This document shows, in pieces, positions 1 through 37,148 of a DNA stretch of 37,148 nucleotides. Positions within the stretch are counted from its first letter, which is position 1. Each line of letters opens with the position of its first letter. The stretch lies in the IMG/VR virus record IMGVR_UViG_3300042522_000171, positions 1 to 37,148 of that record; one strand, written 5' to 3'. This DNA is from a virus. The notes under the pieces are model-generated. The model ran no database searches. It had not been told where the DNA came from and saw only the letters and a program-made list of their open reading frames with translations. A program made the position numbers and the translations under genes.

Positions 1-90
1 ATTCGTAATGCCGATATAGTCGTGTTCGGGTACGCTAAGACCCGTTTCCATTTGTCGGCTTGAATACCGACCCGTTGTAATGCTGGCCAT
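1..90 (-). CDS. Partial CDS, N-terminus of unknown probable virion protein
   Basis: An ATG at 90 opens 30 codons that run off the left edge (MASITTGRYSSRQMETG...). The frame is open throughout and lies 21 bases after the stop of the upstream gene, in the late operon. The stretch around EHDYIGIT resembles the start of small beta-rich virion proteins often found near phage head and tail genes, but this is only an impression. The major capsid gene is expected soon after the scaffold in T7 relatives and could be this gene or one further left. No function can be assigned. Confidence 0.5.
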   Translation of the reverse strand, partial: MASITTGRYSSRQMETGLSVPEHDYIGITN

Positions 91-111
91 TTAATAAGTG
101 ATGTTAGTCTG

Positions 112-306
112 TTATGCCCACGTACCTGCATAAGGAGCTACATCATCCAACGTACCAGGCTCACAAGTGGAACCCTTAGGGCTAAGCTCAGCGAGAGTAG
201 TCCCTGTGTAAGGATAGATGAATGCGCCAGCAGTACTGGTGGGTGCGCAGTATTGAATCTTCGCAACGGAAGAGTTTTTCGGATCAAACGGATTAGCTCG
301 TGCCAT
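112..306 (-). CDS. Small hypothetical late protein, 64 aa
   Basis: This 64-residue protein starts MARANPFDPKNSS at 306, one base after the RlpA-like gene ends, and stops 21 bases before the next gene. The tight head-to-tail packing supports it as real. It has two cysteines, several Pro/Gly/Thr residues and no membrane segment or known motif. Its place among structural genes suggests a minor virion or assembly protein, but that is inference. Confidence 0.55.
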   Translation of the reverse strand: MARANPFDPKNSSVAKIQYCAPTSTAGAFIYPYTGTTLAELSPKGSTCEPGTLDDVAPYAGTWA

Positions 307-307
307 G

Positions 308-613
308 TCACTTAATAAGATTGATGGTGACTTGACCTACACCCATACTCCTCAAACCGATTGCATCTGCAGCTGCTTTGCTTAGATCAATATCACGATC
401 ATGAACAAAAGGTCCGCGATCATTAATAATGACATTGACACACCTTTTGTTGGCTGTATTGCAAACCCGAACCTTGGATCCAAATGGAAGTGAACGGTGA
501 GCAGCAGTCATTGCATTCATGTTGTAAATCGCTCCAGAAGCAGTTTGTCTACCGTGATAGGGATAGCCGTACCACGAAGCGAGAGAGGCAAGGGTAAGTG
601 TCAGAGTTAGCAT
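308..613 (-). CDS. RlpA-like double-psi beta-barrel protein, 101 aa
   Basis: The sequence carries the RlpA signature: ASWYG near residue 12, then TASGAIYN, MTAAHRSLPFGSKVRV at about 31-46, and INDRGPFVHDRDIDLS at about 62-77. RlpA proteins are septal-ring lytic transglycosylases; the Asp of the DRGPF region and the HR pair belong to the active-site cleft of the fold. There is no SPOR domain, so this is a bare barrel. The first 12 residues are hydrophobic (MLTLTLTLASLA) but too short for a typical signal peptide, and no good ribosome site precedes the ATG, so the start is uncertain. It lies between the scaffold gene and the next late genes, an unusual place for a wall hydrolase. It may be a virion-associated hydrolase or a lysis helper. 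Confidence 0.75.
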   Translation of the reverse strand: MLTLTLTLASLASWYGYPYHGRQTASGAIYNMNAMTAAHRSLPFGSKVRVCNTANKRCVNVIINDRGPFVHDRDIDLSKAAADAIGLRSMGVGQVTINLIK

Positions 614-658
614 TTGTTCATTGCAGGGGACTTTGATATTGCTAACACTTCCAAATGA

Positions 659-681
659 GCCAATACACGCGCAGTATTGGC
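659..681 (-). terminator. Stem-loop between scaffold and RlpA-like genes
   Basis: A perfect inverted repeat has 8-base arms (GCCAATAC and GTATTGGC) and a 7-base loop, in the gap between the scaffold stop (696) and the next start (613). No T-run follows on the minus strand, so it is a weak candidate as an intrinsic terminator. An RNA-processing or mRNA-stabilising hairpin is equally possible. Confidence 0.45.
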
Positions 682-695
682 ACTTATGCAGATAC

Positions 696-1493
696 CTAGA
701 AGTTCACGTTGGAACGCTCTAGTTTCTCGTATACATCTTGCCGATAGGCAGGGTCGTTGTCGTATCGAGGATCACTCATCGCACGTACAACTTCAGCTTG
801 ACTACGGAAACTATCCATACTCTGAGCAGCAGACCCAGTCAGAAGCCGGCCTTCAGTACCTACAGAATCTTGATAACGGTAGTTCAAAGCTTGAATAGCA
901 AAGTAAATAGCTTGAGGATCGCCTTTGTCCATTACAGCATCGTAAACAGCGATCTCTTCTTGGGACATGTTTTGAGCAGCCCAAGTGACCATTTGGTTGT
1001 ACTGCTGTTCACCCCCAACAATTCCTTTCATGTTTGACACCTCTTCATAAGAGATCTCCCGTTGTTCCGTTTGAACAGGTTGCTGTTCACGGTAAGCAAG
1101 GAACATGTCAGCAATGTCGGTTGCGCTCATTCCCTCCAACGACTGGAGCGTTTCAGGCGAGAACTCACCGCTGTCAGCCTCTTCGGCAAGACGATTGAGA
1201 AAGGAGTAATCCACCTCCTCTTGTGGTTCTACTTCTTGCTCATCATCACCTTCCGGAGAATCCTCCATCAGATCTGAGCCTTGATCATCATCACTAGAAC
1301 GAGAACCGAATTTACGTTGAAGTTCAATGTAAGCTCGTTCTAGGTCTTCTGCATTCCTGTATTTACCAGCAAGCAGAGCATCTTGCTCTTGCTGTAGCTG
1401 ATCGCCAATTGCATAGCTTTCAGCATCACGGGCCTCATCAGCTTCGATAGCCTGAGGATCCCCACTGGGGTCATACGTTAGATTGATTGCCAT
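696..1493 (-). CDS. Capsid assembly scaffolding protein (T7 gp9-like), 265 aa
   Basis: This acidic, hydrophilic protein follows the portal gene, the T7 position of the scaffold. Residues 60-95 are dense in Asp and Glu (SSDDDQGSD, EGDDEQEVEPQEE), and the rest is largely predicted helix. The N-terminal AGKYRNAEDLERAYIELQRKF is typical of phage scaffolds. The length is near that of T7 gp9 (about 300). It directs procapsid assembly and is lost on maturation. The start ATG at 1493 overlaps the end of the upstream small gene. The assignment rests on composition, order and the N-terminal motif. Confidence 0.88.
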   Translation of the reverse strand: MAINLTYDPSGDPQAIEADEARDAESYAIGDQLQQEQDALLAGKYRNAEDLERAYIELQRKFGSRSSDDDQGSDLMEDSPEGDDEQEVEPQEEVDYSFLNRLAEEADSGEFSPETLQSLEGMSATDIADMFLAYREQQPVQTEQREISYEEVSNMKGIVGGEQQYNQMVTWAAQNMSQEEIAVYDAVMDKGDPQAIYFAIQALNYRYQDSVGTEGRLLTGSAAQSMDSFRSQAEVVRAMSDPRYDNDPAYRQDVYEKLERSNVNF

Positions 1494-1716
1494 AGTTAGT
1501 AGTAGTTTTCAAGCCGCCAAGGCCTACACGCTCCACACGGTTCGGATCGACACCAATAGAGGCTCGACCAATCCGTTCCTTTGGGGCATACCGATTGGTA
1601 TCAAAGGGTGTCGGCTTTGCTAGTTCAGAATCATCAACGGTCACTTCATTGGAAGCTGGGACCTGGGGCTTGTTGTGCTTGACCCGTTGTGGGCGACTGG
1701 GGGTTTGTTTGTCCAT
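1471..1716 (-). CDS. Small hypothetical protein between portal and scaffold, 81 aa
   Basis: The frame starts inside the last 71 bases of the portal gene and ends 23 bases into the scaffold gene, fully bridging the two. The product is polar and basic at the N-terminus (MDKQTPSRPQRVKHNKPQ) and likely disordered, with a Gly-rich end (RVGLGGLKTTTNYG). The overlaps at both ends are typical of translationally coupled phage genes. No family is recognised; it may be a minor head protein. Confidence 0.6.
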   Translation of the reverse strand: MDKQTPSRPQRVKHNKPQVPASNEVTVDDSELAKPTPFDTNRYAPKERIGRASIGVDPNRVERVGLGGLKTTTNYGNQSNV

Positions 1717-3268
1717 TTAGAAGTTGCATTGCATCTGGATTCTTGCTCGGATCAAAGATGGGAGTTCCTGCAAGTTGTGCTGTCTGATTCACAAGAGACA
1801 TCTGTGTCTGTTGCTGCATTGCCGTTTGCATATCAGACTGTTGTTGCTGTTGGGTCTTAATCAAGTTCAAGACATCAATCCCTTGTGCAGCAGCAAGACG
1901 TTTGATCGCCTCATCTTGATTGACGAACTTGCCGAGTGCTTCAGGACCAATGGTTTGAGCAATCGTTGTCAAGAATGCAGTCAGGCTCTCCCGGTCTTGT
2001 CCACGACCAAGAGCACTGATACCAGCCACGATGGTTGGTCGTACAAGGTTCTTAGGGAGACGAGTTATCTCACCGTTTCGCTGCATCACTGATAGCTTGC
2101 GATTCAGATACGGGATCAAGAACTCAACAGTAAGAAGGGAGAATAGTCCACCCAATTGCTGTTCAAGTTCCAGTTGGGTCATTCGCACTTCCTCAGCTGT
2201 TGTACGTTCGCTTTGTCGAACATTCAATACCAGGAATGCTTCACTGATTCGACGTTCCAATGTTGCTGCCATTTCAGCAGCTGTTCGGAAGTCAGCAGTC
2301 TTTCCTACCTGAACAACACCAATGTCATCGGGTCTACCTTGGACAATGGCACCGTTGCCAGCTTGTGCAAGGGTCTGTGGCTTGGTTGTAGAACTGGGAG
2401 ATACAGTAAAGATGACCTTTGCTGCGGCAGCACTACCTTCAACCAGGGCTTGCATCAAAGCTTCAAGAGACCGAATATCTCCAAGAAACTCTTCTACACG
2501 ACCCCTACCGAAACACTCGCCATCCACAGTGTTAAAGCGCAATACCAACCAAGGACTGGTATCAATAGGTGCTTTACCACGAGAGCTGGGAATGATCTTG
2601 TCGTACACCTCTTGATGCCAAATCCAACGGTTGTTGTCTCGTTTGACATGTGTGTAGACATCAATGTCTTCTTCATTTTCAGAGCCATCATCGCCAACAG
2701 GATTGATACCTTTGAACTCCAAAGGAAGTTCATCCATCAATAGCTTCTTAGCGATGCGCTCCTTTGTGACTATCTCGATTACGTTTCCGTTTCCATCTCG
2801 ATCTACCACGTAGCGATTAAGCGGGAATAGCTTGAGACCATCCTTTCCCATGTAGACCAGTGCATTACCACCAACCACAAGGTGCTTGATTGCCTGGTGA
2901 ATCACAACACGATCACTGCTTGCAGCAATCGAATCCATCACCATACGTTCAAGCTTTGCAAAGCTCAGGTCAAGTTCAGACCTTGCTTCAGCAGGAAGTT
3001 CTACGCCAAGTTTCGAGTCATTCACCTGCAGCTTAAAGAAGCTGGTCTGTGGAGGTAGGAGAGCTAACATCAATTTGGATGCAAGCGTGACCACCCCTTT
3101 TGCACCAACACTTTGCCACGGTGTGACGATCTTCCGCCATGTGTTCCTGTTCGACAGCTCATCTTCCTGAATTAGGTAAGGAAGAGTAAGCTTTGAACAT
3201 TGAACTGCTATGTCTAGAGGCTGGGAACGGTATCGCGAGAGATAATCGTACCTAGTCTTAGCTGACAT
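1646..3268 (-). CDS. Portal (head-tail connector) protein, T7 gp8-like, 540 aa
   Basis: The protein matches the T7 gp8 group in length (T7: 536) and in recognisable stretches: a tyrosine- and arginine-rich N-terminus, TLPYLIQEDE near residue 30, SVGAKGVVTLASKLMLALLPP at about 53-73, and NRYVVDRDGNGNVIEIVTKE near 150. The C-terminal 70 residues are rich in Gln and Ala (QQQQSDMQTAMQQQTQ), as in other podoviral connectors. It would form the dodecameric ring through which DNA is packaged and the tail attached. It sits three bases after the upstream gp7.3-like gene. Confidence 0.95.
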   Translation of the reverse strand: MSAKTRYDYLSRYRSQPLDIAVQCSKLTLPYLIQEDELSNRNTWRKIVTPWQSVGAKGVVTLASKLMLALLPPQTSFFKLQVNDSKLGVELPAEARSELDLSFAKLERMVMDSIAASSDRVVIHQAIKHLVVGGNALVYMGKDGLKLFPLNRYVVDRDGNGNVIEIVTKERIAKKLLMDELPLEFKGINPVGDDGSENEEDIDVYTHVKRDNNRWIWHQEVYDKIIPSSRGKAPIDTSPWLVLRFNTVDGECFGRGRVEEFLGDIRSLEALMQALVEGSAAAAKVIFTVSPSSTTKPQTLAQAGNGAIVQGRPDDIGVVQVGKTADFRTAAEMAATLERRISEAFLVLNVRQSERTTAEEVRMTQLELEQQLGGLFSLLTVEFLIPYLNRKLSVMQRNGEITRLPKNLVRPTIVAGISALGRGQDRESLTAFLTTIAQTIGPEALGKFVNQDEAIKRLAAAQGIDVLNLIKTQQQQQSDMQTAMQQQTQMSLVNQTAQLAGTPIFDPSKNPDAMQLLNGQTNPQSPTTGQAQQAPGPSFQ

Positions 3269-3271
3269 TTA

Positions 3272-3949
3272 TTAAACACCAATATTGAGTCCGCTCGAAG
3301 CGGTGGTTTGTCCAGTACGGCTAATCCTCAAACGAGACGTACCTTTTGTTGTGAGGCCTGCCTTTCGTGCAGATGATTGTTTACGTGTGAACCCACTAGC
3401 ATTCCCCGCCACAGCAGTCGATGAGGTGTAACCTGGATCAGGCAACTGAATGGTGGTTGGTGCGCTGACCGGTGCGGGTGCGTTTTGCCTATTAGCCAGC
3501 TGCTTCAAAAGGTCTGCAATCTCATCTGAATAAGGAGACTTAGTTTCTGAATTGCTAGGGCCTGGGGTGGGAACAAGTGGTTCAGGATCTCGTGGCGTTA
3601 CTGTGGGCGTCGGCGGTGGTGTAGGCACCTGAGGAGCAGCGGCTTCTTGTTGACCCGTGCGGCGTAAAAGCATAGTCCCAGTACCGATATACCCAGTCCC
3701 AGGACCGTTATACCCCCCTCGCGGGCCATAGATAGAAGTTGGTTCCCAAGCCACCTTCTCATAGCCCGGTGGTACATAATTGCCCCAACCCGGGATATTT
3801 GGGTTGGCAGCAATTGTCATATATGAACCACCACCGTAGTACTTATTAGGCCCTATGTTAAGGAGACCGCCTGGGTTAATGCTGCCAAATTCACCTGCGT
3901 ACTTCTCTGCTCCTGGAGCCCAACCGCTTCCACCATTCTTGTAAGCCAT
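3272..3949 (-). CDS. Gly/Pro-rich protein with a T7 gp7.3-like C-terminus, 225 aa
   Basis: The first 90 residues are rich in Gly, Tyr and Pro; a proline-rich linker follows (VPTPPPTPTVTPRDPEP, about 108-124). The basic C-terminus runs SSARKAGLTTKGTSRLRIS and ends in ASSGLNIGV. T7 gp7.3, the tail assembly protein encoded just before the portal, also ends in a basic stretch followed by a short Ser/Gly-rich Leu/Ile-Asn-Ile tail. The position here, immediately upstream of the portal, is the same. I infer a gp7.3-like virion or tail assembly role from position and the shared tail. The start at 3949 is the first ATG. Confidence 0.55.
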   Translation of the reverse strand: MAYKNGGSGWAPGAEKYAGEFGSINPGGLLNIGPNKYYGGGSYMTIAANPNIPGWGNYVPPGYEKVAWEPTSIYGPRGGYNGPGTGYIGTGTMLLRRTGQQEAAAPQVPTPPPTPTVTPRDPEPLVPTPGPSNSETKSPYSDEIADLLKQLANRQNAPAPVSAPTTIQLPDPGYTSSTAVAGNASGFTRKQSSARKAGLTTKGTSRLRISRTGQTTASSGLNIGV

Positions 3950-3999
3950 AATGTTTGCTCTGTTGTGATACTACAAGCATTTACTGTTTCAAAAGGTTT

Positions 4000-4191
4000 T
4001 CACTCATTTTCCATTCTCAACCTCACCCATTCCACAACACTTCGCTGACCACTCCGATACATGATCAGATTCTGTGAGTCACTTGGTTGGGGTAGGGAGG
4101 CTTGGAAGTTCTCCTCCAACTCAGCTAAGAGCCTTTCTACGGTCAGACCAGGGCTAAGCATATTGTGGGAGGTTGGGATTTGCATGTTCAA
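4000..4191 (-). CDS. Small hypothetical protein, up to 63 aa
   Basis: The frame begins within the last 38 bases of the nrdB gene and continues 154 bases beyond it. ATGs occur at residues 1, 3 and 11, so the start is uncertain. The core TVERLLAELEENFQASLP looks helical and amphipathic, and the C-terminus is charged (WVRLRMENE). Its place at the junction of nucleotide metabolism and structural genes suggests a conserved small operon member, but no function is visible. Confidence 0.5.
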   Translation of the reverse strand: MNMQIPTSHNMLSPGLTVERLLAELEENFQASLPQPSDSQNLIMYRSGQRSVVEWVRLRMENE

Positions 4192-4873
4192 AGAAGGCAG
4201 GCATTCGAGCCCGCCGTGTGTCAGAAAGTTCAGGTGCCTTACCTTCGTACATCAGACGATCACTGGCATCCAACCAAAAGTTCTTGGATAGATACTTATC
4301 AGGGTTTGATGCTTTGAGTGGTTGCATCACCCAGTTGATAGTTGCCTTACGCAGTTTGTCAAGAGAAGGACTGATGTTAAGCCCCAGCTCACGACAAACA
4401 AGGCTATTGGCAGCAACGTGTACTTGTTCATCACGGCTTATGTCAGCTGATACTGTTCGTAAGCCAGCGTCACCGTTAAAACGGAAAAACGGCAATAGGA
4501 CAAAGAAGATCGCACGTTCAGCGACAAGGGCTTTCGTGATAGTGTGATCTCCATGTTCAATCCACGCGGCACGAAGACGCTTTGCTTCTTCTTCAGCCAC
4601 TGGATCCACTCCAATAGCATTGGCGATGTAACCAAGAGCGAGATCGTGGTTCTCCTCATCACGCACGTTGGAAGCAAGAAGCTCAACTGCGTTCTGTGGA
4701 ATCTCATGTTTCAAGCCTTCAATGATGAAGTCACCAACCGGAACTTCCATGTGACGCATTGCCAAGGCGCGGTAGATCGTCTCCTCCGCACCTTCCTTTA
4801 CTTTTCCTGCGGTGGTCTGAACTGGAGTCCAGGTCCGCTTTCGTTGTTGTAGTTTTTCGTAGGGGTTCATCAT
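4154..4873 (-). CDS. nrdB: Ribonucleotide reductase small subunit (class I-like, Tyr-less), 239 aa
   Basis: This ferritin-like helical protein carries the paired metal-binding motifs of R2 proteins: RDEENH (E73, H76), VAERAIFF (E119) and SRDEQVH (E149, H152). The first ligand is probably E43 or D48. It would hold the dimetal cofactor that starts radical chemistry for the large subunit. The radical tyrosine of standard class Ia R2, four residues after the first His, is replaced by Leu80; Y82 is two residues further on. The protein is much shorter than E. coli NrdB (about 375). The ATG overlaps the nrdA stop (ATGATG), so the two are coupled. Cyanopodovirus RNRs of this type were once annotated as class II and later recognised as class I; this sequence agrees with class I. 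Confidence 0.88.
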   Translation of the reverse strand: MMNPYEKLQQRKRTWTPVQTTAGKVKEGAEETIYRALAMRHMEVPVGDFIIEGLKHEIPQNAVELLASNVRDEENHDLALGYIANAIGVDPVAEEEAKRLRAAWIEHGDHTITKALVAERAIFFVLLPFFRFNGDAGLRTVSADISRDEQVHVAANSLVCRELGLNISPSLDKLRKATINWVMQPLKASNPDKYLSKNFWLDASDRLMYEGKAPELSDTRRARMPAFFEHANPNLPQYA

Positions 4874-6252
4874 TCTCCGCAGTTACAATCAGGAGCCGAG
4901 TTAAGGATTGAATCCAAGTAGTCATCGACCTCAGCTTCATCCAGTGCTGCGTATGCGCTGGATTTATCCTGAACGTCGCCCATTACTTGGAGTGAGTAGT
5001 AGAGAGAAGTTTGGGGGCTATCCAGCCACTCTTCAATAAAGGCTTCGTCGTAGGTGATCACATCGGACCAACTGTTAAACGAATACCCATGAAGAAGTCC
5101 CGTCTTATCAAGCATTGATACAATGCCGTTCACCACATTGAAGTAATCATCCCAGCCAACTTCCGACGCGATCTCAACAGGACCGTAGTCAAAGCTCTGG
5201 ACACCAAACGTACCGCTATCACGGTCAACCTGGCGGGCAATAGGAGGGGCGATCTCAGGGCATGTGGTGTACCCATCGAGATCCGTATAGCGGTAGCTGC
5301 ACGAGGCAGTAGGAGCGATGGCAAAGGCACGGTCCATGCCGTTGGCCTCAGCGATCTGAGCGGCAGTGTTGATCCCCTTCTTCAGCTCATTAGCCAGTAC
5401 GTAGGCTGGCGTCTGTTCAGTTTGGGGGGTGTTCTCATTGATCAGCTTGAGAGCAGCTCCAAACTCCTTGTACGTCAGCTCATAGCGACGGAGCAGGTTA
5501 GCCAGTCCGAGCATTCCCAAACCGACCTGGCGATCCGTCTCTGAAGGGAGGTACTCCCCGCTATCTCCGACACCTGTCTTGGCATGGAGACTGCACAGCT
5601 CGGACATTCCGTCTGTGAAAGCACGTTGAATGTCATCGAGTTCACATGCGCCGAGGTTGACATGCTGCAATAGACAGGTTCCCCGTGAGGGCAGATACAC
5701 CTCCAGACATACGTTTCCTCGGATGCGATTCCCATCTTTGTCGACCTTCGTTTTGTTGAGCCAGATGTCACCACGTTTGATGCCAAGAATTAGGGCATCA
5801 CGCACTTGTTGATTCGCTTCAGCCCACCAGTGGGGATTGATGTTGACACATCGTTTCACCCAAGGAAGATCAGATCGATTAGCTTCAACAAACTCAAGGA
5901 TGTCAGGATGGTTAAGGTCAAGATGACACACGACAGCGCCGTTCTTGTAAACACCCCCGCGTCGGAGTACTTCATTTAGGGTTGAGTAGATCTTGGCAAA
6001 GGAGACCGGGCCAGAGGCTACAAGACCTTTACCGTTCTCATCACCTTTGGGTCGGAGTTTAGACAGGTGAACTGCTACCCCTGCTCCGTAGCGCAGTGCA
6101 TGGCTGACGAAACGCCAGCTTGCTTCAATCCCATTAGGGCCTTCCATGGTGTCTTCAACCACAAAGACAGTGCAGGAGACGGGGAGTCGGGAGGTTGGAT
6201 CATCAATCCAATTCTGTACCCGGCCAGTTCGGGCGATTAGTTCTTTACTCAT
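4870..6252 (-). CDS. nrdA: Ribonucleotide reductase large subunit, compact form, 460 aa
   Basis: The protein keeps the catalytic core of class I R1: SCTVF (C27, partner of the redox pair), NVCLEVYLP (N180, C182 thiyl cysteine, E184) and GTCLLQHVNLGA (C193, second redox cysteine). It reduces ribonucleotides for phage DNA synthesis with the adjacent NrdB. It is far shorter than E. coli NrdA (761): there is no N-terminal ATP-cone, and the end carries a CNC pair (PDCNCGE) in place of the usual spaced cysteine pair. I place the start at ATG 6252, just after the stop of the upstream MazG-like gene; a TTG at 6267 would add five residues. The stop overlaps the nrdB start. Confidence 0.92.
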   Translation of the reverse strand: MSKELIARTGRVQNWIDDPTSRLPVSCTVFVVEDTMEGPNGIEASWRFVSHALRYGAGVAVHLSKLRPKGDENGKGLVASGPVSFAKIYSTLNEVLRRGGVYKNGAVVCHLDLNHPDILEFVEANRSDLPWVKRCVNINPHWWAEANQQVRDALILGIKRGDIWLNKTKVDKDGNRIRGNVCLEVYLPSRGTCLLQHVNLGACELDDIQRAFTDGMSELCSLHAKTGVGDSGEYLPSETDRQVGLGMLGLANLLRRYELTYKEFGAALKLINENTPQTEQTPAYVLANELKKGINTAAQIAEANGMDRAFAIAPTASCSYRYTDLDGYTTCPEIAPPIARQVDRDSGTFGVQSFDYGPVEIASEVGWDDYFNVVNGIVSMLDKTGLLHGYSFNSWSDVITYDEAFIEEWLDSPQTSLYYSLQVMGDVQDKSSAYAALDEAEVDDYLDSILNSAPDCNCGE

Positions 6253-6253
6253 T

Positions 6254-6634
6254 TCAGACAAGGTCAATCAGATTGGGTTCGTAGTAGTTGCTTGATTTCA
6301 GAATCTTTCCATCCTCACGGCGGATAGGTTTGCCGTCTTCACCGAGCTTGCTCATGTTGCTCCCATGCACTCGGTTGTAGGCGGTCTGCAGATCCCACCC
6401 AAACGCTGCAGCCATCTGATGACACACGTACACCAGATCAGCCAGCTCTTTGAGCAGGTGTTCCCGTGCCCGCTTGTTGGTAATATCTTTCTTCAGATCA
6501 AGATAGGCATGAGCAACCTCGAGGTGCTCCTCATCGATCAAAGTCTGTTGCAGATTCAAAGAGGTATTCGTCAGCCCTAGCGGCAGCTCGAACTTGTTCC
6601 TGAACTCGTTTGCAGCTGTTTCGTAGAAACTCAC
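6254..6634 (-). CDS. MazG-like nucleotide pyrophosphohydrolase, about 126 aa
   Basis: The sequence has the all-alpha NTP pyrophosphatase pattern: EEHLEVAHAYLDL, then KELADLVYVCHQMAAAFGWDL (E-x-x-D core), then YNRVHGSNMSKLGEDGKP, a tail seen in phosphoribosyl-ATP-pyrophosphatase-like phage proteins. Such enzymes hydrolyse nucleoside triphosphates or regulatory nucleotides. The start is uncertain: a GTG at 6634 gives VSFYETAANEF, where similarity seems to begin, and an ATG at 6673 lies in the same frame. Either start is inside the upstream DUF3310-like gene. The stop is next to the nrdA start, placing it in the nucleotide metabolism unit. Confidence 0.8.
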   Translation of the reverse strand: MSFYETAANEFRNKFELPLGLTNTSLNLQQTLIDEEHLEVAHAYLDLKKDITNKRAREHLLKELADLVYVCHQMAAAFGWDLQTAYNRVHGSNMSKLGEDGKPIRREDGKILKSSNYYEPNLIDLV

Positions 6635-6815
6635 GTTCGTTTTCAAGGTAGTGGATTGCTTTGTCGAGGTCATCAATTGGGTTTGTTGCTGCTTTCTTTC
6701 CGCAGCGAGCGATGTATTTAATAGCATTACCAAGGTGGAAGCTCAGCCCTTGCTCTCGGATGAAGTCTCCGACCTTCCAACTACTTCCGTAATGCTCTGG
6801 TGAGGTTGTGGCCAT
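6531..6815 (-). CDS. DUF3310-like protein, 94 aa
   Basis: The first 60 residues match the DUF3310 pattern common in phages: HYGSSWKVGDFIREQGLSFHLGNAIKYIARCGKK followed by DDLDKAIHYLENE. The function is unproven; members are often next to nucleotide metabolism genes, as here. The last 35 residues (from about 60) are encoded in a region that also codes the start of the MazG-like protein and look less family-like. Either a long overlap or a frameshift near 6630 could explain this. Confidence 0.75.
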   Translation of the reverse strand: MATTSPEHYGSSWKVGDFIREQGLSFHLGNAIKYIARCGKKAATNPIDDLDKAIHYLENEREFLRNSCKRVQEQVRAAARADEYLFESATDFDR

Positions 6816-6952
6816 TGTTTTACCAAGTTAGAAACGGTGTTTGAAAGAACAAAGTTCTGATGTTGCAGCGCAAGAAAGACGGTAATGATGTCCTCCGTTC
6901 GTGCCTCAGGCAGCAGATCCTTCAGGCGCCGAAGTTTGAACTGTTGCTCCAT
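6743..6952 (-). CDS. Small conserved cyanophage-type protein, 69 aa
   Basis: The core MEQQFKLRRLKDLLPEAR followed by EDIITVFLALQHQNFVLSNT resembles a small protein seen in cyanophages between the exonuclease and nucleotide genes. I place the start at ATG 6952 because a GGAG lies at good spacing upstream; an ATG at 6964 is an alternative. The gene overlaps the 3' end of the exonuclease and runs 73 bases into the DUF3310-like gene. It looks helical and soluble, with no known function. Confidence 0.65.
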   Translation of the reverse strand: MEQQFKLRRLKDLLPEARTEDIITVFLALQHQNFVLSNTVSNLVKQWPQPHQSITEVVGRSETSSESKG

Positions 6953-7700
6953 TGTCAGCTCCATCACTGGGGCTGGGGGTCCAAAGGATTGGGGTGTTTG
7001 CATCACGGTCGAAGTTCTCGTATTGAAGGATTTTGGCAAGCCGTGCATTAAGAAGAGCATCATCACTAGTTAGTCCTTTCTCTTCAAAGGTTTCAACAAC
7101 GGTGTCCCAAGTCCACCCTTTCTTTTCAAACAAAGCCACTGCTCGTTTGATACCAATCCCAGGTACACCTGCATAACCATCTGTCTGGTCACCGCTCATT
7201 GTCTGAATCAGGTGCCAACGGTCCCCCTCCTCCTTGGTGATTTCGGTCACAGGATTTGTTAGGTCGAACAATCGACCAGGGATCTGACGCATGTCTTTGT
7301 CAGGTGAGCACAGGATGTGCCCAGCTTCAGCCTCAATCGGATCAGTAGCGAAGACACCGAGTGCATCATCTGCTTCCAGGTCGTCCACCATGATCGTGGT
7401 GTAGTTATCACCGCACCAATTCAGAAGACGTTTGTAACCGCAGGGTTTCTTACGGTTTCGGTGACCCTTGTAATCGGGGTAAATCTTTTTTCTGAAATTC
7501 GTAGGGCTGCTGAAGAAAAGGATTACATCATCCATCCCTCCGAGACATTCGACGATGCTGTTGAGTTCACTTTGGAACCGGTCTAGCACTTCAGAGAACT
7601 TACTGGTGACAACGATTACGTCGTTACCAAAGTCCGTCTCGTCTTCACAGGATGCACAGGTCTTGTATGCGAGGTAATCAGCATCAATGAGTTTACTCAT
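6906..7700 (-). CDS. 5'-3' exonuclease (T7 gp6-like, FEN family), 264 aa
   Basis: Metal-binding acidic motifs of the FEN/5'-exonuclease family are clear: LIDADYLAY at 4-12, the arch region DYKGHRNRKKP near 75-85, DDLEADDALG near 107-116, CSPDKDMRQIPG near 131-142, and the helix-hairpin-helix GDQTDGYAGVPGIGIKRA near 170-187. It would remove RNA primers and degrade host DNA into nucleotides, as gp6 does in T7. The start ATG overlaps the stop of the upstream small basic gene (ATGA). The last 30 residues are low-complexity and overlap the downstream small gene. Confidence 0.95.
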   Translation of the reverse strand: MSKLIDADYLAYKTCASCEDETDFGNDVIVVTSKFSEVLDRFQSELNSIVECLGGMDDVILFFSSPTNFRKKIYPDYKGHRNRKKPCGYKRLLNWCGDNYTTIMVDDLEADDALGVFATDPIEAEAGHILCSPDKDMRQIPGRLFDLTNPVTEITKEEGDRWHLIQTMSGDQTDGYAGVPGIGIKRAVALFEKKGWTWDTVVETFEEKGLTSDDALLNARLAKILQYENFDRDANTPILWTPSPSDGADNGATVQTSAPEGSAA

Positions 7701-7831
7701 TTACCTTGACCTCGACTTTTCTTTCGGCCGTGGTTCGGTAGCGAGTGCTGACCGTCACCTTGGCGTGTTTTCTTTGGAGGGCCTTGCTTGAATGGAGTTC
7801 GGCCTAGGTTGGTTTTAGATTTGGCAGGCAT
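7697..7831 (-). CDS. Small basic protein (PPKKTRQG type), 44 aa
   Basis: The product runs MPAKSKTNLGRTPFKQG, then PPKKTRQGDGQHS, and ends GRKKSRGQGK, with about a quarter Lys and Arg. Small basic proteins of this pattern recur in cyanophages, both podoviruses and myoviruses, as I recall. The stop overlaps the exonuclease start by four bases, indicating coupling. It may bind nucleic acid; no experimental role is known to me. Confidence 0.82.
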   Translation of the reverse strand: MPAKSKTNLGRTPFKQGPPKKTRQGDGQHSLPNHGRKKSRGQGK

Positions 7832-7845
7832 AGTTGTTTAGTCAG

Positions 7846-8241
7846 TCAACTCCAGAAGTTCTCAAGTCCTAGTGGAACCTTGCCGCGCACCCAACGCACT
7901 TCTCGTGTTACTGGATGCACAGCTATTGGCGTTATTCCAGGCGCGACCTGCTTTCTATGTGTATAGCTATTGGATCTCCTGTCCCATGTCATCTGCTTGA
8001 CATCGCATTCAATAAGCTGATTGCTGACCTTAAGTACTAGGTCGCCTTTGCCAGTGCCGCCAGCATTCCTATAGACTTCAGCGCCCTTTTCCCACGCCAA
8101 GAGTGTGACCATCTGTTCCCAATAGTCACCTTTGCGATTTGTATCAGTGAGTGTCAGCCCATGTGGAACCTTTTCCCGCTTCAGCGGCGATTGGAATTCG
8201 GAGGTTGTAATACTCTCCAGCTTGAGCTGCTGCGAGTTCAA
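7846..8241 (-). CDS. Putative PD-(D/E)XK nuclease, up to 131 aa
   Basis: The middle of the protein has the order expected of a PD-(D/E)XK nuclease: a conserved Glu in DYWEQMVTLLAWEKGAEVYR, GTGKGDLVLKV (Asp), then QLIECDVKQ (acidic-x-Lys). Holliday junction resolvases and repair nucleases share this fold. It sits directly after DNA polymerase, consistent with recombination or packaging-related DNA processing. The longest frame begins at a TTG inside the polymerase gene, and no ATG precedes the motif region except outside the frame, so the start is unresolved. The assignment is motif-based inference. Confidence 0.6.
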   Translation of the reverse strand: MNSQQLKLESITTSEFQSPLKREKVPHGLTLTDTNRKGDYWEQMVTLLAWEKGAEVYRNAGGTGKGDLVLKVSNQLIECDVKQMTWDRRSNSYTHRKQVAPGITPIAVHPVTREVRWVRGKVPLGLENFWS

Positions 8242-9439
8242 GATTAAACATTAGAGTGTCCGCATGTGCGGGGTTACATTCAAACTGAAGTTCATCATGG
8301 ACAAATGCCAACTGATGAGCTTCGATATTCAGTTGTTTGACTTGATCATTAGCGATGACCATCCATCGCTTAGCAATGACACCAGCTCCCGATTGGAGAA
8401 GGTAGTTCAGCGACTTATGGGGGGCATCAACAGCGATATGTCGTCCGTCAACTGAACGGAGATAGCCAGTTGATTGAACCTTTTCCTGGACGGCCTTAAC
8501 AAGCTTTTCAAGACCCTCAATTGCATCGAGATACGCTTGGCGTATTTCTGCTCCCTTTTTCTTTGCCTTAGTGGGTGAAAGCTGAGCGTCATAAGAGAGT
8601 CCGATCTTTTCATCCCCAGCCCCGTAAAGAAAAGCATAGGTAACGGTCTTGACGAGCTTACGACTAATGCCAATCTTGTCGGCATTAACTTGGTGGATAT
8701 CACCATTGAGCAGGATTTCACCATAGCGCCCACCGTCATAATGACTAAGGTAATGCGCGAACATCCGCAACTCGATGCCGCTAAGATCGGCGCCAACCAT
8801 GCATAGTCCTGGAGTTGCCTGGAATAATCGTCTGAATCGTGCATCCGCTGGGGTCTGGCCAAGGTTGGGATTTCGATGGGCACATCGATGGGTGTTTGTT
8901 GCAACGGAACAGTGATGATGGACTCGACCATTTCGACAAAGCTTGAGCCAGGCATTGGTGCCTTCCGTCAACATGCCAAGCTGCTTTTTCAATTCCAAAC
9001 ACTGGAGAAACTCCAGCGCAATTGGAGTGCCGATGTCCGTCAGTACTACTTCATCTACAGTTGGTTTCCCTTTGTCAGTAAACTGAGTTGGTTTCCACCC
9101 GTAGATTGGCACTTCATCGACATCACATAGTTTGCTTAAGATCCATGCGATGTGCTCTCGACTTGTGGGGTTAAGATCCTTGACGCGCGTAAAAGTGCAT
9201 CCAGTGAAATATCCCGTGGTCTTGTTAAGGCGACGAGGAGTAAACTCGCTTCCCGCAACGAAAGGATGCCGCTCTCTGAGAGCTGCTGACAACGATTCAA
9301 GTGAAGATCGTAGTTCCGATTCCAACTCATAAGCGGATCGCTCGTCGAAGTACCATCCATGAAGCTCTTGCCTTGTCAGGATTTCTGCGACTCGGTGTTC
9401 AAGTAAGACCCATTCAGGTATTTGTGGAAATGATTCCAT
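8144..9439 (-). CDS. DNA polymerase, polymerase domain (T7 gp5-like, split or frameshifted), 431 aa
   Basis: This is the C-terminal polymerase part of a family A phage polymerase. Motif A is GADLSGIELR, motif B is RKLVKTVTYAFLYGAGD (with Tyr, as in T7), and motif C is FVHDELQFEC. The match to T7 begins at about EHRVAEILTRQELHGW, directly where the exonuclease frame ends. Its frame is shifted by one base relative to the exonuclease part at 9376-9939. The ATG at 9439 could serve as a separate start, though the ribosome site is poor. The region between palm and thumb is short, so the T7 thioredoxin-binding loop seems absent. Motifs needed for synthesis are intact. Confidence 0.9.
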   Translation of the reverse strand: MESFPQIPEWVLLEHRVAEILTRQELHGWYFDERSAYELESELRSSLESLSAALRERHPFVAGSEFTPRRLNKTTGYFTGCTFTRVKDLNPTSREHIAWILSKLCDVDEVPIYGWKPTQFTDKGKPTVDEVVLTDIGTPIALEFLQCLELKKQLGMLTEGTNAWLKLCRNGRVHHHCSVATNTHRCAHRNPNLGQTPADARFRRLFQATPGLCMVGADLSGIELRMFAHYLSHYDGGRYGEILLNGDIHQVNADKIGISRKLVKTVTYAFLYGAGDEKIGLSYDAQLSPTKAKKKGAEIRQAYLDAIEGLEKLVKAVQEKVQSTGYLRSVDGRHIAVDAPHKSLNYLLQSGAGVIAKRWMVIANDQVKQLNIEAHQLAFVHDELQFECNPAHADTLMFNLELAAAQAGEYYNLRIPIAAEAGKGSTWADTH

Positions 9440-9939
9440 AGTTTGTGAGTGACTTCCAGGTCTTGTTTGCAGTAGTCCTCCATGTCCTGAGACCACTCCT
9501 TCCAGTCGGTGTGCTTGGCAAACGACCCCTTGTACACCTTGAGTCGGTAACCGTATGCTTCCAATGAATGCCTACCTACCAACTTGAGTGGCATGTCCTT
9601 CCATCGACACACTGACTCACCCTTTTCATTGACTACTCTATCGACCTTAAGAAGGTCAGGATGATAAAGGCGAGAAAGAAGAAGAGTGTCAAGAGGCCGC
9701 TTTGGGCTGAACCATGCATAGAACTTCTTGATAACGGGGATGTCGTACCCGATCACGTTGTGGCCAATGATCGTGTCAGCCTCTTCCAGCATTGAGATGC
9801 CACGCGAAATAGGCTGCTGAGTACCAACATCATTGAAGACATAAGTCTCACCGTTACCAAGGTCTTTGATAGCAACACAATGGATTTGGGTTACGTTGTT
9901 GTAAAGGCCGTCTGTCTCGATGTCAAAGAGGAGGTTCAT
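9376..9939 (-). CDS. DNA polymerase, 3'-5' exonuclease domain (T7 gp5-like, split), 187 aa
   Basis: The N-terminal proofreading domain has Exo I LLFDIETDGL (D6, E8), Exo II IIGHNVIGYDIPVI, and Exo III YCKQDLEVTHKLW. It should be one protein with the polymerase frame at 8144-9439: the sequence passes from WNHFHKY in this frame to PEWVLLEHRV in the other near 9415-9420. One added C in TACCTG, or a -1 shift there, would fuse them. The sequence AAATACC is not a classical slippery heptamer. A real split gene, as known in some other phages, an assembly error or a mutation are all possible. The start overlaps the stop of the upstream gene (ATGA). Confidence 0.9.
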   Translation of the reverse strand: MNLLFDIETDGLYNNVTQIHCVAIKDLGNGETYVFNDVGTQQPISRGISMLEEADTIIGHNVIGYDIPVIKKFYAWFSPKRPLDTLLLSRLYHPDLLKVDRVVNEKGESVCRWKDMPLKLVGRHSLEAYGYRLKVYKGSFAKHTDWKEWSQDMEDYCKQDLEVTHKLWNHFHKYLNGSYLNTESQKS

Positions 9940-10112
9940 TTAAAGAGCTTCCTTCTGAGATCTTTGTAGACCAAGGCTTTTTTAATGAAGCCGTCCTCCT
10001 CTTCCTCTAAGATCTTCCGTAGATCATCAAGGAATTCTGTAGTAAGGTCTTCGTCGATGTACTCACACACAGCACCACGAAGGTTTCTCAGCTTGAACTC
10101 TTCAGTAGACAT
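9936..10112 (-). CDS. Small hypothetical protein, 58 aa
   Basis: The product begins MSTEEFKLRNLRG and continues through an acidic centre (LRKILEEEEDG) to a basic end (KALVYKDLRRKLFK), probably all helix. It starts 11 bases inside the upstream gene and its stop overlaps the DNA polymerase start by four bases, so it is embedded in a coupled chain. No family is recognised. A role near the replisome is a guess from position. Confidence 0.65.
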   Translation of the reverse strand: MSTEEFKLRNLRGAVCEYIDEDLTTEFLDDLRKILEEEEDGFIKKALVYKDLRRKLFK

Positions 10113-10269
10113 CGTTAGGTTTCCAAAGGGAGGACGTTCCGTAGAACTCACACAACACCTCAAACAAGGCTTCAAGGGTGATGCAGAAACCGGTATCAGC
10201 TACCTCACCACGGCTGTGCATGGCGACCAGCTCATCCGGTGTGCAGATGATGATGGGGTCGTCAGTCAT
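10102..10269 (-). CDS. Small hypothetical protein, 55 aa
   Basis: The ATG at 10269 overlaps the stop of the preceding gene (CAATGACTG) and the protein runs MTDDPIIICTPDELVAMHSR through ITLEALFEVLCEFYG to NDVY. The coupling at both ends supports the start over a longer frame that begins further upstream in the neighbouring gene. No motif is recognised. Confidence 0.6.
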   Translation of the reverse strand: MTDDPIIICTPDELVAMHSRGEVADTGFCITLEALFEVLCEFYGTSSLWKPNDVY

Positions 10270-10517
10270 TGCGATTCCAGCTCGTCGGCGATGGCGAGGA
10301 GTTCGTCGCGAGTTTTCTGCCGTTGCTCCCATTTGGAATCGGCCATCAATTGATAGCTCTGGGGCCACGGTTCACCTTCTCCGCAGGGTGGCTCACTTTG
10401 CTCCGGCACCACTTGATCCGCAGCAGAGCGGAGGGCGGCGGCGAGGTTGTTGATGCTCAGGTGTGATGAGCGGTAGGCATCCAGCACGGCTTCTGCCGCG
10501 GGGGAGAGGTCATTCAT
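10266..10517 (-). CDS. Hypothetical protein, 83 aa, cyanophage accessory type
   Basis: The ATG at 10517 overlaps the stop of the preceding gene. The protein starts MNDLSPAAEAVLDAY, has NLAAALRSAADQVVPE near 20-35, and ends RDELLAIADELESQ. Small Ala-rich proteins with this AALRAAADQVVP theme and a C-terminal LLAIAAELE helix recur among Synechococcus phages as I remember them. The DNA is more GC-rich than the replication genes around it, consistent with recent exchange. Function is unknown. Confidence 0.65.
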   Translation of the reverse strand: MNDLSPAAEAVLDAYRSSHLSINNLAAALRSAADQVVPEQSEPPCGEGEPWPQSYQLMADSKWEQRQKTRDELLAIADELESQ

Positions 10518-10851
10518 CGGGCAGGGCCTCCAGGGCGAGGCGGACAATCGTCCAGTCGTCTTGTGTTTCGGTTCCGGCCATCATGCGGTTGTGTGCGTCT
10601 AGCGCCTGCTCCTTCAAGCTCGGTGGCTTGGGGCGGCGGTAGTTATAGAACTCAGTTACATCCTCTTCCTCCCACGCAGCGCACTGCTTGAGGTAATTTC
10701 CACAAGCCAGTAACTCCTGGTCGGCGCCCCATTGGGCCGCGCGGGTGGCTAATGCTTTGTCATCTGAACTGACAAATTGTCCGGGTTCGTGATACAAGTC
10801 ATCCATCCACTGCTGCACCAGCTCCGACGGTGGGGTGATGGGGTGGGTCAT
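10510..10851 (-). CDS. Hypothetical protein with RRPKPPS motif, 113 aa
   Basis: The protein runs MTHPITPPSELVQQWMDDLY, has a central RAAQWGADQELLACGNYLKQ, then YRRPKPPSLKEQALDAHN and LALEALPDE at the end. This Pro-rich motif after a predicted helix is seen in small proteins shared by cyanophages and Synechococcus. The start is coupled to the stop of the gene at 10848-11009 and its stop to the start of the gene at 10266-10517. Function unknown; the cassette 10266-11009 looks like an insertion of accessory genes between primase-helicase and DNA polymerase. Confidence 0.68.
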   Translation of the reverse strand: MTHPITPPSELVQQWMDDLYHEPGQFVSSDDKALATRAAQWGADQELLACGNYLKQCAAWEEEDVTEFYNYRRPKPPSLKEQALDAHNRMMAGTETQDDWTIVRLALEALPDE

Positions 10852-11009
10852 TCAGCGAACTGATACTTCGGACTTTTGATCACCGCCTCCATTACCTGGA
10901 GGGTCTCTGCTCGGAATGGCTGCGCTCGTTGCACCATTTCTGGAGACGGCGGCTTGGGTCGATGCAGTCGGTGTTCGTAATTAGAAGTCCGGGTTTGGTT
11001 CGAATTCAT
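10848..11009 (-). CDS. Small hypothetical protein with RPKPPS motif, 53 aa
   Basis: The frame starts at ATG 11009 within the last 29 bases of the primase-helicase gene and ends overlapping the next start. It contains HRPKPPSPEMVQRAQPFR, sharing the RPKPPS core with the adjacent 113-residue protein. The preceding GAAG is only a weak ribosome site. Longer upstream extension of this frame falls in the helicase gene and is a shadow. Function is unknown. Confidence 0.5.
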   Translation of the reverse strand: MNSNQTRTSNYEHRLHRPKPPSPEMVQRAQPFRAETLQVMEAVIKSPKYQFAE

Positions 11010-12567
11010 CTTCAAGTGTGTGTTCAGTAAAGCGACAGGTACTAAGGTCGTAAGTAAGCTCACAGCAAGGCCCAACTTCACCGGAAAACCGATTCTTGAG
11101 GACTCGTACAGTTGTCGAGGAGTTGGTCTGCTGATTCCGTTCCAATGCAATAACGGCATCACTTAGCTGTGCAATCGATGCGGATCCCCTTAGCTGACCC
11201 AAATTGACACGAGCACCTTCTTCGTGATTATGATCACCAGAAGTACGCCGCAAGTGAGACACAAGGAACAATGAGATGCCTGTGCGTTCAACAAGAGAAC
11301 GAAGCCTTGTCATGGTCACATCTAGCATCCGCCGTTCGTCACCATCCAAACCACTTAGCAAGATGCTGAGGTGGTCAAGGATGACAACTTTGACATCCAG
11401 GCCTTGAGCTAGATACTCAATACGGTTGTATACAATGTCAGGCTCGAACGAACCGAAACCGTCAAACAGGTATAGGTTCCAATCCCTGATTGTCCTGTCG
11501 TATGCGTTAAGAAGCGACTCCCTGTCATGCTCACCGATGTGAAAGGCTTTGCCTTCAGCAACAGACATCAGACCAAGTGCTGTGCGGCGGTTTGATTCTT
11601 CGAGGAAGATGCCGCCAACACGCTCACCTTGTTTGAGTAAGTGTGTAGCAAGTTCCCTGCAAAAAGAACTTTTTCCTTGTCCAGACCCCGAGGTAATTGT
11701 TACCAATTCCCCCGGCCTAATACCGTGAAGCTTTTTCTGAAGACCTTGATACGGGTATTCATGAGCACACGGTGGATTTGGAGTGGTAATTACCTCAAGA
11801 AGGTTCTTCGCATCGACAATGCCATCTGGCCGGAATGGAGTCGCATTCCAGATTGCTTCTCGAATTGTCTGTGCCTCGCCCGCCTGGAGTGCATCGGAAG
11901 CATCCTTCCAATCATTGAGGCGAGCGATCTTAACTTTGCCCGGTGGTAGGACGCTTGCCGCATCTTTCGCCGCTTGACGGCCAGCATCATCATTGTCGAA
12001 GAACAGCACAACTTCTTCGTAGCCTTGTAGCCACTCAAGCTGCCTTTGTATCGCCCGTTTTGACGACTTGGCGCCATCCGGTACTGATACCATCGGCCAC
12101 CCCGGCATCGCCTCAAAACACGAAAGTGCATCGAGCTCTCCTTCGGTGATGCAAACTCTCTTCCCAGAACTTGGGAAAAGATGCTGTCCAAAGAGTGTGT
12201 GTTCAGGATTACTACCCTCCCAACTAAACTGTTTGTCGGCGGTTTTTACCTTTGCCCCAGTACAAGTTCCATCAAGTGTGAAGTAATGGAAGTACAGGTG
12301 CTTGTCATCTCGCTGTACACGATACTTTCGGCAGACCTCCTCACTGATCTTTCGACGAGGTAGTGGTCCTGGAACACCTTTCAGACTGAAGGTCATGAAC
12401 TCCTTTTGTCTTTGTACAACATCACCAGTGCCAAATTCATACCGGCCACAGCCAAAGCAGTAGCCATGACCGTCGTCGTAACGAGCCAGATTGTCCTTTG
12501 ATCCACAGGAAGGACAAGGTTCATGAGCGGTGAATTCACTGGATTCAGCGTTGCTCGTTTGATACAT
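10981..12567 (-). CDS. Primase-helicase (T7 gp4-like), 528 aa
   Basis: Domains in order: a zinc finger with C18, C21, C37 and C40 (CPSC, CFGC); a TOPRIM primase core with CITEGELDALSCFEAM near 139-154; and a RecA-type helicase with Walker A TSGSGQGKSSF near 290, VVILDHLSILLSG (Walker B) and LRGSASIAQLSDAVIAL near 470. It would unwind the fork and make primers. The acidic end DEFEPNPDF finishes with Phe, as does T7 gp4, whose tail docks on DNA polymerase. It follows the endonuclease and a 52-residue gene, with a 23-base overlap at its start. Confidence 0.96.
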   Translation of the reverse strand: MYQTSNAESSEFTAHEPCPSCGSKDNLARYDDGHGYCFGCGRYEFGTGDVVQRQKEFMTFSLKGVPGPLPRRKISEEVCRKYRVQRDDKHLYFHYFTLDGTCTGAKVKTADKQFSWEGSNPEHTLFGQHLFPSSGKRVCITEGELDALSCFEAMPGWPMVSVPDGAKSSKRAIQRQLEWLQGYEEVVLFFDNDDAGRQAAKDAASVLPPGKVKIARLNDWKDASDALQAGEAQTIREAIWNATPFRPDGIVDAKNLLEVITTPNPPCAHEYPYQGLQKKLHGIRPGELVTITSGSGQGKSSFCRELATHLLKQGERVGGIFLEESNRRTALGLMSVAEGKAFHIGEHDRESLLNAYDRTIRDWNLYLFDGFGSFEPDIVYNRIEYLAQGLDVKVVILDHLSILLSGLDGDERRMLDVTMTRLRSLVERTGISLFLVSHLRRTSGDHNHEEGARVNLGQLRGSASIAQLSDAVIALERNQQTNSSTTVRVLKNRFSGEVGPCCELTYDLSTCRFTEHTLEDEFEPNPDF

Positions 12568-12703
12568 GGAAGCGTTGGATCAATTCTTCGTACTCATCAA
12601 GTGCATCTTCAAAACCTTCGATGATGTCATTGGGAGACGAATGCTTGTCAAGGGCCATGATCAGGTTGGCCGCAAGATCTTTAATTACTTTTAGGTCAAC
12701 CAT
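12545..12703 (-). CDS. Small acidic hypothetical protein, 52 aa
   Basis: This frame is too short for usual ORF cut-offs but well placed. The ATG at 12703 overlaps the end of endonuclease I and its stop lies 23 bases inside primase-helicase. The product runs MVDLKVIKDLAANLIMALD and then SSPNDIIEGFEDALDEYEEL, a helical acidic protein. It bridges the only gap between two replication genes. Function unknown. Confidence 0.68.
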   Translation of the reverse strand: MVDLKVIKDLAANLIMALDKHSSPNDIIEGFEDALDEYEELIQRFHVSNEQR

Positions 12704-13044
12704 TCAATGGGGATGGAGTGATAGGCGCACCAAAGGAAGCCGTTTTTCTCGGCCCACGCGGCGTATGTTGTTTTCGATCCTTTGTAGATCTTGTTGTAGG
12801 GGGACTGAAACACAAATCGAATGTCAAGTTCAGGGTTGGCAGCCTTGACCGCTTTCATCTTGCGTCGGTCTTCCTCAGTGAGGCGACCCTTTGTCTCAAG
12901 GAAGACAGAATTTGGCAGCAAGAAGTCCGGCGTATAATTACACCGAAGAACGTATGGAACCTTTGTTGACTCGTATTCGTATTTAACCCCCAGGTTGGTG
13001 AGAAGATCAGCGACCTTCTCTTCCAACCCAGAGCGGAAAGCCAT
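12691..13044 (-). CDS. Endonuclease I, Holliday junction resolvase (T7 gp3-like), 117 aa
   Basis: The catalytic residues of T7 gp3 are visible: an N-terminal Glu (E8 or E9 in GLEEKVADLL), D40 in NYTPDFLLPN, and E50 and K52 in VFLETKGRLT. The length is close to T7 gp3 (149), slightly shorter at the N-terminus. It resolves branched DNA before packaging and helps break down host DNA. It lies seven bases after the SSB gene, in T7 order. Confidence 0.95.
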   Translation of the reverse strand: MAFRSGLEEKVADLLTNLGVKYEYESTKVPYVLRCNYTPDFLLPNSVFLETKGRLTEEDRRKMKAVKAANPELDIRFVFQSPYNKIYKGSKTTYAAWAEKNGFLWCAYHSIPIEWLT

Positions 13045-13051
13045 GACTTAA

Positions 13052-13606
13052 TCAGAAATCGGTGTTGGTGTCCTCATCAGGAGGGTTGATAGTCACATGA
13101 GGATTTGCAATCTTGAATCCATCTGTCTTACCGAAATCCACACCACCACTATCCACGCCAGCACCACCACTACAGCTAATGACTTGCACCTTCAGCAGCT
13201 TGCAAGTAGTGTTAACCTCTTTGCGAGTGTTGTCAGGATAAGGATAGTGATCGAACTTAATCTTTACAGCACTACCGCTATAAAGGGGAATTTCTTCGGT
13301 GATCACAGTACCTTCGCTGTCTATGAACACAGGCGCCTGGTCAGGCTTCCAGGTGAAATTGATGATGTACTTACCATCATCGATATCCGACCATTTGGTG
13401 TTACGCGCAACAACCCAACGCTTTGGATCGGGTTGCTTCGAGATCTTGTTGATGATCATGTCATCACGCTCTGCTTCCAGAGCATCGACAGTGTCTTGAT
13501 CAACAACAACCTTGATCCCACAAGTACCATACTTACCTGGCTTGAAAGCAGATTGAAAGCCCTCAAGAGTGAAAGTCTTGTCCTTGATCAGGTGCGTGGT
13601 GCCCAT
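13052..13606 (-). CDS. ssDNA-binding protein (T7 gp2.5-like), 184 aa
   Basis: Order (between RNA polymerase and endonuclease I) and size (T7 gp2.5: 232) fit the phage SSB. The body shows beta-rich stretches such as YIINFTWKPDQAPVFIDSEG and AVKIKFDHYPYPDNTRKEV. The C-terminus is acidic and ends in DEDTNTDF; in T7 gp2.5 an acidic tail ending in Phe contacts DNA polymerase and primase-helicase. It would coat single strands and promote annealing. The ATG lies six bases after the polymerase stop. Confidence 0.9.
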   Translation of the reverse strand: MGTTHLIKDKTFTLEGFQSAFKPGKYGTCGIKVVVDQDTVDALEAERDDMIINKISKQPDPKRWVVARNTKWSDIDDGKYIINFTWKPDQAPVFIDSEGTVITEEIPLYSGSAVKIKFDHYPYPDNTRKEVNTTCKLLKVQVISCSGGAGVDSGGVDFGKTDGFKIANPHVTINPPDEDTNTDF

Positions 13607-13612
13607 GTTTAA

Positions 13613-15946
13613 TTAACAAAAAAAGTAAGTGGATTCAAGTACCGAGTCGAGATCTAGATCACCAATGATGGGTGGTTCTGTCTCAGCTCCTATTGCTTCA
13701 GCAAACTCCTGAAGGAAGTTGCCGTTAGCGAAGATTTCGTAGTAGGTTTCCCTGACTACACGATTCAACTCAGACATATCTGTGGCGCGGCACAGCACTG
13801 AGTCGTGGATGACGGTGAACGGGGCGGTGAATTTAAGGAATGCCAGATGTAAGAGGCTTGCATCGGCGCTGTGAATAAGGTTTGGCGCTGTACTGGACTT
13901 GTGTCCATTTACATCCGGTCCTTCGTAACCAGTTGTGAGATTAACTTCACAACGACCAAGTATTTGAAGTTTGACCGTCTTAACTTTCCTCTTTCTTCGA
14001 TTCTGAAGAACGATGAAACCTGACGGTGTTTCCCATTTCAAGTGGTCTGCGCCCCGCTTGAATGCAGCGCCAACTTCTTGGCGGATCCAGTCCATGACCC
14101 GCATTGGCCCTGGCACAACTTCATACATGGCCTCCCGCACAGCGTTAACGATGAGGGTTAACTCTTCAGGTGTGAACTCAGCACCCTTTTCTTTCAGCGC
14201 ATCACGGATGTACTGACGATTACTGTGCTTAGTTGCATTGTAAGGAATAGTCATAACTGTTCTCTTTGTGACCTTCCGATCTAAGAGAGAAGCCAAGTTC
14301 TGTGGAAGCTTTGTCTTAGCAACCTCAGCAACAACTTTGTATGCATCACTAGGCATTTCACCTGGCAATACATTGACTAACCTTGCTGTTGATTGATCCC
14401 TCGCCATACCAGCGAGAATCTGGAGGCCAGAACAAGTAGCATCGACTGCTACGGGTAGGGATGTCCAACTCCTGGAACATTCAATCACTGTTGCATAGAA
14501 CTCCTCACACGAAGAGAGGAATTGCCAGGGCTCAGATGCCCCTTCCCAATCACACAAATTGCTGAGTGGATCGGTTGCAACACGAGAGATGAGGTCGTGG
14601 TTGTCCTTGACCCAATCCTGTCGCTCCTTCATGGTGGCTTTGTCGAGGCCGTAGGTTGTAGCGACCTGAAAGGCCAACCACTGCTCCGCTTCAGGAGTCA
14701 TGAAGCTGGGATCAGCAAATTTCAGGAGGGATTTCCCAAAATCTGTGTCCTGAGGAGTAAGAAAAGCTGGGATTGGATAAGTGCGACCTCGATAGTCAAA
14801 TGACCACGGCAGATAGAACTTGTCTCTCTCTTTGAAGAGTTTGACAGTTTCCATTGTCATTCTTGTACGGCATGACCGTTTGAATGCTGCAGCGTTGTGG
14901 TTCATTGCCTCGGCTGCTTGGCGTCTGTATTCGTGCCGGGCCTCTTTGTTGTCCGCTATGTCCCAAGGTTTGTTGGGAATGGGTAGTTCAATAATTGGGA
15001 TGAACTTACCCACCTTGTAGCCACGCTCCATCAGGGTCTCGGCCACCTCAACCACAAAGGTGTTCAAGGTGTACGCGGTCCGCTGGAGCTTGTTCAAAAA
15101 CAGGAGAGGAGCGTTCCCCTGTATTAGTCCGTCTTCGCCCCTGCGGACCAGCTCATGGCCCTTCATGACCTCGTTGGTGAGGTAGCCGCCATGGCTGATC
15201 GGCGACCAATCCCGTGGTGGGATCAGCATCGGCCAGGCCATCGGAGCAAACAGCATGGCGTTCCGCATCAGCTCCTCCTTCATCGAGGCGAAGATGAGGC
15301 TGGGGACAATGAGGGTGGGGGTGCCGTTCGGACGCTTGATGGTGATCCGTTCAAACCATCCCGTGGCCTGCATGACACAGTCCAGCAGCCAGCCGCCCAG
15401 CTTGGCCCGAACCAAGGCACCCCAGGTGTCCCAGTTGTAGTCATGGCGGTTCATCAGGGTCTTGGCGACCGTGAAACGCTGCTGAGTGCCGCAGGAGCTG
15501 TGCCAGTAGCTCCTCCTGATGCGATCCATTAGGTCGGGGTCTTGCGCCTCGTACCACCGCAGCTGGGCCTCCTGTTCCAGGGCCTGTCCAATGGAGGTGA
15601 TCACGTTGGCGATCTCATTGGCCCGGTCCTTGGGACTGAAGACCTTGTCAAAGGTCAGCTTGAGGGCGATGGCCGCAGCTGCCTCCGGCTCGATCCCCTC
15701 CAGGTATTGGTGAATCGTGGCGAAGTCCCGCCCGTTCTTGCCCGCGTGGATGCGGCTCAGCGTATCCGTGATGACCCGTGCCACCTCCGGTAAGGCTGCA
15801 TTGATGCTGGGGGCTCCATAGACCGAGGCAGAGGCGTAGGAGCGCTCCTCCATCTTGAGTGTGTTGTCTAGCAGCCCTTGACGACCGCAGGCCGATGCCT
15901 GGCGCTCAAAAGCGAGCTGCTCCTCGATCAGAGCGGGTGTTGACAT
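13613..15946 (-). CDS. Single-subunit RNA polymerase (T7 gp1-like), 777 aa
   Basis: Catalytic motifs of the T7 family are complete: VDATCSGLQILAGMARDQ (first Asp), KRTVMTIPYNATKHSNRQYI (Lys and Tyr of the O helix), KWETPSGFIVLQNRR before the specificity loop, and FTVIHDSVLC (second Asp). The end, TYFFC, matches the aromatic C-terminus of the family. It is about 100 residues shorter than T7 (883), mainly before the palm, as in other cyanopodoviruses. It transcribes the middle and late genes. The 3' two thirds has base usage like its neighbours while the 5' third (about 15030-15946) is clearly more GC-rich, suggesting a recombination joint inside the gene. Two repeat motifs and a terminator precede it. 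Confidence 0.97.
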   Translation of the reverse strand: MSTPALIEEQLAFERQASACGRQGLLDNTLKMEERSYASASVYGAPSINAALPEVARVITDTLSRIHAGKNGRDFATIHQYLEGIEPEAAAAIALKLTFDKVFSPKDRANEIANVITSIGQALEQEAQLRWYEAQDPDLMDRIRRSYWHSSCGTQQRFTVAKTLMNRHDYNWDTWGALVRAKLGGWLLDCVMQATGWFERITIKRPNGTPTLIVPSLIFASMKEELMRNAMLFAPMAWPMLIPPRDWSPISHGGYLTNEVMKGHELVRRGEDGLIQGNAPLLFLNKLQRTAYTLNTFVVEVAETLMERGYKVGKFIPIIELPIPNKPWDIADNKEARHEYRRQAAEAMNHNAAAFKRSCRTRMTMETVKLFKERDKFYLPWSFDYRGRTYPIPAFLTPQDTDFGKSLLKFADPSFMTPEAEQWLAFQVATTYGLDKATMKERQDWVKDNHDLISRVATDPLSNLCDWEGASEPWQFLSSCEEFYATVIECSRSWTSLPVAVDATCSGLQILAGMARDQSTARLVNVLPGEMPSDAYKVVAEVAKTKLPQNLASLLDRKVTKRTVMTIPYNATKHSNRQYIRDALKEKGAEFTPEELTLIVNAVREAMYEVVPGPMRVMDWIRQEVGAAFKRGADHLKWETPSGFIVLQNRRKRKVKTVKLQILGRCEVNLTTGYEGPDVNGHKSSTAPNLIHSADASLLHLAFLKFTAPFTVIHDSVLCRATDMSELNRVVRETYYEIFANGNFLQEFAEAIGAETEPPIIGDLDLDSVLESTYFFC

Positions 15947-15968
15947 TCTGTCTCAAGTGGAATGGTTG
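15947..15968 (-). promoter_or_regulatory. Repeat motif E (AACCATTCCACT), directly before RNA polymerase start
   Basis: On the minus strand this reads CAACCATTCCACTTGAGACA and ends one base before the RNA polymerase ATG. It belongs to the set of AACCRTTCCACT repeats found before early genes. Its role, promoter, operator or RNA signal, is not established. No better ribosome site for the polymerase is visible. Confidence 0.5.
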
Positions 15969-15986
15969 TCGCTAGATCCGCTGCTA

Positions 15987-16012
15987 GTTCCTTGTGACGA
16001 GTGGAAACCAGA
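15987..16012 (-). promoter_or_regulatory. Repeat motif D (GGTTTCCACTCGTCACAAGG)
   Basis: A second copy lies about 40 bases upstream of motif E and just after the terminator at 16022-16043. It keeps TTCCACT and the CACAAGGA tail of the other copies. Placed between a terminator and the RNA polymerase gene, it is where a promoter would be expected. Confidence 0.5.
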
Positions 16013-16021
16013 CAGCCATTG

Positions 16022-16043
16022 AAAAGCCGGGCTTTAACCCGGC
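16022..16043 (-). terminator. Intrinsic terminator downstream of attP, before RNA polymerase
   Basis: On the minus strand GCCGGG, a six-base loop and CCCGGC form a strong stem followed by TTTT. It would stop transcripts coming from the integrase operon or, in an integrated prophage, from the host tRNA gene before they reach RNA polymerase. Confidence 0.8.
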
Positions 16044-16074
16044 ATGTATCCACAGTGCAAATTCAGTCGGTCCG

Positions 16075-16116
16075 AGAACCTGAAACTAGCGCGTCTACCA
16101 ATTCCGCCACATCCGC
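16075..16116 (-). other. Putative attP core: 5' 42 bases of a tRNA-Leu gene
   Basis: Read on the minus strand, the sequence begins GCGGATGTGGCGGAATTGG, followed by TAGACGCGCTAGTTTCAGG and TTCT: acceptor 5' strand, D arm and anticodon loop (CAG) of a bacterial tRNA-Leu. After base 16075 it stops resembling a tRNA, so this is a fragment and not a functional gene. It lies 107 bases downstream of the integrase. Prochlorococcus podovirus P-SSP7 is reported to carry a 42-base match to part of its host's tRNA-Leu gene just downstream of its integrase; length and position here are the same. The exact edges need the host gene. Confidence 0.85.
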
Positions 16117-16222
16117 GTGGGGATTCCAGCGATGAGACTCAGGAGAGCCGCCCCGCTTGGCACCTCAAAAGAGTACCAGATTGGGGGTCACTAGACGAGC
16201 TAGATCCGGCCTTTACACGGAG

Positions 16223-17098
16223 TCACAACGCGTTGATCGCATCGACACGGGCCTTGTCCGTGACCTTTGCATATCGTAACGTTGTCTCCACGTTGGCGTG
16301 TCCCATGAGACCCATGAGGGTACGGATGGGCACCCCGGCCTCGGCGCACCATGTGGCAAACGTGTGACGCAGGGAGTGGAACGTCCAACTGTCATCTTTC
16401 TTCACAGAGTAATTCCTTACTTTTTTGAAGGCACGAATCAGTTGGTCCTTACCCCCAGGCCAATCATCGCCGAAGATCAGGGTCTCGCGCTTGGCGTATT
16501 CACTGCGTCCATGTAACACCGGGAAGATGCGATCATGGATCGGCACCGTGCGGTAATTCTTGGACTTGGTTTCAAACCCCTCACGACCGCCGATGTAAAT
16601 CTGCTTGGTCGAAAGATCGAGATCCTTGACCCGCAGTTTCAGCAATTCCCCCTGGCGCATGCCGGTGTAGGCCGCGACCACGATGATGGCGGCCACATCG
16701 TCCCGTGCAAAGGGATCCTGGGCGGCTTCCACCATGGTCTCCACCTCCGGCTTGGTGAACCACGTCAGACGGTGCTCCCCCTCCTCCCGGCGCTGGAAGC
16801 GGGGTGGGTTGAAGTCGATCACCCCCATCGCCGCACAGTGATTGAGCACGGTCGAGACCGCGCTGATCACCCGGTTGATGGTGGAGCTGGACATCTGCCG
16901 CTCCGTCTCCAAATCAATGCACACCTGCGTCATGATCAGGGGCGTGATTTTTACGAGTGGAAATGAGTTACCAACACAATTCGTAAAGTGTTGGCAGTTG
17001 TAGGTGTTGGTGGGGCGGGAGTTGCCCCGACGCCAGGCGTCCCTGGTTTTGAAGGTGAAGTCAACAGCTTCCCCCCAGGTTTTGACGGATTCAATCAC
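16223..17098 (-). CDS. int: Tyrosine recombinase (phage integrase), 291 aa
   Basis: The catalytic domain has all expected residues: Arg in AAYTGMRQGELLKLR (about 141-155), HSLRHTFATW (His-x-x-Arg), LMGLMGHANVETT (His) and the nucleophile Tyr in LRYAKV near the end. The N-terminal part holds an SAM-like core-binding region (TQVCIDLETERQMSSSTINR). It would recombine the nearby tRNA-Leu fragment with the host gene. The start is a GTG at 17098 that overlaps the stop of the MarR-like gene, so both are co-translated. The gene is GC-rich relative to the replication genes. Confidence 0.95.
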   Translation of the reverse strand: MIESVKTWGEAVDFTFKTRDAWRRGNSRPTNTYNCQHFTNCVGNSFPLVKITPLIMTQVCIDLETERQMSSSTINRVISAVSTVLNHCAAMGVIDFNPPRFQRREEGEHRLTWFTKPEVETMVEAAQDPFARDDVAAIIVVAAYTGMRQGELLKLRVKDLDLSTKQIYIGGREGFETKSKNYRTVPIHDRIFPVLHGRSEYAKRETLIFGDDWPGGKDQLIRAFKKVRNYSVKKDDSWTFHSLRHTFATWCAEAGVPIRTLMGLMGHANVETTLRYAKVTDKARVDAINAL

Positions 17099-17483
17099 GG
17101 TCGAGAATCTCCTTGATCTTGAGAACCATTTGGTGTCCCTTGGGTGTGAGCTTCACGATCCGGCGGCGGTGGTTCAGGGGATCGACTGTCTTGACAATCA
17201 GTCCCATACCAGGCTTGCCCAATCGGTGATGCGTACTCAGCCAGTCTGTGTTGCGGCTCGTGCTGTTGGGTGACATACCCAAATCCTCTTGGATCGCTTG
17301 CAGGTGGCAAGGATTGTGGGAGGCGATGTAGCAGAAGACCGACACCAGCTGGCCGGGGACTTCAACATCCTTCTCCCGAAACAACTCGTGGACGCGGAGG
17401 AGGCGCCACATCACGAGGTCCGTCTTCTCTTTGAGGAGTGGACTGCTTGTTTCGGGCATCGGTGCGGTTGAAGAACCAATCAC
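17091..17483 (-). CDS. MarR-like winged-helix regulator, about 130 aa
   Basis: The arrangement is that of a MarR-type winged helix: a helical start (SPLLKEKTDLVMWRLLRVHE), the recognition region LQAIQEDLGMSPNSTSRNTDWL near 78-99, then a wing with VDPLNHRRRIVKLTPKGHQM near 105-124. These proteins bind DNA as dimers and respond to ligands or act as simple repressors. The stop overlaps the integrase GTG start, so it is a candidate regulator of integration. The start is a GTG at 17483; an ATG eight codons later (MPETSSPLL) is possible. Confidence 0.7.
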   Translation of the reverse strand: MIGSSTAPMPETSSPLLKEKTDLVMWRLLRVHELFREKDVEVPGQLVSVFCYIASHNPCHLQAIQEDLGMSPNSTSRNTDWLSTHHRLGKPGMGLIVKTVDPLNHRRRIVKLTPKGHQMVLKIKEILDRD

Positions 17484-17604
17484 AACCTAGCAACAAATGA
17501 CCCAAGCGAAGCTGTAGAGATCCGCAGTAAATATGCAGCGCACAGTAGGGCTGTGGTGTGCTATCCCACCCGGCATACAGTCCGAGGGCATCAAACAGGG
17601 TCAT
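17362..17604 (-). CDS. Small hypothetical protein, up to 80 aa
   Basis: The first 45 residues (MTLFDALGLYAGWDSTPQPY, then LRLGHLLLGCDWFF) are encoded between the upstream small gene and the MarR-like gene, filling a gap. The remainder overlaps the MarR-like gene and is low-complexity. The start overlaps the stop of the frame ending at 17591. It could be a real small protein or a shadow; no motif is recognised. Confidence 0.35.
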   Translation of the reverse strand: MTLFDALGLYAGWDSTPQPYCALHIYCGSLQLRLGHLLLGCDWFFNRTDARNKQSTPQREDGPRDVAPPPRPRVVSGEGC

Positions 17605-17674
17605 CCGCGAGGTCAGGTCGAAAGGAATGGTAGTACAGCTGTTCTGCAGCTCTGCGCTTATGCGGAATCTGCAT
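17591..17674 (-). CDS. Possible very small protein, 27 aa
   Basis: The frame runs MQIPHKRRAAEQLYYHSF and ends RPDLADDPV. It starts inside the end of the preceding gene and its stop overlaps the next start, like many genes here. It is very short and lacks a ribosome site, so support is weak. Confidence 0.28.
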   Translation of the reverse strand: MQIPHKRRAAEQLYYHSFRPDLADDPV

Positions 17675-17852
17675 GATGCAGTGGTGGCAAGCCGGGGTGC
17701 TCCATGAACAGGGTGTGCCAGTCGTCCCCCCAGGCGTCCCGGTATTCATCAGCACTGAAGCTGGAGCCCTTGAAAGCCGGGGAGGCAACGGGCTGGAAGT
17801 CGTCAATCGTCGGGGTAGTTGAGTGTTGCAACGTACTGTTGAGTAAGGACAA
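17658..17852 (-). CDS. Small hypothetical protein, 64 aa
   Basis: The protein contains IDDFQPVASPAFKGSSFSAD and DEYRDAWGDDWHTLFMEHPG, with a compositional pattern of a folded small protein and no shadow-like bias. The longest frame starts at a TTG (17852) 50 bases inside the upstream gene, with GAAG just before it. Function unknown; it lies in the unit that leads to the MarR-like and integrase genes. Confidence 0.6.
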   Translation of the reverse strand: MSLLNSTLQHSTTPTIDDFQPVASPAFKGSSFSADEYRDAWGDDWHTLFMEHPGLPPLHHADSA

Positions 17853-18099
17853 GTACTTCTATGCCTTGTTCGGCCAGTTGCGCTATTTTCTGTCGAGCTA
17901 CACCTTCTCGCTTGTAGGCGTACTCGGTGACCTTGCTATGCTTACGGTTATAGGCTCTAACCACGCAGCAGTACGGATCGGGCAAGTCCCACACGACAGA
18001 ATCCTGGAGGATTTCAATAAAGGGACAGGCCTCAATATCACTATCACTCAAACCGTTCACTTCTTCCCATTCATTGGGAAAGGGATCCTTTTTAGCCAT
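17803..18099 (-). CDS. Hypothetical protein, 98 aa
   Basis: The ATG at 18099 overlaps the stop of the upstream gene (CTATGGCTAA). The protein begins MAKKDPFPNEWEEVNGLSD, contains DSVVWDLPDPYCCVVRAYN, then a basic KHSKVTEYAYKREGVARQKI and a C-terminal helix-strand (QLAEQGIEVLVLTQQY). This looks like a small alpha/beta protein. No family recognised. Confidence 0.65.
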   Translation of the reverse strand: MAKKDPFPNEWEEVNGLSDSDIEACPFIEILQDSVVWDLPDPYCCVVRAYNRKHSKVTEYAYKREGVARQKIAQLAEQGIEVLVLTQQYVATLNYPDD

Positions 18100-18352
18100 A
18101 GTGGAGCCCCAGTTGTTTATCCTCACAATCGCGAATGCATTGCACTGCGTCCTTGAGAGCGGGATCATGCGGATCCGTAGCTTTCAAGTCCTGATAGTAT
18201 TGGCACATAAGTAACAGTGCATCCAGATATGTTAGTTCACGAAGTTGCTGCATCCATGTGGGAGTTGGGTAGATCTTGCGATCTGGGGACAATTTCAGGT
18301 GCGTCAAGCGTCGTAACGGAGGAGGCCGGGCCTTGGGACGTGGCGGCGTCAC
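18092..18352 (-). CDS. Hypothetical protein, 86 aa
   Basis: The protein has a Pro/Arg-rich start (TPPRPKARPPPLRRL) and a helical body (LRELTYLDALLLMCQYYQDL) with a C-terminal DCEDKQLGLHYG. A GTG at 18352 is the likely start, with GAGG upstream at long spacing. It is the first gene after the terminator at 18394-18413. Function unknown. Confidence 0.55.
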   Translation of the reverse strand: MTPPRPKARPPPLRRLTHLKLSPDRKIYPTPTWMQQLRELTYLDALLLMCQYYQDLKATDPHDPALKDAVQCIRDCEDKQLGLHYG

Positions 18353-18393
18353 AGAATTGTTGTTATCCTCTGGTGAAAGGTTAAAAGCTAAAA

Positions 18394-18413
18394 GAAAAGC
18401 CTCAATCGAGGCT
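18394..18413 (-). terminator. Intrinsic terminator between early units
   Basis: On the minus strand a stem of GCCTC and GAGGC (plus one A-T pair) with a four-base loop is followed by TTTTCTTTT. It overlaps the stop codon of the upstream HTH-like gene and separates two early units. Confidence 0.75.
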
Positions 18414-18713
18414 CAGGGGGGTGAGATAGGAGGCCAGATGGTCGTGCAGCTGATCGGTCGCCTCCTTGAGATGCGTTTGGGTGATGAGATCGAGGCCAAT
18501 GAGATGTTGAAGAGAGAGAAACTTACTCAACTCCAACGAGTCGTGATGCAAACCGGCATAGAGATACGTCCGTGCAATCCCAAGTGCCTCCGTGAGATGG
18601 GTGACACCTGGAGTACGTTCCTGGATGGTGGATAACACAAGTTCAACATCATCATCTGTGAGTTGCACACCGATGTAATGAACAGGTTGCTCACGCAAGA
18701 CAAGAGAAGCCAT
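18402..18713 (-). CDS. Putative helix-turn-helix protein, 103 aa
   Basis: The central part VTHLTEALGIARTYLYAGLH (about 48-67) has helix-turn-helix spacing, followed by SLELSKFLSLQHLIGLDLIT, resembling small phage HTH proteins with a ruler-like second helix pair. The N-terminal LTDDDVELVLSTIQER looks helical. I take the ATG at 18713 (MASLVLREQ) as start over an upstream one. A terminator overlaps its stop. It could regulate early genes or lysogeny; this is inference. Confidence 0.55.
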   Translation of the reverse strand: MASLVLREQPVHYIGVQLTDDDVELVLSTIQERTPGVTHLTEALGIARTYLYAGLHHDSLELSKFLSLQHLIGLDLITQTHLKEATDQLHDHLASYLTPLSLD

Positions 18714-18715
18714 GA

Positions 18716-18868
18716 TCAGATGATGGGGTGTTCTTCGATGGTGAAACAAGAATCAGGGGACTCACGCATGAGCACCTCCATGTAGGCAAGGGCTTGTTTG
18801 TTATCACGGAAGCAGGCAACAATGTGCATCCACATATCGAGGATGACAAAGGCATGATTAGATGACAT
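18716..18868 (-). CDS. Small hypothetical protein, 50 aa
   Basis: The frame MSSNHAFVILDMWMHIVACF to CFTIEEHPII starts 11 bases inside the upstream gene and stops three bases before the next ATG. The first half is hydrophobic (FVILDMWMHIVACF) but mixed with His and Asp, so a membrane role is uncertain. Function unknown. Confidence 0.55.
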   Translation of the reverse strand: MSSNHAFVILDMWMHIVACFRDNKQALAYMEVLMRESPDSCFTIEEHPII

Positions 18869-19061
18869 CAATGGAGTCATAGTCGAGCAGATCCCTGTCT
18901 GGGTGAATGGCTTGCACCTCGATGACACGCTCTCCGCGCTTACACTCGCGGTAACTGATGCTGATGGCCTTGTCATAGTTGGCGGCAGAGTAGACATGCT
19001 GTTCCGTCACAAACCAGCCTCCCTGTGGTTGAGGGATGCCGTAAGTGGTCACCCAATCCAT
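18858..19061 (-). CDS. Small hypothetical protein, 67 aa
   Basis: The protein starts MDWVTTYGIPQPQGGWFVTE and includes AANYDKAISISYRECKRGER, a beta-rich pattern. Its ATG shares a base with the TAA of the upstream gene. The end overlaps the next start. Function unknown. Confidence 0.6.
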   Translation of the reverse strand: MDWVTTYGIPQPQGGWFVTEQHVYSAANYDKAISISYRECKRGERVIEVQAIHPDRDLLDYDSIDVI

Positions 19062-19189
19062 TAGTTACGTGCCTCCAGGGTTTGCTGCTGGAGCACTTGC
19101 GGATCAACCCCCAGCGCTCCGTAAACAGTCAGGGATGACATCGCGACAGTCATCACCACAAGCAAGACGTTCTCAACGAAGATTTTCAT
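19061..19189 (-). CDS. Small single-pass membrane or exported peptide, 42 aa
   Basis: The product is MKIFVENVLLVVMTVAMSSL followed by TVYGALGVDPQVLQQQ. The N-terminal basic residue and hydrophobic run of about 20 residues indicate a membrane anchor or signal sequence. It overlaps the ribbon-helix-helix gene by 17 bases and the next gene by one. A small early membrane peptide could act on the host envelope or exclude other phages, but nothing shows this directly. Confidence 0.58.
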   Translation of the reverse strand: MKIFVENVLLVVMTVAMSSLTVYGALGVDPQVLQQQTLEARN

Positions 19190-19328
19190 GGAAGTGTTTC
19201 TCAATGATGAAGGCACAAAGGTTGGAGATACTGCGTCCCTGTTCGGTGGAACGAGTGACGAGTTGGGCGTACATGTAGCCAGGAATTGTGAAGCAGACCC
19301 TGACTGTATTGAGAGGCTTATTCGCCAT
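19173..19328 (-). CDS. Putative ribbon-helix-helix DNA-binding protein, 51 aa
   Basis: The ATG at 19328 follows an excellent ribosome site (AAGGAG). The protein starts MANKPLNTVRVCFTIPGYMY, a beta strand followed by helix, and continues QLVTRSTEQGRSISNLCAFI, the turn and second helix of CopG/Arc-type proteins. Such proteins bind operators as dimers. It could bind one of the inverted or direct repeats near 21120-21170. Assignment is by pattern only. Confidence 0.6.
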   Translation of the reverse strand: MANKPLNTVRVCFTIPGYMYAQLVTRSTEQGRSISNLCAFIIEKHFHENLR

Positions 19329-19584
19329 CTGTTGACTCCTTGTGTTGGGCAAGTAGTTGTTGACTGAGTTCATACTCGGCGCGATGGTTCTGGCAACGTG
19401 ACCACATCTCACGCTCTTCTTCGTGGGTCTTGACGATGATGGGTTCGATCTTGATGGATTCATCCACCTCAAAGTGACGACTCATATGTTTGAGACGTTC
19501 AATGACTGCGTCCATGGAATCAAAGACACCAACGAGTTGATTGGTGCTGTAATCCGTTGAGTAATGAAGTGCGTACAGAGTCAT
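19318..19584 (-). CDS. Hypothetical protein, 88 aa
   Basis: The protein begins MTLYALHYSTDYSTNQLVGV and continues FDSMDAVIERLKHMSRHFE, an alpha/beta pattern, with a charged helical end (HEEEREMWSRCQNHRAEYEL). It is the first gene after the terminator at 19638-19662. A purine-rich AAGGA lies about 20 bases before the ATG, further than usual. Function unknown. Confidence 0.65.
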   Translation of the reverse strand: MTLYALHYSTDYSTNQLVGVFDSMDAVIERLKHMSRHFEVDESIKIEPIIVKTHEEEREMWSRCQNHRAEYELSQQLLAQHKESTDGE

Positions 19585-19637
19585 GGTTGTTGTTGTTGGG
19601 TGAGTCCTTGTGAAGTCGTAACGGAAATAATGGGCAC

Positions 19638-19662
19638 AAAAAAAGAGGGAGCCGAAACTCCC
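19638..19662 (-). terminator. Intrinsic terminator between early units
   Basis: On the minus strand GGGAG, a six-base loop and CTCCC are followed by TCTTTTTTT. It ends the first early unit after the 253-residue gene. The plus strand also carries T-rich sequence beyond the stem, so it could work in both directions. Confidence 0.85.
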
Positions 19663-19670
19663 CTTTACTT

Positions 19671-19690
19671 TTTGCTGTGTGGAACGGTTA
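19671..19690 (-). promoter_or_regulatory. Repeat motif F (AACCGTTCCACA), degenerate copy
   Basis: This copy begins on the stop codon of the 253-residue gene and is followed within ten bases by the terminator stem. It keeps AACCGTTCCAC but diverges afterwards. A promoter here would be stopped at once, so it may be a remnant or an RNA signal. Confidence 0.35.
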
Positions 19691-20449
19691 GACCGCAGTT
19701 ACATACTTGGCACCAGAACCATGAGCATGCACAAACACATCAAGTTTAGAACCATCGCACAACTTACAAGTTGCACACTGGGCTTTGCTATCCTCCACAG
19801 TTGCAGGGCATTGTTTAGCGTAGACAATGGTAGCCTCCTTGTTGACAACGGTGAATGTTTTCCAGCCGTGAGCAGTAGCATCAAGGTAATCCTGGAAGCC
19901 ATCACAACTAGCTTGAAAAATACCCTTGAAGACTTGTGCAAACTCTTCACGCCACTGGTGAGTATATCCAGTGTGACCTTCAGCGTAAGAATTAAAGAGG
20001 TTAACGACTTGTGGGTTAATTACACTCGGGTCACCATAGGCACCCCAGCGAATGCGTCGCCCCGTGGCGATAGCTTCAACGTCAGCGTAGAAGGTTCCAT
20101 TAGAAGGTAGATCCTTGCAACCAACGTAGTCCAACTCCTTATAGACTCCACGCTTATATGCTTTCCAAACACTGTTAGGTCCCTGTCCATAGTTCACATA
20201 ACAGGAACGATTGATCATCTTATCAAGAGCAGGACTATATTCACCACGGTGAACACAATTGCCGCAGATCGTGACATCCTTGCCAGTCTGTACGGCTTCC
20301 ACCGGGCTAATATCCTCACGCAAGATCCACACTTGCGCCATGTTGCCAGTCTTTCGATTGGTGCTCTTAAGTGTCAAGATCGTAACGTATGTTGCACCGT
20401 CAATCGGTGAGACATTGCGATCGATAACGTAGCCGTTAGCTTTAGCCAT
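19688..20449 (-). CDS. Conserved phage-type protein with Cys clusters, 253 aa
   Basis: The protein has two cysteine-rich parts: DVTICGNCVHRG, then NRSCYVNYGQGPNSVWKAYKRG near 82-103, and a C-terminal QCPATVEDSKAQCATCKLCDG near 218-238. The CGNCxHR plus CYVNxGQGP pattern recurs in hypothetical proteins of many phages and some plasmids, as far as I recall. The last cysteines could bind zinc or a cluster. It has a good ribosome site (AAGGAG) and a repeat motif upstream, and is the largest early gene before a terminator. Early position suggests takeover of the host; function unknown. Confidence 0.72.
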   Translation of the reverse strand: MAKANGYVIDRNVSPIDGATYVTILTLKSTNRKTGNMAQVWILREDISPVEAVQTGKDVTICGNCVHRGEYSPALDKMINRSCYVNYGQGPNSVWKAYKRGVYKELDYVGCKDLPSNGTFYADVEAIATGRRIRWGAYGDPSVINPQVVNLFNSYAEGHTGYTHQWREEFAQVFKGIFQASCDGFQDYLDATAHGWKTFTVVNKEATIVYAKQCPATVEDSKAQCATCKLCDGSKLDVFVHAHGSGAKYVTAV

Positions 20450-20470
20450 TTTGGTGGGCTCCTTGTTGTT

Positions 20471-20490
20471 TGTGATGAGTGGAAAGGTTT
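20471..20490 (-). promoter_or_regulatory. Repeat motif C (AAACCTTTCCACTCATCACA)
   Basis: This copy starts at the stop of the 76-residue gene and lies upstream of the separate AAGGAG site of the 253-residue gene. It shows that the conserved block does not depend on the ribosome site, since here the two are apart. Confidence 0.5.
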
Positions 20491-20719
20491 AGGCAAACTC
20501 TAGGACTTCAGTTGCAATAACAAACTCCGAATCAATACCTAACCATTCGGCAAGATCATCAGGTGACATGCACTCAATTAGAGTTTCATCGATGCCTGAG
20601 AAAATGACTTGATAGGTGTTGTCTTCCTGTGGGAAGTATTCAGTAACAACACCGTCCATCATGTACTCTGCAATAGGGCAATCCTCATGCAGTGTGAAGC
20701 GTAGGCTGAGTGTTTCCAT
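20489..20719 (-). CDS. Small acidic hypothetical protein, 76 aa
   Basis: The protein starts METLSLRFTLHEDCPIAEYM and contains DNTYQVIFSGIDETLIECMS and DDLAEWLGIDSEFV. It is acidic and beta/alpha in appearance, like some T7 early inhibitors in size and charge, though no similarity is claimed. It follows the 58-residue gene by six bases. Confidence 0.65.
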   Translation of the reverse strand: METLSLRFTLHEDCPIAEYMMDGVVTEYFPQEDNTYQVIFSGIDETLIECMSPDDLAEWLGIDSEFVIATEVLEFA

Positions 20720-20725
20720 GGTTAA

Positions 20726-20902
20726 TCAGGAGTGAAGAGGTTCACCGTAATAGGTGTCAGTCAAGTGCTGCTTAAGTTCCTGTAGTGTGCCCTTGAAACA
20801 GCGACCACCACGAAAGTTGGTGATCATGTACATCCTTCCTTCGAGTCGGTGAAGTAGAAAACCACGTTCAGCTAGGTAGCGATAGGCTTTAGGTGCAGTC
20901 AT
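20726..20902 (-). CDS. Small early hypothetical protein, 58 aa
   Basis: The protein, too short for usual cut-offs, reads MTAPKAYRYLAERGFLLHRL and then ITNFRGGRCFKGTLQELKQH. AAGGAG lies five bases before the ATG, and repeat motif B precedes it. The ends and spacing fit the early gene chain. Basic and compact; function unknown. Confidence 0.7.
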   Translation of the reverse strand: MTAPKAYRYLAERGFLLHRLEGRMYMITNFRGGRCFKGTLQELKQHLTDTYYGEPLHS

Positions 20903-20906
20903 GATG

Positions 20907-20932
20907 ACTCCTTATGGTGAGTGGAATGGTTG
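20907..20932 (-). promoter_or_regulatory. Repeat motif B (AACCATTCCACTCACCATAA)
   Basis: This copy is the most T7-like. CACTCACCATAAGGAG lines up without gaps with CTCACTATAGGGAG of the T7 promoter, and about 16 of 23 positions agree over the full promoter length. It ends in the ribosome site of the 58-residue gene. Agreement may be fortuitous. Confidence 0.5.
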
Positions 20933-20934
20933 AA

Positions 20935-21114
20935 TCAATCCTCGGTGTGATAGGTAACAAGAATCAGATTGGGATCATCAATTGCAAACTTGTTGCGGGC
21001 ATTGAGTCTATCAACAGTTGCAGTTGCCTCCTCAATGGTTGGCATGGATGTGTACCAATAACGCATTGGTTTGTTACCATTGTCGTGGTGGACAGTTTGG
21101 ATGATTCTGTACAT
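20935..21114 (-). CDS. First early gene, small hypothetical protein, 59 aa
   Basis: The protein reads MYRIIQTVHHDNGNKPMRYW and then TSMPTIEEATATVDRLNARN, ending LILVTYHTED. A ribosome site (AAGGAGG) lies at good spacing and motif A precedes it. It is the first gene downstream of the sigma70-like promoters, the place of T7 genes 0.3-0.7. The beta-alpha-beta pattern suggests a small folded domain; function unknown. Confidence 0.7.
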   Translation of the reverse strand: MYRIIQTVHHDNGNKPMRYWYTSMPTIEEATATVDRLNARNKFAIDDPNLILVTYHTED

Positions 21115-21120
21115 GGGTTG

Positions 21121-21146
21121 CCTCCTTGTGGTTAGTGGAACGGTTG
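21121..21146 (-). promoter_or_regulatory. Repeat motif A (AACCGTTCCACTAACCACAA)
   Basis: The first copy in transcription order, ending in the AAGGAGG of the 59-residue gene. A perfect inverted repeat (21152-21170) sits immediately upstream. Confidence 0.55.
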
Positions 21147-21151
21147 AAAGG

Positions 21152-21170
21152 TTCCCTATCAGTTAGGGAA
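21152..21170 (-). repeat. Inverted repeat TTCCCTA-TCAGT-TAGGGAA, possible operator
   Basis: The arms are seven bases with no mismatch and a five-base centre. It lies just upstream of motif A and the first early gene, a usual place for a dimeric repressor site. The window encodes candidate dimeric regulators (MarR-like, ribbon-helix-helix). A hairpin in the leader RNA is the alternative. Confidence 0.5.
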
Positions 21171-21460
21171 TAGGATAGCCAGTGATTCGATCACATAGCG
21201 TCGCGGTAATTAGAGAGACTATCCGTTAGGTTTTGTGGTGCGTCCTTGTGGCAGCAACAGCGAGGCCCGTTCAGTTCACTTTTACCCGATATCCCTGAGA
21301 TCCCGCCCGGCAGGAGACATCGGCAGCATTGACCTAATAGGCTGGCTCGCGACTATTCAGTTTTCAAGGTTCTGTAGTTGTAGCGACCGCGGGCCATAAG
21401 GCGCGGGTCTGGCGGTGAGGTTTGGCGGGTGTCGTTCCCGCTCCCTCATCCGTTGCAACC

Positions 21461-21490
21461 AACATAAGGGGCAACCGTTCCACTTGTCAA
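21461..21490 (-). promoter_or_regulatory. Sigma70-like promoter P1 for early genes
   Basis: On the minus strand a perfect TTGACA (21485-21490) is followed after 18 bases by TATGTT (21461-21466). It points at the early genes and would be read by host RNA polymerase, as T7 A1-A3 are. The -35 box overlaps a plus-strand copy of the repeat motif. Confidence 0.6.
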
Positions 21491-21494
21491 CCGG
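21472..21494 (+). promoter_or_regulatory. Repeat motif G, plus-strand copy (CAACCGTTCCACTTGTCAAC)
   Basis: This is the only copy in the opposite orientation. It overlaps the -35 box and spacer of promoter P1, so a protein binding the motif would block host polymerase there. No gene lies downstream on the plus strand. Confidence 0.45.
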
Positions 21495-21534
21495 TTGGCG
21501 TGATCGGGTTGGCATTGAAGGGATACGCGCGATC

Positions 21535-21564
21535 TATATATGCATTGGCCTACAGATCGCTCAA
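21535..21564 (-). promoter_or_regulatory. Sigma70-like promoter P2 for early genes
   Basis: TTGAGC (21559-21564), an 18-base spacer and TATATA (21535-21540) on the minus strand, 74 bases upstream of P1. A tandem pair of host-type promoters ahead of the first early gene fits the T7 plan. Confidence 0.5.
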
Positions 21565-21751
21565 TCTCCAGTCACATAAGGAGGGCTGATGGGTTGGGCG
21601 AGTTGCACCTGGCTGGGCTTATCAGTGGGCTGATTGGCAGTAGTTTCTACTAGATCTAATAACTAGCGTGGCCTAAATGGCAGGATTTGGAGGGGGGCCA
21701 CGGGGGGTATTGACGCGCCCCCGCTATACCGTATGGCTAGAGAAATTTTTG

Positions 21752-22105
21752 TTAAAAATCCAAGGAGACCAAATACTCCGCTCCAAGGTTAGCCTCTTCA
21801 ATCAATTGATTACAAACCAAAGCATTCATTCGGAACCATTCCGTCTCATCCACCTTCATCAGTAGTCCACCCTTCTTGACATCGCAAAGCAAAGGACGAC
21901 GTTCATAAACAGAACACCGTCCATCCTCCAACAACATCTCACAGGCACCCGATTCAGTGGTCTTATAGGGAAACCGTTTAACCAGTTCACCCATCACCGG
22001 ATGAGCATAACCTCTCTCTAGAATCGTCTGTAAGCGACGACAACATTCCCCGCACCCAGTACACGGAAAGTCCACTACACACACCGTAGAGACGCTTGTA
22101 GACAC
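21752..22105 (-). CDS. YkgJ-like cysteine-cluster protein, 117 aa
   Basis: The protein shows the cysteine pattern of the YkgJ family (putative zinc- or iron-binding): PCTGCGECCRRL near 14-25, GACEMLLEDGRCSVYERRPL with a further Cys (LLCDV) near 53-75, and a late Cys (ALVCNQL). Biochemical function is unknown. The apparent start is a GTG at 22105, 13 bases after the ThyX stop, so the two form a unit. It is the last gene before the non-coding region in transcription order. Confidence 0.8.
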   Translation of the reverse strand: MSTSVSTVCVVDFPCTGCGECCRRLQTILERGYAHPVMGELVKRFPYKTTESGACEMLLEDGRCSVYERRPLLCDVKKGGLLMKVDETEWFRMNALVCNQLIEEANLGAEYLVSLDF

Positions 22106-22118
22106 CTCTCAGAAGTCA

Positions 22119-22790
22119 TTACTCTTTAGCCCACATTGCACGACACACATTCGGTAATTCCGAATAGAGAACGTCTTGGATTTGACCAGCAATTACAGCG
22201 TGTTCACGTTGAGTTCCGTTAGCAGTCCTGAGGTCGCAATAGTGCAACCAAGACCTGATGGTTCCATTCATGTACAACCTCGATGGAGACGACATAGGCA
22301 AGACATCACGAGCACACTCCTTTGCTACACCACTACTGACCATCTCTCGATACAGGTCTTCTGATTCAGCAAACAGTTGACCAATACGACGATAGAAGAT
22401 CTCTTTCTTTTCAGTACTGAGATCATCAATACTATTTTGACGGTTCTTCGTATCTTGTCTCCGAAGTGACGGGATGACGGGAGTACCAATGGTAGTGACA
22501 TCAGCATACCGTTGACTGAACTCCTGAAAGGAGAAGCTCCGATGCCGAAGGATCTGTGCAGCAATGGATCGAGTCGTATTAATCTCCACACACATGTTCA
22601 CCATTTCAAAAGGTGACCAATGGTTATGGGTAATAAGATACTTAATTAGTTTAGCACTGGTCTCAGTGTTTGTTTGATTGGATGGGTTAGATACCCTAGC
22701 CATGTAAGAGATAAGGTCTTCAGCGTTAGGAGTGATGTGAACAAGTTGTACAGAGTGTGCCAAAGAGATGCCGTGGTTAACAGAATGCAT
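22119..22790 (-). CDS. thyX: Flavin-dependent thymidylate synthase ThyX, 223 aa
   Basis: The ThyX signature RHRSFSFQEFSQRY lies at about 82-95, and the C-terminal part RSWLHYCDLRTANGTQREH is typical of the substrate-binding region. The enzyme methylates dUMP to dTMP using methylene-tetrahydrofolate and reduced flavin, which would complement the phage RNR in making DNA precursors. It lies 388 bases downstream of the terminase, separated by an AT-rich repeat block that may carry its own promoter. Length is standard for the family. Confidence 0.96.
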   Translation of the reverse strand: MHSVNHGISLAHSVQLVHITPNAEDLISYMARVSNPSNQTNTETSAKLIKYLITHNHWSPFEMVNMCVEINTTRSIAAQILRHRSFSFQEFSQRYADVTTIGTPVIPSLRRQDTKNRQNSIDDLSTEKKEIFYRRIGQLFAESEDLYREMVSSGVAKECARDVLPMSSPSRLYMNGTIRSWLHYCDLRTANGTQREHAVIAGQIQDVLYSELPNVCRAMWAKE

Positions 22791-22798
22791 GAATGCCT

Positions 22799-23040
22799 TA
22801 TACTAGTAATACTTAGTGTTGGGTTTGACTACGTTAACTTAATTAGTTAACTTACTTGTTAAATTAATTAGTTAACTTATTTAGTTAAATTAGTAAGTTT
22901 ACTTAATTAGTTTAATTAATAAGCTAACTAAGGTTTAATTCCTTTGATCAACTCATTGATTGACTAATCATTAACCGTATGGGTTTAACTTAGTGTAACT
23001 AAGTTTAACTACGTTAACTACCTTACGCAATCTGTGTCAA
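22799..23040. repeat. AT-rich GTTAAC repeat block with a 12-base-arm palindrome
   Basis: The line 22861-22920 has only 7 G or C in 60 bases. ACTACGTTAACT occurs twice (22828-22839, 23008-23019) and AATTAGTTAACTTA twice (22841-22854, 22866-22879); GTTAAC also recurs. An inverted repeat spans 22983-23009 with arms of 12 bases, one mismatch and a three-base centre. No gene fits. TTGACA on the minus strand at 23035-23040 with TAACGT 18 bases on is a weak promoter candidate for thyX. Such a block could be a replication origin, a DNA-unwinding site or a packaging signal. The remaining 23041-23178 is G/C-rich on alternating strands; I see no gene in it. Confidence 0.7.
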
Positions 23041-23178
23041 TTGTGTCTTTTGTTTGTCGTCATTAGGAAAGAAGGGGTGGTTGGGGATTGGCTTGGCTTC
23101 GTCAGAAGACGAGTCGATCCCCCCATCCCCCTTTATAGTCCGACATCGACCAAACCCCTTGGTATGACTGACTTGGGC

Positions 23179-24918
23179 TTACAGGTTGACCCACCGGTTT
23201 TTATTGCCTCTAGAAACGGCTCCACGGGCCCTTTGACGTGTCTCCAGGTCAAACCCCAGGACAAGGTGGTTAGCAGCGCTCTGAGGGTCATCTAGCCACG
23301 AATCCAGGAGGTCCTGCCAGTCCTCTCGTTTGCGTTGGTTGACGGCTTCTTGAGCGGAGATACCCATGGCGTCAGTGAAGTACTTCACACCTTGAGCAAG
23401 GGAGTCCAATCTGTCGTCATGTCGAACAGCACCCTTTTCCCGACACATGCGAGACATCTGATAGAAGAGCATATAAAGGAGACGTTCTTCTGGAGCTGCG
23501 TCTTTATTGGATTGGAAGTCCCATTCGACAACACCACGATCAATGATGAGTCGGTGTTGGTTCATCACAGGTTCTAAGGCGTCAATGATGCGGTCTTCTT
23601 TACGGACATTGGCTCGGACTTCTTCAACGTCGATAGCTTGTTTGGTTTGTTGAAGGTGTTTTTTGAACAGTTCTGCGACGATACCGTCACCGAAGTTGGT
23701 TTCGATGAGGAGTTTAGATACATTGTACCGCTTACACCCACGCAGGATGTCAAGAAGTGTGTTATCGCTATAACCGTCGCGATACGCTCGTACTTCGTGA
23801 ACGTAGAGAAAGCCATTCCGTTGGGATATAAAGGTTGCTGCGGTTTCATCTGTACCTCGACCTGAGGGGTCAACGGAGCAGATGGTCTCTTGGTACGGTC
23901 CCCATTCACCTTGAAGTTGCATAGGGCTGTAGAAGTAGTCACCGGGCAGACCAACGGTGGGTAGATCTTTCAGGACATTGCGAGGATCAGAGCACCAGAT
24001 GACACTGTCTGGGGCTTGGCTGGGGTTAACTGAGGTAATGACAAGGTCGGAACACTTCAGCGGGAACTTCTCAGCGTCACTAAGGGTGGTATCCAGCATG
24101 AACTGGAGCATGAAGTTGCTCCGACCCATGGCTGCTTCCCGTTCCAACAGGTCATCGTTGGAGAATCGGTCAGGGTCAGTGACTGCCCAAGGTTCTGCAC
24201 CGTGATCGATGTCTTCTTGGAGCTGAGGGGCAAGAAGACCTTCGTAGTTGCTGAGGGAACGTGGGTGACGAGCAGGCCAGACAAAGGGACGGTAGTTCCG
24301 TTCAGCGAGTTTGCGGTAGATCGTGAAGGTAGTTTGGGGCGTCCCCAAGTACATAATTCGTGAGTCCTTCTTTGGTGTCAGAATTGACTCAGCTTCTGTA
24401 CACAGTTGTAGGAGCTTCTCCCGCATCATCTCAGTCATCGAGTTACCAGGAACTTCGATGTCATCAAGAATCATTAGGTCAGCACGAGAACCCGTCAACT
24501 GACCAGTGATACCAACGGATTTGACAGACGGTGCTTGGTGAGGTGAGCAATTCACGTCAAAGGAGATGCGCGACCAACGGGCATCGTCACTCTTTGGACG
24601 AAGGTGGCTCAACCACGGTGTCTCAATGATCAGCTTCTGAAGAAAGATTGACATGTTGTCAGCTCGTTCCTTTGAAGCTGAGATGATCATGATCTTTTTC
24701 TCGGGATTATTGAACAACGTCCACAACACAAATGCTCCAGTAATCCAAGATTTACCGACTCCTCGGAAGGCTTGGATCTGAAGACGCTTTGGTCCGTGTT
24801 GGAGGTAATCAGCAATGGCGTATTGAGCACGGGTCGGAGAGGGAAGGTCAAGCTGCTGCCATAGGGCTTGAAGGAACAGCTTGAAATCGCCCCGTAAGGC
24901 CGTCAAAACATCACTCAT
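23179..24918 (-). CDS. terL: Terminase large subunit (T7 gp19-like), 579 aa
   Basis: The ATPase has Walker A in QAFRGVGKSWITGA near 45-58 and Walker B in ADLMILDDIEVPG near 145-157. The nuclease domain has CSVDPSGRGTDETAATFI, KLLIETNFGDGIVAEL and RHDDRLDSLAQGVKYF, giving the expected acidic residues. It cuts concatemers and drives DNA into procapsids. I start it at ATG 24918 (MSDVLTALRGDF); an ATG at 24963 would add 15 residues, but a hairpin lies across that stretch. T7 gp19 has 586 residues. Confidence 0.96.
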   Translation of the reverse strand: MSDVLTALRGDFKLFLQALWQQLDLPSPTRAQYAIADYLQHGPKRLQIQAFRGVGKSWITGAFVLWTLFNNPEKKIMIISASKERADNMSIFLQKLIIETPWLSHLRPKSDDARWSRISFDVNCSPHQAPSVKSVGITGQLTGSRADLMILDDIEVPGNSMTEMMREKLLQLCTEAESILTPKKDSRIMYLGTPQTTFTIYRKLAERNYRPFVWPARHPRSLSNYEGLLAPQLQEDIDHGAEPWAVTDPDRFSNDDLLEREAAMGRSNFMLQFMLDTTLSDAEKFPLKCSDLVITSVNPSQAPDSVIWCSDPRNVLKDLPTVGLPGDYFYSPMQLQGEWGPYQETICSVDPSGRGTDETAATFISQRNGFLYVHEVRAYRDGYSDNTLLDILRGCKRYNVSKLLIETNFGDGIVAELFKKHLQQTKQAIDVEEVRANVRKEDRIIDALEPVMNQHRLIIDRGVVEWDFQSNKDAAPEERLLYMLFYQMSRMCREKGAVRHDDRLDSLAQGVKYFTDAMGISAQEAVNQRKREDWQDLLDSWLDDPQSAANHLVLGFDLETRQRARGAVSRGNKNRWVNL

Positions 24919-24937
24919 AGGGAAAGATATAGGAAAG

Positions 24938-24960
24938 CCCCCACAAGCGTGTTGCAGGGG
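24938..24960 (-). terminator. Stem-loop before the large terminase gene
   Basis: On the minus strand CCCCTGCAA and TTGTGGGG(G) can form nine pairs (two of them G-U in RNA) around CACGC. The following bases are CTTTCC, with no strong T-run, so termination would be partial. It lies between the disordered-protein gene and the terminase start chosen here. Confidence 0.45.
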
Positions 24961-24991
24961 CATATAAAGGGGTCTCAGAGAGTGTTAGAGA

Positions 24992-26293
24992 TCAGTCGTT
25001 GAGTCGACGTTTGCGGCGGTCGTACTCCTTGGCTTTCTTCATGTCGATCTTCATGTCGGCAAACCGAGAGCCATCAACTTTGGTTTGGGGTTGATAGGTA
25101 TCAGCCTTGGTATCAAAGTTATCAGGGTTAGCAGCTTTATCTTGCCGAGATTTAACTTGGGAAGGCGCTTCGCCTGGCTTATAACCAAAGGTCTTTTCAA
25201 ACAGGTTACCGCGATAGTTCTTATCTTGGTTATTCATCCCTGCGTTGGAAGCAGGCGCTGCAGCACGACGAGCGGGAGCACTGCCTGGACGAGTGGTAGT
25301 CGAGGTGCGGGTTGGAGCACTGGAACCCCTGGATGTGGTGCTGCGGGTCGGTGCAGCAGTGCTGGGCTTGGGGGTAGGAGTAGCCCGGCGGGGTGTCGCA
25401 TCCGTTGGGGTTGCTTGTCGCAGAGGGGTTGCACGACGACGCTCATCAGCGGTCATCTGGCGAAGGGGTGTTGAGCGTTGACGACGTGCTGCTTCGTCTT
25501 TGCTGTTGATACCAGGAAGACGGTCGTCAATAGCACGACCAACCGGACGAAGGGCTTGACCGAGTTTTGTACCAGCTGCCCGAGCTAGTGGGCTGAGTGC
25601 AGCCCCTGCAACTTCACCGATTGCAGCAGCAGCCATTCCCCCAAGACGAGCACCTTTGACTGCAGGTTTAGCAGCAGTGCCAGCCACAGAGGAAGGCAGG
25701 GCAGGTCGAGGTGCTCCAGGACGGCCAGTACGAACACCGCTTCCACGAACTGTGTCCGCACCCCCAGTTCCACCAGTCAAGCTACGTTGGCCGGGAAGCT
25801 GACGTGCGGTGGTATTACCAAGATCCTGTACACGCACTGGTTGAACGGGGCCGCCGCTGTTAGTGGGAGTCACGGCACTACTAGAACGGGTAATAGGGCC
25901 GCCACTTGAGCGGGTAGCCAAAGCACCACCACGGGAACGGATCTCACCACCACGTTGACCAGGTGGCAGCTGGCCTTGTGGACTGGGGTTAGCTCCACCA
26001 GGACCGACACGACGGACCTTGGGGGACTTATCGGGTGGGATCTGACGGTTAGCTCGTTCTTGATTACGACGCATATTGTCAGCAAGGGCACGAGTAACAG
26101 TCACGTCTTGCTGAACCTTTTGACGAACAGCAGCAGCAGTGCGCTGAGCAACAGCCTTAGGACGACCAGCACTAGAGCCACCAGCAGGTGGGAGTTGAGT
26201 TGAAGCAGTACGCTTGGTGGCTTGCTGTTGCTGAAGAAGCTGACGTTGACGCGTCAGCATGGAGGGCTTCTTAGGCTTCTTAGGTGCGGCCAT
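24992..26293 (-). CDS. Large basic, low-complexity protein of unknown function, 433 aa
   Basis: The protein is dominated by Arg, Pro, Ala, Thr, Ser, Gln and Gly and looks disordered for most of its length. Features: a Lys/Pro start (MAAPKKPKKPSMLTRQRQ), Gln-rich stretch, Arg/Gly-rich middle, a hydrophobic Gly/Ala segment (GGMAAAAIGEVAGAAL, about 215-230), repeats of TPLRQ and RRATP near 275-305, a Thr/Arg/Pro tract and a charged end (MKKAKEYDRRKRRLND). It lies between HNH and large terminase genes. A virion or DNA-condensing role is plausible for such charge, but this is inference. No family is recognised. Confidence 0.75.
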   Translation of the reverse strand: MAAPKKPKKPSMLTRQRQLLQQQQATKRTASTQLPPAGGSSAGRPKAVAQRTAAAVRQKVQQDVTVTRALADNMRRNQERANRQIPPDKSPKVRRVGPGGANPSPQGQLPPGQRGGEIRSRGGALATRSSGGPITRSSSAVTPTNSGGPVQPVRVQDLGNTTARQLPGQRSLTGGTGGADTVRGSGVRTGRPGAPRPALPSSVAGTAAKPAVKGARLGGMAAAAIGEVAGAALSPLARAAGTKLGQALRPVGRAIDDRLPGINSKDEAARRQRSTPLRQMTADERRRATPLRQATPTDATPRRATPTPKPSTAAPTRSTTSRGSSAPTRTSTTTRPGSAPARRAAAPASNAGMNNQDKNYRGNLFEKTFGYKPGEAPSQVKSRQDKAANPDNFDTKADTYQPQTKVDGSRFADMKIDMKKAKEYDRRKRRLND

Positions 26294-26298
26294 AATAC

Positions 26299-26628
26299 TT
26301 ATTTAATCCAAGATAGAATGAGTTGTTCTTTCTGGGGATTGACCCCAAAGGTAGCCCTCATAAATGAGAGCCAGTTTTGACTTCCTTTTGCCTGATTACA
26401 CGATCTACAGCTGGGCACAAGGTTGGATGTAAGATCGGAACCACCGAATACTTTGGGCCGTACATGATCGAGAGTAAGTTCATTAGCGTCATAGGTTTCT
26501 CCGCAGTAGACACACTTGCAGTCAAAGTGCTCTTTTATGGCTCTTCTCCAGAGCCGGCGAGCCTCAGGAGATGTCATGGTTATTAGGTTTTGGAGATAGT
26601 GATCAGGCGAGGGAAACAGGGGAGTCAT
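26299..26628 (-). CDS. HNH endonuclease, 109 aa
   Basis: Two CxxC pairs (CVYCGE, CRSCNQ) flank the catalytic ELTLDHVRPKVFGGSDLTSN, where the DH and later Asn define an HNH nuclease. Phage HNH proteins beside terminase can take part in DNA cleavage during packaging; others are mobile. The ATG at 26628 overlaps the stop of the second HNH-like gene (ATGA); an internal ATG (MTSPEARRLWRR) is possible. Confidence 0.88.
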   Translation of the reverse strand: MTPLFPSPDHYLQNLITMTSPEARRLWRRAIKEHFDCKCVYCGETYDANELTLDHVRPKVFGGSDLTSNLVPSCRSCNQAKGSQNWLSFMRATFGVNPQKEQLILSWIK

Positions 26629-26870
26629 CGTTGGGCGTTAGTTTTTCGTGCTCCCTTTGCACGATTAGCTTTACGCGGAATAATCCGTAGGTTATCCTTT
26701 GAGTTATTCATCGGATTGTTATCCTTGTGGTCAACCTCATGACCAGCTGGGATATCACCCATTGAACGACGTGCTCGTGCTCGTGCAGCGTCTTCTTTAC
26801 GGTGAGCACGACGATAATCTTTAAGGTATGTGGCGCGAGCTTTATACTCGGCTTTCCAATCTCGTGCCAT
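26625..26870 (-). CDS. Small HNH-type nuclease, 81 aa
   Basis: After a very basic N-terminus (KAEYKARATYLKDYRRAHR) comes AGHEVDHKDNNPMNNSKDNL, the VDHxDNNPxNNxxxNLR motif of one HNH class. No CxxC pairs are present. It begins 29 bases inside the small terminase gene and its stop is coupled to the next HNH gene. Two different HNH proteins side by side in a packaging unit is unusual. Confidence 0.82.
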   Translation of the reverse strand: MARDWKAEYKARATYLKDYRRAHRKEDAARARARRSMGDIPAGHEVDHKDNNPMNNSKDNLRIIPRKANRAKGARKTNAQR

Positions 26871-27105
26871 TCATACGACTCCGAACTAGTTCTGGATCAA
26901 TCTTGGGAAGGATGCTGGCAAGTTGATCAAGAGGGGAACCTTCAACAGCAATGCCGTTGATATCATTGTTCTTCAACCAATCACACATGGCCTTTAGGTC
27001 TTGAGTAGTAGCTTCTCCGCTTTTGACGCGACGGAGATACTCTTCAGTGACAAGCCGGTGAAGTTCGTTAAACTGGTCTTCTGTGGCCTTCTTTGTGTTA
27101 GCCAT
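26842..27105 (-). CDS. terS: Terminase small subunit (T7 gp18-like), 87 aa
   Basis: The protein MANTKKATEDQFNELHRLVT with EEYLRRVKSGEATTQDLKAM and DWLKNNDINGIAVEGSP shows the pattern of podoviral small terminases (a helix, then KSGEAT, then WLKxNxI). It recognises phage DNA for the large subunit. It is separated from the large subunit by two HNH genes and the disordered-protein gene, while in T7 only small genes lie between them. Confidence 0.8.
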   Translation of the reverse strand: MANTKKATEDQFNELHRLVTEEYLRRVKSGEATTQDLKAMCDWLKNNDINGIAVEGSPLDQLASILPKIDPELVRSRMNGTRLESRV

Positions 27106-27343
27106 TTCGTAATACGATTTGATCTAATTTTGTTTCAATCCTTATCATGTGGTCCTCCATCTTCTGAAGGGCATTGGCGAGTTCTTGACGAGGGACGTAC
27201 TTCTCTGCAAGACGGATCTCAACCCCGTCAATACGTTTGTCAATCTGATCCATGCGAGAAGTAGAACGGGAATGGACAGCAAGAACTCCACCACCAACAC
27301 CAATAAAAAGGGAGGTGACGCCTGTAATGATGGCTTCAATCAT
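27098..27343 (-). CDS. Membrane-anchored coiled-coil protein, 81 aa
   Basis: An N-terminal membrane segment (IEAIITGVTSLFIGVGGGVL, residues 2-21) is followed by a charged helix with heptad spacing (RMDQIDKRIDGVEIRLAEKY, LANALQKMEDHMIRIETKLD). It overlaps both neighbours by eight bases and lies in the lysis region. It could be an inner-membrane spanin-like or holin-associated protein; no Rz lipoprotein partner is visible. Function is inferred from layout only. Confidence 0.65.
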   Translation of the reverse strand: MIEAIITGVTSLFIGVGGGVLAVHSRSTSRMDQIDKRIDGVEIRLAEKYVPRQELANALQKMEDHMIRIETKLDQIVLRNG

Positions 27344-27887
27344 CGATCTTTCGGAATGTCATGAACCATCCGGTTCGGGGGCCGTCAGCTTCCCAGCGTG
27401 GCAACCAGTTTCGCCAGGAATATTGAACGTTCATGCCACCAGAACCGACACGGACATAACCACCGTTGACGTTATCTAGTTCACCGTACGGGTCATGGAA
27501 AACACCGTACTGACCAACGTCTCCGATGCACAACATCCAATGACCACCACCACTTGGTGCAGTTACGTGACCGTGGTGAAGGATGCCAGTGGCTACGGGA
27601 TGACCGGTTTGGAGTTCATACTGAAGAGATGCTCGTGATCCGTTCTGATAGAAGGTGGCGAGGACGCCGAAGTCACGGCATGCTTTGATTTGAGCACCGG
27701 CTTCGGTTGTGTCGCCGTATTTGAGGACAGTCTTGAGATAGGTATCGTCAGCATTACTACCTTTTAGAGCATTTGGCTTCAAGTATTTAACCGCCATAGC
27801 ACAGGTGCTGGAGAAGCACATCCTGTAGCTATGACGGGTTTGACTATCGACCTGAAGGTAGTACTGCTTCACTGGCAGCACTGTCAT
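27336..27887 (-). CDS. C39-like cysteine peptidase, probable endolysin, 183 aa
   Basis: The papain-like order is present: Cys in MCFSSTCAMAVKYL (about 24-37), His in GGGHWMLCIGDVGQY (about 114-128) followed by HDPYGE (Asp). Family C39-like peptidases in phages often cut peptide cross-links. It comes just after a holin-like gene, so an endolysin role is likely and would replace the T7 amidase, which is not seen. No signal sequence is present, so release would depend on the holin. The product could instead be a virion peptidase. Confidence 0.75.
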   Translation of the reverse strand: MTVLPVKQYYLQVDSQTRHSYRMCFSSTCAMAVKYLKPNALKGSNADDTYLKTVLKYGDTTEAGAQIKACRDFGVLATFYQNGSRASLQYELQTGHPVATGILHHGHVTAPSGGGHWMLCIGDVGQYGVFHDPYGELDNVNGGYVRVGSGGMNVQYSWRNWLPRWEADGPRTGWFMTFRKIDD

Positions 27888-27890
27888 GAC

Positions 27891-28094
27891 TCAGCCCTTC
27901 AGGATGTCTTTAATGCGGGCGATCTTGTCATCCTCCTTACGGAAGATCTTGAAATAGTTAGCAGCCGAAGTCAGGGCTTGCACTACACCGTTAGCCTTGT
28001 AACGCTTGGAAGAACCGAGGTATTCCGAAGCAAGGAAAAGCACAAAAAAAGCCAAGGCCTCAATCGAGACCTTGACGCCGAAGATGGTAAGCAT
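27891..28094 (-). CDS. Holin-like small membrane protein, 67 aa
   Basis: The protein has one clear membrane helix (VSIEALAFFVLFLASEYLG, about 9-27) and a basic, soluble C-terminal helix (FRKEDDKIARIKDIL). Size and neighbourhood (three bases before the peptidase) fit a single-span holin. The Phe codons in the helix form the T-run of a terminator-like hairpin within the gene. Confidence 0.7.
   Translation of the reverse strand: MLTIFGVKVSIEALAFFVLFLASEYLGSSKRYKANGVVQALTSAANYFKIFRKEDDKIARIKDILKG
28044..28074 (-). terminator. Terminator-like hairpin inside the holin gene
   Basis: On the minus strand CAAGGTCTC, loop GATT and GAGGCCTTG (one G-U pair) are followed by GC and seven T. It covers codons 7-16 of the holin-like gene, so the T-run comes from TTT TTT Phe codons. 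Its core matches that of the terminator at 18394-18413 (CTCGATTGAGG). It may be a working regulatory terminator or chance within codons. Confidence 0.5.
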
Positions 28095-28123
28095 TGTTTT
28101 AAGTCAACTTATAGTTAGGGAAA

Positions 28124-28342
28124 TTAGCCCTCAACAGGAGGCTCAGGTTCGGGCACAGGAGGCGGAGGAGGTGCAACATAAGTGCCGTCCTCTTGCTTGA
28201 TCCAGTTCTGCTCTACCTCGTCAGGGCACGGCTCAAATTGAGCTGCGATTTCAGGGGTGAAGCACTCCTCAATGGAAACTCCGATGGGAGGAACAAATAC
28301 CTCGATCACAATATTTGTAGTGGTAAGACGTGCGTATTTCAT
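28124..28342 (-). CDS. Small tail-associated protein, 72 aa
   Basis: The product runs MKYARLTTTNIVIEVFVPP, then EECFTPEIAAQFEPCPDEVE, NWIKQEDGTY and a Pro/Glu tail (PPPPPVPEPEPPVEG). Small proteins of this pattern with a Pro-rich end often follow phage tail fibre genes and may be fibre-associated or assembly proteins. ATG 28342 has GGTGA upstream; an ATG four codons earlier is possible. Confidence 0.65.
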   Translation of the reverse strand: MKYARLTTTNIVIEVFVPPIGVSIEECFTPEIAAQFEPCPDEVEQNWIKQEDGTYVAPPPPPVPEPEPPVEG

Positions 28343-28347
28343 AGGGA

Positions 28348-29193
28348 TCACCATTCGACTGCTACAGCACCTTTGGCGCCATTTGCGCTGCTTGAACTGT
28401 TATTTGTACCACCTGCACCAACGGTAACGGTTATTGAGGTGCCAGGAGTAAGGCCTGTAATTGTGCGGATCGCGAATCCGCCTCCTGCACCAGCACTTCC
28501 AGAGGGTTGGCTAGCTCCAGCGCCACCACCGGGCCATGCTCCTCGCTGGCCAATGGCATTGATACCAGCACCGCCACCACCGTTGATGGGGCCTACTCCC
28601 GTTGCACCCCCACCACCACAGCCAAGATAATCAAGAGGAAGCCCCGCAAAAGCTCCACTAGCCACTCGTGGTGCAATGTTTGTATTACTTGACGAGGCCC
28701 CAGCCCCAACTATACCGTTACCACCCGCGATACCGACACCAGGTCCAGCGCCTCCGCCAGCGTTCCCATCACCGCCCGCAGAGTTATTACTAGATCCAGC
28801 TCCTCCAGGACCAAAAAGCCCTGCAACACCACCACCGCCACATACATTGGAGCTGTTAGCTCCGCCAGAACCACCAGATGTGTTGGTATCACCTCCACTT
28901 CCGCTTCCTCCAGATGTGGGACTCCAGGGATTGGAATCTCCTCCCTGGCCCCCTGTGGCAGATACATAAGCCCCAAAAGAGGAAGTGCCGCCAGAGTTAC
29001 CAAAACTATTACTTGCGTAAGAACCTCCACCACCACCAAAGACTCGTGCGCGGACAGAAGTAACGCCAGCTGGCACAATAAAAGTACCACTGTTGACGTA
29101 AAGGGCCACTTGACCCGTGCCGAACATGTCCATAGCAGCAATGGAGCTCGGCATAACACTGCCACTAGCAGTTGTTGAAATAGAACGTCCCAT
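28348..29193 (-). CDS. Glycine-rich tail adhesin, 281 aa
   Basis: After a short N-terminus comes VNSGTFIVPAGVTSVRARVF, a beta strand typical of the start of Gly-rich tail tip domains, then about 200 residues of Gly/Ser/Asn-rich sequence with GGGG and GGSGG blocks (about 54-240). The end is a beta-rich GLTPGTSITVTVGAGGTN. Comparable proteins at phage fibre tips use packed polyglycine helices for receptor contact. It likely helps fix host range. The DNA has many short GGT/GGA-type repeats that favour recombination. Confidence 0.8.
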   Translation of the reverse strand: MGRSISTTASGSVMPSSIAAMDMFGTGQVALYVNSGTFIVPAGVTSVRARVFGGGGGSYASNSFGNSGGTSSFGAYVSATGGQGGDSNPWSPTSGGSGSGGDTNTSGGSGGANSSNVCGGGGVAGLFGPGGAGSSNNSAGGDGNAGGGAGPGVGIAGGNGIVGAGASSSNTNIAPRVASGAFAGLPLDYLGCGGGGATGVGPINGGGGAGINAIGQRGAWPGGGAGASQPSGSAGAGGGFAIRTITGLTPGTSITVTVGAGGTNNSSSSANGAKGAVAVEW

Positions 29194-29195
29194 AA

Positions 29196-29507
29196 TCAGG
29201 CCTCATAACCGTAAACATTGACAGAAGCTGTAGCTGCACTTACGTATACCACTACACGCTCACCAGCTTGAGCAACAATCCCCGTGCGCTCAAGAACACC
29301 GTTGGCTGGGATCGATGCGTCATACTCAATCCACTCCGAATCCGTGGGTGATCCGCTAGATGCAACTGCTACTCGTGCTGTAATAGGACTACCGCTACGA
29401 TTGCAGATGTTGACCGTGAAGGCTGCAGTGGTTACCGCAGGGACCGTGTAGACCGTAGTGTTAGTTGTTGCTGATGGGCTCGATTGCCCTAAGATTCCAG
29501 ATGCCAT
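29196..29507 (-). CDS. Small beta-sandwich virion protein, 103 aa
   Basis: The protein is rich in Ala, Thr, Ser and Val with alternating hydrophobic residues (TVYTVPAVTTAAFTVNICNR, ARVAVASSGSPTDSEWIEYD), a pattern of the small beta-sandwich proteins found near phage tail fibres. It is two bases from the adhesin gene and 22 from the fibre gene. A fibre-associated or decoration role is inferred. Confidence 0.7.
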   Translation of the reverse strand: MASGILGQSSPSATTNTTVYTVPAVTTAAFTVNICNRSGSPITARVAVASSGSPTDSEWIEYDASIPANGVLERTGIVAQAGERVVVYVSAATASVNVYGYEA

Positions 29508-29529
29508 ATATTTGTTGAATCAGGATAAG

Positions 29530-30546
29530 TTAGAAGCTAGAAAAGAAGTAACTTTGTGCAAGTGTCGCGTACTTAGCCATATCTGCCTTTGACTGGAGGT
29601 TAGCAGTAGCGTTTGCTTGAGTCAGATATGTGCTGCTGGCATTAGCAGTTGTCAAATACGACGACATGCCCGACAGTGGCTGATATGTGCTGGTTGCATT
29701 AGCCTGAGTCAGGTACGTAGAAGACGCTGTTGCAATCCTCAAGTAACGCGTCTCTGGGTCATTGGGGAAGTACTGCACCCAGTTCCATGTTGAACCAGGC
29801 GTCGAGTACACAATCCGAACGCTGAGACCAGAGCTGCCAACAAAACCTGCGGGTCTACCAGCAAGTGGGGTAAAATTCTCAATACCAGTTGAATTTACAA
29901 CTTCTACAGCGTCATTATTGGCCGGAGAAGCCGGAATAGCGGCTACATTAGCAACAAGATCGTACAGGATTGCATCTGCAACAGCAGCGTAGAGCTGATC
30001 TACTCTGCTATTTGTACTGTTGGACAGGTTAAGAGAGCTTGTTGCAGTGCTTGAGGCCGTGTTAGCGGTTGTAACGGCGTTTGCGGCACTGGTAGTTGCT
30101 GAATTGGCTGTTGTTACTGCACCATTTGCTGTTGCTACAGCACTATTTGCCGTGCTAATTGCAGTATTAGAGTTTGCAAGGGCCGTAGAGGCCGTGGCAT
30201 TTGCAATGTTAATTGTTGCAAGGGATGCAGAAGCATTATTATTGGACTCCTGCGTTACATAGAGGTTCTGAGTGAAGTTATCATTCAGATCCTGTGAACG
30301 AATGGCAGAGCCGGGATAGAAGGTAGCTGAAAGAGTTGAGTCATTCGTCTCCCTGTAGATCCGAACAGCAACACCATTAGCAGGTGCTGTGTTGAATTGA
30401 ACAGTTGTAGCGTTGGCTAGGGTGTATGCAGTTGTAGGAGTACCGTTCAAGGAAACCTTGATGTCGGTTGTCTCAAGATATGGAAAGGTAAAAGAAAAGA
30501 GAACGGTAGAACCGTTCCCTGTGTAGGTATTCTGAGTGATGGCCAT
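29530..30546 (-). CDS. Tail fibre protein (T7 gp17-like N-terminal domain), 338 aa
   Basis: The first 150 residues match the T7 fibre anchor domain: TYTGNGSTVLFSFTFPYLE, IKVSLNG, AVRIYRETNDSTLSATFYPG and IRSQDLNDNFTQNLYVTQES. Residues about 105-185 form a long Ala/Thr/Ser-rich helix made of TANSA-like repeats, the likely trimeric shaft. The C-terminal part has repeats of STYLTQANAT. The fibre is shorter than T7 gp17 (553) and the tip is probably supplied by the next genes. Confidence 0.92.
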   Translation of the reverse strand: MAITQNTYTGNGSTVLFSFTFPYLETTDIKVSLNGTPTTAYTLANATTVQFNTAPANGVAVRIYRETNDSTLSATFYPGSAIRSQDLNDNFTQNLYVTQESNNNASASLATINIANATASTALANSNTAISTANSAVATANGAVTTANSATTSAANAVTTANTASSTATSSLNLSNSTNSRVDQLYAAVADAILYDLVANVAAIPASPANNDAVEVVNSTGIENFTPLAGRPAGFVGSSGLSVRIVYSTPGSTWNWVQYFPNDPETRYLRIATASSTYLTQANATSTYQPLSGMSSYLTTANASSTYLTQANATANLQSKADMAKYATLAQSYFFSSF

Positions 30547-30551
30547 CTGTA

Positions 30552-33500
30552 CTACTTACCGTGAATTGGTTTAAGTATGCGTTGTTCCAGCTGGTTGGCA
30601 TCGTCGTACCGGCCACGCTTGCGCATATTTGCCAAAGCGTTGTCGACTGCTGTACGTTGAATTAGACCCGCAGCTTGTGTGTCTTGAGAAAGCTGTGTCC
30701 ACGCAATGGACTTTGCTTCTCGGAAGATGCGGTCAATTTCTTCGTTGTGAAGGTAGGTACTAGGATCACGAGGTTTACCAGCATCCCGATCAGCTTCCAT
30801 AACCTGGATAGAATCCAAGATCTGGCGATTTGTGAATAGCTTTTCTAGCTTGGCCTCAATGTTTTGTTGACCAATAAGGTACTGCCACTTACTACGAAGG
30901 GGACCTGGGACCTTTCCGGACTCTGGGTTTGTATTAACTGAAACTCGTACATCGTACAAGGAACGCCACAGGAGTTCACGAGTCGGTGTAGGGCCTAGGT
31001 TGATCTGGAAAGGCATCACTGCATTCCAAGTGCGAGTTCCCCAGTCGTACATCTTGAGCGGCTGACCATTAAGTACATCGTACTTGTAGGGTAGTTCTGC
31101 CAACTCACCTGCCCACAGGTTTCGGTTTTTAATCGAATCCCTAAAGCCAGACTCCAATTCCCTCATACCGGGGTTGAAGTACTTACCGATTTCATTCCGC
31201 ATGGAAGACATCGGCACGTAGCTATTGACAATACCTGCTGCAACCGTACCAAGTTTATCGGCATCTCTAGCTCCAAGTACTTCTGAAAGCTGAGATAGAC
31301 CAAACATGAACGATTTATTGGTGATGTTGGCTTGAAGCAGATACCAAGCCTGACCAATCATCTTCTCAGTGAAACTGTCACCCATCTGCATCTGTGTATC
31401 GCCTACGTCAGCAACAAATGCAAGGAAGGAGTTAAACGGTTCAAGTGAGTCGTAGCTGACGTACTTGTCTCCGATTAGAATGGACCGAGGAACCCATCCT
31501 TGCTGCATACGTGCATCACGCAGGGTCTTGTCCTCGGGTCCATTGCCAGTCAGACGGCCAGACATATACAGTCCAACAGCACTGAAGATAACCGCAGCAC
31601 CCATCGCTTCACGACCGGCAATCAGTGCCTTGGCTGCTTCATGCTCATCAACGGTGGTAATGCCGTACTTCATCAGGTCAGGGTGACCAGTAGGAAGCTT
31701 CTTGATGTCAGATACTTCCGAGATGTACTTGTTAATGAATGGGACGTGCTTACCGGTCAGCTCAAGTGCGTTATAGCCGGTTCTGGTAAACATCATGAAC
31801 GGCTTTGTGAACGGGTGTGCAGCGAATGCTTGTTCAAGACGCTCAACCAGTTGAGGAATATCCTTGGTCATGGAGACTTCAGATGCAGCGTACTTAGCAA
31901 GCTGATCCGTCAGCATCCCATTCTGATCAAAGATTTCGTCAGTAAATGCAGCCTCGTAACGTTGTACAAGATCAGGTAACGCTGAATCATCAACAATCCG
32001 ACCAGAGTCAGCTAGAGAGTCATAGGCTTTGTGATAGGCCAGTTCTCGAAGCCGTGCTCGACCAATCATGTGGTGGAATGCCATGTCAGTAGCAGACATG
32101 ACCTTGGAACTCCACGTCAGGATCGGGTTATGGTTCAGGTTCCGGAGCATATTTGCCCAACCATATACAGCTTGGTGGGCATCAGACCCTCTGCTATGAA
32201 CCCACTCACCTAACGCAGCCCAATCATTATCAGATTGAGTACGAGTGTAGTTTGTGGCAACGGTATTCAGGTCGGGAAGTTCATTGCCACCGAAGTTCGA
32301 CTTGAGCTGAGCACTGAAGATCTTGCTAGCGTCAGTCACACTTTCCATCATTCCATTCATGGCTGCCCATGCACCACGCATGGATCGTTTATCACCACGG
32401 ATGCTTGCACCGATAGCCGTTTGAACGGGCCTGAGGAATGTGGCTAGACCTGTACCAAAGGCAGCTCGCACCGGTGTTTTGGGACCCGAGATAGTGCTGT
32501 GGATGATCAGGCTACCCAGCTCCTCACGGATTGCACCTTGTTGACGTGCATTACCATCTTTGAATCCCATCAGCTTGTTGCTGAAGAATGTGTCAAGATC
32601 TTGCCAAGTTGACAGCTTGTCGTTCGTAGAGAACGCATCAGTAATCAGTTTTAGAAGATCATCGGTAGGATCAGAAGCAATCGCCTCTTTAATCAGTTCA
32701 GTGACGTTTCGCTGACCATCAGCCGTCTCAGCAAGGCGCTGTTGAATCTCTACCTTGGTAGGAGGTTTGATTGCGGACTCACCGTTGAGATACTTCAGAT
32801 TGCTAAGAGCAGTACTACGTAGGTAGCGGCTTTGTTTCAAGCCAATACCGATGGCGGTATACCGATCCAGAATCTGATCAAGTGTCCCATCTTTTGCAAG
32901 AGGATCCACATGGTCCATGATCGACTTCTGTGCTCGTGCGAAGTCACGGATTTCCCGATTCAATACCGATGTCAGTACAGCAGACTTCAGGTGATCAACA
33001 TCGGAGTAGTAATTAAAACCTTCGTAGGTGTTGGTGTTGTTGGAAAAGAGGTTCTGGAACTCGTCCTCACTCATGGACGCAATCGTTTTTCGTCCAGCAA
33101 GAACTTCATTGAACTCTTGCATTACCTGTGGAGCAAGCGTATCAATAGACTTCCGACTTGCTCGTAGCTCTTCAACAGCTTGACGAAACGCGGGGTCACG
33201 ATCAACCCGGAGCATGTACTCCTCTTGGGTAATCGGAGCACCACCGGTGGTCTTGTTGATCCGCTCTAACTCGTTCTTGGTGATGAAGTTGACAGGAGTA
33301 CCGTCAAGTTCAGACCATCGAGTGGATTGGAGGTGGGTGCTCTCAAGTGTATCTACAATCGACTTAGTGGTGCTTGTAGCACGACCCTGGTGTACATCAC
33401 CACCTTCATTAATATAAGGATCAAACCCTCGTTCACCGTTTGGATCCTGTTGGATTCGATTTACAGCTACATCAGTCTCGTTAGCATCTTGAGACATTTG

Positions 33501-34619
33501 ACGCTTGAGTGCGGGATTGGTTTCATCACCCCATTCAAGACCAGCACGACTGGCATACGCCTGTTTAGAGACATATTGCTCCTCAGCAGTCATCGATTGC
33601 CAAGGTTTATTCAGTGTTGGATCTTTCGTAAATGCTTGTTCGACTTCACGCTGAGCACCTGCAGTTACCTTGAGATCTAATTGCTTCTCAGATACCTCAC
33701 GCATACGGCTGAAGAAGCCATCATTCTCGTGTTGAACAACAGGACCAGTAGTCTGCTGTACAGGTTTAGTGCTAGGCATGGTTCGACCAGCAGCACGGAT
33801 CAATGCGCCGGCACCACTTGCTGCAATGTCAACCACAGCACCCGCTCCGAAGCCCTCGAACATGTTGTAGAGGGATCGCTGTGCCGGGGACATCTGCTCA
33901 TGAGTAGCAAATGGCTTGAGTGCATCTTCCCAGTCCGGGCGGATTTTGATCAGGTCTGCTGCCATGTTGGATTCAGTGGCGTAGCTAGACACAAGATCAG
34001 CAGGAGCACCGGTCACAGCACCGTGAACGATGGTCTTACCTAGGTTGCGAAGAGGCTGACCCTTAACGACTGGAGACCCTTTGGCGACGTAGTTGAGGCC
34101 TTTCCCGAGGGCGTTGCTAGTACCGGTGAGCTTCGTTGCACCTCCGGCTGCCTTTCTGGTTAGGGCCATCAGACCACCAAACTCAACAGCACCCCTCAGG
34201 AACTTACCCCAAACAGTCCGGTTGATCGGTTGATCGTCGGGATTAAAAGGAAGCCAAGCAGGACGATAGGGGCCTTCAGAGGTTTGGTAGAACCTAGGAT
34301 CAACGATTTTCTGAGGGATTGCTGCAACAGAGTTAGCTACATCCTGGAGACCACCTACAACAGCATTTGCAGCCTCTTGGGTGTTCTCCTTTACTCCAAA
34401 CTCTTGAGGAGCTTTGGTATCAAACCCTGTCTTTAGCTTTCCGTCTGGGTTGACAGCTTGCATGTTCTGGTCAAAGGTGTTCTGTTCATCTTTGACTTGC
34501 TGCTGAGCCATTCTGACGCGAGCAGCGTCTTCTTGAGCGTAGGTTTCAGCTGCTTTAACTTGCTGTTTAATTGCCTCTTCGTCCCAACCATCCTCAATGG
34601 AGTTGGTGAATGAATACAT
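30552..34619 (-). CDS. Large internal virion protein (T7 gp16-like), 1355 aa
   Basis: Size (T7 gp16: 1318) and position (between gp15-like and fibre genes) identify the inner core protein ejected into the host. Stretches such as GKFLRGAVEFGGLMALTRKA (about 143-162), FGTGLATFLRPVQTAIGASI and VIFSAVGLYMSGRLTGNG match the largely helical cyanopodovirus gp16 pattern. T7 gp16 begins with a lytic transglycosylase domain; none is seen here. The N-terminus is Gln/Glu-rich and helical. The stop lies five bases before the fibre ATG. Confidence 0.88.
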   Translation of the reverse strand: MYSFTNSIEDGWDEEAIKQQVKAAETYAQEDAARVRMAQQQVKDEQNTFDQNMQAVNPDGKLKTGFDTKAPQEFGVKENTQEAANAVVGGLQDVANSVAAIPQKIVDPRFYQTSEGPYRPAWLPFNPDDQPINRTVWGKFLRGAVEFGGLMALTRKAAGGATKLTGTSNALGKGLNYVAKGSPVVKGQPLRNLGKTIVHGAVTGAPADLVSSYATESNMAADLIKIRPDWEDALKPFATHEQMSPAQRSLYNMFEGFGAGAVVDIAASGAGALIRAAGRTMPSTKPVQQTTGPVVQHENDGFFSRMREVSEKQLDLKVTAGAQREVEQAFTKDPTLNKPWQSMTAEEQYVSKQAYASRAGLEWGDETNPALKRQMSQDANETDVAVNRIQQDPNGERGFDPYINEGGDVHQGRATSTTKSIVDTLESTHLQSTRWSELDGTPVNFITKNELERINKTTGGAPITQEEYMLRVDRDPAFRQAVEELRASRKSIDTLAPQVMQEFNEVLAGRKTIASMSEDEFQNLFSNNTNTYEGFNYYSDVDHLKSAVLTSVLNREIRDFARAQKSIMDHVDPLAKDGTLDQILDRYTAIGIGLKQSRYLRSTALSNLKYLNGESAIKPPTKVEIQQRLAETADGQRNVTELIKEAIASDPTDDLLKLITDAFSTNDKLSTWQDLDTFFSNKLMGFKDGNARQQGAIREELGSLIIHSTISGPKTPVRAAFGTGLATFLRPVQTAIGASIRGDKRSMRGAWAAMNGMMESVTDASKIFSAQLKSNFGGNELPDLNTVATNYTRTQSDNDWAALGEWVHSRGSDAHQAVYGWANMLRNLNHNPILTWSSKVMSATDMAFHHMIGRARLRELAYHKAYDSLADSGRIVDDSALPDLVQRYEAAFTDEIFDQNGMLTDQLAKYAASEVSMTKDIPQLVERLEQAFAAHPFTKPFMMFTRTGYNALELTGKHVPFINKYISEVSDIKKLPTGHPDLMKYGITTVDEHEAAKALIAGREAMGAAVIFSAVGLYMSGRLTGNGPEDKTLRDARMQQGWVPRSILIGDKYVSYDSLEPFNSFLAFVADVGDTQMQMGDSFTEKMIGQAWYLLQANITNKSFMFGLSQLSEVLGARDADKLGTVAAGIVNSYVPMSSMRNEIGKYFNPGMRELESGFRDSIKNRNLWAGELAELPYKYDVLNGQPLKMYDWGTRTWNAVMPFQINLGPTPTRELLWRSLYDVRVSVNTNPESGKVPGPLRSKWQYLIGQQNIEAKLEKLFTNRQILDSIQVMEADRDAGKPRDPSTYLHNEEIDRIFREAKSIAWTQLSQDTQAAGLIQRTAVDNALANMRKRGRYDDANQLEQRILKPIHGK

Positions 34620-34625
34620 AGTTCT

Positions 34626-37148
34626 TTATGCAATAGTGCCGTGTAAGAATTGGAACCTCCGCCCATCAGGAAGCTCAATGATTAGATGGTCTGTACCTTG
34701 ATCGCCTTTGAAAGATCCAACGACTGTGGCTCCGTTCTTCAGACGAACAGGTGTACCACTATCTGCCGCGTAGTCGATTCCATATGAAGATCGGCTTCGG
34801 TTGCGGTGACCATCCTCACCATCAGTAATTGTGGTGCCCTTTGAAAGAGGCTTCCATTTACCTTTGACCTGGACCTCGACGAAGTTATCAACCTCAGTAG
34901 GGTTGATACGTACACTGCCGGTGGTTTGAGTAGATCCGCGATCAACACGCTTTAAATCAAGGTGTGGACCGGTAGATCCGTATCCAAGACTGCCGATCTT
35001 GTAGACCACATTGGTTCGCATGTTATCGGCTTGGCGCCAGTAGTTCTGGCTATTCAGAGCGACCTTTGCACGTTCTAGATGCTGACCAAGAACCTTTGGA
35101 CTAATCTTCTCAAGCCCTGACCACTCATTGCCCATCCCACGGATAGCTTCACTGAGGGTTTCTGAGTTGTTGAAGAAGCGTCCTGCCCGACCACGCAGCA
35201 ATGCAATTGCGAGCTTGTCTTGGGTGGCAGAGTTGAAGGGGTCGTTAGGGTTTACTCCCGTGAATCCGTACTTGCCAGCCAACAAGCCAGAAAGAGTCTT
35301 AGGAATGATCTGATATCGACCAGCAGCAAACACAGCCTTCCTGTTCTGTAGGTCGCGCACCTGGGCTACGGTCATCTGACTCAGGCCAGCACCAAATACC
35401 TGCTTGGAATCTGCTGAACCGATAGGCTCATGAGCACTGTACCCGCCACGGTTCATTGCGTCATAACCACCGTAGGAAGTACTTTCTTTACTGGCAATAA
35501 GATCGAGAAGCGGACGGTAAGGATCAGCTGCCGGCGCAGCACTAAATGCTTGGTACGTGTTAGCAGTAGAGGGTCTGTACTCAAGGATCCGGCGCATCAT
35601 CGGCGTCAGGCCTTGGCGTACCTGCTCAGACATCACTGGGATAAGAAGAGGTTTCCTTGCTGCCTGAAGCTGAGCATTGATAATGTCAACAGGAGATAGC
35701 TGCCTGTTCTTTTGAGCAAGAGTCATGATGATGGACGGGATACTGCCACCACCACGTTGGAACGCCTCTAGCTGCTTCAGCTCATCAGGACGAAGAATTA
35801 CTTCCCTACCAAGGTAAGTGCGATCAGCATCAACTCGTTGAAGGATGCCTGTAGCACGGTTAACCTGTTCGACAAAGGAACTTGCCTTACCCATCCCAAC
35901 GTATGGATTAAGGCTTTTTACCTGATCGGTAAGTGCAAACTGACCTTTCTTTTCCTTGTAACCCGACCACAGTAGGTTATTGACGTAGTCTGATGCGACT
36001 TCTAGCGCACCATCCCGATTACCTTTGTTGATTTCAGAAAGGATCTTTTGTCGGTAAATCGACTCAATCTCCATCTCAACCCAAGCTTGGGCACTGCTAT
36101 CTCGTTTGTCCGTACTGGTATCACCTCGCAACTCCCGTGCCCTGCGGTTCAGGAAGTCAAGGTTTTTCTTGACTGCCGCTTGATCCACAGCACCAAGAGA
36201 ATCCCCGTTTTTAGCTGCTGTCTTGAAGCCTTCTACAACTGTTTCGGAGTACTTGCCCGATAGCAGTTCCTTGCTTGTTAGCAGATTACGGTTAGCAAGA
36301 TATTGCAACTGTTGACGAGCAACCTCGTCTTGCATTTTTTCAGTTGACTTGATGTTCTTAAGAACACTCGACTCACGCCCACCTGTCGCGTTACGATAGG
36401 CATCTGCTGCCTGTTCAAGTTCAGAATCTGTGAAACCTTCGGTTTGCTGCTTTTTAAGGAACATCTCCTCAAGCTGGTCTCCGGTTCGCACTTCATTGAA
36501 CTCTTGCTCTTCAAACTTGCTGCGTTCTGCCTCGTAGACAGCACGCTTCAAATCAAAGAAATCGGTATCAAAGGACTCACCAAGGCGACGAGTAGTACCG
36601 TCGTTATGGATGTATTCATACCGCTCCATCTCAGCAACCTGAGCTGAAGTGATCAAACGCTTCTTAGCTAGTTCAGTAAGGAGCTTAAAAGCTTCGGCCC
36701 GTTTTGGGCCAAGCCACTCTCGGTTCTTACCTGTTGTCGGATCATAACCAGCTTCACGTTGAATGTAGTTGAGCAGACCTTCACCTGGATTGGATGCAAC
36801 AGCACTCCTAAGGTCTCTAGCCTTCTCTTCCTTTACGTTAGCCTCTTTGACCTCATACAAACCTTTGAGGAATGCACCCTTCTGAGTTATCTCAGACTGG
36901 CGCATGCGGGGGAACATGTGCTCATCAAGCAAAGCATTGTTCACCCCTCCGTAAAGCTGTAAGTACTTTGTACGGATGAACGTGCTAGCAGCTTCCCACT
37001 CCTCTTCTGACTTTGCACCATCAAGGGTGATCTGACCACCATTGTACGGGATTGGAGTTGAAGAGTTCTGAGCACGGAACAGCGCGTAATTCTCGCCACC
37101 TTGAATAGCATACGCAACCGTTGCACCGTAAAGCTTGCGACCAGATAG
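34626..37148 (-). CDS. Internal virion protein (T7 gp15-like) with lysozyme-like and M23-like domains, partial
   Basis: The frame is open to the right edge, 68 codons beyond the first GTG at 36944, and those codons (KLYGATVAYAIQGGENYALF, SEEEWEAASTFIRTKYLQLY) look like real protein, so the true start lies outside the window. At least 840 residues are encoded (T7 gp15: 747). Around 35180-35510 lies a lysozyme-like domain: LLDLIASKESTSYGGYDAMN with a likely catalytic Glu, GLSQMTVAQV and FAAGRYQIIPKTL. The end (34626-34830) has SSYGIDYAADSGTPVRLKNG and RFQFLHGTI, like the M23/LytM fold. It would form part of the ejected core and locally open peptidoglycan. Confidence 0.85.
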   Translation of the reverse strand, partial: LSGRKLYGATVAYAIQGGENYALFRAQNSSTPIPYNGGQITLDGAKSEEEWEAASTFIRTKYLQLYGGVNNALLDEHMFPRMRQSEITQKGAFLKGLYEVKEANVKEEKARDLRSAVASNPGEGLLNYIQREAGYDPTTGKNREWLGPKRAEAFKLLTELAKKRLITSAQVAEMERYEYIHNDGTTRRLGESFDTDFFDLKRAVYEAERSKFEEQEFNEVRTGDQLEEMFLKKQQTEGFTDSELEQAADAYRNATGGRESSVLKNIKSTEKMQDEVARQQLQYLANRNLLTSKELLSGKYSETVVEGFKTAAKNGDSLGAVDQAAVKKNLDFLNRRARELRGDTSTDKRDSSAQAWVEMEIESIYRQKILSEINKGNRDGALEVASDYVNNLLWSGYKEKKGQFALTDQVKSLNPYVGMGKASSFVEQVNRATGILQRVDADRTYLGREVILRPDELKQLEAFQRGGGSIPSIIMTLAQKNRQLSPVDIINAQLQAARKPLLIPVMSEQVRQGLTPMMRRILEYRPSTANTYQAFSAAPAADPYRPLLDLIASKESTSYGGYDAMNRGGYSAHEPIGSADSKQVFGAGLSQMTVAQVRDLQNRKAVFAAGRYQIIPKTLSGLLAGKYGFTGVNPNDPFNSATQDKLAIALLRGRAGRFFNNSETLSEAIRGMGNEWSGLEKISPKVLGQHLERAKVALNSQNYWRQADNMRTNVVYKIGSLGYGSTGPHLDLKRVDRGSTQTTGSVRINPTEVDNFVEVQVKGKWKPLSKGTTITDGEDGHRNRSRSSYGIDYAADSGTPVRLKNGATVVGSFKGDQGTDHLIIELPDGRRFQFLHGTIA

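What the first reader, a model, noticed from the sequence alone, without database searches (positions are those of the whole stretch)
16022..17098. Integrase with a 42-base tRNA-Leu fragment, and a terminator that insulates RNA polymerase
The fragment is the 5' half of a tRNA-Leu(CAG) gene ending in the anticodon arm, 107 bases after int, like the P-SSP7 case. Because the phage carries the 5' half, integration would leave the whole tRNA downstream of the int operon, and the host tRNA promoter would face the phage RNA polymerase gene. The strong terminator at 16022-16043 lies just there and would block read-through. This makes a specific lysogeny layout.
Basis: partly seen in the sequence, partly recalled or inferred. 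Interest (0 to 1): 0.7.

Follow-up and report, generated by a model that had tools for sequence, protein, structure and literature searches.

The report
Cyanophage integration site with insulated half-tRNA
A virus of picocyanobacteria carries the first half of a host leucine-tRNA gene next to its integrase, with a likely promoter before it and a stop signal after it, so that inserting into the host would rebuild the tRNA under a viral promoter; the basic layout is known from related viruses, but the promoter-plus-stop packaging, and a wild single cell with such a virus inserted, seem to be unreported.

Summary
Int (16223-17098, -) is followed after 106 nt by 39 nt identical to the 5' half of the host tRNA-Leu(CAG) gene, then by an intrinsic terminator before the phage RNA polymerase gene. 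The layout is known: S-TIP37 has the same core, and S-TIP37 and P-SSP7 integrate at tRNA-Leu, without stable lysogeny (Shitrit 2021, PMC8776855).

What I add:
(1) The terminator belongs to attP, not to the polymerase gene. It lies 23-40 nt after the core in 54 of 63 dereplicated loci, including 12 of 12 where ssb, not RNAP, comes first. It is essentially absent from phages without attP.
(2) 56 of 63 loci, the window included, have an extended -10 promoter motif between int and core (about 4 expected). The tRNA is normally single-copy and integration separates it from its own promoter, so this is probably a replacement promoter.
(3) Wild Synechococcus single-cell genome AG-670-B23 holds a 45.5-kb integrated T7-like phage with the predicted junctions: whole tRNA behind int; host leader, half tRNA and terminator at the other end. 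Published work argued such prophages are absent from hundreds of single cells.

"Insulates RNA polymerase" is too narrow; lysogeny is not shown; promoter and terminator activity are inferred.

The parts
16223..17098 (-). int, tyrosine integrase, 291 aa
   Evidence: PF00589 E 3.6e-29; PHROG integrases; catalytic residues conserved
17091..17483 (-). regulator gene overlapping the start of int (relatives annotated gp0.7/MarR-like)
   Evidence: phrog_9665 transcriptional regulator E 6.9e-35; annotation of relatives
16189..16208 (-). putative P-arm Int sites, CTARYG-type repeats just after the int stop (inferred)
   Evidence: CTARYG enriched here in 63 loci, 40 vs 7.8 expected
16170..16178 (-). phage-borne extended -10 promoter motif TGGTACTCT (activity inferred)
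   Evidence: TGNTANNNT in 56/63 loci, shuffles 3.6, opposite strand 0, coding 1/185
16117..16132 (-). conserved phage leader TCGCTGGAATCCCCAC before tRNA position 1
   Evidence: TGGAAT in 35/63 loci, about 1 expected; identical in S-TIP37
16078..16116 (-). attP core: 39 nt identical to the 5' half of host tRNA-Leu(CAG); 16084-16078 is the anticodon loop, the predicted strand-exchange region; the phage-specific TC follows at 16077-16076
16022..16043 (-). intrinsic terminator GCCGGGT-TAAA-GCCCGGC-TTTTC
   Evidence: conserved in position in 54/63 loci
15969..16006 (-). putative P'-arm Int sites (TTCCACTCG, GAACTAGCAG, GGATCTAGCGA), inferred
   Evidence: CTARYG 58 vs 2.9 expected in this interval over 63 loci
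13613..15946 (-). T7-type RNA polymerase gene, next gene after the terminator
   Evidence: PF00940 E 4.5e-67

Best explanation
The region is the integration module of a T7-like cyanophage aimed at the (normally single-copy) tRNA-Leu(CAG) gene of a picocyanobacterium. Int would exchange strands at the anticodon loop. Because the phage holds the 5' half, integration separates the tRNA from its own promoter: attR becomes int, phage promoter, phage leader and whole tRNA; attL becomes host tRNA promoter, half tRNA and terminator. The phage-borne extended -10 promoter would keep the tRNA expressed. The terminator would stop the tRNA-driving promoters from running into the next phage gene: the phage promoter before integration, the host promoter at attL after it. 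Shown by sequence: core identity, conserved promoter motif and terminator, the terminator's link to attP, and the predicted junctions in one natural relative. Inferred: promoter and terminator activity, Int arm sites, integration by this phage itself. Integration is probably rare and transient, as measured in relatives.
For: Core equals the host tRNA-Leu 5' half and equals S-TIP37 attP, which is experimentally proven (PMC8776855). Terminator after the core in 54/63 loci vs 9/315 shuffles, 12/12 ssb-type loci; among named phages 9/10 with attP vs 0-1/12 without. Promoter motif 56/63 vs 3.6, TATAAT in Prochlorococcus phages. tRNA 43-mer once in 197 of 198 genomes with it. In-silico attR tRNA intact. 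Integrated relative in AG-670-B23 with both junctions.
Against: No transcript data; the motifs could have other roles. No integrated copy of this attP group was found. The natural case is one single-cell assembly and only distantly related (RNAP 35%). No host-type promoter is seen between terminator and RNAP, so the terminator might also limit RNAP expression in the lytic cycle. S-CBP1 and a clade of loci have a hairpin without a good T run.
Confidence: 0.72

Rival explanations
1. The terminator simply ends the early/int transcript in lytic growth and has no role in integration.
For: It lies behind int in the free phage and would act there too; in most loci RNAP is the next gene.
Against: Phages with int but without att core (Syn5, S-CBP42; only two) lack it after int, and int-less phages lack it before RNAP.
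Confidence: 0.3
2. The TGNTANNNT motif is an Int or host-factor binding site of attP, not a promoter.
For: It sits inside the presumed P arm, where CTARYG repeats are also enriched; many copies read TGCTAC.
Against: The variable positions follow a -10 box (TA...T fixed, TGATAGGCT and TGGTACCAT accepted); Prochlorococcus phages have TATAAT there.
Confidence: 0.2
3. The AG-670-B23 prophage is an assembly or amplification chimera of free phage and host.
For: Single-cell amplification makes chimeras; reads and coverage were not available.
Against: Both reciprocal junctions are in one contig, exactly at att. The shared exact stretch is only 27 nt because the attR core has an extra base. No free attP or empty attB is elsewhere in the assembly.
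Confidence: 0.1
4. The phage is a true temperate phage with stable lysogeny.
For: int, attP, a regulator gene next to int, and one natural integrated relative.
Against: S-TIP37, with the same core and gene order, forms no stable lysogens and repressor homologues were not found in the group (PMC8776855).
Confidence: 0.1
5. The hairpin is a structural element of recombination, not a terminator.
For: Fixed distance from the core; some loci keep a long hairpin without a T run.
Against: The T run is on one strand only: 54/63 against 5/63 on the other.
Confidence: 0.08

Closest known systems
T7-like cyanophage int/attP modules: S-TIP37 and P-SSP7 (Shitrit et al. 2021, PMC8776855)
   Same: Int, then attP matching the first half of tRNA-Leu; 57/57 nt shared with S-TIP37 across leader and core; same gene order regulator-int-attP-RNAP-ssb.
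   Different: The window phage is a separate lineage (Int 41% identical to S-TIP37's; RNAP closest to S-SRP01). The promoter and terminator around the core are not discussed in the passages of that paper that I read.
pTN3-like integrases of archaea (reviewed in PMC8371274)
   Same: attB is the 5' half of a tRNA gene and the restored tRNA is driven by an element-borne promoter.
   Different: Archaeal; there int is split by integration and the tRNA uses the int promoter. Here attP lies outside int and a separate promoter motif sits between int and core.
tRNA-dependent lysogeny of actinobacteriophages (PMC10865867)
   Same: Integration at a tRNA gene, with the phage supplying what preserves tRNA function, including a phage promoter.
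   Different: Those phages carry a whole tRNA gene and short cores that do not rebuild the host tRNA; this one rebuilds it and supplies only its 5' part and promoter.
Common tRNA-targeting temperate phages carrying the 3' half (described in PMC10865867 and PMC8371274)
   Same: Tyrosine recombinase, tRNA target, tRNA restored after integration; exchange at the anticodon loop is one common type.
   Different: They leave the tRNA on its host promoter; the 5'-half arrangement does not.

Membership tests
T7-like cyanophage (Autographiviridae) int/attP module | T7-type RNAP and T7-like terminase in a cyanophage genome | tested here: met
   PF00940, PF14700, PF22530; best RNAP matches are cyanophages
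T7-like cyanophage (Autographiviridae) int/attP module | Tyrosine integrase with catalytic residues | tested here: met
T7-like cyanophage (Autographiviridae) int/attP module | About 39-nt perfect match to the first half of a cyanobacterial tRNA-Leu directly downstream of int | tested here: met
T7-like cyanophage (Autographiviridae) int/attP module | Integration into the host tRNA-Leu shown for this phage | not testable with these tools
   no integrated copy of this attP group in the collections; shown for S-TIP37 in PMC8776855
Classical temperate phage | Stable lysogeny with repressor-based immunity | not testable with these tools
   a regulator gene beside int is not known to be a repressor; relatives form no stable lysogens (PMC8776855)
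tRNA-dependent lysogeny | Phage encodes a complete complementing tRNA | tested here: not met
   ARAGORN finds no tRNA in the window; the record is 37 kb and may be incomplete
5'-half tRNA integration with element-borne promoter | Core is the tRNA 5' half, so the restored tRNA lies behind element DNA | tested here: met
   seen in a relative
5'-half tRNA integration with element-borne promoter | Element promoter active and driving the restored tRNA | tested here: inconclusive
   conserved extended -10 motif, no activity data

The most novel reading that the evidence does not exclude
T7-like cyanophages share a promoter-swap cassette (promoter, leader, tRNA-Leu 5' half, terminator) that places an essential, normally single-copy tRNA gene under phage control on integration and insulates the prophage from the host tRNA promoter; and such phages do occur as intact prophages in wild Synechococcus (AG-670-B23), against the published view that intact prophages are absent.
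Probability: 0.45. Interest if true: 0.75.

Novelty: new member of a known kind. Interest (0 to 1): 0.52.

Why it matters
Whether abundant marine picocyanobacteria carry T7-like prophages is an open question. The published case against lysogeny leans partly on finding none in hundreds of single-cell genomes; here is one with both junctions. A conserved promoter and terminator around the half tRNA suggest that the integrated state has been selected to be survivable, which purely accidental integration would not need. Both points can be tested in the existing engineered system (S-TIP37 in Synechococcus WH8109).

Tried and rejected
Searched viral contigs for attR of this attP group (whole tRNA 46-mer, or phage leader + core + host 3' side): none. 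Exact 41-mer in genome contigs: none. Idea that the terminator protects RNAP specifically: rejected, since it is present in 12 of 12 loci where ssb comes first. Idea of a host-type promoter between terminator and RNAP: no enrichment, rather a deficit. Idea that G363:C8 and G026:C3 are further prophages: contigs of 42-43 kb with phage RNAP; G363:C8 has an att core and terminator but no int by similarity; host flanks not demonstrated, so not counted. Two copies of the tRNA 43-mer in G320: they sit at the ends of two contigs with the same leader, so I read them as overlapping contigs. No held paper mentions AG-670-B23. The P-SSP7 genome paper is not in the library.

Full report
What is there. The window is an IMG/VR virus record of 37,148 b, a T7-like cyanophage whose closest named relative by RNAP is Synechococcus phage S-SRP01 (80.6% identical). 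Reading along the - strand: a regulator gene (17483-17091), int (17098-16223), a 106-nt gap, 39 nt identical to the 5' half of tRNA-Leu(CAG) (16116-16078), an intrinsic terminator (16043-16022), and the T7-type RNA polymerase gene (15946-13613). Int keeps the R-K-H-R-H-Y set. The terminator folds at -14 kcal/mol, z -3.8, and is the best of the local scan.

Core versus hosts. The exact 41-mer (core plus TC) is in no contig of the genome collection but in at least 119 viral contigs. Dropping the last bases finds the tRNA-Leu(CAG) genes of Synechococcus, Cyanobium and some Prochlorococcus; host and phage agree for 39 nt and then split, host ACTAG and phage TC. Some unrelated bacteria, mainly Saccharibacteria, share much of this conserved tRNA stretch. 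In a sample of 400 genomes of the family, 198 have the 43-mer and all but one have it once. The anticodon loop TTCAGGT between the stem arms CTAGT and ACTAG is the likely overlap region (inference).

The terminator goes with attP. I dereplicated 120 phage loci with the same core to 63. Of these, 61 have int just upstream; RNAP follows in 51, and in 12 ssb comes first. A terminator starts 23-40 nt after the core in 54 of 63, against 9/315 shuffles, 5/63 on the opposite strand, 1/63 upstream of the core and 5/121 in coding controls. All 12 ssb-type loci have it. Named phages with other tRNA-Leu cores (P-SSP7 and P-SSP2, anticodon TAA; S-CBP3 and SS120-1, CAA) also have a terminator right after the core. 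Phages with int but no att core (Syn5, S-CBP42) and phages without int (S-SBP1, S-CBP4, P-SSP10, P60, NATL1A-7, WH11-B, S-RIP1, S-B28) do not; two weak hits (S-RIP2, S-CBP42) lie inside coding sequence. Counting 9 of 10 against 0-1 of 12, Fisher p is below 3e-4; relatedness among phages is not corrected for.

A promoter before the half tRNA. Between int and core, 56 of 63 loci, the window included (TGGTACTCT at 16178-16170), have the extended -10 pattern TGNTANNNT; shuffles give 3.6 on average, the opposite strand 0, coding controls 1 of 185. Several of the other 7 show the motif a little further upstream when read by eye. P-SSP7, P-SSP2 and SS120-1 have TATAAT there. Host genomes show their own -10-like box about 30-45 nt before the tRNA in 54 of 75 cases. 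Integration would cut the tRNA from that host box and put it behind the phage motif. Repeats of the type CTARYG are enriched after the int stop and beyond the terminator (40 vs 7.8 and 58 vs 2.9 expected); I read them as Int arm-type sites, which is inference.

An integrated relative in nature. One genome locus (L220) had the host leader and core followed by phage-like sequence. It lies in Synechococcus single-cell genome AG-670-B23. Its contig (QCSL01000012.1, here G001:C12, 52,265 b) holds a T7-like phage of about 45.5 kb with int, RNAP, terminase, portal, DNA polymerase, helicase-primase and capsid-assembly genes; the nearest named RNAPs are those of Syn5 and SS120-1, 53-54% identical. At one end int is followed by a TGCTATATT motif and a whole tRNA-Leu(CAG) (2610-2526); at the other the host leader and core (48124-48086) run into a hairpin with seven T (the hairpin alone is not unusual by z-score). 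The flank beyond the attL core is collinear with the tRNA neighbourhood of many relatives, including an intact site in G163. The other flank has pieces 93% identical to chromosomes of relatives and a fasciclin-domain gene, so it is host-like, but it is not the sequence next to this tRNA in G163, so its synteny is not proven. The attR core has one extra base in the D-loop, so the crossover lies in the 27 nt shared by both junctions, which contain the anticodon stem-loop; no other copy of that stretch, hence no free attP or empty attB, is in the assembly. Its int has K and W at two histidine positions, which to my knowledge are accepted variants in tyrosine recombinases. In this phage RNAP lies before int and another gene follows the terminator. 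It is one case and a distant relative of the window (RNAP 35% identical).

Comparison with what is known. Shitrit et al. 2021 (PMC8776855) showed that S-TIP37, which has the same core, integrates at tRNA-Leu and needs int and attP for it, that P-SSP7 integrates too, that all attP motifs match the first half of tRNA-Leu, that integration touches 0.04-0.32% of cells, and that no stable lysogens form. [quoted passage not shown] AG-670-B23 qualifies that, although one cell in hundreds also fits rare, transient integration. With few exceptions, restored bacterial tRNA genes stay on their own promoter, and 5'-half cases with an element-borne promoter are rare (PMC8371274). In the Shitrit passages searched I found no discussion of a terminator or of a promoter before the core; its supplements and the P-SSP7 genome paper were not available.

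Verdict. Lysogeny is not shown. Promoter, terminator and arm-site functions are inferred from conservation only.

Noticed in passing
L254-L256 (G001:C12:2526-48124), Synechococcus single-cell genome AG-670-B23: About 45.5 kb integrated T7-like cyanophage between a whole tRNA-Leu(CAG) behind int and a half-tRNA with terminator; no held paper names this cell.
   Followed up: partly
L304-L310 (G090, G116, G057, G274, G157, G124, G272): Single-subunit T7-type RNA polymerase genes, about 25-31% identical to the window's, on host chromosomes; in five of these seven regions no other T7-phage gene was found by similarity within about 10 kb.
   Followed up: partly
L257 (G001:C48:3229-7803): A second, long T7-type RNAP (open frame 1069 aa) next to a different integrase gene in the same single-cell genome; similar long forms in G124, G272 and G035.
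   Followed up: no
L278:560-970 (G363:C8 near 20780): T7-like phage contig of 43 kb in a 1.2-Mb genome with a tRNA-Leu core and a hairpin with T run before RNAP but no int found by similarity.
   Followed up: no
G001:C79:83-139, G274:C1:1198943-1199002, G315:C35:6439-6498: Partial copies of the 3' part of tRNA-Leu(CAG), suggesting that other elements use the 3' side of the same gene.
   Followed up: no
window 15947-16021 (-): No sigma70-like promoter motif between terminator and RNAP, here or in relatives, so how RNAP is transcribed past the terminator in the lytic cycle is unexplained.
   Followed up: partly
window 22119-22790 (-): Thymidylate synthase gene (PHROG 85, E 2.6e-78).
   Followed up: no
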